Of a stretch of 64,000 nt of DNA, positions 1 through 64,000 are shown piece after piece. The notes beneath the pieces are model-generated. The model saw only the letters and a list, made by a program, of their open reading frames with translations, ran no database searches and had not been told where the DNA came from. Position numbers and translations under genes: made by a program. Every line of letters starts with the position of its first letter. The first letter of the stretch is position 1. The stretch spans positions 2,604,001 to 2,668,000 of the forward strand of contig NZ_AP017369.1 in the NCBI RefSeq assembly GCF_002355155.1, in the 5' to 3' direction. This DNA comes from Corynebacterium suranareeae. GTDB taxonomy: Bacteria > Actinomycetota > Actinomycetes > Mycobacteriales > Mycobacteriaceae.

Positions 1-330
1 GAGATTGTTGTTGAGCGACTAGTACAGATCCATAAGATTCCACAAGATGTACTCAATGTAGAACTCATTGGCGCAGGCTCAGCTTTTCGAGGACTCTCAG
101 CTTTTCCAGCTGATCCCCTAGAGATCAGAGTCCGAGTAGCAGGCATTGTAGAAAGCCAAGAACGTGCAGCAAAAATCGGATGGGAAGTTGAAAGCTTGTA
201 TACCAACGGTCCCGCTGCAGGCGGTGGGGCGCGCCAATACACCAAAGAACTACTGAGTATCCGCTCGGCGCTTCTTCCCCGCGATCTTGTGTCCCTTTCT
301 ACTGAAATCTTGGAGGTTCCGACATCATGA
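1..330 (+). CDS. AtuA-family (DUF1446) protein, C-terminal part
   Basis: The frame is open from the first base and ends at TGA 328-330, so about the last 109 residues of a longer protein are present. The segment reading LYTNGPAAGGGARQY is typical of the C-terminus of the AtuA/DUF1446 family, named after a Pseudomonas acyclic-terpene utilisation gene; the biochemical role is not established. The stop overlaps the start of the next gene (ATGA at 327-330), so the two are probably translationally coupled. In many bacteria the two parts are one polypeptide, which supports a joint function. The substrate in this organism is unknown. Confidence 0.75.
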   Translation, partial: EIVVERLVQIHKIPQDVLNVELIGAGSAFRGLSAFPADPLEIRVRVAGIVESQERAAKIGWEVESLYTNGPAAGGGARQYTKELLSIRSALLPRDLVSLSTEILEVPTS

Positions 331-638
331 TCTGCCTTGATGACCTAGCCAACACCCGAACCGGAGATAAAGGCGACACCCTGATTCTTGGGGTATTTCC
401 ACACAACACCACGGCGTTTCACCACTTAGTCCACTACCTCAATTGCAGTACTGTTGCAATACATTTTGGTGTCTCTGAACACGTAGTTACTCGAGAAATT
501 ATTGATTCGGTGGAATCTATGGTTTTCAAAATCGAAGGCATCTTAGGAGGCGGTGTCACAGGTTCACCAGTACTTGATGGCCATGGAAAAACGCTGAGCT
601 ATCACGCGCTTGGCATCCCGCTTCCGACATTGGCATAG
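327..638 (+). CDS. AtuA-like small C-terminal domain protein
   Basis: A 103-residue protein starting MICLDDLANTRTGDKGDT. The ARTGDKGDT-like motif near the N-terminus is the hallmark of the small domain found at the end of AtuA/DUF1446 proteins, here encoded separately. The start overlaps the stop of the large part by four bases (ATGA), and GGAGG lies about ten bases upstream inside that gene. It probably forms a complex with the upstream protein. No catalytic residue can be assigned from the sequence. It converges on the phosphodiesterase gene, only 14 bases apart. Confidence 0.7.
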   Translation: MICLDDLANTRTGDKGDTLILGVFPHNTTAFHHLVHYLNCSTVAIHFGVSEHVVTREIIDSVESMVFKIEGILGGGVTGSPVLDGHGKTLSYHALGIPLPTLA

Positions 639-652
639 CTATCCCATCACAG

Positions 653-1204
653 CTACACCAACGCAGATGCTAAAGCGATCGTGCCCACTGTTGTATACAG
701 TGGGCCTCCGCTTCTACCCTTCCCTGGTTCTGAAGAAACCAGCTCAATGTCTTTAACCGGCCATTCAGGGCCTTCGTACACCGATAACGCGTGCACAAGA
801 TCTGGAATAGTTGGATCCCATTCTCTGCTTCGTTGGCGCATAGAAGGTTTTGCCACTGTGAGGTGAGCTCTTTGGCGTCGGCGTTCTTCCGGGTCGATGA
901 GACAATCAGCCATGAGCCGCCTTAGCTCTTTGGTGTCCCCGCCAACTCCCATCCACAGATTCTTTCGATTAAATGATCCTGCGCCTTTAACTCTGATGGT
1001 GAATTCTTCATTGATTCGCGCTGCTGTGGAGAGGTGTTCAATGAGATCTTCGACTGCCCCATCTGGCAATTCGCCATAAAAAGCCAGAGTGATATGCCAG
1101 TTGTCAGGATCTGACCACCGCAAGTCATCCTTGTAGGGACGTAAAGCGTTGACCAGGTGTTCAGTAACTTCAATTGGTGGTGAAATAGAAGCGAACAGTC
1201 TCAT
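653..1204 (-). CDS. thpR: RNA 2',3'-cyclic phosphodiesterase (2H family, ThpR/LigT)
   Basis: A 183-residue protein with the two His-x-Thr motifs that define the 2H phosphoesterase fold, HITLAF in the first half and HLTVAK in the second. Family members open 2',3'-cyclic phosphates on RNA ends; the older name is 2'-5' RNA ligase. I start it at ATG 1204 (MRLFASISPP) because family homology begins there. An open extension of 73 codons reaches 1423 but runs through the promoter and first codons of the divergent ribokinase gene and shows no family similarity. The 97-base gap to that gene must hold both promoters. Confidence 0.8.
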   Translation of the reverse strand: MRLFASISPPIEVTEHLVNALRPYKDDLRWSDPDNWHITLAFYGELPDGAVEDLIEHLSTAARINEEFTIRVKGAGSFNRKNLWMGVGGDTKELRRLMADCLIDPEERRRQRAHLTVAKPSMRQRSREWDPTIPDLVHALSVYEGPEWPVKDIELVSSEPGKGRSGGPLYTTVGTIALASALV

Positions 1205-1301
1205 GACGCCATAATAGCCACCTTCGTCAAGGTTGGACGTAGAATGGATTAACCTCTCATGAAATCGTTTGCATCTCGTCTCCTCTTCCAAGGATGTCCC
1301 A

Positions 1302-2207
1302 ATGAATAATCGCATCGTTGTCGTCGGTTCAATCAACGCTGATTTAAATGTCCTAGTCGATCGACACCCCGCCCCTGGTGAAACAATTTTAGGCAGCGGT
1401 GGCAACATAACTGCTGGTGGCAAGGGAGCAAATCAAGCTGTTGCGGCCGCACTCCAAGGTGCTGATGTCGCTTTTATCGGCGCTGTGGGCAATGATCCTT
1501 ACGCGCAGCCTGCTTTAGAATTCCTCCGCTCTTCAGGTGTTGATCTCTCAGCTGTTACCGAAGCAGATGAAACCACTGGGCTTGCTGTGATCACTGTTTC
1601 TAAAGACGGGGAAAATAATATCGTTGTTATCCCCGGCGCGAATGCGCTGGTCAATTGTGATTATGTAAGTAGTCATTCCGATCTTCTTGCACATGCCGGC
1701 ATCGTATTGTTGCAGGGTGAAATTCCTGCCGATGGTTTCAAAGAGGCCGTTCACCACACCATGGGCCGAGTCGTGGTCAACCTTGCCCCTGTTATTGAGG
1801 TGGAGAAATCAGCACTGCTGGAAGCCGACCCGATTATTGCCAATGAACATGAGGCTGGTCTTATTTTGGACCAGCTTGATGCAAGCATCGACTCCACAGA
1901 TCCACACGACTTGGCGCAAGCACTACTTGATGCCGGCTTCGCCTCAGTTGTTATGACGTTAGGATCTGCGGGCGCTTTGGTTGCTGATTCCACCGGAATC
2001 ACCGATATTGCGACACCAAAAGTGCAGGCAGTTGACACCACAGGTGCTGGTGACGCTTTTGCGGGAGCGTTCTGCGCCCGCTTAATCAAGGGAGATTCGC
2101 TTGTCGACGCCGCCCAGCACGCAGCACGCGTCGGCGCCTTCTCGGTGCAAACCGCCGGAGCGCAGGCGTCCTATCCGGACGCTGGCGCCACACTCCCTAC
2201 TGTGTAA
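1302..2207 (+). CDS. rbsK2: Ribokinase (PfkB family)
   Basis: A 301-residue cytoplasmic sugar kinase that phosphorylates ribose with ATP. The N-terminus has GSINADL, the first PfkB signature is AGGKGANQAVA and the C-terminal catalytic signature is DTTGAGDAFAGAF, whose Asp is the catalytic base in the family. The ATG at 1302 has AAGGA seven bases upstream; an upstream in-frame ATG at 1269 lacks a good site. No ribose transporter or ribosidase is adjacent, so ribose is inferred from the family only. I believe this corresponds to the second ribokinase of C. glutamicum. Confidence 0.85.
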   Translation: MNNRIVVVGSINADLNVLVDRHPAPGETILGSGGNITAGGKGANQAVAAALQGADVAFIGAVGNDPYAQPALEFLRSSGVDLSAVTEADETTGLAVITVSKDGENNIVVIPGANALVNCDYVSSHSDLLAHAGIVLLQGEIPADGFKEAVHHTMGRVVVNLAPVIEVEKSALLEADPIIANEHEAGLILDQLDASIDSTDPHDLAQALLDAGFASVVMTLGSAGALVADSTGITDIATPKVQAVDTTGAGDAFAGAFCARLIKGDSLVDAAQHAARVGAFSVQTAGAQASYPDAGATLPTV

Positions 2208-2219
2208 AAACTTGAGTGT

Positions 2220-2333
2220 TTAGGAAGAAGTAATGTGTAGGAGGATGTCATCGGTTAAGATGCGTTCCTCCGACACTTCGAAAATCTGGTTCAGGTATTC
2301 CACCTGAGCATCAAAATCATGTGCATTCATCAT
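2220..2333 (-). CDS. Possible 37-residue small protein
   Basis: In the 223-base gap between the ribokinase and PepSY genes the minus strand encodes MMNAHDFDAQ...HITSS (37 residues, TAA stop). The composition is protein-like: acidic and amphipathic with regularly spaced hydrophobic residues, as in a helical hairpin. There is no strong ribosome binding site. It is convergent with the ribokinase gene and divergent from the PepSY gene. I do not recognise a family. Confidence 0.35.
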   Translation of the reverse strand: MMNAHDFDAQVEYLNQIFEVSEERILTDDILLHITSS

Positions 2334-2430
2334 TGCTGATCATCATAGACCTGTTGTCACCCGAATTCACCAATTCTGTCTTTTCTGCTGCTGTGGGAAC
2401 TGTTTACCGCTTGCACTCGACTATTAGTTC

Positions 2431-3801
2431 ATGACTTTTACTCGTACAAGCGTTGCGCCTTCTCAAGCACTGCGCTTGCTGCATCGGCTTCATTTTTTCG
2501 CCGGCGTAATTTGTGCACCGCTGATCCTGATCGCGGCACTAACTGGGCTTGTTTATTCCTTTGCCCCCACGATTGAAAATCTTTCTAACCAAAAACTTCT
2601 GACTGTAGAAGTCGAGGACACAAGGTTGCCAGTCAGCGAGCTTGTTGACATCGCCCAACAACACCACCCCGATTTACCTGTAACCGGCGTTCGCATCGGC
2701 GATGAAACATCTACAACCCGCGTTCTGTTTGCCGATGACCAGCTTCCAGAATCAACGGTCCATGCTGTATTCATCAACCCTTATAGTGGCGAGATCACCG
2801 GTGACACCACCCAATATGGAAGTTCTGCAGCCTTGCCGTTTAGACACTGGATTTCTCAAGGTCACCGCATGTTATGGCTTGGTGAACCAGGGCGAATCTA
2901 TTCAGAGCTTGCCGCTAGTTGGTTAGGTGTTCTAGCCATGGGCGGTTTTGCTTTGCTGTGGTTGCGGCAAAGAAAACCCCGGCGTGTGCAAGCAATGCTG
3001 CGCACTGGTGGTAGTGGCCGAGTAAAAACGTATCGCCGTCATGCAGCCCTGGGCACTATCGCTGGTTTAGGTTTTATCTTTCTCACGTTCACCGGTCTAA
3101 CCTGGTCGTCTTATGCCGGAGCTAATATTTCTACGCTGCGCGCGGAACTGAATTGGACTCAACCTGCCCTGGATACTTCACTAACATCTAATTCAGCATC
3201 AATTGCTCATGATGAACACGCAGGCCACCACATGCCGATGGCAGCCAGCATTTCCGAATCTGAGTCCATTGATCTCGTTGCCTCTACTGCCCTAGAGAAT
3301 CTTCGTACTCCTTTGACCATCACTCCCCCAAGTGAATCAGGCCAAGCCTGGACAGCTGCGGAAAACCGCCAGTCTTTTCGTTTTACAACCGATGCAATTG
3401 CCATCAATGGTGAAACCGGCGCATTAACCAACCGTCTTAATTCCGCCGATTGGCCTCTTGCAGCTCAAGCTAGTGCGTGGTTGATCCAACTTCACATGGG
3501 AACACTTCTCGGATTTGGCAATCAGGTTGTACTCGCTGCACTGGCAATCTCAATCACCATCATGATTTGTCTGGGATATTCCCTGCTGTGGCAACGTCGC
3601 CCTCGTAGCGGCTGGCCAGCTGCACCTCGTCGAGTAGTACTTCAACACCCCACAAAAGGAACACTAATTTTAGGTGCTGCACTACTTGCCTATTGTGTGT
3701 TGGCTCCCCTGTTTGCAGTTTCCCTCATTGCTTTTATAGTGATTAGCCTGTGCATCCACTTTGTGCGCACTGCAAGAAAACCCCAAGACTCAGCACTTTA
3801 G
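2431..3801 (+). CDS. PepSY-TM family membrane protein
   Basis: A 456-residue protein of the PepSY-associated TM family, often annotated as iron-regulated membrane proteins and linked to metal or siderophore reduction. The N-terminus (LHRLHFFAGVICAPLILIAALTGLVYSF) is the first membrane segment with its flanking His, followed by an outside loop, two more central segments around residues 165-235 and C-terminal segments near 365-450. The second outside loop has a His-rich stretch HDEHAGHHMPM near residue 255 that could bind metal. No iron-box operator could be identified with confidence. The substrate is unknown. Confidence 0.75.
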   Translation: MTFTRTSVAPSQALRLLHRLHFFAGVICAPLILIAALTGLVYSFAPTIENLSNQKLLTVEVEDTRLPVSELVDIAQQHHPDLPVTGVRIGDETSTTRVLFADDQLPESTVHAVFINPYSGEITGDTTQYGSSAALPFRHWISQGHRMLWLGEPGRIYSELAASWLGVLAMGGFALLWLRQRKPRRVQAMLRTGGSGRVKTYRRHAALGTIAGLGFIFLTFTGLTWSSYAGANISTLRAELNWTQPALDTSLTSNSASIAHDEHAGHHMPMAASISESESIDLVASTALENLRTPLTITPPSESGQAWTAAENRQSFRFTTDAIAINGETGALTNRLNSADWPLAAQASAWLIQLHMGTLLGFGNQVVLAALAISITIMICLGYSLLWQRRPRSGWPAAPRRVVLQHPTKGTLILGAALLAYCVLAPLFAVSLIAFIVISLCIHFVRTARKPQDSAL

Positions 3802-3805
3802 ACAT

Positions 3806-4060
3806 TTATCGCTTGTTTAAGCCCTCGGGTTTTTCACATGACCTTTTATATGAAGCAGCCCCTGAAAACCTCTTAAAAGCGCTTCTGGGGAGGTATGACT
3901 TTTCAGGTGTCGCACCAAAATATGAGAGCGACCAAACCAGGAGACCCAGAATCTTCAAAAACTTAAATGTTGGGTCTCTGTGTTTGGTATTCAGCTCGAT
4001 ACACCAAACCAGGAGACCCACAAACGTCGAAAACGTGATTTCTGGGTCTCCTGGTTTGGT
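3806..4060. repeat. Dispersed repeat element, copy 1, with two hairpins
   Basis: This convergent intergenic stretch resembles 41810-41975: both begin TTATCGCTTGT and both contain CCAAACCAGGAGACCCAGAA followed by TCTTCAAAA. The first hairpin (3932-3988) pairs CCAAACCAGGAGACCCA with an imperfect partner. A second one is perfect: an 18-bp stem, 4003-4020 with 4043-4060, and a 22-base loop. The short open frames here are not conserved between copies, so I regard it as non-coding. The hairpins may also end transcription of both convergent neighbours. Confidence 0.7.
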
Positions 4061-4087
4061 CTTAGCAGGCACTCTAAGCCCAGGCGA

Positions 4088-5092
4088 CTACTGAGAGACC
4101 TCGACTGTGTCTTTGTTCTTCGCAGAGACTTTTGTTTCCTCTGGCATCGGACGGTTGCGGACCAATCCAACGTAGATCGCGCCGGTGATGTTATGAACCA
4201 CTGCTGCTACTGCACCAGGTAGTGCTGCTTCTGGTGTAAAGAATCGACCGGCCATGCCAGATGCAAGACCTGCAGACTGGGTTCCAATTTCAATTGCCAT
4301 GGTGCGGTTGGCTGCTTCGGGGAATTTGAAGAGGCGTCCGGTGAGATATCCCAGTACGTAGCCAAGAACGTTGTGGACAATAACAGCAACGAACACGATC
4401 AGTCCGACAGTCACAAGACGTTCTGCGTTTGCTGCCACTGCGCCGAAAACAACACCTCCGATGCCCAAGATGGAAAGGTAAGGAAGGATCGGCAAGATCA
4501 TATCGATCCATTTGTTTAAGAACACACGCAGAACTAGGCCAATGATCACTGGCAGGAGAACTGTTTGGACCAGTGTCCACGCCATGCCTGCTCCGTCGAC
4601 TGCGGTTTCCGTGCCAGCCAACATCAGCATGAGGAATGGGGTCATGATTGGGGAAACAATTGTCGATACTGAGGTCATGGTGACTGACAGTGCAACATCA
4701 CCTCGGGATAAAAACGCGATGACGTTGGAGGATGTTCCACCAGGGACAGATCCCAGCATGAGTAGACCAACGGCCAAGGCTGGGTTGAGGTTGAAGATCT
4801 TTGCCACCAAAATAGCCAGTGCTGGCATGATGACAAACTGCGCTACTACACCGATCAAGACGGGCAATGGGCGTTTGAGCACCATCTGAAAATCAGGCAC
4901 CGTGAGGGTCAAGCCCATGGTGAACATGATGATCGTGAGGAAAATATTGATGTAGTTTGTCAGCGGAATAAATGGTTCCGGGAAGACAAATGCGATGATC
5001 GCGCCAAGCAAAATAAAGCTTGGGAATGCGTAAACAATGATGGCCGCTGAGCGGCCTTCTTTCTTTTCTTCTTTAATTCCTGTGTCTGACAC
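4088..5092 (-). CDS. Bile acid:sodium symporter family (BASS) transporter
   Basis: About 334 residues with nine to ten hydrophobic segments and the family-typical segment MLGSVPGGTSSNVIAFLSRGD (crossover region) and GTQSAGLA near the end. BASS proteins use a sodium gradient to import organic anions such as bile acids or keto acids; the substrate here is not known. I chose the GTG at 5092 because GGAG lies eight bases upstream; a TTG at 5116 would add eight residues but has no site. The C-terminal tail is charged and cytoplasmic. The downstream neighbour converges across the repeat element. Confidence 0.8.
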   Translation of the reverse strand: MSDTGIKEEKKEGRSAAIIVYAFPSFILLGAIIAFVFPEPFIPLTNYINIFLTIIMFTMGLTLTVPDFQMVLKRPLPVLIGVVAQFVIMPALAILVAKIFNLNPALAVGLLMLGSVPGGTSSNVIAFLSRGDVALSVTMTSVSTIVSPIMTPFLMLMLAGTETAVDGAGMAWTLVQTVLLPVIIGLVLRVFLNKWIDMILPILPYLSILGIGGVVFGAVAANAERLVTVGLIVFVAVIVHNVLGYVLGYLTGRLFKFPEAANRTMAIEIGTQSAGLASGMAGRFFTPEAALPGAVAAVVHNITGAIYVGLVRNRPMPEETKVSAKNKDTVEVSQ

Positions 5093-5248
5093 GGGGACGA
5101 CTCCAAAAAACTTCAAAACTAAAACTGGTTGGTCGTGCTGGTGGTGGGCACAGAAAAATTTTTCGCTGGTGTGCGAATGTTCATACCTTAACGCAGAGGT
5201 GATCGAAATGGCACAACGTGGGTGTATTCAGGCCTAGACTTTTAAAGC

Positions 5249-6016
5249 ATGACTACGTTTATTACTTCAGGTGGCTTGGAGTTCTCCCCTGCCGGTGCGC
5301 ATATTGTTCATGCTGATTCACCAGAAGGTGAACTCCTCTATTTAAGTTCTGCGACAAAATTTGGTGAAGGCAACGCCATTCGTGGTGGTGTACCGCTTAT
5401 TGCCCCATGGTTTGGCGGTTTGCTTGGTTTGGAGCCTTCGCATGGTTGGGCTCGACGTTCTGCCTGGGATGTCACCGATGAAAATGGTCAAATTCATGCA
5501 TCTTATGGTCGGGATGGGTTATTGCTAGATGTTCGGTCAAGCAGCACCAAGGTTGGTTTTGAGATCACCATGCGGTTGCGCAACGACACCGATGAGGCCC
5601 GCACTGTGCAGTTGGCTTTCCACCCTTATTTCAAGGTTGAGGATGTGGAAAAGATCGAAGTCCGTGGCCTGGATGGTGTGGATATTTTAGATCGCCTCAA
5701 CGATGAAGTAGAAACCCAAGATGGTGCCATTACTTTTGAGGGCGAGTTCGACCGCATTGCGCTGGGCACTCCGGTTGTGCGGATTTTTGATACCGAACGC
5801 ATCATCACTATTGAAGGCGATGGGCACGATTCGACTGTGGTGTGGAATCCAGGCGAAAGTCGCGCCTCCTCCATGGCCGATATTGGCGATGGTGAATGGC
5901 GCGACTTTGTGTGCGTTGAGCCGGCGCTTTTAGGTGCTGATCAACAGGGAGTGAGGGTGGCTCCGGGACAGTCAGTCACCGTTGGGATGCAGGTAAGCGT
6001 CGAAAAGCGTTCTTAG
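5249..6016 (+). CDS. Aldose 1-epimerase-like D-hexose-6-phosphate mutarotase
   Basis: A 255-residue galactose-mutarotase-fold protein of the YeaD type. The segment [11 protein letters not shown], the HGWARRSAW motif with the catalytic-type His and Arg, and [11 protein letters not shown] with the second His match the family, which interconverts anomers of glucose 6-phosphate or related hexose phosphates. The YeaD-type assignment is from the overall pattern, so free aldoses are an alternative substrate. The stop codon overlaps the aceB stop by four bases on the opposite strand, so the two genes converge with no spacer and no separate terminator. Confidence 0.75.
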
Positions 6017-8235
6017 TTTTTTGCTTTGAACTCGCGGCGGCGCGCGTGCAAGATGGGCTCGGTGTAGCCGGATGGGGACTTGGTGCCTTCAAAAATCAAG
6101 TCCTTGGCGGCCTGGAAGGCAATTGAGGCGTCGTAGTTCGGCGCCATATTGCGGTAGGCTTCGTCCCCGGCGTTTTGCTTGTCGACGACCACTGCCATTC
6201 GTTCCAGCGACTCTAGAACTTGCTCCTTGGACACAACATCATGGCGGATCCAGTTGGCCAGCATCTGTGAGGAAATACGCAGTGTTGCGCGGTCTTCCAT
6301 CAAATCGATGTCGTGGATATCTGGAACCTTAGAGCAGCCAACACCTTGCTCAACCCAGCGCACAACATATCCGAGGATGGACTGGCAGTTGTTGTCCAGT
6401 TCTTCCTTCTTTTCCTCCGCAGACCAATTGGTGTTAGGAGCGGTTGGAATGGTCAAAATGTTGCGTAAGTTGTCGCGTCGACCAGCAGCGCGAAGCTCAT
6501 CTTGAACCTTGAACACATCGACCAAGTGGTAGTGCGTTGCGTGCAGGGTTGCTCCGGTTGGTGATGGAACCCATGCGGTATTAGCGCCTTCACGAGGTTG
6601 ACCAATCTTCTTCTCCAGCATCTCAGCCATGAGTTCCGTCATAGCCCACATGCCCTTACCGATCTGAGCCTTGCCTGGCAGACCACGCTGAATACCTGCA
6701 TCAACGTTGTTGTCCTCATAGGCTTGCTTCCACGGTGCAGTTTGCATATCGGCCTTGCGAACCATTGCTCCTGCTTCCATGGAGGTGTGGATCTCATCAC
6801 CAGTACGATCCAGGAATCCGGTGTTGATGAAGGCCAGTCGATCAGCGGCTTCCATGATGCAGGCATCAAGGTTAACGGAGGTTCGACGTTCCTCATCCAT
6901 CACACCAATCTTTAAGGTGTGGCGTGGCAGGTCAAGCAGATCCTCGACACGTCCGAACAGTTCATTGGTGAACGCAACTTCTTCAGGTCCGTGCTGCTTT
7001 GGCTTCACGATGTAGATGGAGCCAGAGCGGGAATTGCGCATCTTGTTTTGTGGTGCAATTCCAGGGATCGCACATACAGAGGTGATCACAGCGTCCATGA
7101 TGCCTTCGTAGATTTCCTCGCCGTCAATCAAGATTGATGGGTTTTGCATGAGGTGACCAACGTTGCGGACAAACAGTAAGGAACGTCCGTGAAGAACTAG
7201 CTCGGTACCATTGCGGCCAATGTAAACGCGGTCCTTATTCAGCTCACGAGTGAAAGTACGTCCATTTTTGGACATCTCTTCTTTCAGCTCACCGGTGTTA
7301 AGACCGAACCAGTTGGCGTAGCCGAGAGTCTTGTCATCAGCATCAACGGCGGCGACGGAGTCTTCGAAATCCATGATGGTGGTGATCGCAGATTCCAAGA
7401 CGATGTCCTTCAGACCAGTCTTGTCAGCTTTACCGATCGGGTGGACTGGATCGATCTGCAACTCAATGTGCAGGCCGTTGGTCTCCAGGAGGATTGCTTC
7501 TGGGTCGAGGAAGTTTCCGGTGAATCCGCGGTAGGAATCACGGTTGACCAGTCGGTGCACATCGTCGCCGATATGTGCCGCCAATTTTCCGTCGGTGATG
7601 TTGTACTTTTCTACATCCGCGTGAGAAGCACCCTCCAATGGGACAACGCTGTCTAGGAACTTGCGACCCCATTCGATAACTTTTTGTCCACGAACTGGGT
7701 TGTATTCCTTGCCCTTTTCAGCACCATCTGTCTCTGGAATGGCGTTGGTGCCGTACAACGCATCGTAGAGTGAGCCCCAACGAGCATTAGCTGCGTTCAA
7801 TGCGAAACGTGCGTTCAGGATTGGAACGACCAGCTGTGGTCCTGCGGTTCGAGAGATCTCCGAATCAATATTTTGGGTACGGATTTCTGCAGCCTCAGGT
7901 GCCTCGACCAAGTATCCGATTTCTTTGAGGAATTCCTCATAAGCGTCTTGGTCGATGGTTCCGGGATTGTTGCGGTGGTACTCGTCGATAAGCGTTTGAA
8001 GCTCGTCGCGGCGAGCAAGCAGCTCGCGGTTACGTGGAGTGAGATCCCGGGCGATGCTGGCGAATCCGGACCAGAACTTTTCTGCATCCACACCCACGCG
8101 AGGGAGTACCGCTTCGGTCACAAAGTCATAGAGGACTTTCGCAACCTGCATTCCACCGGCTTCGACGCGCACGGTGTTGTCAGCGTTGTCAGCATTGTCA
8201 GTGGTCTGAGCAGACAACAGTTGCTGTTCAGTCAT
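6013..8235 (-). CDS. aceB: Malate synthase G
   Basis: About 740 residues, the usual length of the G-type enzyme, which condenses glyoxylate with acetyl-CoA to malate in the glyoxylate shunt. Family segments include [15 protein letters not shown] and [17 protein letters not shown], the latter holding the catalytic-type Asp and Glu, and the C-terminal [24 protein letters not shown]. The ATG at 8235 ([10 protein letters not shown]) has AAGGAG six bases upstream; an upstream TTG-type extension to 8280 is not needed. It is transcribed away from aceA through a shared regulatory region and is known in C. glutamicum to be induced on acetate. Confidence 0.97.
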
Positions 8236-8432
8236 TGAAGGCTCCTTTGAAGCATGGGTTTTAAAGATGACCTGTGCCAAACCAGAGTGGAGAACTTCTC
8301 TCTTGTTCGGCTACGCCTGGTTTTGAAACGTCTTAGACGGTTCTAGGAACCATTTTTCTACTTTGAGTTTCAACCCTTATCGGGATTGGCGATGTGATCA
8401 GACTAAGTGATCACCGTCACCAACAAAAGGGG

Positions 8433-8444
8433 TTTGCGAACTTT
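8433..8444 (-). promoter_or_regulatory. Putative RamB box 1
   Basis: TTTGCGAACTTT, reverse complement AAAGTTCGCAAA, differs from the RamB consensus core by about one base. It lies about 200 bases upstream of aceB. RamB represses acetate genes in the absence of acetate. Confidence 0.55.
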
Positions 8445-8601
8445 ACTAACCCACTACCCCCGTTCAACCCCGAACTTTATCCAGGTCACACCATTCATTA
8501 ACGCCAAAAAGTGCCGTGCCTGCATTTTCCCATTTCAGAACGTTTTCCCAGTACAACCGTACTAGTCAACACTTTGCTCACTTTTTATGTGAAGCAGAAT
8601 A

Positions 8602-8612
8602 TTTGCAAAGTT
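8602..8612 (-). promoter_or_regulatory. Putative RamB box 2
   Basis: TTTGCAAAGTT is the exact reverse complement of the RamB core AACTTTGCAAA. It lies about 200 bases upstream of aceA and is followed at 8620-8634 by GGGG and CCCCC runs of the RamA type. Confidence 0.65.
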
Positions 8613-8810
8613 AACAACAGGGGTGACTACCCCCGCACAAAACTTAAAAACCCAAACCGATTGACGGAACAATGCCCGATGAAGCAATGTGTGAACCACG
8701 CCACCACACAAACCGATGCACATCACGTCGAATAAGTGAAAGTGCAATAGCTCATAGGTTGTGGTCGGCACCGCCCCATTGCGAATCTGCACTCGAAGGA
8801 AGTGACTTTG

Positions 8811-10109
8811 ATGTCAAACGTTGGAAAGCCACGTACCGCACAGGAAATCCAGCAGGATTGGGATACCAACCCTCGCTGGAACGGCATCACCCGCGACTAC
8901 ACCGCAGATCAGGTAGCTGATCTACAGGGTTCCGTCATTGAGGAACACACTCTTGCCCGCCGTGGCTCCGAGATCCTCTGGGATGCAGTCACCCAGGAAG
9001 GTGACGGATACATCAACGCCCTCGGCGCACTCACCGGTAACCAGGCTGTTCAGCAGGTCCGTGCAGGTCTGAAGGCTGTCTACCTTTCCGGTTGGCAGGT
9101 TGCAGGTGACGCAAACCTTTCTGGCCACACCTACCCTGACCAGTCTCTCTACCCAGCTAACTCTGTTCCAAACGTTGTTCGCCGCATCAACAACGCACTT
9201 CTGCGCTCTGATGAAATCGCCCGCGTTGAAGGTGACACCTCCGTTGACAACTGGCTCGTTCCAATCGTTGCCGACGGCGAGGCTGGCTTCGGTGGCGCAC
9301 TCAACGTCTACGAACTCCAAAAGGCAATGATCGCAGCAGGTGCTGCAGGTACCCACTGGGAAGACCAGCTCGCTTCCGAAAAGAAGTGTGGACACCTCGG
9401 CGGCAAGGTTTTGATCCCAACCCAGCAGCACATCCGCACCCTGAACTCTGCCCGCCTAGCGGCAGACGTTGCTAACACCCCAACCGTTGTTATTGCACGT
9501 ACCGACGCAGAGGCAGCAACCCTGATCACCTCTGATATCGATGAGCGCGATCAACCATTCATCACCGGTGAGCGCACCGCTGAAGGCTACTACCACGTCC
9601 AAAATGGTCTCGAGCCATGTATCGCACGTGCAAAGTCCTACGCACCATACGCTGACATGATCTGGATGGAAACCGGCACCCCAGACCTCGAGTTGGCAAA
9701 GCAGTTCGCTGAAGGTGTTCGCTCTGAATTCCCAGACCAGCTTCTGTCCTACAACTGCTCCCCTTCCTTCAACTGGTCTGCACACCTCGAGGCAGATGAG
9801 ATTGCTAAGTTCCAGAAGGAACTCGGCGCGATGGGCTTCAAGTTCCAGTTCATCACCCTCGCAGGATTCCACTCCCTGAACTACGGCATGTTCGACCTGG
9901 CTTACGGCTACGCTCGCGAGGGCATGACCTCCTTCGTTGACCTGCAGAACCGTGAGTTCAAGGCAGCTGAAGAGCGCGGCTTCACCGCTGTTAAGCACCA
10001 GCGCGAGGTTGGCGCAGGCTACTTCGACCAGATCGCCACCACCGTTGATCCAAACTCTTCTACCACCGCACTGAAGGGTTCTACTGAGGAATTCCAGTTC
10101 CAGAGCTAA
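8811..10109 (+). CDS. aceA: Isocitrate lyase
   Basis: A 432-residue enzyme that splits isocitrate into glyoxylate and succinate, the first step of the glyoxylate shunt. The catalytic KKCGH motif is at residues 191-195, preceded by the substrate-loop [12 protein letters not shown]. The ATG at 8811 ([10 protein letters not shown]) is the known start in the species; GAAGGA lies about ten bases upstream, and the in-frame ATG at 8802 has no spacing to it. Codon use is strongly biased to the preferred C-ending codons, as expected for a very highly expressed gene. A rho-independent terminator follows. Confidence 0.98.
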
Positions 10110-10136
10110 AGCTCGCCATGTGACATTTCTTAAAAG

Positions 10137-10173
10137 GCTCTCGACATCTACACCCAAGATGTCGGGAGCTTTT
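10137..10173 (+). terminator. aceA terminator
   Basis: A 13-bp stem with one G-U pair (GCTCTCGACATCT with AGATGTCGGGAGC), a seven-base loop and TTTT, 28 bases after the aceA stop. Confidence 0.9.
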
Positions 10174-10325
10174 CACTGTTAATTTCTCGCTGCTATAAAG
10201 CAGTAGGTTTCCCGATTCCTCTCATTAGGTGCCCCCAATCGAAGACATGGACTGCACATATTTCGGATTAGTCCATAAACTACTTCTTTAGGGTAGAGCT
10301 TTAAGTCATCCACGAAAGGACATCC

Positions 10326-10901
10326 ATGTCTATTTCCCGCACCGTCTTTGGCATCGCAGCCACCGCAGCCCTGTCTGCAGCTCTTGTTGCTTGTTCTCCT
10401 CCGAACGAGAATGATTCTCCGGTCGAGCGTTCACATGAGATCATGACCACCTCTCAAAGCCCAAGCACCACCAGCAGCACCTCCACTTCGTCTGAAGCAA
10501 CCACTACTCCTGCAGCTCCTGTAGAAGAAAATGTAGAGATCACTGTTTCCCCAGCTGCGCTGGTTGACGGTGAGCAGGTTACTTTTGATATCACCGGACT
10601 TGATCCAGAAGGTGGCTACTACGCAGCTATTTGTGCTGCCGCAGCTGCTCCAGGAAACCCAGTCCCAGTGTGCACTGGTGAAACCGCAGATTTCACCTCC
10701 CAGGCATGGTTGAGCAACTCCCAGCCCGGCGCGACCACTGAGATCGCTGAAGATGGCACCGCAACTGTTGAGTTGCAGGCAACCGCTACCGGCGAAGGCT
10801 TAGACTGCACTGTTCAAGAATGTGTGGCAAAGGTTTTTGGTGACCACACTGAAGGCTTCCGCGATGTAGCCCAGACCCCGGTTACTTTCGCTGCTGCTTA
10901 A
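10326..10901 (+). CDS. Secreted lipoprotein, possible neocarzinostatin-like fold
   Basis: A 191-residue exported protein. The signal peptide ends in the lipobox LVAC at residues 20-23, so it should be lipid-anchored to the membrane. A Ser/Thr/Pro-rich linker (about 25-70) follows. The C-terminal 120 residues contain ITVSPAALVDGEQVTFDITG, a CAAAAAP...C pair and LDCTVQECVAKVFGD; the order of the four cysteines and the ending resemble neocarzinostatin-type apoproteins, a seven-stranded Ig-like fold. That similarity is from memory of the family pattern and needs a profile search. A terminator lies directly downstream. Confidence 0.7.
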   Translation: MSISRTVFGIAATAALSAALVACSPPNENDSPVERSHEIMTTSQSPSTTSSTSTSSEATTTPAAPVEENVEITVSPAALVDGEQVTFDITGLDPEGGYYAAICAAAAAPGNPVPVCTGETADFTSQAWLSNSQPGATTEIAEDGTATVELQATATGEGLDCTVQECVAKVFGDHTEGFRDVAQTPVTFAAA

Positions 10902-10915
10902 GGTTCAGCAATGAC

Positions 10916-10941
10916 GGCGTGTCTACCAAGGTAGATGCGCC
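10916..10941 (+). terminator. Terminator of the lipoprotein gene
   Basis: GGCGTGTCTACC pairs with GGTAGATGCGCC with two wobble pairs and a tight loop, then CTTTTGCTTTTC. It lies between two convergent genes. Confidence 0.7.
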
Positions 10942-10954
10942 TTTTGCTTTTCTT

Positions 10955-11545
10955 TTAGATTTTTTCGGCTAAAGATTCCCACATTTTCCTTTGCACGAGC
11001 TCAAGCGGTGCAGGTTTCAGCCCCCATGCATCAACCCCAACATCAACTTGCCCGGGCCTGGTCATGGGAAACTGTGAGTGCAAATGACCATGCGCCAATA
11101 ATGGAACGCGCAGCCGTAAATCATCAAAGCGCGATTCCATTCCCGGATGGTCTTGGCCCGGCCTGGGAAAGTGTGAAAGATACACATCTTCCCCATCCCA
11201 TTTCATTCGTTGAAACGCCTGAACAGAATCAAAAATTTCCAAAAATCGTGGCTGGCGCTTATATGCATGACGATACATCGGATGGCAAGAATCGTGGTTT
11301 CCAGGAATAAGATGCTTTACGACGCCGCCCAGCCGCTCAGCAATTAAGGCCAACGCGCGCTCTTCGGCGCGCTGCGCCCCAGAGGACAAATCACCCAACA
11401 GCCACAGCACATCACCCGGGCGAATCAAGTTTTCAAAGTTCCCTAGAATTTCCTCATCATGATCGTTTGGATCATCAAAACCACGCATCTCTGCTACAAA
11501 TTTGTGACCCAAATGAAGATCCGAACTAAACCAGATGTCAGTCAT
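10955..11545 (-). CDS. Calcineurin-like metallophosphoesterase
   Basis: A 196-residue cytoplasmic protein with all the metal-binding motifs of the family in order: SDLHLGH (Asp and His), LGDLSSG, PGNHDSCHP and AHGHLHSQ. Such small enzymes hydrolyse phosphodiesters or nucleotides; the substrate is not predictable. ATG 11545 lies seven bases after TAGACT, a good -10 box, and no Shine-Dalgarno site is visible, so the transcript may be leaderless. Confidence 0.85.
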   Translation of the reverse strand: MTDIWFSSDLHLGHKFVAEMRGFDDPNDHDEEILGNFENLIRPGDVLWLLGDLSSGAQRAEERALALIAERLGGVVKHLIPGNHDSCHPMYRHAYKRQPRFLEIFDSVQAFQRMKWDGEDVYLSHFPRPGQDHPGMESRFDDLRLRVPLLAHGHLHSQFPMTRPGQVDVGVDAWGLKPAPLELVQRKMWESLAEKI

Positions 11546-11717
11546 ATGGGCCAGTCTAGCGTTGCGATTGATGCGCTATCCAGGAATACTAGTGAGTTTG
11601 AAAGCTTATAATACAAACACAGGAATATTTCGCTCAACTCTTATTTAAAAAGACTTAAACAAAATTTCTTGCCCATCAGCACCGCTATATTAATGGTGCC
11701 CAATGGAGAGGACTCAC

Positions 11718-13619
11718 ATGTCCACCACTACTAACAAAGATTTTCCTGAACCACCCGAACCAATAGAAGAACCAAACTATCCTCACGACACACACCCAGG
11801 TCTTGTTCCTGGAATCTCTGTCGATGATCAACGTAATAAATTCGGACTCGACAAGATAGTTTTCGGAATCACAGCTGTTTTGGTTTTGGCGTTTATTGCC
11901 TGGGGTATTTCTAGCCCCGAATCTGTGTCATCGACGTCGTCGACCATGTTTAGTTGGGCCATGACCAACACCGCTTGGTTGCTTAACTTTGTCATGCTGA
12001 TTGGCATTGGCACGATGGTTTACGTCGCCTTTTCTAGGTACGGCCGCATCAAGCTTGGAACCGATGAGGATGAACCTGAGTTTTCACGGTTCTCCTGGAT
12101 CGCCATGATGTTCGGTGCCGGCATTGGTGTGGGTATCTTCTTCTTCGGCCCCTCTGAACCACTGTGGCATTATCTAAGCCCTCCTCCTCACACTGTTGAA
12201 GGATCAACCCCTGAGTCTTTGCATCAAGCACTTGCTCAATCCCACTTCCACTGGGGTCTGTCAGCGTGGGGTCTATATGCGCTGGTTGGTGGCGCTTTGG
12301 CCTATTCCAGCTATCGCCGTGGCCGAGTCACCCTGATCAGCTCGACCTTCCGTTCTCTATTTGGAGAGAAAACTGAAGGTATTGCAGGACGCCTCATTGA
12401 CATCATGGCCATCATTGCCACCCTTTTTGGTACAGCCGCCACTTTAGGGTTGTCCGCCATTCAGGTGGGTCAGGGCGTACAAATTATCTCCGGCGCTTCG
12501 GCGATGACCAACAATATTCTCATTGTCATCATTGCGATTCTCACCGTATGTTTCATCATTTCAGCAGTATCAGGTGTGTCAAAGGGTATTCGTTATTTAT
12601 CCAATATCAATATCTCTTTAACTCTCGGCCTCATTTTGTTTGTGTTCATCACCGGCCCAACCCTGTTCCTGCTCAATTTGATTCCATCAAGTGTGCTGGA
12701 ATACGGAAGCCAATTCCTATCCATGGCTGGTAAATCCCTGTCCTGGGGTGAAGAAACCATCGAATTCCAGGCCAGCTGGACTGCCTTCTACTGGGCATGG
12801 TGGATTGCCTGGACCCCGTTCGTTGGCATGTTTATCGCCCGCATTTCCAGAGGCCGCACCCTACGCGAGTTCGCGTTAATCACCATGGCTGTTCCTTCAT
12901 TCATTTTGATTCTGGCATTTACCATTTTTGGTGGCGCTGCAATTTCAATGAACCGCGAAAACGTAGCTGGATTTGATGGAAGTTCCTCGAAGGAACAGGC
13001 GCTGTTTGATATGTTCAGCAACCTTCCTCTATATTCCATCACCCCGTTCATTTTGATCTTTGTGCTGGCAGTCTTCTTTGTTACATCCGCCGACTCCGCT
13101 TCAGTGGTGATGGGCACGATGAGTTCTCGAGGAAACCCGGCACCAAATAAACTGATCGTAGTGTTCTGGGGTCTATGCATGATGGGTATTGCAGTAGTCA
13201 TGCTCCTAGCAGGCGGTGAATCAGCACTGACCGGATTGCAAAACCTCACCATTTTGATCGCCATTCCATTTGCCCTGGTGTTGATCTTCATGGCCATTGC
13301 CTTTATTAAGGATCTATCCACTGACCCTGCTGCAATCCGCCACACTTACGCTAAGGCAGCAATTTCAAATGCGGTCGTTCGTGGTTTGGAAGAACACGGC
13401 GATGACTTTGAACTATCCATTGAACCTGCTGAAGAGGGACGCGGCGCTGGCGCTTCCTTTGACTCGACCGCTGACCACATTACTGAGTGGTATCAGCGCA
13501 CAGATGAAGAAGGAAATGACGTCGATTATGACTTCTCCACCGGAGAATGGGCTGATGGTTGGACTCCAAATTCTGCAGAGGACAACACATCTGATCCAGA
13601 CTCAGACAGCAAGAGTTAA
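11718..13619 (+). CDS. lcoP: BCCT-family betaine/ectoine carrier LcoP
   Basis: A 633-residue secondary transporter with twelve predicted membrane segments. The family signature around segment 8 is seen as WTAFYWAWWIAWTPFVGMFIARISRG, whose Trp residues line the betaine site; FGAGIGVGIFFFGPSEP is the first-segment Gly-rich stretch. Both N- and C-terminal tails are long and acidic, a feature of osmosensing BCCT carriers. The position next to the aceA region matches lcoP of C. glutamicum, which imports betaine and ectoine under hyperosmotic stress. The ATG at 11718 has GGAGAGG six bases upstream, better placed than the ATG at 11703. Confidence 0.9.
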   Translation: MSTTTNKDFPEPPEPIEEPNYPHDTHPGLVPGISVDDQRNKFGLDKIVFGITAVLVLAFIAWGISSPESVSSTSSTMFSWAMTNTAWLLNFVMLIGIGTMVYVAFSRYGRIKLGTDEDEPEFSRFSWIAMMFGAGIGVGIFFFGPSEPLWHYLSPPPHTVEGSTPESLHQALAQSHFHWGLSAWGLYALVGGALAYSSYRRGRVTLISSTFRSLFGEKTEGIAGRLIDIMAIIATLFGTAATLGLSAIQVGQGVQIISGASAMTNNILIVIIAILTVCFIISAVSGVSKGIRYLSNINISLTLGLILFVFITGPTLFLLNLIPSSVLEYGSQFLSMAGKSLSWGEETIEFQASWTAFYWAWWIAWTPFVGMFIARISRGRTLREFALITMAVPSFILILAFTIFGGAAISMNRENVAGFDGSSSKEQALFDMFSNLPLYSITPFILIFVLAVFFVTSADSASVVMGTMSSRGNPAPNKLIVVFWGLCMMGIAVVMLLAGGESALTGLQNLTILIAIPFALVLIFMAIAFIKDLSTDPAAIRHTYAKAAISNAVVRGLEEHGDDFELSIEPAEEGRGAGASFDSTADHITEWYQRTDEEGNDVDYDFSTGEWADGWTPNSAEDNTSDPDSDSKS

Positions 13620-13627
13620 ACATTAAC

Positions 13628-13666
13628 TAATGGCCGGGAACTTCATCACGTAGTTCCCGGCCATTA
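13628..13666. terminator. lcoP terminator (symmetrical)
   Basis: A perfect 15-bp stem, TAATGGCCGGGAACT with AGTTCCCGGCCATTA, and a nine-base loop, eight bases after the lcoP stop. The flanking U-run is weak. Its GGCCGGGAA core is shared with the hairpin at 16262-16306. Confidence 0.75.
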
Positions 13667-13945
13667 CTTATTTAAAAAGCCCGATAACCTAACTTTCACA
13701 ATTTTGCTTAGTCCCCCAGTTCCTGACCATTCGCCAAGACGTGGCCTTGCCTCCATGACGTGCTCTTTAAGTGCGACTTCTTAACAGGCGACTTCACATG
13801 GTGCGACTTCACTGGGTGATGGGCCGATTCCGTAGCGATGTCGCCTGTTAAGAAGTTGAGCACGTGAAGTCGACCTGTAGAAGTTCTGAAGCTACACCCT
13901 GGTTACTTTAACTTCGAGATCACACATTCAATATCGCAAGCTCAA
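13667..13945. other. Non-coding stretch with IS30-like end fragments
   Basis: No gene is visible. GTGCGACTTC occurs at 13771 and 13801. A perfect 17-bp inverted repeat, ACTTCTTAACAGGCGAC (13776-13792) and its complement (13840-13856), encloses 47 bases. The segment 13856-13875 (TTGAGCACGTGAAGTCGACC) resembles the inner side of the right end of the IS30 element at 15885-15906. I read it as a leftover end of a related element. Confidence 0.5.
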
Positions 13946-14068
13946 TTTCTTAAGTTCGAAACCGCTAGGAAAGTCACCAAAAACCGCGGGAAATTGAGCT
14001 TAAGAAATTGAGTTCAGGCGACATCAGGTGGTGGTTGCGACACCCTCTTCCTAAAGGAGTGTCCACCA

Positions 14069-15868
14069 ATGACCAGCAGAGAACAACCCACAACCCAGGA
14101 GGCGGTCCGCCGAGTAGCCGACGGGCAGCGAGTAAAAGACGTAGCACTCGATCTTGGAATCCACCCATCCACGATCTACCTAGCGCTCAAGCGCCACGGC
14201 CTGCCCGTGGACAAGACCGCACCCCACCGCGTCCTGAACCCACAAACCAATCGGCACATCCCGAAAAACACCGAACACCCCACAACCACAGAAGCAGTCG
14301 CGAGGGTCAAACGCGGTGAACGAGTCAAAAACGTAGCGAAAGAACTAGGAATCCACCCATCCACGATCTACCTAGCGCTTAAGCGCCACAACCTACCGGT
14401 CGGTAAAAACGCACCCCACCGCGTCCTGAACCCACAAACCAATCGGCATATCCCTAACACCACGGAACGCCCTGCCACGACAGAAGCCGTTACTCGGGTC
14501 AACCGTGGTGAACGAGTGGTTACTGTGGCCAAGGAACTTGGGCTTCACCCGTCAACGATCTACACCGCGATCAAACGCCGCGAAGAAGTAACCGATACCC
14601 CCACACCACCAGGTAAGAAAGGAGAAGGTAATCACAGATGCAGCGACACACCCGCACCTACCACCACGACAACGCAATCACGGTGTACAACGACAGAAGT
14701 GCCTGATTCATCATGTTGTTCTAATGATTCTGTGTCGTCGCGTACTGCTGATCACGTTGTTGCTGATTTCAGTCTGGTTCCTGATACACGAGTAAAAACA
14801 GGCCGCGGGGTGCGGTTAAGCAGTACCGATCGGCTGGTGATCGCCCAAGGGATTAAAGAGGGGTTATCCACCCGGCAGATCGGGACAAAACTCGGCCGTC
14901 ACCATAGTGTGATCGCACGAGAAATCAACCGTGGATCCACCACCTACCTAGATCCAGACACCCAAGAGATCAAGCAGTTGGTGTATAACCCACAAACCGC
15001 TCACTACCACGCCCAGCAACAAGCACGACGACCAAAGGAAAGGAAACTTGATCGCCCGGGCCGGTTACGGGATGTGGTGGTGGAGTATTTATTGCGATAT
15101 TTTTCCCCGAAGCGTGTTGAACAACGCCTTCTTCTGGACTATCCCGATGATAAGAGCATGCATATTTCCCACGAGGCGATCTATCAAAGTTTGTATGTCC
15201 AAGGACGTGGTAGCTTGCGTGAGATCATTGAAGAAGAACTACGCCAACGCGGAATGAATACCAACAAGGTGTTAATCCGTGGTGGGAAAACCCGTCGCCC
15301 CCGGTCCAAGATCGCTGGGTTACGCAATAGGCGTGGCTGGGTTGTCGGTGCAGAAATCACCACGCGCCCACCTGAGGCTGATGATCGTCGGGTTCCAGGG
15401 CATTGGGAAGGTGATTTAGTGATCGGTGCAGGGGGTCAATCAGCGTTGTTGACACTGGTGGAGCGATCAAGTCGGTTTACGTTGTTAAAGCATTTACCTG
15501 ATGATCATGCCTCGTCCACGGTTGTTGGTGCATTACAGGAAATGATTGCGTCGATGCCGGGGAAGTTTTCCACGATTACTTGGGATCAGGGATCGGAAAT
15601 GGCTAGTGCTCGTAAAGTTATTGATCCTGCAGAATGTGGGATTTATTTTTGTGATCCTCATTCACCGTGGCAGCGTCCGACCAATGAGAATACAAATGGT
15701 GAGATCCGGCGGAGGTTTTATCCAAAGGGCACTGATTTCCGTGAGGTAACCCCGGAGCATGTCGCGTGGGTTCAAGATGAATTAAACGACACACCGAGGT
15801 TGGTGTTAGGCGCGATGACGCCGTATGAGAAAATGAATGAAGTATTAACTGTCGCAACCACCCAATGA
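14069..15868 (+). CDS. IS30-family transposase with triplicated N-terminal HTH unit
   Basis: A 599-residue DDE transposase. Residues about 5-190 are three copies of a 64-residue unit containing a helix-turn-helix (VKDVALDLGIHPSTIYLALK and variants). Then comes the usual IS30 HTH (STRQIGTKLGRHHSVIAREI, about 265-285) and the catalytic core: D449 in GDLVIG, D506 in WDQGSEM and E540 in NENTNGE, with the 33-residue spacing expected of IS30. AAAGGAGTG lies ten bases before the ATG. The usual IS30 enzyme is about 350-460 residues, so the extra length is the repeat block. The frame is intact. Confidence 0.92.
   Translation: MTSREQPTTQEAVRRVADGQRVKDVALDLGIHPSTIYLALKRHGLPVDKTAPHRVLNPQTNRHIPKNTEHPTTTEAVARVKRGERVKNVAKELGIHPSTIYLALKRHNLPVGKNAPHRVLNPQTNRHIPNTTERPATTEAVTRVNRGERVVTVAKELGLHPSTIYTAIKRREEVTDTPTPPGKKGEGNHRCSDTPAPTTTTTQSRCTTTEVPDSSCCSNDSVSSRTADHVVADFSLVPDTRVKTGRGVRLSSTDRLVIAQGIKEGLSTRQIGTKLGRHHSVIAREINRGSTTYLDPDTQEIKQLVYNPQTAHYHAQQQARRPKERKLDRPGRLRDVVVEYLLRYFSPKRVEQRLLLDYPDDKSMHISHEAIYQSLYVQGRGSLREIIEEELRQRGMNTNKVLIRGGKTRRPRSKIAGLRNRRGWVVGAEITTRPPEADDRRVPGHWEGDLVIGAGGQSALLTLVERSSRFTLLKHLPDDHASSTVVGALQEMIASMPGKFSTITWDQGSEMASARKVIDPAECGIYFCDPHSPWQRPTNENTNGEIRRRFYPKGTDFREVTPEHVAWVQDELNDTPRLVLGAMTPYEKMNEVLTVATTQ
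14094..14580 (+). repeat. Three tandem 192-base units inside the transposase gene
   Basis: Landmarks such as CACCCATCCACGATCTACC recur exactly 192 bases apart (14162, 14354), and the third, more diverged copy follows another 192 bases later. Units one and two are nearly identical, including the linker encoding APHRVLNPQTNRHIP; unit three has a different linker and drifts from 14545 on. Confidence 0.85.
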
Positions 15869-15926
15869 CAGCGCCTTCAAGGTATTGAGCACGAGAAATC
15901 GACACCGTGAAATCGAACTTAAGAAA

Positions 15927-16261
15927 CCAAGGCATTCACAGCCCGTTTAAGGCCTCCAATTTTCTTACATAAGTGTTTGTATCAACAGGGTTCCCAAAGG
16001 CCGGGAGGGGCGATTCTGTGGGGCCACTTTTTCTGGGCCCTTTGGGTAGTTTTTCACCGCACTCGATCTGGTGACCAAAGCAGCCATCGGGAAGGCCGGT
16101 CTTGGTCAAATGTGACGTTATCCGGACCGGCAAATTTGATCTAGCGACCAAGATCTCCTTGTTTCACCTATGGATTTGGTTTTCTAGGACAGTCGGAACT
16201 TACACATCTTGGCTGTGCGTGTAGAAGTCGGCAGGAACAAACTCCCCAGATCCGGATAAAA
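15927..16261. other. Intergenic stretch, nothing recognised
   Basis: About 335 bases between the IS30 element and a hairpin. A 71-codon open frame on the minus strand (15936-16151) has no start signal and no recognisable product. GGCCGGGAGGGGCG and similar GC runs are present without clear structure. Confidence 0.4.
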
Positions 16262-16306
16262 AACTAGTGGCCGGGAAACACATCGTGTGTTTCCCGGCCA
16301 CTAGTT
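16262..16306 (-). terminator. Strong hairpin terminator of the small gene
   Basis: A perfect 21-bp stem (16262-16282 with 16286-16306) and a three-base loop TCG, just after the stop of the minus-strand gene at 16326-16607. The same GGCCGGGAA core is found in the lcoP terminator. Confidence 0.8.
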
Positions 16307-16325
16307 ATTAAGACGAGCAGTTTAT

Positions 16326-16607
16326 TTAAGCTGCCATGCCACGGTTGAGGGCAATGAAGTCAAGTAGGTCGGCGTTGACGTTGCCGGCGATCTGCTGAAG
16401 TGCAGCGGTTGCTTCGCGGGCGATGAAGATTTTGCTGAAGACGGTGATCTTGGCGTCGCGGTTTGCTGCGACACTGTCCAAAATAGCGTCTACTCGGGCA
16501 GGATCGACCAGGCCATCAAAGCGAGCGTGGAGATCCTCGCGGACACTCCATAGAGCGTCCTGCTCGGCTGGACGAATCGTGGTGATCTGAGAAGCCTTAG
16601 TAGCCAT
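16326..16607 (-). CDS. Small protein of unknown function (93 residues)
   Basis: MATKASQITTIRPAEQD... is helical, with no signal peptide or membrane segment. The first half (ALWSVREDLHARFDGLVDPARVDAIL) looks like a three-helix dimerisation-type fold seen in small actinobacterial proteins, but the match is too weak to name. AAAGGA lies seven bases before the ATG and codon use is that of a well-expressed gene. A very strong terminator follows and a C-tract-rich 378-base promoter region precedes it, so it is probably a tightly controlled single-gene unit. Confidence 0.75.
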   Translation of the reverse strand: MATKASQITTIRPAEQDALWSVREDLHARFDGLVDPARVDAILDSVAANRDAKITVFSKIFIAREATAALQQIAGNVNADLLDFIALNRGMAA

Positions 16608-16985
16608 TGTCGTTTTCCTTTCTGTATCCGAGGGAGTTAATTATCAAACCCCCGGCTGTTAACCTGACGTTAACCTTAATTCACTTTCTAGTAATCTACA
16701 ATCACCCTAGGCAAAAAGTAATGGGATCGCCCCCACTAATTTCAATTCACCCCCACGATTGGCGCGAACATTCCCCATCAAAGCGTGATTTTGGATTTAC
16801 ATAACCGCAGGTCAGAACATATCTACGGGGGCAAAAAGTAGCGTAAGCCATGTTTTTAAAAGCAAGTGTCTCAAATCACCCCCAAGGTGTGAATAAAACT
16901 CAGTTCCGAAGGTTTATCCCTACTGAACTGCGCATTTGCCTATGCTTGGAGACCAGAGACAAGCTGAGAAAGATAGGGGCCGGCC
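16608..16985. promoter_or_regulatory. Divergent control region with C5/G5 tracts
   Basis: Runs of five C or G occur at 16730-16734, 16750-16754, 16827-16831 and 16879-16883, in contexts like TCACCCCCA that fit the RamA consensus. GCAAAAAGTA is repeated at 16711-16720 and 16831-16840, exactly 120 bases apart. No small gene is visible. RamA binding is an inference. Confidence 0.45.
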
Positions 16986-18008
16986 ATGAATGATTTCGAG
17001 ACAACCTTCGATCGGATCTCTAAAGAGCAGGATCCAACATCTAGAAGCCGTGTAGAACAGTTCATTGTGGAAACTGTGCGGGCACTGCCCAACCTGACCA
17101 CAAAACAAGGTGCATCTTTGGCTATCCAACTGCTTGATGCACTGCAGCTCGCCGACACCTCAGGAAGTGCATCAGGAGCTACATCGGGATCGAAGGGGGT
17201 GGCGTCGAAAAGCAATCCCTGCCCACTTCCTGACACCTTCGATGCGCTGACCAGCCTGATTGCCCAGCTCGATGTGCGCAGCGACTCGGAGTGGCGCTCT
17301 TTTGGGTTTCAACCAACTGAAACCGCGCACCCACTTCTAATCGCCATCCCTGAGATTGAGGTCTTTTATCAGCACACTGATGTCGAAGCGTCCAGCGAAG
17401 GAGCCGTTGCCCCTGATTTCCAAGAAAATCAGGCGATGTGGCGTAGACGCCTAGGATCTGTCACCGAACCAAACCTGATCTATAAGGAATTTTCCGGCCC
17501 CGGCAAAGCACAACGCGCCGTCGAAATGCTGGGGAATCTGTGGAAAATTGGAATTGTGGTGTCCCGCGACACCGAAAGCCGACTAGGACTCACCCGCGTT
17601 GAATACACCCCCACCCCTGGCGAGGTTCCGGTTCCAATGATGTCGGAAAAGAACTGCTGGTACAGCATTCGAGTCTCAGAAACTCTGGGCGAAAACCAAG
17701 TTCCGGAAATTGTGCGATGCGTGGCGGAAATTTTCTGCGGCTACCTTCCACAAATGTGGCCGAAGACCCCGATCAAAGCAGGCAAACTCAGAATCCAAGA
17801 GTCTGAAGCTGCGGCCTATATTGCGCTGGCTAGGCTTGATCTTTCCCCACGCACAGGCAACACCACCTGGACAAACAGCTACATTTCACCTCGTCCACTC
17901 TCGCCCGCTTTCAGGTGGGATGTGGTCTTAGAAGCATCACATCAACTTGAAAACCTGCTGCGTGGAGACACCGGTCCAGTGACTGCCACACAACAAGCAA
18001 CTGGTTAA
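16986..18008 (+). CDS. Conserved-looking protein of unknown function (340 residues)
   Basis: A soluble protein with no signal peptide or membrane segment. The N-terminal 60 residues are helical, followed by a Ser/Gly/Ala-rich linker (about 60-80) and a mixed alpha/beta region ending near residue 330. AGGGG precedes the ATG by six bases. It does not match any family I know; a role cannot be assigned. GCGTCGAAAAGC, one of the recurring 12-mers in this window, lies in its linker at 17202-17213. Confidence 0.75.
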   Translation: MNDFETTFDRISKEQDPTSRSRVEQFIVETVRALPNLTTKQGASLAIQLLDALQLADTSGSASGATSGSKGVASKSNPCPLPDTFDALTSLIAQLDVRSDSEWRSFGFQPTETAHPLLIAIPEIEVFYQHTDVEASSEGAVAPDFQENQAMWRRRLGSVTEPNLIYKEFSGPGKAQRAVEMLGNLWKIGIVVSRDTESRLGLTRVEYTPTPGEVPVPMMSEKNCWYSIRVSETLGENQVPEIVRCVAEIFCGYLPQMWPKTPIKAGKLRIQESEAAAYIALARLDLSPRTGNTTWTNSYISPRPLSPAFRWDVVLEASHQLENLLRGDTGPVTATQQATG

Positions 18009-18053
18009 TCAAGAATTCACACACAGCTCATGTGTTGATAACTACGTGCCATT

Positions 18054-18104
18054 AGGTTTTCTGTGTTCAAGAAAATGTTCAAGAAAATGAATCACAGAAA
18101 ACCT
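18054..18104. repeat. 12-bp hairpin with a tandem repeat loop upstream of a secreted protein gene
   Basis: AGGTTTTCTGTG (18054-18065) pairs perfectly with CACAGAAAACCT (18093-18104). The loop is two tandem copies of TTCAAGAAAATG (18066-18089). The right arm ends 13 bases before the GTG start of the next gene, so it can act on that gene's leader or end the upstream transcript. Confidence 0.7.
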
Positions 18105-18117
18105 GAAAGTAGTTGAC

Positions 18118-19695
18118 GTGAAAAAGCGAAACGTCTTGCTGGCTCCGGTAGTTGCATCTGTTGTGTGCGGCACCATCGCCACCAGCATTGTTCCAACACA
18201 TGCTGCACCGACTGATAAGTCACCGATCGTTATTAATGAGGTCGAGTCCAACGGTGATCCAATCGGAGATTTCGTTGAGTTGGCAAACACGGACAACAAC
18301 AACTCCATCGATATCTCTGGTTGGACTTTGGTGGACGAAAAAGATGAAAACGCTGTTGTTTTGCCAGAAGGAACTGAAATTGAGTCCGGCGGATACTTTG
18401 TTATCTACACCGACGCCGAAAATTATCAATCGACCAACAACACCTATGGTGGCACAGACCATTTCGGTCTAGGCAAAGATGACACTGTAACTTTGCGTAA
18501 CGCTGCGGGTGAGACTGTGGATTCTTATTCGTGGAAAGATCTGGGTAAACACGCAGAGCACACTTATGGCCGCGTCCCCGATATGGTTGGCGAGTTCGCT
18601 GAAACAGGTGCGTCCACCCCAGGTGCTAAAAATATTGCAGCTTCGGGCTCGGAAGAGCCAGGTCTGGTTACCAACGCCCAGCTCCCTTTCCACGATGTGA
18701 AGATTTCCCCTGTGCACCTCGGTGGAGATTTCACTGGTGAAGACATGTCGGGTGTCGATTTCGATGCGTCAGGAACAGCATGGATCGCCAACAATGACAT
18801 CGGCAAAATCTACTCCCTTGCACACGACCCTGCTGATAATTCTTATGAGCTCAGTGGTCAGTGGGAAACTGCCTACCCAGAAGGTGGCGGACAACCAGAT
18901 GCTGAGGGAATTGTCGCAGCTAAAAACGGTGATATTTATCTATCCACTGAACGCGACAATGCTAATAAGAATGTCTCGCGCCCATCCATTTTGAAATTTG
19001 CTAATCCCACTGGCAAAGACGGCGTACAAACGGCTGTTGCAGAGTGGAATCTTTCGGAGTTCACCGGCGATATCCAACCTAATGGTGGCCTTGAAGCTAT
19101 CGCGCAGCTAGAAGACAATATCTTCGTTGTTGGCGTCGAGGAAACAGGCGACCTCCTCGTGGTCGACCTTTCTGCACAGGATCCTGTGTTGCTCCAACGA
19201 TATGAGTCCGCGTTCGAAGGCGTCATGGCCCTTGATTACAACGCAGCAAGCAAAAAGCTCAGCGTCTTATGTGATGAAGCGTGCGACGGCATGTCTGAAG
19301 TTCTTGACTGGGATGGATCTTCATTGTCCAAGTCGGATGATTTGATCTATGAACGCCCAGTCCAACTAGGTAATTGGGCTAACGAGGGCTTTTGTACGTT
19401 CACCACTGAACTGGCGTGTGAAAAGGGTGGCACTGTCACTGCTACGAGCTACCTTTGGGCAGATGACGCCTCCTCAAACGAGGGTACTTCTCTTAATTCC
19501 GCTCAGATCATCGACGGTGAATGCGACAACACACAGCCTCAAGGCAGCTCGTCCAATGAGTTTATCTCTGGCAGCGTCGCAGGCTCGCTTGCCACTTCAG
19601 TTTTGGCAGTTGTCGGCATTGCAGGAGCCCTAGGTGGATTTATCCAACAATTGCTCGCAGCGTTCCCTATGCTCCAGCAGTTTTTCCGCGCCTAA
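18118..19695 (+). CDS. Secreted lamin-tail-domain protein with beta-propeller-like region
   Basis: A 525-residue exported protein. A signal peptide ends near THAAP (residue 30). Residues about 37-150 form a lamin-tail domain (IVINEVESNG, FVELANTDN, ISGWTLVDE, GGYFVIY, DDTVTLRNA), an Ig-like module common in secreted nucleases and phytases. Residues 190-470 have repeated propeller-like strands such as GVDFDASGTAWIANND and DAEGIVAAKNGDIYLSTE, as in esterase-like phytase or SdiA-regulated proteins. The end has a hydrophobic segment that may anchor it in the envelope. The start is GTG with a weak site. Ligand and reaction are unknown. Confidence 0.75.
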   Translation: MKKRNVLLAPVVASVVCGTIATSIVPTHAAPTDKSPIVINEVESNGDPIGDFVELANTDNNNSIDISGWTLVDEKDENAVVLPEGTEIESGGYFVIYTDAENYQSTNNTYGGTDHFGLGKDDTVTLRNAAGETVDSYSWKDLGKHAEHTYGRVPDMVGEFAETGASTPGAKNIAASGSEEPGLVTNAQLPFHDVKISPVHLGGDFTGEDMSGVDFDASGTAWIANNDIGKIYSLAHDPADNSYELSGQWETAYPEGGGQPDAEGIVAAKNGDIYLSTERDNANKNVSRPSILKFANPTGKDGVQTAVAEWNLSEFTGDIQPNGGLEAIAQLEDNIFVVGVEETGDLLVVDLSAQDPVLLQRYESAFEGVMALDYNAASKKLSVLCDEACDGMSEVLDWDGSSLSKSDDLIYERPVQLGNWANEGFCTFTTELACEKGGTVTATSYLWADDASSNEGTSLNSAQIIDGECDNTQPQGSSSNEFISGSVAGSLATSVLAVVGIAGALGGFIQQLLAAFPMLQQFFRA

Positions 19696-19763
19696 CTATT
19701 TCCCCGCGGGGTTTGGCCTTATGATTAGCTAAAACCACTTCTCCGCAGTGAAAGCTAGTCGCC

Positions 19764-20150
19764 TTGCCCCCATCTTTTTTCAAGCGCTTCCGCAAATCCG
19801 AACCGGATCTTTTGGCCCTGCCTCCCCAGATCCGGGACGTTGTCGCGGAGGTGCTTGATGTATTTATGGCGGAATCTTTAGTTATTATCAACATCGATCA
19901 GCACAGCGCCACCATGCTTATCGACGCCGCCAGCCACCTTAACCCCACCCGCTTCACCGGACCCAAGGGCCGCCCGCTCAGCGTCATTCCTATTGATGAT
20001 CCCCGAGCTCGCCCCACACTTCACCCCGATCACGGGTGGATGATCCCACTTAGCCCTCCCGTTGTTGAGGAGCTTGTGGACAATGGTTTAGAACCGGGAG
20101 AAAAAGAATTAGAGAGCATCAACGTAGCTTTCATTGTTGATGCTCTCTAG
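19764..20150 (+). CDS. Unknown protein (128 residues)
   Basis: A soluble protein, MPPSFFKRFRKSEPDLLALP..., with a basic N-terminus and a compact alpha/beta remainder. I do not recognise a family. The start is a TTG with only GAAAG as a possible site nine bases upstream, so the true start could be slightly different. Its last codons form a perfect 13-bp inverted repeat (20111-20123 and 20136-20148), which may double as a transcription stop before the convergent CAP gene. Confidence 0.6.
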   Translation: MPPSFFKRFRKSEPDLLALPPQIRDVVAEVLDVFMAESLVIINIDQHSATMLIDAASHLNPTRFTGPKGRPLSVIPIDDPRARPTLHPDHGWMIPLSPPVVEELVDNGLEPGEKELESINVAFIVDAL

Positions 20151-20164
20151 CAGGTTTCCGCTAT

Positions 20165-20677
20165 TTACAGTGCGCGGAACACTACTGTGTAGCTTCCATC
20201 TGGGCGGGCTACAACTCCCACACCACCGCGGGTGATTCCCTGCTGCAACATATTGTTCTTGTGCGATGGCGATCCATCCCACAAGGTAACTGCACGTTCT
20301 GGGCTGCTGCAGTACGCGACGTTTTCATAGAAGTTTCCGCCAGCTGGATGTCCTGCTGGTGCACCGGAATCAGTGAGGCTTTGTGCCCATGAATGCGCGC
20401 CGGCAGCTAGGTTGGCATCTGCTGCCACTGCCCCCAAACCGTGTTGCGCACGATACAGATTGATTTGGTTCAATACCGCAGTTTCTACTGCTGAAGAATT
20501 ACCTGCGGCAGCTGGTTGTGCAAATACAGGGGCGATAGCTGGAGTTACGCCAAGATCGCTTGATCCCATGGCTGATACTGGTGAAGCGGAGACTGCTTGA
20601 AGGCTGGCTAGAGCGATTGCAGCTGTGCTTGCAAGAATTCCGACTCTTTTAAAGGCTGAGACTTTAAAGAAAGTCAT
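20165..20677 (-). CDS. Secreted CAP-domain (SCP-like) protein
   Basis: A 170-residue protein with a signal peptide (LASTAAIALASLQAVSAS) and a CAP/SCP domain over the last 110 residues: LNQINLYRAQHGLGAV, HSWAQSLTDSG, NFYENVAYCS and HKNNMLQQGITRGGVGV. Bacterial CAP proteins are extracellular and of mostly unknown function; some bind lipids or act as proteases. Some of the metal-binding His positions of eukaryotic CAP proteins are present (HPAGG, HKNN). GAAGAGGTG lies five bases before the ATG. It marks the left edge of the island described below. Confidence 0.85.
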   Translation of the reverse strand: MTFFKVSAFKRVGILASTAAIALASLQAVSASPVSAMGSSDLGVTPAIAPVFAQPAAAGNSSAVETAVLNQINLYRAQHGLGAVAADANLAAGAHSWAQSLTDSGAPAGHPAGGNFYENVAYCSSPERAVTLWDGSPSHKNNMLQQGITRGGVGVVARPDGSYTVVFRAL

Positions 20678-22018
20678 GGCACCTCTTCCTAAGTATTCTT
20701 ATCTGAGATTTCGCTTAACAAAGCGGGACAAGCCTAAGAATAGCTTAAGATTAGGAACTTAGCTAACTTTCTTATAATAAGTTAGATTGCAGAATATATA
20801 AATGTATTTTAATCAGGAAACCCCAGACAGGAAGAATTTTCATTCCGTCTTTAACGCTCAACGTAGGAGAATCTAAAGTAATAAAAAATTAAGCGTCGTA
20901 CTGACTACGTCGACTCTGAAAGATTTTTACTTAACTTTTACTAAGCAATCGCTGCTAAAATTTTTACACTAAAAATAAAAAATCTGCTCACTTTGAGATT
21001 CATTTAGTCTCTTACGTGACCCACCAGGATTAAGCCCTGCTTGGCAGGCACCGGCTACCCTACAACCCGGGACACGAAGGAGACTTGCCGATCATCGTTC
21101 TAAAGTCTATTCAACATAGGGCTCACATAAGAAAGTTGAGGTGTACGACACGAAGAATGAACAGGTGTTACTCCAGCAGATCCTCAGCGATCTCAGCACC
21201 AATGAATCGACACTGCATAACGTTCGCCTACTAAGCACAGCCCCCGCCACACAAAACAACAGTATCTACGAGCCATACGGATCCCCACGATGAGGAACGA
21301 AAACGCACACAGCTTTTCCGACACGACACCAAATTTCTGATCCCTCTTCCGGTTTGTGGACCACCCTCATCACCCTATTCTCATAGACGTTTAGGTGAGA
21401 GCGTTGAAAAATCAACCGCTCCCCCAGGATAAACGCCCCACCACCTAGTCAGTTCTGGGTGCTTAAACAAAGACACTCTGGGTAGAAGCATCCGCAATCG
21501 ACGTAAAGATCACTCTTAAACAAATTGTCCACATCATGTCAACGAAATAGCCGCCCCTGAATCCTATACGCTGGGCTTATTTTATTAGCAGCTCAAGGTT
21601 CGTCTTATTTTAATGCTGTAGGTCCTACTGAATGGGTGCCCCTCAAACCGTTGCAGGCCGGGTAGCACCTGAACCCGTCCTAGATTCCGACATACTCCCA
21701 AATGCTAACTACGAGAAAATGCTCAGATATTTTCGCCACCTCACGGCTGGGTAAGAATGCTAAATCTTCGGATTCTTGGAGTACCCAAACGCTTGGGATA
21801 TGTAGATGCATTCCGGTGGGTGCCGAGCCCATACTCAATACGGTGGGGCTGCCGTCCTACCACTCGAAGGACGACTTCGCGAAGCGTCACAATAGTAATT
21901 AATCAGTTTTACCCAGAAAGCGGAGGCACTCGTAACAACAGCATTACGTGTAGGCTAGGCCACACTCGACCGCACGACCTAGATTCCACAACAGATTAAT
22001 TATGTTTAGGAGACCACT
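20678..22018. other. Long stretch without a recognisable gene
   Basis: 1.34 kb. The first 250 bases are AT-rich and hold the CAP gene promoter. From about 21000 the base composition changes and only short, start-less frames remain (for example around 21700-22000). I see no RNA gene, transposase or phage sequence. It looks like decayed DNA of the island's left half. Confidence 0.5.
20930..20948 (+). repeat. Island left repeat (attL-like)
   Basis: CTTAACTTTTACTAAGCAA, identical to 26694-26712. Confidence 0.6.
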
Positions 22019-22996
22019 ATGCGAGTCGTTATTATTGGAGCCACAGGCAACCACGGTACTGCTGTGCTCAAAGCGTTGCAGTCCACCCATGAAGTTACAC
22101 ACATTACCGGTATCGCTCGGCGTCTTCCTGATGCTAACTTCAAACCTTACGCTGGCTGCGAGTGGGAAACTGTGGATATCGCTGCAGCCAGTACTGCTAC
22201 CGACGCAATCATTGAATTAACCGACATACTCCAAGGAACTGACGCGGTAATTCATTTAGCCTGGTTAATTCAGCCGAACAAGCGCCGAGAACTTCTCAGC
22301 CGAGTAAATGTGAAGGGCACCCGACGCGTCGCCGAGGCTATAGCTGCTGCTGGAGTGCCACGCCTGGTGGTCGCTAGCTCCGTAGGGGCTCATGCTCCTG
22401 ATCACAGCCGTAAAGATAAAGAAAACCCGCCTCTGCGGGAAGAGAATTGGCCCGCCACCGGCATAGCATCGACTCACTACAGCTGCGACAAGGCTGGTAC
22501 GGTAGCTGCGAATGCTGGCTGTATTGATATGGCCATGCAAGCACCCATGATGGATAGCTCCGGTGCGGTGAAGGGATTAGGTTGGCAACCACAGCACAGT
22601 GTGGCCGATGCTTTGCGCGAATTGTTTAACGCTCTGTGTAGTGGCCAAAGGGCTTCGTTTCTACCGCTGCGCCCCCGTGAACGGGTCCCTGTCGCCCCCT
22701 CGGGTGACATTCCCAATGAGATGTCGCAAGAAGAGCCTCTTCAGCTGCAACTTACCAACCACTTGACCGGGGCAACCGCAGCCACGGACCGAGTGGCACA
22801 TGACTACGTAGACACCCCAATGTTCGCGACAGTCTCGGCTTTGGCCGTGGAAATCCAGACGAAACGAGAATCTTTAAAAAATTTTATCCAACGATCAACT
22901 CTCAAGCAGATGTCATACCGACAGGCCGTCGCAGACGACGCTGAAAAGATAGGAAGGTTAAAGGACAACGAGCGGGTGGCAAGTCGCCCTCCCTGA
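22019..22996 (+). CDS. SDR-like protein with missing middle, fused to a second domain
   Basis: 325 residues. The N-terminus is an extended SDR: GATGNHG nucleotide motif at residues 7-13, DAVIHLAWL, VVASSVGAHAP and catalytic-type Y154-SCD-K158. Nine residues later the sequence jumps to CIDMAMQAPMMDSSGAVKGLGWQPQHS, which in this family comes about 100 residues further on, so most of the substrate-binding part is absent. From about residue 245 (LTNHLTGATAATDRV... IGRLKDNERVASRP) it matches a separate small helical actinobacterial protein family of unknown role, cut short at its end. AGGAG lies near the ATG. It may be inactive as a dehydrogenase. Confidence 0.6.
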   Translation: MRVVIIGATGNHGTAVLKALQSTHEVTHITGIARRLPDANFKPYAGCEWETVDIAAASTATDAIIELTDILQGTDAVIHLAWLIQPNKRRELLSRVNVKGTRRVAEAIAAAGVPRLVVASSVGAHAPDHSRKDKENPPLREENWPATGIASTHYSCDKAGTVAANAGCIDMAMQAPMMDSSGAVKGLGWQPQHSVADALRELFNALCSGQRASFLPLRPRERVPVAPSGDIPNEMSQEEPLQLQLTNHLTGATAATDRVAHDYVDTPMFATVSALAVEIQTKRESLKNFIQRSTLKQMSYRQAVADDAEKIGRLKDNERVASRPP

Positions 22997-23085
22997 CGAT
23001 GCGGCTCGAGACCGAGCTGACGCGCAGTGCAGTAATCGTTAAAAGGCGGGTGGGAAACTGTAATTAAGTCCTCGGAAAAACGCAG

Positions 23086-23232
23086 ATGGACCGCACGCCT
23101 TTCGCGAAGTTCCGCGATAACATCCCCGATCGACTCACAGTTTTAGATGAGGTACACACTTATGCACGTTCCCGAGCTTTATTAAAAACACATGAGGTCT
23201 ACAAAGATCAAACAATCCACCCTCAAGAATAG
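23086..23232 (+). CDS. Possible 48-residue protein
   Basis: MDRTPFAKFRDNIPDRLTVL... is open from ATG 23086 to TAG 23230-23232, nine bases before the next microprotein start. It is polar and helical. The site upstream is weak, so it may be a remnant rather than a gene. I do not recognise it. Confidence 0.3.
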   Translation: MDRTPFAKFRDNIPDRLTVLDEVHTYARSRALLKTHEVYKDQTIHPQE

Positions 23233-23241
23233 GAGCTAGAG

Positions 23242-23400
23242 ATGACTGACCCAAAGAAAAGGGCAAAAGGAGAGAACCTCGATCCTACGGAACCAAAAAA
23301 CGGCGATATAAATACCGAGGGTCCGAAAAATAATGCGGAGACTGTGGAGGAATGGGAATATGAGTCTTTTCCAGCCAGTGATCCTCCTCAGAACTATTGA
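23242..23400 (+). CDS. FPASDPP-motif microprotein (52 residues)
   Basis: MTDPKKRAKGENLDPTEPKN... is very polar and probably unfolded until its C-terminus, EWEYESFPASDPPQNY. The ESFPASDPP tail is a short motif I know from many small bacterial proteins and protein ends, of unknown function, often near stress genes. AGGAG lies six bases before the ATG. The stop is six bases before the start of the pncC-like gene, so it belongs to that operon. Confidence 0.65.
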   Translation: MTDPKKRAKGENLDPTEPKNGDINTEGPKNNAETVEEWEYESFPASDPPQNY

Positions 23401-23406
23401 TCAGCT

Positions 23407-23886
23407 ATGACTCTTACTAACGTTGCCACACAGATTTCCGAATTGGCCACCCATCATGGTTTTACTGTTGCCGTTGCAGAATCGTTGACCGGTGGAAAAA
23501 TCACTAGCCGACTTAGTGCTGCTCCGGATTCCTCTCGATGGTTGGCTGGAGGCATAGTTTGCTATGAAACTCGGATCAAATATGAGGTGCTTGGGGTGCC
23601 CGAAGGAACCCCAGTTATAACAGAAGCAGCGGTGAATGCCATGGTCACTGGTATTGCTGATCTGATGACTGCGGATGCGACCGTTGCTGTCTCGGGTGCA
23701 GGCGGGCCAAGTGACCAAGAAGGAAAACCCCCAGGCACAACGTGGATAGCAGTCATGGTCCGTGATGCTATTCACACTGAGCTACACCATTTCCGCGGTG
23801 AACCAGAGGAGATTCTCCACGCAACCGAAGAGCATGCCCTGCACCTGTTGTACAACAAATTAGTCGAGGCCTGCTCGACTATTTGA
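23407..23886 (+). CDS. pncC: Nicotinamide-nucleotide amidohydrolase PncC (CinA C-terminal domain only)
   Basis: A 159-residue stand-alone CinA C-terminal domain, with AESLTGGKITSRL (the family's catalytic-type Ser/Thr and Lys), GGIVCYETRIKYEVLGV, and AVSGAGGPSDQEGKPPGTTWIAV (typical TGIAGPGG-like loop, here SGAGGPSD). PncC deamidates nicotinamide mononucleotide to nicotinate mononucleotide, recycling pyridine nucleotides. Many CinA-like genes are carried on islands as second copies. It lies between the microprotein and the alcohol dehydrogenase genes. The activity is inferred from the family. Confidence 0.8.
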   Translation: MTLTNVATQISELATHHGFTVAVAESLTGGKITSRLSAAPDSSRWLAGGIVCYETRIKYEVLGVPEGTPVITEAAVNAMVTGIADLMTADATVAVSGAGGPSDQEGKPPGTTWIAVMVRDAIHTELHHFRGEPEEILHATEEHALHLLYNKLVEACSTI

Positions 23887-23913
23887 CCAACACTTCCCTA
23901 CCTAAGGAGAAAA

Positions 23914-25125
23914 ATGAAAGCGTTGACCTGGCAAGGAAAACGAAAAGTAAGTGTAGAAACCGTACCCGATCCAGAGCTTAAAACCTCCACGGATGCCATT
24001 ATCGAAGTGACGTCCACTGCTATCTGCGGTTCAGACCTTCATCTTTATGAAGTACTTGGGCCTTTCATGGATCCTGGCGACATCATCGGACATGAACCAA
24101 TGGGAAGAGTTGTCGAAGCAGGGTCAGCTACCCACCTAAAGGAAGGGGATCGTGTAGTCATTCCCTTCACGATCTCTTGTGGCACCTGCTGGATGTGTAA
24201 ACGCGGATTGTACTCGCAATGCGAAACGACCCAGGTGACCGAACACGGTTCTGGAGCGAAACTCTTCGGTTACTCCCGTCTGTATGGTTCTGTACCGGGT
24301 GCGCAGGCACAATACCTGAGAGTTCCACACGCTGATTTCGGCCCCATCAAAGTCGGTGAGGAACTACCTGACCACCGCTACCTCTTCCTAAGTGATGTTT
24401 TGCCGACTGCATGGCAAGGTGTGAAGTACGCCGGTGTCCGCGAAGGTGACACACTTGCTGTCTACGGTCTAGGCCCAGTGGGACAAATGGCAGCACGCAT
24501 CGGTCGGCATTTGGGCGCCCGGGTATTCGGTATCGATCCGGTCCCTGAACGTCGTGCAATGGCGGCCCGTCACGGTATCGAGGTGTTCGATTTTAATGAA
24601 GACACAAATGACGCTATCCGAGACACCACTGACGGGCGTGGTCCAGACTGTGTCGTAGATGCCGTGGGTATGGAAGCTCACGGTTCCTCTGTAGGCAAAC
24701 TTGCCCATCAAGCTATCGGTGTGCTGCCCGATGCACTCGGTCGGAAAATGATGGAACACGGCGGATTGGACCGCCTCTCGGCTGTGCATTCAGCTATCGA
24801 TTTGGTACGCCGTGGCGGAACTATCTCACTCTCCGGTGTCTACGGTGGACAGGCTAGCCCGATGCCAATGCTCACTCTCTTTGATAAACAAATTCAACTG
24901 CGTATGGGCCAGTGCAACGTAAAAAGATGGATCGATGACCTCCTACCGCTAGTAGAAGATTCATCCGATCCTCTAGGGGTAGATGACCTGGTCACACACC
25001 GCGTACCTCTTGTAGATGCACCGTCGGCTTATGAGAAGTTCCAAAAAAAGCACGACGGATGCATCAAGGTTGTGCTAGATCCACACTCCATCGAAGAGGC
25101 CACCGTGGATTCACCCCTCGACTAA
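23914..25125 (+). CDS. Zinc-dependent alcohol/formaldehyde dehydrogenase-like protein
   Basis: A 403-residue MDR-superfamily enzyme. The catalytic zinc region is CGSDLHLYE and GHEPMGRVVE, the structural zinc loop CGTCWMCKRGLYSQC has its four Cys, and the Rossmann motif is YGLGPVGQMAARIG. Length and the GPDCVVDAVGMEAHG segment fit the glutathione-independent formaldehyde dehydrogenase-like subgroup. The substrate is unknown. AAGGAG lies six bases before the ATG and the upstream stop is 28 bases away, so it ends the four-gene island operon. Confidence 0.82.
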   Translation: MKALTWQGKRKVSVETVPDPELKTSTDAIIEVTSTAICGSDLHLYEVLGPFMDPGDIIGHEPMGRVVEAGSATHLKEGDRVVIPFTISCGTCWMCKRGLYSQCETTQVTEHGSGAKLFGYSRLYGSVPGAQAQYLRVPHADFGPIKVGEELPDHRYLFLSDVLPTAWQGVKYAGVREGDTLAVYGLGPVGQMAARIGRHLGARVFGIDPVPERRAMAARHGIEVFDFNEDTNDAIRDTTDGRGPDCVVDAVGMEAHGSSVGKLAHQAIGVLPDALGRKMMEHGGLDRLSAVHSAIDLVRRGGTISLSGVYGGQASPMPMLTLFDKQIQLRMGQCNVKRWIDDLLPLVEDSSDPLGVDDLVTHRVPLVDAPSAYEKFQKKHDGCIKVVLDPHSIEEATVDSPLD

Positions 25126-25334
25126 CCAAGACACTGCCATGTATGCGGTCGCCCCAGAAAAACTTATCGTTATCTAGAGAGGAGCTTTAACCGCAGGTCA
25201 TGTTTAACAGCAAAAGGCGACAGTAATATTTCGTTCACTCCGTGTTCCCCGTCTCACTGACGGAATTCCTATAAAATTTTCCTGTGTCATGAGGCGGGTA
25301 TAACAGTCGAGGCGGGGGTGCGCCCGTATGGTGA

Positions 25335-26591
25335 TTTGAGACAGGGGCTAGGAGAATTAGTTCCATGTCGAATCGCCGTATCTTCACTGAAGAGTTCAAA
25401 GCAGGGGCTGTACAACTCGTCGTATCATCCGGGCGCTCCATCAAAGATGTAGCCACCGAGTTAGGCATCCAAGAAGCAACATTGGGTGCGTGGGTAAGCC
25501 TGGAAAACTTAAACACCCCGATGCTGGTGTGGATGAACCAGGCCCTGTTGAGTGAGCGAAATACAAGGCTTTGCAGGCTGAGAATGCTGCGTTGAAACGA
25601 GAGAATGAGTTTCTGGGAAAAGCCAGAGCTTTCTTTGCAGCGAAGCACCTGTATAGGATTTCGATGCGTTCATCGAGCAAGATAAGGCCGTCTTTTCTAT
25701 CACATGAATGTGATAGGAAACTGGGCGTATCCGCAGTCGTCGTATTATTGCTGCCCAAAGCCTGCGGGTCTAACGCCAACTGCTAAAAGACACGTGTATT
25801 TCAGGGACGAGGTCGTCCAGGAGTTTAAAGACAGCAACCAGATGGCTGGTAGGGATCAGCAGACCATGGTGCTGTACCAGCGGGGTGTCAAAGTTTCTGT
25901 TGGGATCGTGGGATCAATTATGAACGAATGAGGAGTGCGTGCCAGATGGATGCGTGCCTGGAAGAACACCACGGGCAGTGACCCCGCAGCACGAACCGAG
26001 CACATCCACAATCATATGCTCGACAGCCACAGGAAACGAGACTTCACCGCCGACGTACCTGGGGCCAGGCTTGTCGATGACATCACCTGCCTAAAGACGG
26101 GTTCGGGGTGGCTGTACTTGGCTACCGTGATTGATTTGGCTACGCGAATGGTGGTGGGGTGGTCGATGGATTCCACTATGCCCACACCGTTGGTGATTAA
26201 CGCGCTAGGTATGGCAGGTGATCATGGGCATCTTCATCCTGAGGATGCAATTTTTCACTCGGATCAAGGATCGTAATACACTTCCGGAGAATTTCAGAAG
26301 TGATGTGCGGCAACAAGATCACCGAGTCGATGGGAGTGAGCGGGGTGTATTGGGATAATGCAGTAGCGGAGTATTTCTTCTCTTCTGAAAACCGAAATGT
26401 ATCACCATTGTGGCTGTAAGAATCACCTTTCGGCCAGGGCCACGGTGATGGAATATATCGCGGGTTGGTGCAACCGGCGCCGTCCTTATAGCAATAACCA
26501 GGGGCTGTTGCCCGCTGGTGCTTGACCGCATATCAGCAACAGTATGGGCTAGCAGCAGCGTAAGAGAAAAACTCAATCAAGCTGTCTCAAA
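25335..26591 (+). mobile_element. Decayed IS3-family insertion sequence
   Basis: The ends carry TTTGAGACAG at 25335-25344 and its complement CTGTCTCAAA at 26582-26591. Between them both transposase frames of an IS3-type element can be read only in pieces. Real borders may lie a few bases further out. The element forms the right part of the island. Confidence 0.75.
25365..26575 (+). pseudogene. IS3-family OrfA/OrfB transposase remnants
   Basis: OrfA begins MSNRRIFTEEFKAGAVQLVV with the HTH segment VATELGIQEATLGAWV, then changes frame near 25560 and continues as LQAENAALKRENEFLGKA, the leucine-zipper end. OrfB survives in fragments: about 25935-26275 gives LVDDITCLKTGSGWLYLATVIDLATRMVVGW (first Asp) and AIFHSDQGS (second Asp), followed by a stop. 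VYWDNAVAEYF (Glu region) and EYIAGWCNRRRPYSNN lie in other frames up to 26575. At least four frame changes or stops mean it is not functional. Confidence 0.85.
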
Positions 26592-26693
26592 AACTTGACG
26601 AGTGCAGTCTCCAACTAGGAGAACATATAGTGCAAATATTTGATATTAAAATAATAAGCATCGCATAGTTTTCTATCACTTTGACTAATCTTG

Positions 26694-26712
26694 CTTAACT
26701 TTTACTAAGCAA
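26694..26712 (+). repeat. Island right repeat (attR-like)
   Basis: CTTAACTTTTACTAAGCAA, identical to 20930-20948. With the preceding TTG it forms an imperfect palindrome (TTGCTTA...TAAGCAA). It touches the dctM terminator. Confidence 0.6.
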
Positions 26713-26764
26713 AAAACCGCCACAGCCCTGCTCTACCAAATAGAGAAAAGCTGTAACGGTTTTA
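26706..26764 (-). terminator. dctPQM terminator
   Basis: On the minus strand AAAACCGTTACAGC pairs with GCTGTGGCGGTTTT with mismatches, around a 20-base loop, and TTTTTT follows. It lies directly after dctM and its outer edge overlaps the island's right repeat. Confidence 0.65.
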
Positions 26765-26780
26765 AGGTTTAAGGAAACTT

Positions 26781-28094
26781 CTAACCTGCCATTAATCCCA
26801 TGGTTGTCGGGAGCCACACAGAAATCTGAGGAACAAACACAACGATGAACAAGGCGATAATAATGGCTGCAAGATACGGCCACAGGCGCCTGATCACCGT
26901 TTCGACGCGAAGTCCTGCTACCTGCGAACCAACAAACAAGACGTTGCCAACCGGTGGTGTAATAACACCCACGGAAAGGTTCATCACCACCATCGCACCG
27001 AAGTGGATAGGATCAACGCCTAGTTCAGTGACAACAGGTAGGAAGATAGGAACGAAGATCAAAATTGCTGGGGTCGGATCCATCACTGTGCCAATGAGTA
27101 GCAAGATGAACATCATGATCAGCAAAATGACGACCTTGGAATCAGAAACTGAAAGCAACGCTTCAGCAATCATCTGAGGAATCTTGGCAAATGCCATCAC
27201 CCAAGACAATGCAGCAGACACGGCAATCAGCAACATGACAATCGAGGTTGTGCGGGTAGCTTTCAGCAAAATCTCCGCCAAATCCCCCACTTTGATCGTG
27301 CGGTAGATAAAGCCCAAGACCAGGCAATATACCACCGCAATTGCTGCAGACTCGGTTGGGGTAAACCAGCCCAGCAAGATACCGCCCACCACAATGACAA
27401 TCATGAGCAAGGATGGGACTGCACGCCACAGCACCACGAGTGCTTGCTTGAAGGTTGGGTGTACCTGATCACGCTTGTAGTTTTCTTTACGTGCCAGCCA
27501 TGTGCCCACAATGACACAGGCCAAAATCCACAACAGTCCAGGTCCGACACCTGCCATGAATAATGCGGCAATGGAGGTTGAAGACACCAAGGAGTACACA
27601 ATGAAGGTATTCGATGGCGGAATCAGCATTCCTGCAGGGGCGGAAGCCACGTTCACTGCAGCGGAGTACGCGCGGGAGTAACCTTCCTCTTTCATCTTTG
27701 GTGTCATCACGGTACCGACAGCAGATGCTGCGGCCACTGCTGCACCTGAAACTGCACCGAAAAGACCATTAGCGGCGATGTTTGTGTTCGCCATGGAGGC
27801 AGGCATGCGGCCGACAAGCACCTTGGCGGCGTCGATAAGCCTTGTTGCAATACCACCGGAGTTCATCAGCGATCCGGCTAAGACGAAGAAAGGAATCGCT
27901 AAAAGCGTAAATGAGTTCGTACCGGTAAACATGCGCTGGGCAACGGCCTGCGCGGCGTTTTCCGGACCAAGAACAGCCATCGCTGCAATCAAAGATGGCA
28001 AACCAATGGCGATGGCAACGGGTACTGATGCGATGATAAGTACCACAATGCCGATGACAAGAATTAATGCTGCTACAGCTGCTGGTGACAACAT
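26781..28094 (-). CDS. dctM: TRAP transporter large membrane subunit (DctM)
   Basis: A 437-residue protein with about twelve membrane segments, the ion-coupled channel subunit of a tripartite ATP-independent periplasmic transporter. Family segments include GLFGAVSGAAVAAASAVGTVM, PSNTFIVYSLV, and PTPAILIFVPIFLPV, and the repeated Gly/Pro-rich loops are intact. It lies two bases after dctQ in a three-gene operon with dctP. TRAP systems import organic acids with sodium; the substrate here is unknown. Confidence 0.92.
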   Translation of the reverse strand: MLSPAAVAALILVIGIVVLIIASVPVAIAIGLPSLIAAMAVLGPENAAQAVAQRMFTGTNSFTLLAIPFFVLAGSLMNSGGIATRLIDAAKVLVGRMPASMANTNIAANGLFGAVSGAAVAAASAVGTVMTPKMKEEGYSRAYSAAVNVASAPAGMLIPPSNTFIVYSLVSSTSIAALFMAGVGPGLLWILACVIVGTWLARKENYKRDQVHPTFKQALVVLWRAVPSLLMIVIVVGGILLGWFTPTESAAIAVVYCLVLGFIYRTIKVGDLAEILLKATRTTSIVMLLIAVSAALSWVMAFAKIPQMIAEALLSVSDSKVVILLIMMFILLLIGTVMDPTPAILIFVPIFLPVVTELGVDPIHFGAMVVMNLSVGVITPPVGNVLFVGSQVAGLRVETVIRRLWPYLAAIIIALFIVVFVPQISVWLPTTMGLMAG

Positions 28095-28096
28095 AA

Positions 28097-28672
28097 TTAG
28101 TTCTTCCCTTCCGCTGAGCCTGCTACTGCAGCCGAAGGATCATGGCCTTCGAGCTCGTCTAAGTCACGGGGTTCTTCTGACTCATCAACTTCTGGATATG
28201 GATCTTCTTTTCCGCTAGCCACAGAGATCAGATCGATAATGGCAAAAAGCGCGATAAAGATTCCGGCAATCGGAATAACCACGTAGACCCAACCAATAGT
28301 TAATGGCAGTGCAGTTAGCTGCTGGTTCCATGCGATTGATGCAGCGAGATATCCGCCCCAAATCATGCCAAGCAGGGCAAATAGAACAACCAAGAGCTGC
28401 ACAATTACCTGCAACACACGCTGCGTTTTAAGCGGTAGCTTGCGGGCTAGGAAATCCACCGCAATGTGTCCGCGTTCGCCGAAGAGGAACGCACTACCAA
28501 TAAACGAAAGCCACACAAATAACAGTTTGGATAGTTCTTCAGACCACGTGGATGGGTTGTGTAAAACCTGGCGGCTAAACACCTGCCACACTGTCACGCA
28601 GACCAGCACCGCAAACAAAATAGTGCTAGCAAATCCCAATGCTTTGGTGATTCCTGATTTGAGTGTCATCAT
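28097..28672 (-). CDS. dctQ: TRAP transporter small membrane subunit (DctQ)
   Basis: A 191-residue protein with four membrane segments, the first ending in CVTVWQVFSRQVLHNPSTWSEELSKLLFVW, the DctQ signature region. The C-terminal 40 residues are acidic and cytoplasmic. Its ATG overlaps the dctP stop (ATGA), and dctM follows after two bases, so all three subunits should be made in step. It scaffolds the contact of DctM with the binding protein. Confidence 0.9.
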   Translation of the reverse strand: MMTLKSGITKALGFASTILFAVLVCVTVWQVFSRQVLHNPSTWSEELSKLLFVWLSFIGSAFLFGERGHIAVDFLARKLPLKTQRVLQVIVQLLVVLFALLGMIWGGYLAASIAWNQQLTALPLTIGWVYVVIPIAGIFIALFAIIDLISVASGKEDPYPEVDESEEPRDLDELEGHDPSAAVAGSAEGKN

Positions 28673-29715
28673 GATGCAGCACCTCCAGCGGTATCAAAAC
28701 TACGCACATCGTCATAAAGCTTGCGCTGGAAGTCTGTGGTTAGGAATTCATCTTTGATCGGAGCCAAAGCTTCGGCAAAGGCCTCCGCATCAACGTCGAT
28801 AAATTCCGCTCCTGCAGCTTTAGCCTTTTCAATCACTGCATCGGTTTCTGAATTCCACAAATCTGTGTGTTCAGTCATGGCAGCATCCCATTCTTTCAGG
28901 AACAGCTCACGATCTGGCTCGCTCATGGCTTCAAGCAAATCGTGGCGCATGATCATATAGTCCAAACCAACAAGGTGATTGGTGTTGCTGTTGTATGGTG
29001 CTACCTCAAAGTGGTTCTGGGTAACATAGCTGATTTCATTGTTTTCAGCACCATCCAAAACGCCAGACTGCATCGCGGTGTATACCTCACCGTAGGACAG
29101 CGGGGTTGCCGATCCACCCATCAGCTCAATCATGCGGATATGCATGGCAGATTCCTGCACACGGATTTTCTTTCCAGCCAAGTCAGCTGGGGTTTTCACT
29201 GGTGCATCTGTGGTGTAGAGGTTTCGTGTGCCTTGGGTAAAGCCACCGATAACCGAAATATTGTCTGATTCATTAAGACTCTGGAACAGCGGTTCCATCA
29301 GGTCTTGATCCCGAATCACCCTCATTTGATGCTCGATGCTGCCAAATGTGGTGGGCATATTAAGAACTTGGAAGTCCTTGTTCATGTTTTCCAGCTGTGT
29401 ACCGGACACAATCGCCATCTCGATTGCACCGGATTTCACAAACTGCAGGACTTCCTGTTGTGAACCCAATTGCTCGTTCGGGAAAACTTCAATCTTCCAT
29501 CGGCCATCGGTTGCTTCTTCAAAACGCTCCGACAGGTGGTCCAACGCAATAAAGCTTGGGTGGGATTCAGATTGGTTTAACGCCAATTTGATGTAGGTAG
29601 TTTTATCCTCGGCTCCGACGGTATCAAGGTCTAATCCGCCGAGGTCAGCGCATGACGCGAGAGTTAAACTCAAGGTCGCGATGATTCCGGCGGCAGCAGG
29701 TGCTCTTCTTCGCAT
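28669..29715 (-). CDS. dctP: TRAP transporter solute-binding lipoprotein (DctP)
   Basis: A 348-residue binding protein. ATG 29715 (MRRRAPAAAG) starts a signal peptide ending in the lipobox LASC, so it is anchored outside the membrane, as needed in a Gram-positive. The DctP domain includes FEEATDGRWKIEVFPNEQLGSQQEVLQF and TPADLAGKKIRVQESAMHIRMIELMGGSATPLSYGEVYTAMQSGVLDGAENN, whose Arg binds carboxylate ligands in the family. GGAGA lies seven bases upstream. An open 14-codon extension has no site. Confidence 0.92.
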   Translation of the reverse strand: MRRRAPAAAGIIATLSLTLASCADLGGLDLDTVGAEDKTTYIKLALNQSESHPSFIALDHLSERFEEATDGRWKIEVFPNEQLGSQQEVLQFVKSGAIEMAIVSGTQLENMNKDFQVLNMPTTFGSIEHQMRVIRDQDLMEPLFQSLNESDNISVIGGFTQGTRNLYTTDAPVKTPADLAGKKIRVQESAMHIRMIELMGGSATPLSYGEVYTAMQSGVLDGAENNEISYVTQNHFEVAPYNSNTNHLVGLDYMIMRHDLLEAMSEPDRELFLKEWDAAMTEHTDLWNSETDAVIEKAKAAGAEFIDVDAEAFAEALAPIKDEFLTTDFQRKLYDDVRSFDTAGGAAS

Positions 29716-29830
29716 GTGGTGTCTCCAGTTCACATCACGGTCAACGAAAGCAACCATGATTCATTTTTCACATGGCTCTACCCCGGAAAAGGGATCACCA
29801 TTGTGTGCAACCTTAACAGTGAGACCTACA

Positions 29831-29846
29831 AGTGACCTAGTGCACG
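29831..29846. promoter_or_regulatory. Possible GlxR-type site upstream of dctP
   Basis: AGTGACCTAGTGCACG matches 9 of 12 fixed bases of TGTGANNTANNTCACA, the GlxR consensus, about 116 bases upstream of dctP. Carbon-source control of TRAP genes by GlxR is plausible but unproven here. Confidence 0.3.
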
Positions 29847-29968
29847 TATTACCTTTAACCCCTCATTCAGGGGTATTAAACAAATCTTCCGCCTTGAAAA
29901 ACTTTCGCTTTTCGACGCTTCCCCCTACCGGACGCCCCAGTTCTTGCACCTGCAGAGCGGTTGTATGA

Positions 29969-30014
29969 AAAAAATGGTGTCCGGTGAGCGTGAACTCACC
30001 GGACACCATTTTTT
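29969..30014. terminator. lepA terminator, symmetrical
   Basis: A perfect 20-bp stem (29969-29988 with 29995-30014) with a six-base loop, flanked by A6 and T6, so it works in both directions between lepA and the dctP promoter. Confidence 0.95.
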
Positions 30015-30024
30015 AAGGTGTAGC

Positions 30025-31872
30025 TTATCCTTCGTCGGTAGATAGTGCTGCGACGAATGCTTCCTGAGGAACCTCAACGGATCCAATGTTCTTCATGCGC
30101 TTCTTACCGGCCTTCTGCTTCTCCAAAAGCTTGCGCTTTCGAGAAATATCGCCACCGTAGCACTTAGCCAAAACGTCCTTGCGCAACGCACGGATATTCT
30201 CACGTGCAATAACCTTGGAACCAATGGCAGCCTGCACCGGCACCTCAAACTGCTGACGTGGAATGAGTTCTTTCAGTTTCACCGTCATCTTATTGCCATA
30301 CCACTGCGCATTATCACGGTGGACAATCGCAGAGAATGCATCCACTGGTTCGCCCTGGAGCAAGATATCAACCTTGACCAGATCAGCTGTTTGCTCTCCA
30401 GCTTCCTCGTAGTTCAAGGAAGCGTATCCCTTGGTGCGAGACTTCAACATATCGAAGAAATCGAAGATGATCTCACCCAGTGGCATGGTGTATCGAAGTT
30501 CCACGCGGTCTTCAGACAGGTAGTCCATGCCACCCATTTGTCCACGCTTTGTCTGACACAGCTCCATTGTTGGTCCCACAAATTCACTAGGAACAATGAT
30601 GGTGACCTTCACAATTGGCTCATACACTTCGCTGAGCTTTCCGCCTGGCCAATCGGATGGGTTGTGTACGCGGTGTTCTTTGCCTGCTTCATCAACAACT
30701 CTGTAGTTCACCGAAGGTGCAGTAGAAATCAGATCAAGCCCGAACTCGCGCTCGAGACGGTCACGGGTAATTTCCATGTGCAACAGACCGAGGAACCCAC
30801 AGCGGAAACCAAAGCCCAAAGCGACCGACGTTTCGGGTTCGTACGTGAGGGAGGCGTCGTTAAGCTGGAGCTTTTCGAGCGCATCGCGCAAGTCGGGGAA
30901 ATCCGCTTGGGAAATTGGGAACAAGCCCGAATAAACCATCGGTGTTGGTTCCTGGTAGCCGCGAAGTGGGTCTTCAGCGCCATGGATTGCCCAGGTAACC
31001 GTGTCACCAACTTTGGACTGGCGAACATCCTTCACACCGGTGATGAGGTAGCCCACTTCACCGGGGCCAAGCCCTTCACACTTTTTAGGAGTCGGGCTAA
31101 CAATGCCGATTTCTAGCAACTCATGCGTGGCGCCAGTAGACATCATCTTGATCTTTTGGCGTGGTGTCAACTTGCCGTCCATCATGCGGATGTATGTGAC
31201 CACACCGCGGTAGGTGTCATAGACCGAATCGAAAATCATGGCGCGTGCTGGAGCATCATCTTCAAAATCGGAGGTTGGTGCTGGAATCAGCTCTACAACT
31301 TTATCCAATAGCTCCGGTACACCCATGCCGGTTTTACCAGATACTCGCAAGACATCTTCTGGTTCGCAGCCAACGATGTTTGCAATTTCTAATGCGTACT
31401 TTTCTGGGTCAGCCGCTGGCAAATCAATCTTGTTGAGCACAGGAATGATCTCCAGATCATTTTCCATAGCCAGGTACAAGTTAGCCAACGTCTGGGCTTC
31501 AATGCCCTGAGCTGCATCAACAAGCAGGATTGCGCCTTCACACGCTTCCAAAGCTCGGGAGACCTCATACGTGAAGTCAACGTGGCCCGGCGTATCAATC
31601 ATCTGCATAACGATTTGCTGGCCCTCAAACTCACCACTTCGAGGAATCCATGGCAGGCGAACGTTTTGGGCCTTAATAGTGATGCCACGTTCACGTTCGA
31701 TGTCCATGTTGTCCAGGTACTGATCACGCATATCGCGGGCATCCACAACATTAGATAGCTGCAGGATACGATCAGCGAGCGTAGATTTACCGTGGTCAAT
31801 GTGAGCAATGATGCAGAAGTTACGAATCCTGGATGGATCCGTAAATGTTTTTTCTGCAAATTTCTCTGCCAT
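30025..31872 (-). CDS. lepA: Elongation factor 4 (LepA)
   Basis: A 615-residue translational GTPase that back-translocates stalled ribosomes. The G motifs are [21 protein letters not shown] and NKIDLP; the rest shows EF-G-like domains and the LepA-specific C-terminus ([25 protein letters not shown]). I start at ATG 31872 ([10 protein letters not shown]), matching the known start in the species; an in-frame TTG at 31893 has no site upstream. The gene is set apart from the downstream dct operon by a strong symmetric terminator. Confidence 0.95.
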
Positions 31873-32127
31873 ATGCGTCAGGGGTCCCTTCAATTAAATA
31901 ACGGTGTCCTACTCTACCTGAGCAAACCAAAACAATTAAACAGCCCTAAACCGCCGGGCAATCAGGAATTTCTCCTTGATTCTCTAACCCCCTAAACTAC
32001 CCCCTTTTGATGTAACGCATGACTCAATCTTGCGATATTAGCTAATGAAACAGAAAATGAAATCAGCATTATTTGCTGGGTCTTTTCTTTTAACAAGATC
32101 CACGGCCGATACAAAAGGTGAGAACAC

Positions 32128-32739
32128 ATGAGCTCTACGCTCGCACGGAAGGCTTCAGGCGACAGTTCCGATAGAAATAAGCCTGGTTTGTTTAAACGTG
32201 CGCTTCGATTTCTCACCCACCCGCCACGCAAACAAGTAGATAACAGTCTTGCTGATCTCCGCGAAGGGTTAGGTCTTGGCATCGGGGATTCTGCCACTAG
32301 CTCCAACCCCGGCAGCGACCAAGCGGCACTGCATGAAACAACGGAAATCTCTGTTGTTCCAACAGAATCAATGGCGCGCTTAATTTTCTACGCCCCCGAT
32401 ATGGATGGCCAGGCAGATCCCGGTGAAGTTGTATGGATTTGGGCTCCAGCGGATGGCCCTTCGCTACCACCTCGTGAACGCGCCATCGTTGTTGTAGGTA
32501 GAAACCGAAACGCCATCCTCGGACTACTAATTTCCTGCAACCCCGAACACCGGTCCCATGAGGATTGGATCGATATTGGATCTGGAGGTTGGGATCCACG
32601 AGGGCGTCAAAGTTGGGTCCGCCTGGATCGAGTACTCGAAGTGTCTGAACTTGGCATCAGACGACAAGGAACTGTCATCCCGCAGGGCCGATTTGAGCGC
32701 ATTGCCAACCGCCTTCGAAACGACTTTGACTGGGCCTAA
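32128..32739 (+). CDS. PemK/MazF-like toxin-fold protein, no antitoxin nearby
   Basis: A 203-residue protein. Residues about 95-200 resemble PemK/MazF: GEVVWIWAPADGPSLPPRERAIVVVGRN, LGLLISCNP, WDPRGRQSWVRLDRVLEV and a terminal FERIANRLRNDFDW. MazF proteins are RNA endonucleases. Here a 90-residue N-terminal extension rich in Ser and basic residues is present and no antitoxin gene adjoins, so a simple toxin pair is unlikely. AAGGTGAG lies ahead of the ATG. It is divergent from lepA. Confidence 0.65.
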   Translation: MSSTLARKASGDSSDRNKPGLFKRALRFLTHPPRKQVDNSLADLREGLGLGIGDSATSSNPGSDQAALHETTEISVVPTESMARLIFYAPDMDGQADPGEVVWIWAPADGPSLPPRERAIVVVGRNRNAILGLLISCNPEHRSHEDWIDIGSGGWDPRGRQSWVRLDRVLEVSELGIRRQGTVIPQGRFERIANRLRNDFDWA

Positions 32740-32937
32740 ACCACATTTGGAATTAGGCACCACAACTGATATTCTTGAACGCTGTTGTCCATCTTTAATG
32801 TGAGCAGTTAAGTGACATGCGGACAGGACCTTGGGTTCGTTGCACTTTCTGCCAAGTAAGTTTTTCTAACTGCGGGAGAAGCACTTATTGGTGGGTTTGT
32901 ACACAACTTTAACTAGAAAGTTCAAGAGGTATTTGCG

Positions 32938-33201
32938 ATGGCAAACATCAAGTCTCAGATCAAGCGTAACAAGACCAACGAGAAGGCTCGTCTGCGTAAC
33001 CAGGCAATCCGCTCCGCAGTCCGCACCGAGATCCGCAAGTTCAATGCAGCTATCGAAGCTGGCGACAAGGATGCAGCTCAGGCTCAGCTCCGCGTAGCTT
33101 CCCGCGCACTGGACAAGGCAGTAACCAAGGGTGTCTACCACATCAACAACGCTGCTAACAAGAAGTCCAACATGGCTGGCGCATTCAACAAGCTCGGCTA
33201 A
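32938..33201 (+). CDS. rpsT: 30S ribosomal protein S20
   Basis: An 87-residue basic helical protein ([20 protein letters not shown]...), the standard length of bacterial S20, which binds 16S rRNA early in small-subunit assembly. Codon use is the strongly biased pattern of ribosomal genes. GAGGT lies seven bases before the ATG. It is a single-gene unit with a 198-base upstream region and its own symmetric terminator. Confidence 0.98.
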
Positions 33202-33215
33202 TTTTTTGGTCTTTT

Positions 33216-33262
33216 AAAGCTAGGGGCCTTACCAATCACTGATGGGTAAGGCCCCTAGCTTT
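33216..33262. terminator. rpsT terminator, symmetrical
   Basis: A perfect 18-bp stem AAAGCTAGGGGCCTTACC with its complement, an 11-base loop and TTTTG. It serves rpsT and the convergent efflux gene. Confidence 0.95.
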
Positions 33263-33265
33263 TGC

Positions 33266-33937
33266 TTAACCCAACAAACCGGTCAGTCCTTCATAAATTA
33301 AGGTTATTCCGACAACGAGGAAAACCACGCCGGCGAGAAGATCAAACCACGGCCCGGCGCGCAGCATTGTTTTACGCACTCGTTCTGTAGAAACAATGAC
33401 GCAGACAACCGAAAACGTGACAAAGGTTTGTACCAAGATGGCAGCAATGATCCCCACTGCTAACAAAGGCGAGGGGTGTGCTGGCATCAGTGGTGCCAAA
33501 ATAGCAGCGAAATACATCACTACCTTTGGGTTCGATAAATTGGTGGCCAACCCTTGCCTGTAGACCTGCTTGCGGGTTCCAAGTGCTTCAACAGCATCCG
33601 GGATAGGTCGGGCGTGTGCGTTGAAGCGGAACTGGTGGGCGTCGAAAAGCTCTTTTATGGCTGCGCGAAGCAGCTTGAAGCCCATGAAGCTTAGGTATGT
33701 GCCGCCGACTAGCTGGATGATGCTAAGAATCGACGGATAGGTGGTTAGAAGCGCTGCCGCGCCGACGACAGTCAGCGTTACCCACACCGTTAAGCCAGTG
33801 ACGATCCCTGCAACACCTGCAATGGCGTGTGCTCTAGATCGTGTAGCTAAACGAAGAAGGAAAAAGGTATCCGGCCCCGGCGATAAACTACCTACTAAAT
33901 TAAGCAGTACGAGGGTTGAAAAAGCGGTCCACTCCAC
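33266..33937 (-). CDS. RhtB/LysE-family amino-acid exporter
   Basis: A 223-residue membrane protein with six hydrophobic segments. The family signatures GSLSPGPDTFFLLRLATRSR near the N-terminus and NLSNPKVVMYFAAILAP in the middle are clear. RhtB proteins export amino acids such as threonine or homoserine lactone; the substrate is not predictable. The ankyrin gene lies four bases upstream on the same strand, so the two are an operon. Confidence 0.85.
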   Translation of the reverse strand: MEWTAFSTLVLLNLVGSLSPGPDTFFLLRLATRSRAHAIAGVAGIVTGLTVWVTLTVVGAAALLTTYPSILSIIQLVGGTYLSFMGFKLLRAAIKELFDAHQFRFNAHARPIPDAVEALGTRKQVYRQGLATNLSNPKVVMYFAAILAPLMPAHPSPLLAVGIIAAILVQTFVTFSVVCVIVSTERVRKTMLRAGPWFDLLAGVVFLVVGITLIYEGLTGLLG

Positions 33938-33941
33938 TGGC

Positions 33942-34343
33942 CTATGACTCGAAGCGTTCTACAAGGTCCTCGCGGCCAAACATCTTGGCGGTATCAATGG
34001 CGCTTGGGGTTCCAGCTTTCGGATCAGCTCCAGCTGCAAGCAATGCCTCGATAACGGCGTCTTCCTTTTTGAAAATCGCACCAGCCAGTGGGGTCTGATT
34101 GCGGTTGTTCACGCGGTTTACATCAGCACCACGATCAATCAAAGCCTGAACAACCTCAACGTGTCCGGCATATGCAGCAAGCATCAATAAAGTGTTGCCG
34201 TCTTGATTGGAAAGATTAACGTCAACACCGTTGTCGACATACGCACCTAAGGTGGCAGCGGAGTTTGCACCCCCTTCACGTGCTAGTCCAAAGATCTTAG
34301 TTACCAATTCTTGAACATCATCAGGCAGTTGTGGATCAGTCAT
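33942..34343 (-). CDS. Ankyrin-repeat protein
   Basis: A 133-residue soluble protein with about three ankyrin repeats: DGNTLLMLAAYAGHVEVVQALIDRGADVNRV, NQTPLAGAIFKKEDAVIEALLAAGADPKAG and a last partial unit SAIDTAKMFGREDLVERFE. Ankyrin repeats bind partner proteins; no catalytic domain is present. It is translated just ahead of the exporter, four bases apart, which suggests a functional link, but none is known to me. Confidence 0.85.
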   Translation of the reverse strand: MTDPQLPDDVQELVTKIFGLAREGGANSAATLGAYVDNGVDVNLSNQDGNTLLMLAAYAGHVEVVQALIDRGADVNRVNNRNQTPLAGAIFKKEDAVIEALLAAGADPKAGTPSAIDTAKMFGREDLVERFES

Positions 34344-34374
34344 GCTGGCTTATCTTACTCCCCGCGCGAAAACG

Positions 34375-35352
34375 TTAACGCCTTGCCAGCTCTGCCACTT
34401 TTCGCACTGCTGCTTCAATGGCAAATTCTGGGTCACCGCTTTGTCCTTTCACTGCGGCATCCAGGTCAGCCATCAAAATCACGGCTTCACTAACGGAATC
34501 TCCAGACCAATTTCTAGCAACTTTCGCTGTTTTCTCCACGACAAAAGGAGGCATGCCCAATTCTTTAGCCAGTTCAAACCCGTTGATTCGACCCCTGGTG
34601 GAATAGAGCCTGGCTATTTGCCCTACCTTCATGCTCAGCGCTGCTGCCAGTGCGACAGGGCTTGTGCCTAATTGCAATGCCCGTCTCGTACTAGCCACAG
34701 CTTTTGATACCTGCCCTGCACAGGCAGAATCAGCGATATCAAAGCCTGAAACCTCAGCAACCCCAACGTAGTAGTCACGGACTTTTTCTACAGTCACATT
34801 GCCTTGCGTATCATCCACCAATTGGGATACTGCTGAAGCAAGTTCCCGAAGATCAGATCCCACACCTTCTAACAGAGCATGGACAACATCGGGAGTGACC
34901 GCAACCTTATGGTTTTTAAACTCCTGCTTCACCCATGCTGGACGGTCGCGATCTTTCAGCTTTTCTGCACCATGCACCACAGCGATCTTTTCTAGCTTTT
35001 TCACCATGGATTTAGACCGTCCACCACCAGAGTGCATCACGATCAAATAGGTGCCCGGCCCTGGGTTTACAGCTGCAGAAAGCGTTAGATCTACAGCATC
35101 TTGACCAGCTTGATCCATGTTGGTCAGGACCACCACCCGGTCTTCGGCAAACAACGAAGGGCTCAGTGCATCTAGCAATTCACCTTGCGTAATCTCACTA
35201 GCTTTCAAGGTGGAAACTTGCAAAGAATCTGGATTAGCCATAGATTCGCGGATATCCTGCACGATTTTTAAGCGTGCACGTTCAGCAAGGAACTCATCAT
35301 CGCCGAGAATAAGATGAACTGAAGGTTGAACTGAAATAGGTGCAGATGCCAC
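34375..35352 (-). CDS. holA: DNA polymerase III delta subunit (HolA)
   Basis: About 325 residues; the clamp-loader subunit that opens the sliding clamp. It shows the family ending in a helical C-domain (QIARLYSTRGRINGFELAKELGMPPFVVEKTAKVARNW). HLILGDDEFLAERA begins the first domain. The start is not clear: GTG 35352 (ASAPISV) and TTG 35370 are both possible and neither has a good site. The gene directly follows the comEC operon, as in mycobacteria. Confidence 0.85.
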   Translation of the reverse strand: MASAPISVQPSVHLILGDDEFLAERARLKIVQDIRESMANPDSLQVSTLKASEITQGELLDALSPSLFAEDRVVVLTNMDQAGQDAVDLTLSAAVNPGPGTYLIVMHSGGGRSKSMVKKLEKIAVVHGAEKLKDRDRPAWVKQEFKNHKVAVTPDVVHALLEGVGSDLRELASAVSQLVDDTQGNVTVEKVRDYYVGVAEVSGFDIADSACAGQVSKAVASTRRALQLGTSPVALAAALSMKVGQIARLYSTRGRINGFELAKELGMPPFVVEKTAKVARNWSGDSVSEAVILMADLDAAVKGQSGDPEFAIEAAVRKVAELARR

Positions 35353-35376
35353 GAGACCATCGTGCCACAAGTTGTC

Positions 35377-37041
35377 TTAAAACCTCCCGTCCGCTGCATG
35401 TTGCGTGCCGTCAATGTGGATACTTACCTCGCCATCTCGGTAGGGGTACAACACCGGAACACCTTCGGATGTCACAATAGGTCTCTGAGACATGCTTCCC
35501 TTAGGGTCTTTAACAATGATCAACTCTGTGCCTTTGTCCACGTCGGGGATTTCTGATTCCTCAGAAATAATGACAAAGCGCATATGTGTTGGATCCATCT
35601 GCTCAGGAAGTCTCCCGTGCCACATCCCAAAAAGGAAAAAGAGTGCGCAGCAAATTAAAAGGGTGCGGATAAAGCCTTTGTGGATAATGACCACCACCCA
35701 TAGTGCCGCCACACTTGCCCATGCAATGCCTAGCCATCCTGCATTGATCTCAACGGTGGAATTGGGCAGTTGCTGGCACCACGTTGCTACCTGGTGAATC
35801 CACCACGTAAACGGTTCAATTATTTTTAGAAGCACGTATTCCACCGGCCAGGGCAAAAGACTTGCCAACACCGCCACAAGGCCGAGCAAAGTAATCGGCG
35901 GTACGGCAATATCGACTAAAACATTGGCCAACACGGACACCAAGGAAACCTGCCTGGCCATCAACGCAATAATCGGAATGGTGACAAGATCCGCAGCAAT
36001 AGATACCGCCAACGCTCGGACCACAATATCGGGAACTCTCCACCTCGCTAACGGTGGACCAAGAGCCAGGTACAACAATGGGTTAAGCACCACGATGCCT
36101 GCTGTTGCAGCACACGACAGCAAAAAGCCATATTGCACGGCCAGATTTGAATCATAGAAAAGCAGAAAGATCACTGCCAAGCACAAACCATGCATTGGTT
36201 CCATTCGTGAAGAGTTAATGATGGCTAACAGCCCCACTATGCCGGTGACAGAGGCGCGTAAAACACTCGGTTCAAAACCAACCAGGGAAACAAAGATAAC
36301 CAACGCGGAAAGTGAAGCAGCCACTCTGGTCCTTGGACCTGCGGTAAGAAAGTATGACAGCACCACCACTGAAGAGACAACGATTGCCACATTGCTGCCA
36401 CTGACAGCAGAAAGATGTGACAGACCAGTGTCAATATATGTTTGGGATTCAATAGTTCCTTGAAGCCTGGTATCTCCCAACACCATGCCTGGAATTAAGC
36501 CGCGAGAGGACTCCCCCACGCTTGTTTCAACTGACTGTGCAAACCCATCGCGCACCTGATTCACCCATGCGCTATATCCAGTGGCAGGTGAGAGTAACTC
36601 AATATCAGTTGTAGAGATCGTGAGATCACCAATGCCTGCAAAACTATCAGGGCTTTCTCGCCCCGACACTGCAATCACCGATGCCTTTTCAATGCTGAGA
36701 TCACCTGAGTAAAACACAGGGATGAGCGCTGGAAAACCTTCTACTTTAAAGCTGATGAGTTGATCTCCGCTGTCTAAAATTTTGATGTTTTCAGCCGTCC
36801 CCACCCATGTATCAGGCCGAACAAACTCTTGGGCACTGTTCATCCTTAGCGCAGCTATAGCTACTCCCCCAAGACTTACAGCACCAATGACAAGTCCCTG
36901 ACCCCAGTGCTTAAAGGCCACTGCTACCATCACTGCGACAACAATGATTCCCAATGCCAACACGTGAAGCGCACTAATAATCAGCGCTGCTACCGCTATC
37001 CACATCACCGCGGCAACCGGGACTAATCGCAGCTCAGTCAT
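35377..37041 (-). CDS. comEC: ComEC/Rec2 DNA-uptake channel protein
   Basis: A 554-residue membrane protein with about ten hydrophobic segments. The ComEC segment GLIPGMVLGDTRLQGTIESQTYIDTGLSHLSAVSGSNVAIV is present, including the conserved TGLSHLLAVSG-type stretch. ComEC is the inner-membrane channel for single-stranded DNA in competent bacteria. The C-terminal metallo-beta-lactamase nuclease domain of larger ComEC proteins is absent, which is usual in actinobacteria. Its ATG overlaps the comEA stop (ATGA). Whether it functions here is unknown. Confidence 0.85.
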   Translation of the reverse strand: MTELRLVPVAAVMWIAVAALIISALHVLALGIIVVAVMVAVAFKHWGQGLVIGAVSLGGVAIAALRMNSAQEFVRPDTWVGTAENIKILDSGDQLISFKVEGFPALIPVFYSGDLSIEKASVIAVSGRESPDSFAGIGDLTISTTDIELLSPATGYSAWVNQVRDGFAQSVETSVGESSRGLIPGMVLGDTRLQGTIESQTYIDTGLSHLSAVSGSNVAIVVSSVVVLSYFLTAGPRTRVAASLSALVIFVSLVGFEPSVLRASVTGIVGLLAIINSSRMEPMHGLCLAVIFLLFYDSNLAVQYGFLLSCAATAGIVVLNPLLYLALGPPLARWRVPDIVVRALAVSIAADLVTIPIIALMARQVSLVSVLANVLVDIAVPPITLLGLVAVLASLLPWPVEYVLLKIIEPFTWWIHQVATWCQQLPNSTVEINAGWLGIAWASVAALWVVVIIHKGFIRTLLICCALFFLFGMWHGRLPEQMDPTHMRFVIISEESEIPDVDKGTELIIVKDPKGSMSQRPIVTSEGVPVLYPYRDGEVSIHIDGTQHAADGRF

Positions 37042-37688
37042 AGCGACACCAATGCAGCAATCTGTTCAAATTTCGAAGGCCCAATACCTTTAACCTGAAG
37101 CAAATCTTCCACGGAGCTAAAACCACCGTTGCTATCACGAAACTCCACGATCGCCTGTGCTGTCTTCTCCCCCACCCCTGGCAAAGTAATCAAATCAGCA
37201 ACCGTGGCGGAATTTAACGACACCAAACCAGCACTACTTGCTCCTGGTGCCACCTCAGGTGCTGGCGCCTCGCCGATTGCTAAAACATGGATCTGGGTGC
37301 CGTCGATAAGCAATTGTGCCAAGTTCAATGCCGTCAGATCAGCGTCTGGCAAGGCACCTGCAATACCCAACGCATCAGCAACCCGGGAGCCTTCAGCAAG
37401 TGTTACCAACCCCGGTTTCTCCACGTGCCCCACCACCGACACCACAATGTGCGAACTTGGGGCAGGCGTGTGATAGGTCTCCGCCAACGCAGCCATGGTG
37501 GGTGGATTCACCGGTTTCTCACGTGTAAAAAACCAACCAGCCAAACCCAGCATGACAACGATGCACACCACAAGAGCATGCTTGGTAGAAATTTGAAACC
37601 GCGGCGTTGGATAACCCACACGCAACAGGTCTTCCTCTCCCGTGGGCTGGGTCAGACCTTTAAGTCGCGCTGCTATATCCGGCTTCAT
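37038..37688 (-). CDS. comEA: ComEA-type DNA-binding membrane protein
   Basis: A 216-residue protein. One membrane segment (ALVVCIVVMLGLAGWFF) anchors it; an SLBB domain (VVSVVGHVEKPGLVTLAEGSRVADAL, about 100-155) follows, then the DNA-binding double HhH domain SLNSATVADLITLPGVGEKTAQAIVEFRD...LLQVKGIGPSKFEQIAALV. ComEA binds double-stranded DNA outside the membrane for transfer to ComEC. ATG 37688 (MKPDIAARLK) is the first that fits the family; an open extension of 53 codons overlaps the next gene's end. Confidence 0.87.
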   Translation of the reverse strand: MKPDIAARLKGLTQPTGEEDLLRVGYPTPRFQISTKHALVVCIVVMLGLAGWFFTREKPVNPPTMAALAETYHTPAPSSHIVVSVVGHVEKPGLVTLAEGSRVADALGIAGALPDADLTALNLAQLLIDGTQIHVLAIGEAPAPEVAPGASSAGLVSLNSATVADLITLPGVGEKTAQAIVEFRDSNGGFSSVEDLLQVKGIGPSKFEQIAALVSL

Positions 37689-37752
37689 GCAGCACAGGCT
37701 AGACCTCGCACACAGAATAAAGCGAGCGCAACCTACTTCGCGCTGTGGATAA

Positions 37753-38577
37753 CTATCTCGCGCCAGGTCTAGCTGTGGACAACTCAGGAGCCTGGTTGGC
37801 AAACACCGCAGAAACTGATACAGCGCCTGGCCCAGAGTGCACGGCAAGAGTGGGGTCGATGTCCACGCTTATAAAACTGGATCCCTCCGGCAGGGAGGCT
37901 TTCAGTAAATCTTCCAACTGCTTTGCTGCTTCCCTGGCCTCATTTTGACCAATGGCTACAAAAACAGGTTCACCGTCTGCTCTGATTTGAGCCAATTCCA
38001 CTAACTTGGCAAACGCTTTAGATTGGGTCCGTGTTTTAGCCGCAATCTCCATGCGTCCCTCTTTAAACCGCATGATGGGGCGGGTAGCCAGCGCAGTGGA
38101 TACCATCGCCGTTGCGGTGGAAATCCGGCCTGATTTCCAAATTTCATCAATGCGGTGGAGGTAAATCCAAGTTTCAGAGCGTTGCAGAGTATCCACGGCA
38201 ATGTCATAGCATTCCTGCAATGAAGCGCCGTCTTTAGCCAAGCGTGCAGCAGCCATGGCGGCCGCCCCCACCGCCATGCCCAGCGAACTGGTATCCACGA
38301 CACGCACAGCGTCATCAGCAAAAACTGCGGCAGCTGTTACCGCCGCAGACCAGGTAGAAGAAAGCTCTTTGGAAATGTGCAAAGCTAGCACGCCTTCATC
38401 ACCACCACGCTCAAGCTGGCGGGCGTAACTTGCAGCAAGTTCCAGTGAAGACAGTCCTGAGGTGCTGCGTTCTTCACCGTTATTCATCACATGCAAATTA
38501 ATGACGGTGATATCAAGGTCGTCGGCCACATGCGCAGGTAGGCATGCGGAGGAATCAACAATTACACGTACTGGCAT
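37753..38577 (-). CDS. DegV-family fatty-acid-binding protein
   Basis: A 274-residue cytoplasmic protein: VRVIVDSSACLP at the start, HISKELSSTWSAAVTAA near residue 95 and RVVDTSSLGMAVG match the two-domain DegV fold that holds a long-chain fatty acid. It may act like the FakB subunit of a fatty-acid kinase, but no FakA gene is adjacent. It lies in the conserved order comEA, degV, gpgP-like, rsfS, nadD seen in mycobacteria. Confidence 0.85.
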   Translation of the reverse strand: MPVRVIVDSSACLPAHVADDLDITVINLHVMNNGEERSTSGLSSLELAASYARQLERGGDEGVLALHISKELSSTWSAAVTAAAVFADDAVRVVDTSSLGMAVGAAAMAAARLAKDGASLQECYDIAVDTLQRSETWIYLHRIDEIWKSGRISTATAMVSTALATRPIMRFKEGRMEIAAKTRTQSKAFAKLVELAQIRADGEPVFVAIGQNEAREAAKQLEDLLKASLPEGSSFISVDIDPTLAVHSGPGAVSVSAVFANQAPELSTARPGAR

Positions 38578-38637
38578 CGCTTTTCTCCCTCCACATTCCT
38601 ATTGCTTTTATTGTGACTTATTGTGACCTATTGCGAC

Positions 38638-39348
38638 TTATTGCGTAACACCCATGTTCCAGCCGTCGAGATACCACTGGGCATTCTCCACATTGTTGCC
38701 ATCAAATCGAGGGCTGCTGGAAACTGACGCAGACAATTTCAGATCATCTTCAGGGTTTTCACTACCTGCATAATAGCGAGGACGCGCTGTCAATTGCGCC
38801 CAACAGGTATTCCCAAGACCAGAAAACATGGGGTATTGATCATAGGAAAGATCAAGCAGATTCGAGGTTAACGCATTGATCGTGCCACCATGAGCCACGA
38901 TCAACACAGTTCCTTGATCCCAATCATTAAGGGAGACCATCAGCTCATCAACCACTTGCCGTGCCCGGCGCGCGACATCCACACGTGACTCGCCGCCAGG
39001 TGGCGCCCACTGCGGGTCGTGGCGCCATTGCGCACGCGCACCAGGATAGGCCGCGTCCACCTCAGTGTGGGTTTTTGCTTGCCACTCACCCAAGTGCGTT
39101 TCCCGGAGACGCTTATCGACGCGCACCTCCGCACCAATCAGCGCCGCAACCGCGCTCGCGGTATTGAAAGCGCGGGAAAGATCGGAGCTGAACACATGGG
39201 TGATGTTGTGTTGGACTAGTACAGAAGCTGCACTGGCCGCCTGTTGAAAGCCCAGGTCAGACAGCTCTGTGTCCAATTGTCCCTGCATGCGGGACGTGGC
39301 GTTGTATTCAGTCTGCCCATGTCGGAGCAGAATCAGGCGACGAGTCAC
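38638..39348 (-). CDS. Histidine phosphatase, GpgP-like (Rv2419c type)
   Basis: A 236-residue protein of the phosphoglycerate mutase superfamily. The catalytic RHGQTEYN motif is at residues 9-16 and the second His is in VLIVAHGGTIN; FSSDLSRAFNTA and RLRETHLGEWQ are the other phosphate-site segments. Position between degV and rsfS equals Rv2419c of M. tuberculosis, a glucosyl-3-phosphoglycerate phosphatase. That assignment is by gene order; other small phosphatase substrates are possible. GpgS partners are not in this window. Confidence 0.8.
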   Translation of the reverse strand: MTRRLILLRHGQTEYNATSRMQGQLDTELSDLGFQQAASAASVLVQHNITHVFSSDLSRAFNTASAVAALIGAEVRVDKRLRETHLGEWQAKTHTEVDAAYPGARAQWRHDPQWAPPGGESRVDVARRARQVVDELMVSLNDWDQGTVLIVAHGGTINALTSNLLDLSYDQYPMFSGLGNTCWAQLTARPRYYAGSENPEDDLKLSASVSSSPRFDGNNVENAQWYLDGWNMGVTQ

Positions 39349-39359
39349 AGGACTACCTC

Positions 39360-39833
39360 TTAATCGTCCTCGTAGCCAGGCTCGTATTCAGCCGGCAAAG
39401 GTGGGAGTTCATCAATGCTATCGATGTTGCGAATATCCGCCTCATCAGACCAGGAGGACTCGCGTTTGAAGGTTTCAATGCCGTCAATTTCAATCAATGG
39501 GCAATCGCGGTACAAACGATCCAGACCGTAGAACTCACGCTCGGTCTGACGCTGGACGTGGATCACGATCAAACCGTAGTCAAGCAGAACCCAACGGTTT
39601 TCGCGGTTTCCTTCCCGTCGCTTTGGTTCAAAACCAGCCTTAGTCATCTCATCTTCGATTTCTTCGACGATGGCACCAACCTGGCGTTCATTGTCAGCGG
39701 ATGCTACAACGAAGCAATCGGTGATTGCCATCATGTCAGAAACATCGATGACTGCGATGTCATCAGCCTTCTTTTCATCCGCTGCTTTCGCCGCGATAGT
39801 CGCGATGCGGATCGACTCTTCAAGTGCAGACAC
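39360..39833 (-). CDS. rsfS: Ribosome silencing factor RsfS
   Basis: A 157-residue protein of the Iojap/RsfS family, which binds L14 and blocks subunit joining when nutrients are scarce. The core is DIAVIDVSDMMAITDCFVVASADNERQVGAIVEEIEDEM and RWVLLDYGLIVIHVQ. A 40-residue acidic C-terminal tail is common in actinobacteria. The start is GTG 39833 with AAGGA five bases upstream. It ends eleven bases from the phosphatase gene and is preceded by nadD on the same strand. Confidence 0.92.
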   Translation of the reverse strand: MSALEESIRIATIAAKAADEKKADDIAVIDVSDMMAITDCFVVASADNERQVGAIVEEIEDEMTKAGFEPKRREGNRENRWVLLDYGLIVIHVQRQTEREFYGLDRLYRDCPLIEIDGIETFKRESSWSDEADIRNIDSIDELPPLPAEYEPGYEDD

Positions 39834-39982
39834 AAAATTCCTTACAACAGCTCATGTGGTTTTCACCTAAAATTTTTAGGCCTCAACCGACACCGCGGAG
39901 AGATTCCGCAATATCAACGTCTCCCAGTTTTCCACGAAGCAGGGCAATTCACCTACTTTTGGGATGAAGTTGAAACTTTTGA

Positions 39983-40645
39983 CTAGCTTTCAACCTTGTT
40001 TTGGCGCCGTGGATCCATATCCAAATCAGATCCTTCAGGCCGATAAAGCTGGCGCTTGGCTATGTATTGCACCACCCCATCAGGGACAAGATACCAAACA
40101 GGGCGCTCGTTGCTTGCTCGCTCGCGGCAATCTGTCGAAGAAATAGCCATGGCCGGGATATCTACCAAAGAGACGCGGTCTTGATGCATTTCGGGAATGA
40201 TCTGTCCGTCTAGCTCATATCCTGGTCTGGTTACTCCAACAAAGTGAGCAAGTTCAAAGGTTTTTTCCCAGTCCCGCCAGGTAACGATCTGTGCCAAAGC
40301 ATCAGCACCGGTAATAAAGTACAGCGAAGCATCCGGGTACTGCTTGCTTAAGTCTTGGAGAGTATCAACGGTGTAGGTATCGCCACCACGATCGATATCT
40401 ACCCGAGAGACAGTGAATCGAGGATTTGAGGCGGTAGCAATCACCGTCATTAGATAACGATCCTCAGCAGGACTTACCTTTTTGTTGGCTTTTTGCCATG
40501 GCTGTCCAGTGGGTACATACACCACGAGATCAAGATCAAAGCGGTCTGCTACTTCAGAACCTGCAACAAGGTGACCATTATGAATAGGGTCAAATGTGCC
40601 ACCCATGATGCCGATTCGAGCCCGGCGCTTCACCTTTGTAGTCAT
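39983..40645 (-). CDS. nadD: Nicotinate-nucleotide adenylyltransferase
   Basis: A 220-residue enzyme joining ATP and nicotinate mononucleotide to deamido-NAD. The family hallmarks are [20 protein letters not shown] and the C-terminal ISSTDCRER, the ISSTxxR motif. It is followed by rsfS after a 149-base gap, an unusually wide spacing for this pair, so rsfS may have its own promoter. Confidence 0.92.
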
Positions 40646-40684
40646 GAGTGGACAGTATAGTGTTTACACCTTGCAGAACTGGGC

Positions 40685-41704
40685 TTAGGCTTGCTCAATC
40701 CAGGAGGCGACTTCATCGAAAATCTCATCATCCCAAGGCTGGGTGGTGACAAAATACTGAAGATGCACCCGGCCCGCTCTGGAATTTCCACTGCTAATTG
40801 TCGCAGCAGCTACAGAAGAACCAGCTGCAGAAAACTGTTCAAAAGAACGATCACACACAATATCCCCGGGTAGGCAATAGCTAATTTTCTGTGAGGTTTC
40901 CTCAACTGGGTCAATCGAGCTTGCTAACCCACCTGTTGTTACCTCATGTCCAATCAAGGAAGGATCATCCGGTTGCTGTGCTGGGTTTGCGATATGCAGG
41001 GTGCCGACATATTGATCTCTGGTGATTAGTTCTTCTTCATAACCATTAACAACCATCACACCTTGGGAATACCCGCCCAACAAATACTTTGGTGTGCACC
41101 CTGTTTCAGCCTCAAAATGGTCGATTGCGCTCATCAGGTTGTCACGTCCACTTGAAACCGAAGTTCCTAGTGCAATAGCGCTGCTTCCTTCAGATGACAG
41201 TGGAAAAGAGGCTGGATATTCCGCATTGTTCAGGCCCATGACATAGACGTCCTTCATCAAGGACTCTCCTGTATTTTCCATGTGGTGTTTTTCCAAACGG
41301 CCAAAGAAGCTTCTGAAGTTTCGTTCTTCAAACCCGTTTGAGGTCCATGGTGCTTCCTCGCTGTAGCGTGCTGGGCGAATTTGTAAGTTCTGTTCGCTGC
41401 CCCGCGCCACAACAGCTAGGACAGATGGGCATTCTCCGAATTGTGGTGGATCAAAAACTTCCTCGTAAAGGTCCGGGGTTAGATCAGGGTGTATCGAAAT
41501 GTGACTTTGGTCGAGGGGATCCAACAGACGTTTAATAAACGATTCGTGGGATTCGGGAAACAGCAGATTCCACAAATCACTAGACCCAGTTGATGAACCA
41601 CTAGAAAGCCCGCTGCTCTGCGCGAAAGCAAGTGGAGCATGTACAACCAGGGCTACGATAATGCCAATGCTTGCGATCAGCCCTCGGAATCTTTTAACGG
41701 ACAT
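40685..41704 (-). CDS. Secreted cutinase-family hydrolase
   Basis: A 339-residue exported protein. A signal peptide ends near LAFAQ (residue 29). The catalytic triad is readable: Ser in GGYSQG, Asp in PGDIVCD and His in RVHLQYF; the disulphide-forming Cys lie near CPSV and CTPK. Family members cleave lipid or polyester esters; in mycolic-acid bacteria they act on envelope lipids. The Ser/Gly-rich segment after the signal peptide is a linker. Its promoter region overlaps copy 2 of the dispersed repeat. Confidence 0.85.
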   Translation of the reverse strand: MSVKRFRGLIASIGIIVALVVHAPLAFAQSSGLSSGSSTGSSDLWNLLFPESHESFIKRLLDPLDQSHISIHPDLTPDLYEEVFDPPQFGECPSVLAVVARGSEQNLQIRPARYSEEAPWTSNGFEERNFRSFFGRLEKHHMENTGESLMKDVYVMGLNNAEYPASFPLSSEGSSAIALGTSVSSGRDNLMSAIDHFEAETGCTPKYLLGGYSQGVMVVNGYEEELITRDQYVGTLHIANPAQQPDDPSLIGHEVTTGGLASSIDPVEETSQKISYCLPGDIVCDRSFEQFSAAGSSVAAATISSGNSRAGRVHLQYFVTTQPWDDEIFDEVASWIEQA

Positions 41705-41809
41705 GAACGCTCCCCCTTTACCAGCAATCTTTAACTTATACGATCAAAGATTACATCGGATACCAGCCAAGCAAGTGCAATTGGGGTGGTGTCTTCGGAT
41801 GGGAAAGGG

Positions 41810-41975
41810 CTTATCGCTTGTCTAAGGCCTTGAGATTTTCAGATGAATGTTTACCAGGCCAAGAAAACCTTCTGGAGTGGTAGGACTTTTACAAGTTGGG
41901 GCCAAAATCTCGGCCCACCCAAACCAGGAGACCCAGAATCTTCAAAACCTTAAATACTGGGTCCCTGTGTTTGCT
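41810..41975. repeat. Dispersed repeat element, copy 2
   Basis: Resembles 3806-3988: TTATCGCTTGT at the start and CCAAACCAGGAGACCCAGAA at 41919-41938, which pairs imperfectly with CTGGGTCCCTGTGTTTG. The second, perfect hairpin of copy 1 is missing here. It lies between the proA stop and the cutinase gene start, so it could serve as the proA terminator. Confidence 0.65.
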
Positions 41976-41995
41976 CGTGCCACCTATGACCTTAC

Positions 41996-43294
41996 TTAAG
42001 GCCTAATTTGACCAGTACCTTGAAGAATCCACTTGGTGGAGGTTAGTTCAGGCAACGCCATTGGACCCCTGGCGTGTAGTTTCTGGGTGGAAATTCCGAT
42101 TTCTGCGCCCATTCCGTACTGTTCACCATCGGTGTAGGCCGTGGATGCGTTAATCATCACGGCTGCGGCATCGACGCGGTCGGCAAAGCGTTGTGCGGTT
42201 TCAATGTTTTGGGTGGCGATCGCTTCGGTGTGCTTGGTGCTGTACTTAGCGATGTGTGCAAGTGCTCCATCAACGCCATCGACAACAGCCACGGCAATGT
42301 CGAAGGAAAGATACTCGGAATCCCAGTCAGTTTCGGTTGCTTCTACAACATCGGTTGCTCCGAACGCTTCTAGTTCAGCAACACGTCCGTGAATGGTCAC
42401 GCCTGCGTCCTGGAGCGCACGGACTACGGCGAGCTTGTCGGAATCGCTGAGGGAGGCGTCGAGAAGCGCTGTTTCGGTGGCGTTGCAGACGCTGCAGCGG
42501 CGGGTCTTGCCGTTGATGAGCATGGCGATTGCCTGATCAAGTTTGGCTTCAGCATCAACGTAGAAGTGACAGTTTCCGGTGCCGGTTTCAATGGTGGGCA
42601 CAGTTGCGCCAGTAACCACTGCGTTGATAAGGCCTGCGCCTCCGCGAGGAATAACCACGTCGACTAAGCCACGCGCGGTGATGAGGTCTTGGACGGAGTC
42701 ACGTGTTGCGCAAGGAAGTAGTTGCACAGTTTCGCGGGGCAGCTCGAAGCGTTCGAGGACGTCCTGCAAGATTTCTACCAGTTTGGTGTTGGAATGCACG
42801 GCGGTGGAAGATCCACGCAGCAACGCTACATTGCCAGATTTAAGTGCCAGTCCGAAAGCATCAACGGTGACGTTGGGGCGGGCTTCATAAACCATGCCCA
42901 TCACGCCTAGTGGGACGCGCACCTGCTTCATTTGGATGCCGTTTTCCATAACGTGGCCACGCAGCACTTCACCGACAGGATCATTAAGTCCTGCGACTTG
43001 GCGTAAACCACCAGCAATGCCTTCAATGCGGGACTCATCTAAGGCAAGGCGATCAATTATGGATTCTTCCATGCCGTTACTGCGCCCTGCCTCGATGTCT
43101 AATGCGTTGGCGGCAATGATTTCCGCACTGCGTGCAACGAGCTCATCTGCTGCTGCACGCAAGATAGCGTTCTTCGGTCCAGTGCCCAAGACTGCGATAT
43201 CGGGAACGATGTTTTTCGCTGCTGTTGCTTTAGCTAGAACTTCATTGCGCTCGTTGTCACGTATCTGGGCATCAGTTAGGGTCGTTGAACTCAT
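41996..43294 (-). CDS. proA: Gamma-glutamyl phosphate reductase
   Basis: A 432-residue enzyme making glutamate 5-semialdehyde with NADPH, the second step of proline synthesis. The catalytic Cys region [13 protein letters not shown] is intact, and the aldehyde-dehydrogenase fold segment [46 protein letters not shown] is typical. The start is ATG 43294. It is separated from proB by unkdh, the arrangement known in C. glutamicum. Confidence 0.95.
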
Positions 43295-43341
43295 GGTTGC
43301 CCACTATACAGACCCTTGTGGCCGATCACACCATGAATTGT

Positions 43342-44256
43342 TTAGTAGCCGGCCACCACATCAACTTCGGTGGCCATCTCTTTACCAGCTTCAAACAGCT
43401 CAATATTGCGCAGAGTTAACTCGCCCGTCAACGCACGAATCCGCTCACCTGTGTTGGCAGTATGAGGTGTGATAACAACATTGTCCATCTCCCACAGTGG
43501 GTGTCCATCAGGGAGTGGTTCAGGATCAGTAACATCAAGCGCTGCCCCACCAATGGTGCCGTTATTTAATGCTTCGACAAGATCATCAGTATTGATCAGC
43601 GGTCCGCGGCCGACGTTGACTACTACCGCACTGGGCTTCATCTTGGCCAAGGTCTGCGCATTAACAATCTGATACGTACGATCAGTCAACGGCAAGATGA
43701 GCACAAACACATCGGCTTCGGCCCACACATGATCGGCATCATCCATGGCAAAGGTTTCATCTGCACCTTCGACCGGGCGACCTGAGTTATTTACCGCGAT
43801 GGTTTTCACATTAAACGGCTTAAGCATCTCAATTAACCGCACACCAATGCCACCGGCACCTAAAATGGCAACTGTTTTATTGTCATGCAGCCACAGCTTC
43901 TTATCTTCTACCTCAGCGCGCACGTCCCAGGTTTTAGACAACCGGGTCGCAGCATGCACATGAAGCTGCGCCAAAATTAAACCAATCGTGGATTCCGCAA
44001 CTGTATCGGCATAAAGTCCCGCCGCATTTGCCCACCGTGCTTTGTCATTAACCACACCGCGCTTAACCAGCGCATCAATGCCGGCCATGGAAGCCTGCAC
44101 AAACTTAATGTTGTCTGGAAGATCCGGGAACTCTGGGGCAGATCCGTTAAAGAAAATGAAGTCTGCATCTTTAATATCTTCAACACGCTCGTGTCCGCCG
44201 CCCTCGATGACAGCGGTCGTGGACTCCCACAAATGTGGATACATCACAAACTTCAT
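43342..44256 (-). CDS. unkdh: D-2-hydroxyacid dehydrogenase (Unkdh)
   Basis: A 304-residue NAD(P)-dependent dehydrogenase. The Rossmann motif is [15 protein letters not shown], and the catalytic Arg, Glu and His lie in [26 protein letters not shown] and VVITPHTAN. The reaction interconverts a 2-keto and a D-2-hydroxy acid; the substrate is not known. It lies between proB and proA, where C. glutamicum has the gene named unkdh. ATG 44256 has TAGGAG seven bases upstream. Confidence 0.88.
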
Positions 44257-44313
44257 CTTCAAACTCCTAAAAAATTGCTTGTCGACGCCTCCCGCCACCG
44301 GCAGGGCCGCGCT

Positions 44314-45423
44314 TTACGCGCGGCTGGCGTAGTTGGACAGGTAATCTGCATGCACTACGGGCCGCTGCAGTCCATCTGGAAGGTCTTGCGTTTGCATACC
44401 AACCATTGACTGCAAGGTATCAGAATCATAGGACACTTCGCCTCGCCCAATGATTTGCCCTGCGGGTCCCAAGATCTCCACGATCTCGCCTTGCTGAAAA
44501 TCACCGATGATTTCCGTAATGCCCACTGCCAACAAAGACTTTCCGCCAGAGGTCACTGCTTCTACTGCGCCGTCATCCAGGCGAATCTTTCCTGCAGTAT
44601 CTGCTGCATAAAGCGCCCAGAACTTCCACGCCGAAAGGCGGTTTTCTTTCGGATGGAACACCGTGCCCACATGAGCATGCTCCAAGGCGGGTCCGATATT
44701 GGCGGCTGACGTCAGCAAAACGGGCACGCCACTTCTCGATGCTAAACGTGCAGCTGACACCTTTGATGCCATGCCACCAGTGCCTACTTTTCCGCCGTCA
44801 CCAGCAATGACTCCTTTCAAGTCATTGCCATCGCGAACTTCGGAGATGAATTTAGCGGTCGGGTCGCTTGGATTTTTATCAAAGAGTCCATCCACGTCAC
44901 TGAGCAGCACCAAAGCATCAGCTGATACCAAGTGAGCCACAATGGCGGCAAGGCGATCGTTATCGCCAAAGTTCACACCCGTGGTTGCCACCGTGTCGTT
45001 TTCATTAACGATCGGCACTGCTCCAAGCATGCGCAACTTGTCGATGGTGCGCTGTGCATTTCTCGCACGATCTCGTTTGCCAGCATCTGCAGCGGTGAGC
45101 AAGACCTGGCCGATTGGTCGGCCATACCTGGCAAATGATCGTCCCCACTGGTGCATGAGGTGGACTTGCCCAACAGCAGCCGCTGCCTGTTTTACAGCCA
45201 AATCAGTGGGCCTGGTGGACAATCCAAGTGGAGCCATGCCGGCGGCAACGGCACCCGAGGACACAACGATGAGGTCGGATCCAGCTTCCATGCGGGCCTG
45301 CAACGCATTGACAATCGTGTTGATTCGGTTGGGGTCAACGGTGTGGCCGTCTTCATCGTTTGTCAACGATGATGAACCAATTTTCACCACCACTCGCTTT
45401 GCATTGGTGATGCGCTCACGCAT
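44314..45423 (-). CDS. proB: Glutamate 5-kinase
   Basis: A 369-residue enzyme that phosphorylates glutamate as the first, feedback-regulated step of proline synthesis. The kinase domain starts [13 protein letters not shown] and has VSSGAVAAG and [17 protein letters not shown]; residues 280 to the end form a PUA domain. The start I give ([10 protein letters not shown]) matches the length reported for this protein in the species. An open 62-codon extension leads to another ATG at 45609; neither start has a strong site, so the true N-terminus is not settled here. Confidence 0.92.
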
Positions 45424-45652
45424 TCCGGATTCATGTCCGTATGCGGCGCTGTCTTTGGTGTCCGGATCCACTGCCGGGAAGCTTGCACCGATGCTTGCTT
45501 CCTGGCTGTAGGGGGTGACAGGAAGCCCTGTCACCGGCGCCATTTGAGTTGGCGTTGGGAGATTATCCCGGAGTCGAACGCTTTCTGGTGTGTTCTGCGT
45601 GTCATTCATAGCGATACCATCGTATACACGCAGCCACTAACAATGTCGCGTT

Positions 45653-47161
45653 TTATCCTTCCCAACGTTCGCGAGAGGCCTCTTGGCCATCGCCGTAATC
45701 CAACTCATCGATAAGGCCACGACGTACCTGAGATGCACGTTTACGCTCTGCTGCAGAGATTCGAGAGGTTTGTTCAAGGCGCACATCTGTACCGCGACCA
45801 GTCAAGATTGGATCGTCTCCAGCTGTGGTCATTGGTTCCCATTCAAAACTAATGCCACCGATAGTGACATTGGCACCAACGTGTGCACCGGCTTTGCGCA
45901 GGCCGTCTTCGATGCCCAATTTAGCCAAACGGTCTGCCAGGTAGCCCACTGCTTCGTCGTTTTCAAAGTCGGTCTGCAAAATCCACCGCTCTGGCTTTTC
46001 ACCAGTAATGATGAATCCGCCAGGAACCTCTGGATCAGGATTGATCTGGAACTGCCCCTTAGTGCGGTGATCCACAGCCTTTGGCTTGATGATCACAGAT
46101 TCAGCCAGCTTTTCCTTCGGGCGCTTCTTTCGAGCGTCTTGCACGATTTCCAGCAGCTTGTACTTCAAAGGATCCAAACCCTTGCGTGCTACAGCGGAAA
46201 TGATAAAGACAGGCCACCCGAATTGCTTTTCAATGTCTTCTTTCAAAAACTCAGCAAGCTCTTCAGCTTCAGGAACGTCAGCTTTGTTGAGCACGACGAT
46301 GCGTGGGCGCTGCCCTAGATCACCAAGTCCGGTGTCCTCATCTAAAGCGGACTGGTAGGCAGCAAGTTCTGCTTCCAATGCCTCAATATCAGAGATGGGG
46401 TCGCGACCTGGATCCATGGTTGCTGTATCGACAACATGGACCAGCACTGAGGTGCGCTCAATGTGGCGTAAGAAGTCTAGGCCCAAACCTTTGCCCTCTG
46501 ACGCACCTGGGATCAAACCAGGAACATCAGCCATCGTGAAGGTTTCATGGCCAACATTAACCACACCCAGGTTGGGCTGAAGAGTGGTAAATGGATAATC
46601 ACCAATCTTTGGCTTTGCCGCAGACATCACGGAGATCAACGATGATTTACCGGCAGATGGGAATCCCACTAGCCCAACATCTGCCATGGACTTCAGCTCA
46701 AGGACCAAGTCATGGGCTTCACCGGGCTCACCAATGAGAGCAAAGCCAGGAGCTTTACGTGCTTTGGACGCAAGTGCTGCGTTGCCCAAGCCACCATTAC
46801 CACCGGCAGCGGCAATGAACTTCATGCCCACAGTTGTTAGATCCGCCAAGGTTTCTCCCTTGGAATCAACAACCACGGTTCCCGGAGGAACTTCTAACAC
46901 AAGATCCTTGCCACGGGCACCGTTGCGGTGATCGCCAGCGCCGTTAGCTCCGCGCTCGGCTTTTACGTGGGGGTGGAAGTGGAAATCCAGCAAGGTGTGC
47001 ACCTGGGAAGAAACTTCCAAGATGATGTCTCCACCATGTCCACCGTTGCCGCCGTCGGGACCACCAAGTGGCTTGAATTTTTCTCGGTGCACCGAGACAC
47101 AACCATTGCCGCCGTCACCTGCGGCGAGGTGTAGCACAACGCGGTCAATAAATCGGTTCAT
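45653..47161 (-). CDS. obgE: Obg-family GTPase
   Basis: A 502-residue essential GTPase needed for large-subunit assembly and stress response. The Gly-rich Obg fold covers residues 1-158, the G domain has [19 protein letters not shown] and LNKADVP, and residues about 370-450 form the OCT domain, with a further actinobacterial tail. The start is ATG 47161. The rpmA and rplU genes, usual operon partners of obg, lie 4 kb away, separated by the permease and reductase genes. Confidence 0.95.
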
Positions 47162-47336
47162 AAATCGGTGTCACTCCTGATCAAAATAAAACGGGCGCCG
47201 ACTTGAGAAAAATTCTAATGGAATGTGGGCGCCAAGGTTCTTCGATCCTACCAGTGACAACACCATTGTGAATAACTGAAAACCAACGATCCTATCTGAT
47301 TATTTTGTGCAGTGTCGGAAAAAGAGGACAATACTG

Positions 47337-49316
47337 TTGGATAAATTTCATATCGAGGACGAAGGGACACCCCCGAACGCCGTGACAACAGCGACCACGA
47401 ACCGGACCAAACACCCGGTCGATCAATTGCCACCCGCCCCCAAACTAGCAGCTCTAGGTCTACAACACGTGCTTGCATTCTATGCAGGCGCGGTCATTGT
47501 TCCACTGCTTATCGCGCAGTCGTTGAACCTGGATACTGCAACAACAATTCACCTGATTAATGCCGATTTGCTCACGTGTGGCATCGCCACCTTGATTCAG
47601 TCAGTGGGTATTGGTCGCCACATCGGTGTACGACTGCCGATTGTTCAAGGTGTCACCACCACTGCTGTTGCTCCCATCATCGCCATTGGTTTAGGCGTTA
47701 CCGATGGTGAAGGTGGCGTGGCGTCACTGCCCGCCATCTATGGTGCCGTGATTGTGTCCGGTATTTTCACCTTCTTCGCTGCACCGGTGTTTGCTCGTTT
47801 CCTCAAATTCTTCCCACCGGTTGTTACTGGCACAGTGCTGCTGGTCATGGGTGCTTCTCTGTTGTCGGTTTCTGCCAATGACTTTGTGAACTACGCAGAA
47901 GGAATCCCTGCTGCCAGGGATCTGGCTTATGGTTTTGGCACCTTGGCTGTCATCATTTTGGCCCAGCGTTTCTTCAGAGGCTTCATGGGCACTTTGGCTG
48001 TGCTCATCGGTTTGGTAGGTGGCACCGCGATTGCCTTGCTGTTGGGTGATGCAAACTTGGATGAAGTGGGTAATGCTCAAGCTTTTGATATCACCACCCC
48101 GTTTTATTTTGGTGTTCCTGAGTTCAACGCCGTTGCCATTTTCTCCATGATTATCGTCATGATCATCACCATGGTTGAGACCACCGGTGACGTATTTGCA
48201 ACGGGGGAAATCGTCGGCAAGCGGACTCGCCGCAATGATGTCACCCGCGCACTGCGCGCTGACGGCCTGTCCACCCTGATTGGTGGCGTCATGAACTCCT
48301 TCCCTTACACCTGCTTCGCGCAAAACGTAGGACTGGTGCGCATCACCGGTGTGAAATCGCGTTGGGTAGCAGCAGCTGCAGCTGGCTTCATGATCATCCT
48401 CGGTGTGCTTCCAAAAGCCGGTGCCATCGTTGCATCCATTCCTTCACCTGTTCTTGGTGGCGCTTCCCTTGCACTGTTTGCCAATGTTGCGTGGGTAGGC
48501 ATTCAAACCATTGCTAAATCTGATCTGACCGACGGCCGTAACTCCGTGATCGTCACCTCTGCGCTTGGACTTGCCATGCTGGTGTCCTTCCGCCCAGAAG
48601 TAGCCCAAGCATTCCCAGAGTGGGCACGAATTTTCGTCTCCTCTGGCATGTCCGTGGGTGCTATCACCGCGATCTTGCTCAACTTGCTGTTCTTCCACGT
48701 TGGACGCCAAACTGGTGGCCAAGTTGCCACCTCGAAATCCGGCAAACGCATCACCTTGGACGTAGTTAATGATATGGGCCGCGCTGAATTCGTTGACACT
48801 TTCGCGCCGCTGTTTAACAGCAAAACCTGGCCTTTGGAAACAGCATGGGAATCACGCCCCTTTGCCAACGTCACCGAACTACGCGAAGCAATTCAGGTCG
48901 CAGTACTTACCGCGCCACTTGAAGACCGTGAAGCACTCATCCACGACTACCCTGACATGGCCCAACTTCTTCTAGCCACCGAAGAAGAAGCCGCCACCAT
49001 CTCACAAGACCGCGGTTCCCTTGGCTTGGTTGACCTTGATGATGTCGATCAAGAAAAACTCATCACCGTCACCGAGCAATACCGCGAGCGCTTCCACATG
49101 CCATACGTTGCCTACTTTGACACCATGGACACCGTAGACACCGTTGTCGCCGCGGGCCTTCGCCGCCTCGATAACTCAGACGAACAAGAACACCGCCAAG
49201 CACTTTCAGAGATCATCGAAATCGCCAATGATCGTTTTGATATTTTGCTTGCCGACGCCAACCCCGCCCGCTCAGCGTTCGACCGCAAATTCACCGAGAC
49301 CGATTTCCTCGGCTAA
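47337..49316 (+). CDS. NCS2 purine permease fused to an OHCU-decarboxylase-like domain
   Basis: About 659 residues. Residues 40-445 are an NCS2 xanthine/urate/uracil permease with about 12-14 membrane segments, including the QSVGIGRHIGVRLPIVQGVTTTAV region and the NSFPYTCFAQNVGLVRITGVKSRWV signature. Residues about 480-645 resemble the uricase-pathway OHCU decarboxylase (UraD): SKTWPLETAWESRPF, ALIHDYPDMA, YRERFHMPYVAYF and RRLDNSDEQEHRQALSEIIEIANDR. Family catalytic His (HPDLA) reads Tyr here. TTG 47337 has AGAGGA eight bases upstream; GTG 47307 and 47382 are alternatives. Urate or xanthine is the likely cargo. Confidence 0.85.
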   Translation: MDKFHIEDEGTPPNAVTTATTNRTKHPVDQLPPAPKLAALGLQHVLAFYAGAVIVPLLIAQSLNLDTATTIHLINADLLTCGIATLIQSVGIGRHIGVRLPIVQGVTTTAVAPIIAIGLGVTDGEGGVASLPAIYGAVIVSGIFTFFAAPVFARFLKFFPPVVTGTVLLVMGASLLSVSANDFVNYAEGIPAARDLAYGFGTLAVIILAQRFFRGFMGTLAVLIGLVGGTAIALLLGDANLDEVGNAQAFDITTPFYFGVPEFNAVAIFSMIIVMIITMVETTGDVFATGEIVGKRTRRNDVTRALRADGLSTLIGGVMNSFPYTCFAQNVGLVRITGVKSRWVAAAAAGFMIILGVLPKAGAIVASIPSPVLGGASLALFANVAWVGIQTIAKSDLTDGRNSVIVTSALGLAMLVSFRPEVAQAFPEWARIFVSSGMSVGAITAILLNLLFFHVGRQTGGQVATSKSGKRITLDVVNDMGRAEFVDTFAPLFNSKTWPLETAWESRPFANVTELREAIQVAVLTAPLEDREALIHDYPDMAQLLLATEEEAATISQDRGSLGLVDLDDVDQEKLITVTEQYRERFHMPYVAYFDTMDTVDTVVAAGLRRLDNSDEQEHRQALSEIIEIANDRFDILLADANPARSAFDRKFTETDFLG

Positions 49317-49335
49317 ATCTTTTTAACAACGGCTT

Positions 49336-49373
49336 AGGGGCCGTCAACTTTCTATTAAAAGTTGACGGCCCCT
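49336..49373. terminator. Symmetrical terminator between permease and reductase genes
   Basis: A perfect 16-bp stem AGGGGCCGTCAACTTT with AAAGTTGACGGCCCCT and a six-base loop, followed by TACTCTTTTC on the plus strand. It can serve both convergent genes. Confidence 0.9.
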
Positions 49374-49382
49374 TACTCTTTT

Positions 49383-50363
<981 letters not shown>

Positions 50364-50378
50364 CTACACTTAGATACC

Positions 50379-51002
50379 ATGAGCTACGACTTTGTCCTGT
50401 TTGAAACCGATGGCGATCCCGGCAGCGCCCGCATTTCCAAAACTCCCCTGACCGAACGCATTGATTTCGCCACACCATCCACCACCCCTGTGTTGGAGTC
50501 ACTAGCAGCTGGCTTAGCTGAAACAGCTCCCGAAAACGTCAAATTAGAAGACGATGCGATCCACCTCTCTGGCGATCGCTGCCTCTACGTGGTTACCAAC
50601 TACAACTCAGCAGAAGAAGCAGCGCAATGGCTTACCTCGATCGCCTTCGATTACGGACTGGGTCTTGCCGATATGAATGCAGATACCATCTTGCTATTCG
50701 GCGATGAAGACTCCGATGCCGTCGTGCAAATCGACGATTGGTTCTCCCCTGCGTTCTCCGCCTACGGGCTCCCCCATTTATTGGTAGAGGTCATGCGGCT
50801 GAAAGATTCCAAGACTCCGTATCTCCGAGTGACCCTTGCTGCTGATGATTCCAAATTCATCCAAACCTTGTACGAAATTGACAACAAGCAGTGGTTGGTT
50901 GAATCGTCTTCCTCCTCAGGCACCGAGGAAACCCACGTGAAGACCATTAATGATGTGTTGGAGCTTATTGAATCGTGGTTTAACAAGGAGACTGCTGTCT
51001 AA
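50379..51002 (+). CDS. Unknown acidic protein (207 residues)
   Basis: A soluble alpha/beta protein (MSYDFVLFETDGDPGS...), acidic, with no signal or membrane segment. I do not recognise a family. The ATG at 50379 lies eight bases after TACACT, a possible -10 box, and no ribosome binding site is visible, which suggests a leaderless transcript. An extension to 50277 overlaps the dkgA start and is unlikely. Confidence 0.65.
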   Translation: MSYDFVLFETDGDPGSARISKTPLTERIDFATPSTTPVLESLAAGLAETAPENVKLEDDAIHLSGDRCLYVVTNYNSAEEAAQWLTSIAFDYGLGLADMNADTILLFGDEDSDAVVQIDDWFSPAFSAYGLPHLLVEVMRLKDSKTPYLRVTLAADDSKFIQTLYEIDNKQWLVESSSSSGTEETHVKTINDVLELIESWFNKETAV

Positions 51003-51355
51003 AAGTGGCCCTTCATCGTGCGATGACGATGGATCACAGCGACATTGAGGCCTAGGGGAAAATATTTGCGAATATCTACCACAAACCAATGAATTTTAAA
51101 GGTTTGTGGTGAGTATTTGCATAATACGCCCGGAGTCATGCAAATTTTTGACCGATTCCGATGGCGAAGTGCACGTTTGTGGTGAGTTCTTGACCAGTAG
51201 ACTTTCAGCTTTCACACCTGTCCCACCTGCCTCAAAATGAACAGCCTCTAGAAGCCCTTTTAACGGGTCAAACAAGTCGCTCCCATACTAAGAGTCATTT
51301 GAGCTAGCTCGACCCCTCAAATCGCCTCTCCTGGCTTTTTTAAAAATCCACACAA
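51003..51355. other. Intergenic region with a threefold related motif
   Basis: No gene is visible. An imperfect inverted repeat pairs 51068-51087 (GCGAATATCTACCACAAACC) with 51101-51120, and TTTGTGGTGAGT appears at 51103-51114 and again at 51176-51187. These may be operator half-sites or a leftover repeat. Confidence 0.4.
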
Positions 51356-51401
51356 AAAACTGCCCCTCACCTTTCCACAAGGAAAAGCAAGGGGCAGTTT
51401 T
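51356..51401 (-). terminator. rplU-rpmA terminator
   Basis: AAAACTGCCCCT pairs with AGGGGCAGTTTT around a loop that itself contains CCTTTCC/GGAAAAG, and a U-run follows on the minus strand. Confidence 0.85.
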
Positions 51402-51423
51402 AAACTCGTTGAGTGAGTGTGAC

Positions 51424-51690
51424 TTAAGCGTCAACAGCCTCGGTCTCGACGATGTTCACCAGGCGACGGTTGCGCTTGGTGGAGAACTGGACAGCGCCAG
51501 TCTTCAGTGCGAACAAAGTGTCGTCGCCACCGCGACCGACGTTCTCACCTGGGTGGAACTTGGTTCCGCGCTGACGGATCAGGATCTCGCCTGCGGAAAC
51601 CTGCTGGCCACCGAATCGCTTAACGCCAAGGCGCTTGGACTCGGAATCACGACCGTTGCTGGAGCTTGATGCACCCTTCTTGTGTGCCAT
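51424..51690 (-). CDS. rpmA: 50S ribosomal protein L27
   Basis: An 88-residue protein with the unmistakable N-terminus [32 protein letters not shown]27 reaches into the peptidyl-transferase centre. It lies 49 bases after rplU in the usual rplU-rpmA order. Confidence 0.98.
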
Positions 51691-51739
51691 GTGGTAATTC
51701 CCTCCTTCAAAAGGAAAAACTCATAGAAAGCCCGGAGGC

Positions 51740-52045
51740 TTACTTGATTCCGGTGACCTTCAAAACGGTCAGGGGCTGACGGTGTCCCTGGCGCTTCTTG
51801 TATCCGGTCTTGTTCTTGTACTTCAGGATCTTGATCTTCGGGCCCTTGGTGTGCTCGACGATCTCGGTGTTGACGCTCACGGAAGCGAGCTTGTCAGCGG
51901 CGGTGGTTACATCGGCGCCATCGACGAGCAGAACCGGGGTGAGAGCCACGGATGCACCCGGCTCACCCTCGATCTTCTCGACCTTAACGAGGTCACCTTC
52001 GGCAACCTTGTACTGCTTTCCGCCGGTCTTGACGATCGCGTACAT
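51740..52045 (-). CDS. rplU: 50S ribosomal protein L21
   Basis: A 101-residue protein starting [18 protein letters not shown], the L21 signature, and ending in the basic [18 protein letters not shown]. It binds 23S rRNA. The 223 bases up to rne hold the promoter and leader; I see no clear autoregulatory structure by eye. Codon bias is strong. Confidence 0.98.
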
Positions 52046-52268
52046 AGAGGGCTACCCCTTATCTGATTCTCGGCTCAGGTACTCGGATGATGAGTCCCTG
52101 ATTGGACTTACGTTTACAATTGCGTTTTAGACATGCGGAGCCAAAATGACCTCACGTCATGCACACATTCGCCTGAAATGGGCAATTGGGCATTACTGAC
52201 ATTGCCTAAAACAGCGACTGTCCAAGATTACCCCTAAAGGCGGCTCTAACACAAACCGCCCTTATACC

Positions 52269-55200
52269 CTAGCTACGTGGTGTGCGTCGGGTGGCCCGTC
52301 GGCGACGGCCTGGGTTGGTTTGCTCACTTGCAGCTACCTTGCCTTGTGGCTGCTTCTTCGGCGTTTGGTTTTTAGCTGTAGCTTTCTTCTCTTCTACAGC
52401 CTTTGAGGTCACACGCACGGCACGACGACGCTTCCGACGGCTTTCAGGCTGATCAAACTCCACCTGCGGGGTGTCCACATGTTCCACCACATCCTGCACC
52501 ACCGGTTCAGGGGTGTCCACTAGTTGGCGTCGTACAGCACGTCGACGGCGCCTTGTTGAAGGCAAGCTGGACGGTGCACCGGAGCTCACCTCGCTTGGTC
52601 GGTTACGACGAGGTGCTTTCCTAGCAGCAGCCTTAGGCTCTTCAACTTCTTCCACTGCTGGTGCGAAGTCTTCCGGCTTTGGTGCGTGATCGGAGCGGGA
52701 GTTGCCACGGGTCTTGCGACGCCTGCGAGGGCTTGCCTCAAATTCTGCAAGGGCCTTTTCGTAGCTACCGGAAGAAGCAGGCTCCAAATCCGAAACATAG
52801 GATGATCCGGATGGTTCATCTGGATCTTCTTCCTGGGCAGTGTCTACTGCAGCAGCGGCAATCGCTGCGATATCGGTAGCGCTGTCAGCTTCTTGAGCAT
52901 TTTTTGCTTTTCGACGAGCTCTCCTGCGTGGCCCTTCTTCGGGAGCAACGGTGGATTTAGCAAGGATGCGCTCAGGTTCATCCAGGTTGTCATTAACAAC
53001 ATCATCGAGGTCGGCATCGTCTAATACGATTACTGATGCTGCTAGCTCTTCAAATTCTTGATCCAGATCGTGGTCGTCGCTTTCCACGAGGTCGCGCATG
53101 GCAACAACCATGGGGTGCTCTGCAGCTTTTTTAGGGCTGTTTTGAGTCCGCTGGTTGTGGCGGCGGCTGCGCTCTTCAGCCTTTGCTTCAACACGTTCAT
53201 CTACGTGGTCTACCGGATCGTCGTGAACAACAATGCCTCGGCCTTCACAGTGCTCACATGGCGTGGAGAAAGTTTCCAGCAGTCCAGTGCCAATGCGTTT
53301 GCGGGTCATTTGCACAAGACCAAGTGAGGTTACTTCAGAAACCTGGTGGCGGGTGCGGTCATTTTCTAAAGCTTCGTTGAGGCGACGCAGAACCAGTTCT
53401 TGGTTTTCTGGCAGCACCATGTCGATGAAGTCGACCACGATCATTCCGCCAAGATCACGAAGTCGCATTTGGCGCACGATTTCTTCGGCCGCTTCTATGT
53501 TATTAAGCGTGACGGTTTCTTCCAGGTTGCCACCACCTTTACCGGTGTAGCGGCCCGTGTTGACGTCGATCACCGTCATGGCTTCAGTGCGGTCAATGAT
53601 CAGTGATCCACCAGACGGCAGATTCACTTTTCGTGACAGCGCTTCTTGCAACTGAGTATTAAGGTCAAATGCTTCAAACGCATCCTTGCCGTCAAATTCA
53701 GCGCGATCGAAGTGTTCAACACGGGATACCAAATCAGGAGCTACTGATTGGATGTAGGCGCGCACGGTGTTCCAAGCGCGGTCGCCATCGACGATCAATG
53801 AGGTGAAATCTTCATTGAAGAGGTCGCGAATCACCTTTACCAGCATGTCTGGTTCTTCATACATGGTGATCGGCTTGGAACCGCGAGATTTCTTTTCTTT
53901 CGCGGTGCGTTCCTTGATTTGCTCCCAGAGGGTGTGCAGGCGGTTGACGTCGGCTGCAATATTTTCTTCTGATACACCTTCAGCAGCGGTTCGGATGATG
54001 GTGCCACCTTGGGCCGGTACAACGCGACCAAGGATTTCCTTGAGGCGTTTACGCTCAGGTCCAGGCAGTTTGCGGGAGATTCCAGCGCTGCGTCCACCGG
54101 GCACATACACCAGGTAGCGGCCAGCCAGCGAAATCTGAGTGGTTAGGCGTGCACCCTTGTGCCCCAGAGGATCCTTGGATACCTGCACTAGAACTTGGTC
54201 GCCAGCTTTCAGTGCCTGCTCGATGCGGCGTCCGCGTCCGCCAAGTCCTGCGGCTTTCCAATCTACTTCGCCGGCGTACAGCACACCGTTGCGGCCTTTT
54301 CCAATGTCAATGAATGCAGCTTCCATGCTGGGAAGGACGTTTTGCACGCGTCCCAAATAAATATTTCCCACCATCGACATCTGCGCATCAGAAGTGACAA
54401 ATTGCTCGACCAGCTGATCATCTTCAAGCACACCCACCTGGGTCACCAGACCTGGGTGATCGTGGCGTTGACGTTCGCGCACAATCATGCGACGCTCCAT
54501 CGATTCGCGTCGCTCCAGGAATTCCTGGGTACTCACCACATGGCGCTTCTTTTTGTTTTCTTCGCGCATTTCCGAACGGCGACGACGTTGCGCCTCCAAA
54601 CGAGTTGATCCCTTAATACCAACGGGTTCGTTGACCTCTTCAACTTCGCTTGTCGACGCCTCCCCACTCACTTCGGTGACGGTCTCCGGTTCAGCTCCAC
54701 GTCCGCGGCCAGTTCCGCGACGGCCACGGCGCTTACGCGCCGAGCGTTCGCGGGCCTGTTCATCGTCGGTGTCGTGCACGTTTTCGGTTGGAACTACAGC
54801 AGGGGCCACGAAAATTGGGGTATACACGGCTGGTTCAGCTGGTGCCGGCGTGATCTCTGGAATGACATCTTTAAGGAGCTCTGCGTGTTCTTCTTCGCGG
54901 GCTGCAGTTTCGAAATCTGTTGATTGTGCTGCTTCGGCTAGTTCGCGTTCAACTTTTTCTTCGATTTGGTGGATTTCATTTTCCACATTCTTTTCCACGC
55001 GTCGACGAATCCGCTCTACAGGTTCGACGTCGGGGACGGCAGAAGGTTCAGCTTCGCGCACTGGTTGGGACAGGGCGTCGAGAAGCTTTTCTACTTCCTC
55101 TTTGCTCAGGTTGGACTGCGCTACCTTGACCAGGCCGATGCCGTCTAGGGCTACCACAACGTCTTTAGAGGCCATTCCCAATTGTTTAGCCAGCTGATGA

Positions 55201-55298
55201 ACTCGGGTTTTTTCCTTTAATGAATCCCGATCGAATTCCGCAGCTAACACAGCTGAGGGAGAGATTTCAGCTTCAACTGCCTTGTTATTTTTTGGCAC
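52269..55298 (-). CDS. rne: Ribonuclease E/G
   Basis: A 1009-residue endoribonuclease that starts mRNA decay and rRNA processing. Residues about 30-80 form an IF2_N-like domain (TRVHQLAKQLGMASKDVVVAL), then an Arg/Glu-rich low-complexity region to about 280. The S1 domain is GNIYLGRVQNVLPSMEAAFIDIGKG, the catalytic Asp lies in MIVVDFIDM, and the zinc-link is CEHCEGRG. The C-terminal 300 residues are disordered with Arg-rich clusters that bind RNA or partners. The start is GTG 55298 with AGGAG seven bases upstream. It carries both N- and C-extensions typical of actinobacteria. Confidence 0.95.
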   Translation of the reverse strand: MPKNNKAVEAEISPSAVLAAEFDRDSLKEKTRVHQLAKQLGMASKDVVVALDGIGLVKVAQSNLSKEEVEKLLDALSQPVREAEPSAVPDVEPVERIRRRVEKNVENEIHQIEEKVERELAEAAQSTDFETAAREEEHAELLKDVIPEITPAPAEPAVYTPIFVAPAVVPTENVHDTDDEQARERSARKRRGRRGTGRGRGAEPETVTEVSGEASTSEVEEVNEPVGIKGSTRLEAQRRRRSEMREENKKKRHVVSTQEFLERRESMERRMIVRERQRHDHPGLVTQVGVLEDDQLVEQFVTSDAQMSMVGNIYLGRVQNVLPSMEAAFIDIGKGRNGVLYAGEVDWKAAGLGGRGRRIEQALKAGDQVLVQVSKDPLGHKGARLTTQISLAGRYLVYVPGGRSAGISRKLPGPERKRLKEILGRVVPAQGGTIIRTAAEGVSEENIAADVNRLHTLWEQIKERTAKEKKSRGSKPITMYEEPDMLVKVIRDLFNEDFTSLIVDGDRAWNTVRAYIQSVAPDLVSRVEHFDRAEFDGKDAFEAFDLNTQLQEALSRKVNLPSGGSLIIDRTEAMTVIDVNTGRYTGKGGGNLEETVTLNNIEAAEEIVRQMRLRDLGGMIVVDFIDMVLPENQELVLRRLNEALENDRTRHQVSEVTSLGLVQMTRKRIGTGLLETFSTPCEHCEGRGIVVHDDPVDHVDERVEAKAEERSRRHNQRTQNSPKKAAEHPMVVAMRDLVESDDHDLDQEFEELAASVIVLDDADLDDVVNDNLDEPERILAKSTVAPEEGPRRRARRKAKNAQEADSATDIAAIAAAAVDTAQEEDPDEPSGSSYVSDLEPASSGSYEKALAEFEASPRRRRKTRGNSRSDHAPKPEDFAPAVEEVEEPKAAARKAPRRNRPSEVSSGAPSSLPSTRRRRRAVRRQLVDTPEPVVQDVVEHVDTPQVEFDQPESRRKRRRAVRVTSKAVEEKKATAKNQTPKKQPQGKVAASEQTNPGRRRRATRRTPRS

Positions 55299-55500
55299 GG
55301 CTCCACTCCTATTTTCTTATCTCCGCGATTGAGTACTCCACCCGGGCGCTGCTAGGGACAAAATCTCCTAACGCCGCCGCGCAGGTGCGTGCATCAATCT
55401 AAAATTGTGTTGTCAAAAATTTTCCGACCCGTAAATTATATTCGGCAGGCCTGCTGCCATTCTTCCACAAGTCATAGGCCAACCTTGCATTCATTGACTA

Positions 55501-56250
55501 GTGTCGGCGAATATGAACGAAATAGAGAAACGGATCGGTGCCCAGTCCCCAGCGCTGTGGAAGTTTTTACCACTGATCACCCTTGCTGCAGTTACTCGTG
55601 TGTCCTTTGAAGTGGAACCGTGGGCAGCAATCCCGCTTCTTATTTTGACTGTTGCTTCTGTGCTTTTGCCGTTTCCGATTTCAAAAAATAAAGGCCTGCG
55701 TGATATCGACGCCTGGAAGATCCACACCACGCAGGGAGATAAGAGGCGAGCTGCACAGCACTTGATCATTCCCGCAACGGCGTTGGCTATCGATATAGTT
55801 GAGCTGCCTTCATTGATTAATGCCCCTCCAATTGCAACCGCAGCAGTGTTAGGTGGCATCTACGGTGCGTCCATAGCCGTTGGTGCTTACAGAGCGCACC
55901 GACTTCCCTATATTCACGCTAAGGAACGTTTAGCTGAACTTACCCAAAGCGCTTCTTTAGATGGTCTACGCTCGGATGATCTAGAGGTCCTTGAACATCC
56001 AGAATCCCGCGATTTGGTGCGGTGCTTACTTGCCCATGGTGCCGTGGATGGAACACGAGTGATGGCCAGGCAGGTGGCGCGTGTACTGGACACAAAAGTG
56101 GCCGATGTACATCAGGTGGCTCGATCATTAGAACAGCACGGCCTGGTGAGCCGCTCGACGATTATGTCCGGCGGGGACCCTTCAAAAGTATTCATCGAGG
56201 TCTCTTTAAAAGGGCTTTCTGCAATCAAGGCGCTTGAATCCGGCCGCTAG
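55501..56250 (+). CDS. Membrane protein with a C-terminal winged helix
   Basis: A 249-residue protein. The first half has three to four hydrophobic segments (FLPLITLAAVTRV, AAIPLLILTVASVLLPFPI, ATAAVLGGIYGASIAVGAY). The end (about 165-245) has a MarR/wHTH-like stretch: TRVMARQVARVLDTKVADVHQVARSLEQHGLV, followed by wing-like strands. It may be a membrane-tethered regulator. GTG 55501 or ATG 55513 is the start; no strong site is present. It is divergent from rne. Confidence 0.65.
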   Translation: MSANMNEIEKRIGAQSPALWKFLPLITLAAVTRVSFEVEPWAAIPLLILTVASVLLPFPISKNKGLRDIDAWKIHTTQGDKRRAAQHLIIPATALAIDIVELPSLINAPPIATAAVLGGIYGASIAVGAYRAHRLPYIHAKERLAELTQSASLDGLRSDDLEVLEHPESRDLVRCLLAHGAVDGTRVMARQVARVLDTKVADVHQVARSLEQHGLVSRSTIMSGGDPSKVFIEVSLKGLSAIKALESGR

Positions 56251-56328
56251 GTTGTTGACACATCAACATAAATCTTGGCTATACTTGAGGGCAGATTTCC
56301 TCAGCCCAGGAGAAGCCCGGAGAATCCC

Positions 56329-57372
56329 ATGTCCAATGCAGAAACACACCCCGTTGAATATCAAATAACTAACCACGCACCCGGCACCGCACTCAATCCA
56401 CAGTGTGAAGACGGTGCAAACGTTGAAATCATCACCTCCCGCGAAGTCCCACTCGGTGGACCACGCGCCATGACGGTGCGCCGCACACTCCCCCAACGCC
56501 AACGATCACTGATCGGTGCTTGGTGCTTTGTTGATCACTACGGCCCTGATGATGTCTCCCTAACCGGCGGCATGGATGTAGCTTCCCACCCACACACTGG
56601 TCTGCAAACTGTCACCTGGCTTTTTGAAGGCGAGGTAACCCACCATGATTCCGGCGGAAACCACGCCGTGGTCCTACCTGGTGAGGTCAACCTCATGACA
56701 GCCGGTGCCGGCATTTGCCACACTGAAGTATCAACTTCTTCCACCACCACGTTGCATGGCGTGCAACTTTGGACGGTTCTTCCTGACAAGGACCGACAAG
56801 GTCCACGCCGCTTTGACCACTTCGCACCTGAAGAAATTGGAGTAGAAGGTGGCACCGCACGTGTCTTTTTAGGCTCACTGTTTGGACAATCGTCACCTGT
56901 GCATACTTTTAGCCCACTCGTTGGTGCAGAAATCCACGTCAACCCAGGTGAAACAGTCACTTTTGATATCGATCCCACCTTTGAACACGGTCTGCTCGTA
57001 GATTCCGGCGAGGTCCAATTAGAAGGTGTTACCGTCGAGCCCACTCAGCTGGCCTACACCGGCATCAACGAAACCCAGTTGAGAATCCGCAATACCGGCA
57101 CCACCCCAGCACGTACTGTGCTGCTCGGTGGGGAACCCTTCGAAGAAGACATCGTGATGTGGTGGAACTTCATCGGCCGCAGCCACGACGAAATTGAAGA
57201 GTACCGTAAGCAATGGCAGGCAGAATCCGAACGTTTTGGTGTCACCCACGGATATATCAGCCACAGCCGTGATGGACTAACCAGACTTCCAGCACCAGAA
57301 CTTCCCAACGCTGCCATTAAGGCACGTAAGAATCCCGCACCAACTGCACGACCAGAAACGAGAATTGATTAA
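56329..57372 (+). CDS. Pirin-family protein
   Basis: A 347-residue bicupin. The metal-binding HPH and later His/Glu lie in ASHPHTGLQTVTWLFEGEVTHHDSGG and MTAGAGICHTE. Some pirins have quercetinase activity, others regulate transcription; the role here is unknown. GGAG precedes ATG 56329 by six bases; an open extension to 56275 is not supported. Its stop TAA is directly followed by the ATG of the next gene, so the two are one operon. Confidence 0.87.
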   Translation: MSNAETHPVEYQITNHAPGTALNPQCEDGANVEIITSREVPLGGPRAMTVRRTLPQRQRSLIGAWCFVDHYGPDDVSLTGGMDVASHPHTGLQTVTWLFEGEVTHHDSGGNHAVVLPGEVNLMTAGAGICHTEVSTSSTTTLHGVQLWTVLPDKDRQGPRRFDHFAPEEIGVEGGTARVFLGSLFGQSSPVHTFSPLVGAEIHVNPGETVTFDIDPTFEHGLLVDSGEVQLEGVTVEPTQLAYTGINETQLRIRNTGTTPARTVLLGGEPFEEDIVMWWNFIGRSHDEIEEYRKQWQAESERFGVTHGYISHSRDGLTRLPAPELPNAAIKARKNPAPTARPETRID

Positions 57373-57825
57373 ATGCGCTCTGCTCACGGCCCCTACATCG
57401 ATAAATTTTTCCCCGAGCCTTATAAAAACATGCTCGAAGTGACCAAAACCCTGCGGAAAATTTATCCCGAGGTTGACCTGCCAACCTCTTTGATTGAGTT
57501 GGTTAACGTCCGTGTTTCACAGATCAATGGTTGTGGCACCTGTCTTAGTTTGCATGTCCCTGCTGCACGCCGAGCCGGAGTTCCAGAAAAGAAACTCGAC
57601 GCCCTAGCAGCGTGGCACATGGTTGATGAGTTCACCGTAGAGGAAAAGGCTGCGTTGCAGTTGGCAGAATCTTTAACTCTGTTGGAATCTCGGGAAGGCC
57701 ATCTTGCTGCACGCACAGCATGCAGCGTTTTTGCAGAGGAACAAGTAGCTGCCTTGGAGTGGGCTATCGTGGCGATCAATGCATTCAACCGCATTTCCAT
57801 TGCTAGTGGTCACCCACTGCTTTAG
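57373..57825 (+). CDS. AhpD-like carboxymuconolactone decarboxylase-family protein
   Basis: A 150-residue all-helical protein. NGCGTCLSLHVPAARRAGV holds the CxxC pair and the His of the AhpD-type active site, used in peroxide reduction. It starts immediately after the pirin stop (TAAATG), suggesting both act in redox defence. Substrate and electron donor are unknown. A terminator shared with ndk follows. Confidence 0.87.
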   Translation: MRSAHGPYIDKFFPEPYKNMLEVTKTLRKIYPEVDLPTSLIELVNVRVSQINGCGTCLSLHVPAARRAGVPEKKLDALAAWHMVDEFTVEEKAALQLAESLTLLESREGHLAARTACSVFAEEQVAALEWAIVAINAFNRISIASGHPLL

Positions 57826-57842
57826 TATCCAGGCAGCAAAAA

Positions 57843-57867
57843 ACTCCCGGCCATGGTGGTCGGGAGT
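57843..57867. terminator. Symmetrical terminator between ahpD-like gene and ndk
   Basis: ACTCCCGGCC pairs with GGTCGGGAGT (one wobble), five-base loop, with A-run before and T6 after. It serves both convergent genes. Confidence 0.88.
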
Positions 57868-57882
57868 ATTTTTTAACCAGAA

Positions 57883-58293
57883 TTACAGGTTAGGGAACCA
57901 GATGGAGATCTCGCGCTCAGCGGACTCTGGGGAATCAGAGCCGTGAACAACGTTTTCACCAACAGTTAGTGCGAAATCGCCACGGATGGTGCCTGGGGTT
58001 GCCTTAGCAACTGGGTCGGTGCCACCAGCAAGCTGACGCCATGCATCGATTGCACGCTCGCCCTCAACGATTCCCGCGATCAAAGGTGCGGAGGTGATGA
58101 ACTCAACGAGCTCACCGAAGAAAGGCTTGTCAGCGTGCTCTTCGTAGTGCTTTTCAGCGGTCTCACGGTCTGCAACACGCAGATCCAGAGCAGCAAGCTT
58201 GAGGCCCTTGCGCTCAATACGTGCGATGATTTCGCCGACGTGTCCGTTGGTTACGCCGTCTGGCTTGATAAGGATGAGAGTACGTTCAGTCAT
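57883..58293 (-). CDS. ndk: Nucleoside-diphosphate kinase
   Basis: A 136-residue enzyme that balances NTP pools through a phospho-His; that residue is in [16 protein letters not shown]. The N-terminus [19 protein letters not shown] is canonical. ATG 58293 gives the known length; the 13-codon extension is not used. No Shine-Dalgarno site is visible near the ATG, so it may be leaderless or rely on weak pairing. Confidence 0.97.
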
Positions 58294-58342
58294 GTTGGGT
58301 GATTCTACCCAATGGTGTTCAGCTTCGCGCACTTAAGTCGAC

Positions 58343-58663
58343 TTAGAGTTTCCTCACAGCATCCGCGACTGATTCATTGGACGATCCCCTACTCCACAGC
58401 TGGGCCTGACGAATCGCAGCTGCTTCCTGCCCACGTGATTTCAGCTCTTTTAATTGCTCTACTTGATCTTGTGTAAACACCACTGGTTGATCGACAAGTT
58501 TCGTGGACACCCGATTATTTAAACCCACAAACAAAGCGATTGCCGCCACCACAATTGCCACAATGGGGATTACTGTCGGTGATCCCGCAATTCGGGTGAT
58601 CACCGCGACGACGCAGAATAATGCAGCTGCAGAAAATGCCAGGCCAGACTTAGGGTTTCGCAT
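58343..58663 (-). CDS. Small two-segment membrane protein, unknown
   Basis: A 106-residue protein with two hydrophobic segments (FSAAALFCVVAVITRIAG and IPIVAIVVAAIALFVGL) and a charged cytoplasmic C-terminus that ends with RQAQLWSRGSSNESVADAVRKL. ATG 58663 (MRNPKSGLAF) is preferred to the upstream TTG at 58672. It lies just upstream of ndk on the same strand, 49 bases apart. I do not recognise a family. Confidence 0.65.
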   Translation of the reverse strand: MRNPKSGLAFSAAALFCVVAVITRIAGSPTVIPIVAIVVAAIALFVGLNNRVSTKLVDQPVVFTQDQVEQLKELKSRGQEAAAIRQAQLWSRGSSNESVADAVRKL

Positions 58664-58739
58664 AGTTATCAACGCTACGACGACTTGCCCGCCACCGCTA
58701 CCTCAGCCAAGGACATAAGATCTCCGTATCCTTTGAGGC

Positions 58740-59084
58740 ATGACTCTAAAAGATAAGTATGGCACCGAAGTAGCTGTAACCAACAACCAGGACAAACACC
58801 AATTTGAGATCAGCTACCCAGAAGACGCGGTGACAGCTGGGTTTGCTGCATACCTGGATAACAATGATTCCCGCATTTTCTACCACACCGTTGTGGGCGA
58901 TGAATTCAGCGGAAAAGGCCTGGCATCCATTCTTGTGGCAGAAGCCCTTGAAGCCACTAAAGAAGCTGGTTTGACTGTCGTTCCGGTATGTCCATTTGTC
59001 AAAGGCTTTGTGGAGAAGAATGGATTTGAAGGTTACCGTAAACCAAATCTTGAGGATCTTGAGCTGGTAAAGAGCCAGGCGTAG
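58740..59084 (+). CDS. GNAT-family acetyltransferase (YjdJ type)
   Basis: A 114-residue compact GNAT protein of the short kind in which the whole fold is reduced. FYHTVVGDEFSGKGLASILVAEALEAT holds the acetyl-CoA pyrophosphate loop (GKGLAS), and VVPVCPFVKGFVEKNGF is the typical ending. The acceptor is unknown. The stop is 27 bases from a terminator that serves the opposite operon. Confidence 0.85.
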   Translation: MTLKDKYGTEVAVTNNQDKHQFEISYPEDAVTAGFAAYLDNNDSRIFYHTVVGDEFSGKGLASILVAEALEATKEAGLTVVPVCPFVKGFVEKNGFEGYRKPNLEDLELVKSQA

Positions 59085-59111
59085 GTGGCTTTAGTCGTCG
59101 AAAAGCAAAAA

Positions 59112-59126
59112 GGCCCTAAAAGGGCC
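59112..59126 (-). terminator. folC operon terminator
   Basis: GGCCCT pairs with AGGGCC around AAA; TTTTTGCTTTTC follows on the minus strand. Confidence 0.75.
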
Positions 59127-59133
59127 CAAATGC

Positions 59134-59559
59134 TTAGCTGTGCTGCGTGGTAAGCAGCCCGCGTTTCATGCGATCAATCAAATTTGAGCGCAGGTAGAAC
59201 AGGTACGCCCACACGATGATGAAGATGATCGCCGCAATCCCCATGGAGGGGTGTACGAAAAAGCCTGCGAGGGCTAGCACTTGCAGCACAATATTCATCG
59301 GAATCGACCAGCTGAACCGTTGCAGGAATGCAGCCACAAGGTGGGCAAGGGCAACGGCAGAGACATAAACCCAGTTGAATGTAGTCCAGTAAATGCCGTT
59401 GTCCACGCGCAGAATCACAGTGAGTACCAAAGCCAGGGTGATGGCTTCCATCATCAACGTGCCGGCCATGACCCCGCGGATTCCCTTCATGGGGTCTTTG
59501 AGGGGGTCGTGTCCTTTGCCTAGTGGTCCGTACTCAATTGATTCTTCACGCTTGCTCAT
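59134..59559 (-). CDS. DUF4233-type membrane protein
   Basis: A 141-residue protein with four membrane segments, including DPMKGIRGVMAGTLMMEAITLALVLTVILRV. It is the conserved partner found after folC in actinobacteria (Rv2446c-like). Its ATG overlaps the folC stop (ATGA). The function is not known. Confidence 0.85.
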   Translation of the reverse strand: MSKREESIEYGPLGKGHDPLKDPMKGIRGVMAGTLMMEAITLALVLTVILRVDNGIYWTTFNWVYVSAVALAHLVAAFLQRFSWSIPMNIVLQVLALAGFFVHPSMGIAAIIFIIVWAYLFYLRSNLIDRMKRGLLTTQHS

Positions 59560-61079
59560 GCGGGTTCCTTTCCAAACAGCGTGCGCGCATCGCCGGCAGT
59601 GACAATTGAACCGGTGATCACAACACCTGATCCGGACTGTACATCGGTGTCTTCTGCTAGTTCAATAGCAAGTTCTACTGCTCCGGCAAGATCTTCTTGG
59701 ACGTGCACACGCTCATCGCCGTAGATCTCTCGAGCATATTCAGCTAGATCGTATGCGTCCAATGCTCGCTCTGAGGTGGTCTGGGTGCAGACAACTTCAT
59801 GCAGGTATGGCTCCAAAGATTCCAAAATGCCGCGGGCATCTTTGTCGCCAAGCACACCGATGACGCCGATGAGGCGACGGAATTCAAAGTCACGGTCGAG
59901 AGCTGCACCAAGTGCTGCGGCGCCGTGAGGGTTGTGGGCTGCATCAATAAACACGGTCGGTGCGGAACGCAGTCGTTCCAAACGTCCTGGCGATTGGACC
60001 TGTGCGAAGCCTTCGCGCACGGTATCGATATCAAGCGGGCGTCCGGCAGAAGCTCCGAAGAACGCTTCTACTGCTGCAAGTGCAACTGCTGCGTTGTCTG
60101 CTTGGTGGGCACCAGACAGCGGGAGGAAGATATCGGTGTATTCGCCGCCCAGCCCTTTGAGGCTCAGCTGCTGGCCACCAACCGCGATGGCTGATTCCAT
60201 AACTCCGAATTCCATATTCAAACGCGCAACCGCGGCATCCACGTCAACAGCCTGCTGCAAAATGACGTTCATGGCTTCTGGTTCCTGCTTGCCCACGATA
60301 ACCACATTGCCATCTGGCTCTGTGCCATCTTCGGAAGCAGGACGTGCCTTGATGATGCCAGCTTTTTCACCCGCGATTTCCGCAATGGTGTTGCCCAAGC
60401 GATCAACGTGATCCATGCCCACTGGGGTGATTACTGAAACATCAGCGTTGATCACGTTGGTGGCATCCCAGCGTCCGCCAAGACCAACCTCGACGACTGC
60501 AACATCAACAGGGGCATCAGCAAAACCAGCATAAGCAAGGGCAACGAGTGCCTCGAACTTGCTCATCTTTGGCCCGCCCTCGGCCTCTGACCAGGCGTCG
60601 GTCATCTCCATGTAAGGCTTGATTTCCTCGTAGATTCGCACGAAATCACGAGGGTGAATTGGCTTGCCATCAATGGCAATACGCTCTGTTACCAGCTGAA
60701 GGTGCGGGCTGGTGGTCCGGCCTGTGCGGCGGTGGAAAGCGCGCAGCAAAGACTCGATCATGCGGGTGGTTGAGGTTTTACCGTTGGTTCCAGCCACGTG
60801 AATTGCAGGGAAAGAATTCTGTGGTTGGCCCATCAGATCCATCATGTAGCTCATACGTCGGAAGGTGGGATCAATTTTGGTTTCCAACCAGCGTTGATCC
60901 AACTCTGCTTCCACCTGGGCAAGACGCAATAGATCTTCTTGGGTGATCTCTTGCGAGGCAGGTTCTTCTACTTCGCCTGCAAGATCGATGGGCAAAGACA
61001 GTCCGGTCTCGCCCAAGGTGACATCTCCCAAAGTGATGTCCTCGTTTTCGGAATCAAAAATTCCGTCATTGTTAGCCAC
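59556..61079 (-). CDS. folC: Folylpolyglutamate synthase / dihydrofolate synthase
   Basis: A 507-residue Mur-ligase-type enzyme that adds glutamate to folates. The P-loop is VAGTNGKTSTTRMIESLL, and VVEVGLGGRWDATNV and DAAHNPHGAAALGAAL mark the central and C-terminal domains. The first 50 residues are an acidic extension before the homologous part. The start is GTG 61079, sharing one base with the valS stop, so folC is coupled to valS. Confidence 0.93.
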   Translation of the reverse strand: MANNDGIFDSENEDITLGDVTLGETGLSLPIDLAGEVEEPASQEITQEDLLRLAQVEAELDQRWLETKIDPTFRRMSYMMDLMGQPQNSFPAIHVAGTNGKTSTTRMIESLLRAFHRRTGRTTSPHLQLVTERIAIDGKPIHPRDFVRIYEEIKPYMEMTDAWSEAEGGPKMSKFEALVALAYAGFADAPVDVAVVEVGLGGRWDATNVINADVSVITPVGMDHVDRLGNTIAEIAGEKAGIIKARPASEDGTEPDGNVVIVGKQEPEAMNVILQQAVDVDAAVARLNMEFGVMESAIAVGGQQLSLKGLGGEYTDIFLPLSGAHQADNAAVALAAVEAFFGASAGRPLDIDTVREGFAQVQSPGRLERLRSAPTVFIDAAHNPHGAAALGAALDRDFEFRRLIGVIGVLGDKDARGILESLEPYLHEVVCTQTTSERALDAYDLAEYAREIYGDERVHVQEDLAGAVELAIELAEDTDVQSGSGVVITGSIVTAGDARTLFGKEPA

Positions 61080-63790
61080 TAGGCCAATTCCTCCAGACGC
61101 TTATTAATGCGTGCTACTTCTTCTGCTGCGATCTGTGCACGTACCCGGATCTTTTCCACCACTGCATCAGGAGCCTTAGACAAGAATGCTTCATTGCCTA
61201 GTTTCTTAGCGGTCGTCTCCACTTCCTTCTGTGCATTGGCCAGATCCTTTTCTAAGCGCTTGCGCTCAGCTGCCACATCGACAGTGCCGGAAGTATCCAG
61301 CTCAACGGTAATCGTTGCTTGGCTCAAACGGATCTCAATGCTGGCGGATGCTGCGAAATCGTCTTCAGGTGCGTCAATGCGGACCAAGGAACGCACGGAA
61401 TCTTCCCAATCCTGCAGATCACAGGCAGCGAAATCTAGGCGAGCTGGAACCTTCTGAGAAGGCTTAACGCCCTGGTCAGCGCGGAAGCGACGAACCTCTG
61501 TAACAAGCTTTTCGACGTCGCCCATGCGCCTAGCAGCATCTGCGTCCACGGCGACTCCGCCGTTGGTGTCGGCTGCGGTTGGCCATGCGGAAACCACAAT
61601 TGAGGTGCGTTCTGTGAGAGCCTGCCACAGCACTTCAGTGACGAAAGGCATGGCTGGGTGCAGCAAACGCAACAGTGCATCGAGCACATGGCCGAGAACC
61701 TTTTGGGTGTTTTCACCCTGTGCAGATGTGCCCTCACGAGGAATCTGGACCTTGGCAATTTCCAAGTACCAGTCACAGAACTCATTCCATGCGAATTGGT
61801 AGAGCTCCTCATTTGCCTTGGCAAATTGGTAGTTATCTAGGTACGCATCAACGTCCAAGCGCACCTGCTCCAGGCGGTCCACGATCCACCTGTCAGCATC
61901 GGTGAGTTCTTCACGTGCTGGCAAACCTTCAGATACAGCACCGTTCATCAGCGCAAACTTGGTTGCGTTGAACAGCTTGGTGGCAAAGTTGCGGGAGCTT
62001 TGTGCAGAATCCTCACCGACAGGAAGGTCCACCCCTGGGTTAGCGCCACGGGCAAGAGTGAAGCGCAAGGCATCAGCACCGTAGTTTTCCACCCAATCCA
62101 TAGGGTCAATGCCGTTACCCAAAGACTTAGACATCTTGCGGCCGTGCTCATCGCGGACCAGGCCGTGCAGGAAGAGGTCAGTGAAAGGAATCTGTGGGCG
62201 GCCATCTTTGCCTTCCCCAAGTAGTTCTGGGGTTTCCTTCGCTGCAAAAGTGCCAAACATCATCATGCGGGCAACCCAGAAGAACAAAATGTCATAGGCG
62301 GTAACCAGCACGGATGTTGGGTAGAACTTCTCTAGCTCAGGGGTCTTTTCTGGCCAACCCATGGTGGAAAATGGCCAGAGTGCAGAAGAGAACCAGGTAT
62401 CTAGAACATCAGGGTCCTGGACGTATCCTTCAGGTGCTTGCTCATCAGGTCCGACGCAGATGATTTCATCATTTGGTCCGTACCAAATTGGGATGCGGTG
62501 TCCCCACCACAGCTGACGGGAAATAGTCCAGTCATGCATGTTGTCGACCCACTCAAAGTAGCGGGGCTCCAAAGACTTCGGGTGGATGGTGGTATCGCCT
62601 TCGCGTACCGCATCGCCGGACATCTTGGCCAGCTCTTCTACCTTGACAAACCACTGCAAAGACAGGCGAGGCTCAATGGCTTCACCGGAACGCTCGGAGT
62701 GTCCAACGGAGTGAACATAAGGACGGATTTCTTTAACAATGCGTCCCTGTGCTGCAAGCTCCTCACGGACCTTCACGCGTGCTTCTTCGCGGGTGAGGCC
62801 ATCAAATTGGGTGCCGGTATCCGCGATACGTCCGGTCTTGTCCATGATGGTGGGCATGTCTAGGTTGTGGCGCAAGCCCAATGCGTAGTCATTAGGGTCG
62901 TGTGCCGGGGTGATCTTCACGGCACCGGAACCAAACTCAGGATCAACGTAATCGTCGGCAACAACCTTAAGGCTTAGGTCATCGCGGAATGGATGTGGCA
63001 GGGTCTGGCCAACCAAGTCTTTGTAGCGCTCATCATCTGGGTGCACGGCAACAGCGACGTCACCGAGCATGGTTTCCACACGGGTGGTGGCAACAATGAC
63101 ATGTGGCTCATCATCATTGAGTGAGCCGTAGCGGATGGATACTAATTCGCCTTCGACATCTTTGTAGACAACTTCGATGTCTGAAACGGCGGTTTCCAGC
63201 ACGGGCGACCAGTTGACTAGGCGGTTGGCCTGGTAGATGAGGCCGGCGTCGAAAAGCTTTTTGAAAATCGTTTGGACGGCGCGGGACAGCCCCTCATCTA
63301 AGGTGAAGCGTTCGCGGGACCAGTCCACGGAGTCGCCGATGGCGCGCATCTGCTCACCGATCTTGCCACCATATTCTTGCTTCCATTCCCAGACCTTCGC
63401 GATGAATTCTTCGCGGTCATAGTCATAGCGAGTCTTGCCTTCAGTTTCCTTCAGCATCGCCTCGACCTTGGTTTGGGTCGCAATACCAGCATGATCCATG
63501 CCCGGAAGCCACAAAACCTCAAAACCCTGCATGCGCTTGCGGCGGGCTAGAGCATCCATCAAGGTGTGGTCAAGCGCATGGCCCATGTGCAGCTGGCCGG
63601 TCACGTTTGGTGGGGGCAGAACAATGGAGTATCCCGGCTTATCGCTGGCGGGGTCGGCAGTGAAGTAACCGGCATCTACCCAGCCCTGGTACAACTTCGC
63701 TTCCACAGCTTTAGGATCCCAGGACTTAGGCAGTTTGTCTGCGCGGTTCTGGCTGGTTTTCGCATTATTCTGGTCAGTCACGCAGACCAT
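61079..63790 (-). CDS. valS: Valyl-tRNA synthetase
   Basis: A 903-residue class I synthetase. The HIGH motif appears as HMGH in [21 protein letters not shown] and KMSKS as KMSKSLGNG; the editing domain lies between about residues 200 and 400. The C-terminal coiled coil ([26 protein letters not shown]) contacts the tRNA. ATG 63790 has AAGGG upstream. A copy of the recurring GCGTCGAAAAGC motif lies inside at 63246-63257. Confidence 0.97.
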
Positions 63791-63840
63791 CTTAACCCTT
63801 GTACTTGGTTATCAAGTAGCCGGATTTAAGTAAGTGAGGT

Positions 63841-64000
63841 TATTGCTTTGTGATAGCCCAATAAACAGGAATGGCCTTCCAGTTCACTGAGACATTATCT
63901 ACTGCCTCTGAATAGCCGCCCACCACGTTTGGGTACCACAATGGGATGGCTGGGAGATCACGAAGAAGCATCTCTTGGGCCTGTTCATAAGCCTTGAAGG
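63841..64000 (-). CDS. Oligopeptide ABC transporter binding protein, C-terminal end
   Basis: Read from the window edge, the last 53 residues are FKAYEQAQEMLLRDLPAIPL... ending VNWKAIPVYWAITKQ, stop TAA. The sequence YEQAQEMLLRDLPAIPLWY is the typical C-terminus of family-5 solute-binding proteins that feed peptide ABC transporters. The rest lies outside. It follows valS on the same strand, 48 bases upstream of its start, so the two may be cotranscribed. Confidence 0.8.

What the first reader, a model, noticed from the sequence alone, without database searches (positions are those of the whole stretch)
20930..26712. Exact 19-bp direct repeat brackets a 5.8-kb accessory island
CTTAACTTTTACTAAGCAA occurs only at 20930-20948 and 26694-26712. 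Inside lie all the odd genes of this part (fused SDR, microproteins, PncC-like, adh, dead IS3 element, 1 kb of decayed DNA); outside are ordinary chromosomal genes. A 19-mer match by chance within 64 kb is improbable, and its fit to both edges more so. It looks like the footprint of site-specific insertion, with the recombinase now lost. The right copy is palindromic with its flank and touches the dctM terminator.
Basis: partly seen in the sequence, partly recalled or inferred. Interest (0 to 1): 0.7.

Follow-up and report, generated by a model that had tools for sequence, protein, structure and literature searches.

The report
Small decayed island beside dctM
A 5.8-kilobase block of acquired, partly broken metabolic genes sits between two ordinary genes of a Corynebacterium chromosome, framed by identical short repeats that look like the scar of a past insertion; this is an ordinary kind of genomic island, now probably immobile.

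Summary
CTTAACTTTTACTAAGCAA occurs twice in the 3.54-Mb genome, at 20930-20948 and 26694-26712, and at up to 2 mismatches in none of the other 241 genus genomes held. It extends to 22 bp with one mismatch; the right copy is a perfect 7-8-7 inverted repeat abutting the dctM terminator. Comparison supports an insertion: all 7 relatives found with the same neighbourhood lack the block. In 6 of them CAP and dctM matches are 289-441 bp apart; here 6,103 bp, or 339 bp without one 5,764-bp repeat unit. The cargo is a recurring Corynebacterium cassette (SDR, microprotein, PncC/CinA, Zn-ADH) seen elsewhere in other species. The SDR is not a fusion but an internally deleted, truncated relic. An IS3 relic lies at about 25319-26606. 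The repeat has the geometry of a tyrosine-integrase core site, but no recombinase or remnant was found in the island, no relative carries the site, and no second strain of this species was available. "Acquired insertion" is well supported; "site-specific" is likely but unproven. New member of a known kind, low interest.

The parts
20165..20677 (-). CAP-domain (PF00188) protein gene, left chromosomal neighbour
   Evidence: Pfam; orthologue beside dctM in 6 relatives
20640..20765 (.). CAP start and upstream block conserved with relative G116; the left breakpoint should lie to its right
   Evidence: blastn E 3e-10
20927..20948 (+). left copy of the direct repeat (22 nt; exact 19-mer at 20930-20948), attL-like
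20949..22018 (.). decayed DNA, no recognisable gene or recombinase remnant in the searches made
22019..22996 (+). relic of an approx. 535-aa NAD-dependent epimerase/SDR: internal deletion at a repeated (D/H)KA motif and lost C-terminus
22997..23240 (+). out-of-frame remains of the SDR C-terminus
23242..23400 (+). 52-aa microprotein ending ESFPASDPPQNY, cassette member
   Evidence: tblastn hits in 10 of 11 relative clusters opened
23407..23886 (+). PncC/CinA C-terminal-type amidohydrolase, intact ORF
   Evidence: PF02464; TIGR00199
23914..25125 (+). zinc-dependent alcohol/formaldehyde dehydrogenase, intact ORF
   Evidence: PF08240/PF00107
25319..26606 (+). IS3-family relic with imperfect terminal inverted repeats and indels; ends placed by homology on the left and by the inverted repeat on the right
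26691..26712 (+). right copy of the direct repeat (19-mer at 26694-26712), perfect 7-8-7 inverted repeat, attR-like
26714..26762 (-). dctM terminator stem-loop
   Evidence: fold

Best explanation
The block is a small genomic island of 5,764 bp (one repeat unit plus interior) inserted into the CAP-dctM intergenic space of this lineage. It carries an aldehyde/stress-type cassette (SDR, microprotein, PncC/CinA, Zn-ADH) that probably came from another Corynebacterium. The likely mechanism is site-specific recombination between a chromosomal site just past the dctM terminator and the same core on incoming DNA. A tyrosine-type recombinase would bind the two 7-bp arms and exchange strands in the 8-bp spacer, leaving one core at each end. 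The recombinase was then lost or always acted in trans. The SDR was deleted internally and truncated (before or after arrival), an IS3 element inserted and decayed, and the island became fixed. Shown: the repeats, the empty neighbourhood in relatives, the decay. Supported: cargo from outside. Inferred: enzyme type, direction and order of events.
For: Two exact 19-mers and no more in the genome. 7 of 7 relatives found with the same gene order lack the block. Excising one repeat unit leaves a 339-bp gap against 289-441 bp between match ends in the six relatives that keep CAP. The CAP upstream region is conserved with G116 up to 20765 and the IS relic ends at about 26606, so both breakpoints fall in short intervals that contain the repeats. 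The repeat has 7-8-7 inverted-arm geometry. In the ADH tree the window sequence pairs with an unnamed protein P0002 (98/96), nearest next to P0003 named C. halotolerans, and not with ADHs of its nearer relatives G044, G046, G144 and G156. PncC at E up to 1e-30 was not found in G236, G186 and G116.
Against: No recombinase or remnant in the island. The core is not recognisable in the empty site of G186: alignment no better than shuffles, 133 of 1000 as good. The 19-mer is absent from the other genomes searched at up to 2 mismatches, from viral contigs as an exact match, and matches in named phages and plasmids are chance-level (best E 0.6 to 2). The palindrome is only about a 1% event. Base composition does not mark the block as foreign.
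Confidence: 0.6

Rival explanations
1. The block was inserted, but by illegitimate or short-homology recombination or an unrecognised transposition with a long target duplication, so the 19-22 bp repeat is a by-product and not an integrase core.
For: No recombinase found; core not recognisable in G186; no other copy of the site in what was searched.
Against: 19 exact bp plus inverted arms at the insertion point is long for microhomology (established knowledge, no call). The island ends show no terminal inverted repeats: local score 9.0, 573 of 1000 shuffles as good, 60 nt of each end tested.
Confidence: 0.28
2. The island is ancestral and the relatives lost it, perhaps by recombination between the repeats.
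For: Four relatives with the same dctM neighbourhood (G144, G044, G156, G046) have the PncC-ADH part of the cassette elsewhere in their genomes, so loss in others is possible. In G236 the CAP gene is not detected at this locus, so the locus is labile.
Against: Deletion between the repeats would leave one 19-mer; none of the 7 empty loci has one, also not at up to 3 mismatches. Where present in relatives the cassette is at another locus (coordinates).
Confidence: 0.06
3. The two 19-mers are a coincidence unrelated to the island edges.
For: None beyond the AT-richness of the motif.
Against: Expected 0.01 matches, 0 of 100 shuffles with two; both copies lie inside the short intervals to which the breakpoints are confined.
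Confidence: 0.03

Closest known systems
Integrase-type genomic islands / prophages flanked by attL and attR (tyrosine recombinase)
   Same: Direct repeat at both ends, inverted-arm core with short spacer, insertion next to a gene end, empty locus in relatives, acquired cargo.
   Different: No integrase or remnant found, only 5.8 kb, target is past a protein-gene terminator with no tRNA gene in the window, single-copy attB not shown.
Corynebacterium SDR / microprotein / PncC-CinA / Zn-ADH cassette (e.g. G154 C. halotolerans, G138 C. occultum)
   Same: Same genes, order and orientation in G154 and G138; ADH 80-87% identical in 10 of the 11 clusters opened.
   Different: Here it lies at the dctM locus, the SDR is a relic and the cassette is framed by direct repeats.
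IS3-family element relative in plasmid pCOCCU of Corynebacterium occultum
   Same: 83-93% DNA identity over 25319-26507.
   Different: The window copy has 14 gap events against the larger piece of the plasmid copy; the plasmid copy is interrupted by an IS21-type element.

Membership tests
Genomic island (horizontally acquired insertion) | Absent from the same locus in relatives | tested here: met
   7 of 7 relatives found with the same gene order lack it
Genomic island (horizontally acquired insertion) | Cargo phylogeny departs from the species | tested here: met
   ADH tree: window ADH pairs with P0002 (98/96), then P0003, not with the G044/G046/G144/G156 group (92/98). Root uncertain, and no species tree was built
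Genomic island (horizontally acquired insertion) | Deviating composition | tested here: not met
   GC 0.52-0.54 and GC3 0.46-0.52 for island genes against GC 0.49-0.53 and GC3 0.42-0.56 for five flanking genes (profile)
Tyrosine-integrase element (attL/attR) | Identical core repeat at both ends | tested here: met
   19 bp exact, 22 bp with 1 mismatch
Tyrosine-integrase element (attL/attR) | Core with inverted arms and 6-8 bp spacer | tested here: inconclusive
   7-8-7 geometry present, but 27 of 2000 shuffles match it
Tyrosine-integrase element (attL/attR) | Integrase encoded in the element | tested here: not met
   No integrase domain in island ORFs or in the 10 longest pieces of the decayed stretch; the genome's three PF00589 hits are elsewhere
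Tyrosine-integrase element (attL/attR) | Empty site holds one copy of the core | tested here: inconclusive
   Other-species empty loci lack the 19-mer and, for G186, are too diverged to align; no same-species strain
Tyrosine-integrase element (attL/attR) | Excision as a circle | not testable with these tools
   needs reads or PCR
Composite or unit transposon | Terminal inverted repeats at the island ends | tested here: not met

The most novel reading that the evidence does not exclude
A minimal cargo cassette that never carried its own recombinase and moved by using a 7-8-7 core recognised in trans by a resident tyrosine recombinase, with the space behind a protein-gene terminator as its docking site.
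Probability: 0.07. Interest if true: 0.5.

Novelty: new member of a known kind. Interest (0 to 1): 0.2.

Why it matters
It is one more case of how accessory metabolic cassettes reach a Corynebacterium chromosome and decay there, and it corrects the 'fused SDR' reading. If an active relative using the same 22-bp core were found, it would give a new integration site in the C. glutamicum group, which could be useful for vectors. By itself it is ordinary.

Tried and rejected
Searches for the repeat elsewhere gave nothing informative. There was no exact match in viral contigs, only chance-level matches in phages and plasmids (the left and right contexts against phages, the right context alone against plasmids; best E 0.6 to 2), and none in the other 396 of 397 order genomes at up to 1 mismatch. 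At up to 3 mismatches 18 of 242 genus genomes match, this one included; all 19 places outside this genome have 3 mismatches and none is the CAP-dctM locus. The reversed control pattern hits at least as many genomes.

I looked for the origin of the decayed 1 kb. A glycosyltransferase next to the SDR in C. halotolerans gave a weak hint (E 0.02; domain score 3.1 against a best of 1.5 in 200 shuffles), but it was found in only 1 of the 13 loci searched, so I leave it open. Pfam gave nothing; PHROGs gave two families of unknown function at E 0.076 and 0.29; a plasmid search gave nothing at E up to 0.01. I gave the 10 longest of the 19 frame pieces of at least 36 aa. Rfam (12000-34000) and tRNA searches were empty.

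I tested whether the genome's third PF00589 gene lies near a similar core: in the 19-kb stretch around it no place matched the arms at up to 3 mismatches, and the 19-mer matched once at 6 mismatches. PF00239 resolvases are all elsewhere in the genome and were not followed. The G186 empty site did not align with the repeat better than shuffles, a result against a clean reading. The AT-rich control (6 of 316) includes 2 stretches that overlap the right copy itself.

Paper searches listed no report of this repeat or island. Of those papers I saw listings and starts of abstracts, plus passages of PMC5506516, where no att core sequence was shown. This is no claim that nothing is in print.

That G236 is C. 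glutamicum ATCC 13032 rests on its length of 3,309,401 bp and is recalled. The label 'deserti' for G116 inside the scripts is a guess and is not used here. The species of the window was not established. What is said about tyrosine-recombinase core geometry is recalled and comes from no call. At least one row of the ADH tree file holds a stop character.

Full report
Observation. The exact 19-mer lies at 20930-20948 and 26694-26712, in direct orientation, with no third copy in the window at up to 3 mismatches; dinucleotide shuffles expect 0.01 matches and 0 of 100 gave two. The window is part of a single-contig genome of 3,537,507 bp (G000), in which the pattern occurs only at these two places (up to 2 mismatches, up to 3). 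Of 201 genus genomes only this one has it at up to 2 mismatches, and of 397 order genomes only this one at up to 1 mismatch. At up to 3 mismatches 18 of all 242 genus genomes match, this one included; every match outside this genome has 3 mismatches, and the reversed control hits at least as many genomes. The repeat extends to 22 nt with one difference, TTRCTTAACTTTTACTAAGCAA. The right copy is a perfect inverted repeat, 7-bp arms around 8 nt; the left copy has one arm mismatch. As RNA on the minus strand, the right copy folds as a second hairpin directly after the dctM terminator stem.

Empty locus. A dctM orthologue (E up to 1e-150) is present in 22 of 242 genus genomes including this one. 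I fetched wide regions around it from 18 of the other 21; two of the remaining three, G086 and G091, were seen as named loci L035 and L037, and G183 only as a 4.3-kb locus that I did not examine further. Of the 18, seven share the order g16986, LTD protein, (g19764), (CAP), dctM: G186, G156, G046, G044, G144, G116 and G236. None of the seven has an SDR, PncC, ADH or IS3 match at E up to 1e-5 in the fetched region (the ADH rows printed come from L204-L211, stored in the same file, as one search shows). In six of them the CAP and dctM tblastn matches are 289 (G186), 337 (G156), 350 (G046), 320 (G044), 345 (G144) and 441 bp (G116) apart; in four of these the CAP match starts at residue 9 or 10, so the true gap is some 25 bp shorter. 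In the window the gap is 6,103 bp; taking out one repeat unit of 5,764 bp leaves 339 bp. In G236 the CAP gene is not detected and the g19764 match ends about 140 bp from dctM. In the other 11 widened genomes dctM has none of these neighbours, and they say nothing about the island.

Where the edges are. DNA conserved with G116 runs from the CAP start through its upstream region to 20765 (E 3e-10). On the other side the IS3 relic ends at about 26606 and the dctM terminator stem begins at about 26714. The breakpoints are therefore confined to roughly 20766-20948 and 26607-26712, and both copies of the repeat lie in these intervals. The intergenic DNA itself has diverged too far to show the ancestral site: the G186 sequence beside the terminator aligns to the window's left flank with repeat no better than shuffles (133 of 1000 as good).

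Cargo. SDR, microprotein, PncC/CinA and Zn-dependent ADH form a recurring cassette. PncC (E up to 1e-30) is found in 22 of 242 genus genomes including this one, but not in G236, G186 or G116. I opened 11 of the other 21 loci: ADH sits next to PncC in 10 of 11, the microprotein is detected in 10 of 11, and the SDR in 7 of 11. By their coordinates none of these loci is the dctM neighbourhood. In the ADH tree of 22 rows the window protein pairs with the unnamed P0002 (98/96), with P0003 (named C. halotolerans) nearest next, while G044, G046, G144 and G156 form their own group (92/98). The root is uncertain and I built no species tree; this favours, but does not prove, acquisition from another Corynebacterium over vertical descent. 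Base composition is not deviant.

Decay. The 325-aa 'fused SDR' is not a fusion. Apart from itself and P0127, the listed homologues (118 of the best 120; 993 in all) are 520-569 aa, the upper end being set by the search's length limit, and most align to 49% of it. The alignment shows one internal deletion at a repeated (D/H)KA motif and a C-terminus lost to a stop, with its remains still readable in another frame downstream. One unnamed protein from a 1,666-bp contig, P0127 (325 aa, 86% identical), shares the same deletion and end, which suggests that the relic is older than this lineage and exists in another. The IS3-family relic at 25319-26606 has imperfect terminal inverted repeats, 14 gap events against the larger piece of the copy in plasmid pCOCCU, and no matching 3-bp target duplication. 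The first 1,070 bp have no recognisable gene in the searches made. PncC and ADH are intact open frames.

Mechanism. Shown: a repeat at both ends, an empty locus in relatives, decay. Supported: cargo from outside. Inferred: that the repeat is a recombinase core. In favour are the length of the exact repeat, its inverted-arm shape, the absence of terminal inverted repeats at the island ends and the fit to the breakpoints. Against are the lack of any recombinase or remnant, the mild significance of the palindrome (27 of 2000 shuffles; 6 of 316 AT-rich 45-mers, 2 of them overlapping the right copy), and the absence of a single-copy site in any genome searched. The genome's three PF00589 genes lie elsewhere, and no similar core was found in the 19-kb stretch around the one at 2,098,404. 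I put site-specific insertion at about 0.6, other insertion mechanisms at 0.28, loss in the relatives at 0.06 and coincidence at 0.03.

Verdict. It is an ordinary, degraded genomic island and a new member of a known kind.

Noticed in passing
window 14069-15868: IS30-family transposase ORF of 599 aa with three tandem helix-turn-helix units spaced 64 aa apart at its N-terminus; units 1 and 2 share 50 of 64 residues.
   Followed up: partly
L203 (G236) 15761-15900: The CAP gene next to dctM is not detected in G236, so this intergenic space is labile in the group.
   Followed up: no
L123 (G116) 12168-14240: dctM matches in G116 fall into two pieces and dctQ/dctP matches are partial, suggesting a broken dctPQM operon there.
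   Followed up: no
G000:C1:153590-154769 (L190): A second, more distant ADH of the same family (66% DNA identity), with a PF00239 resolvase about 3.3 kb away at 158113.
   Followed up: no
L189 (G000:C1:2089000-2108000): A PF00589 integrase gene (9354-10514) with a partial second copy about 8.7 kb away (18529-18945).
   Followed up: partly
P0127 (unnamed protein, contig of 1,666 bp): Shares the same internal deletion and early stop of the SDR relic at 86% identity, so the relic seems to occur in a second lineage.
   Followed up: partly
H21, MT835505.1 18473-19644: The only match of the island in the phage collection: an unannotated phage record from human faeces encodes a 66% identical stretch over the ADH.
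   Followed up: no
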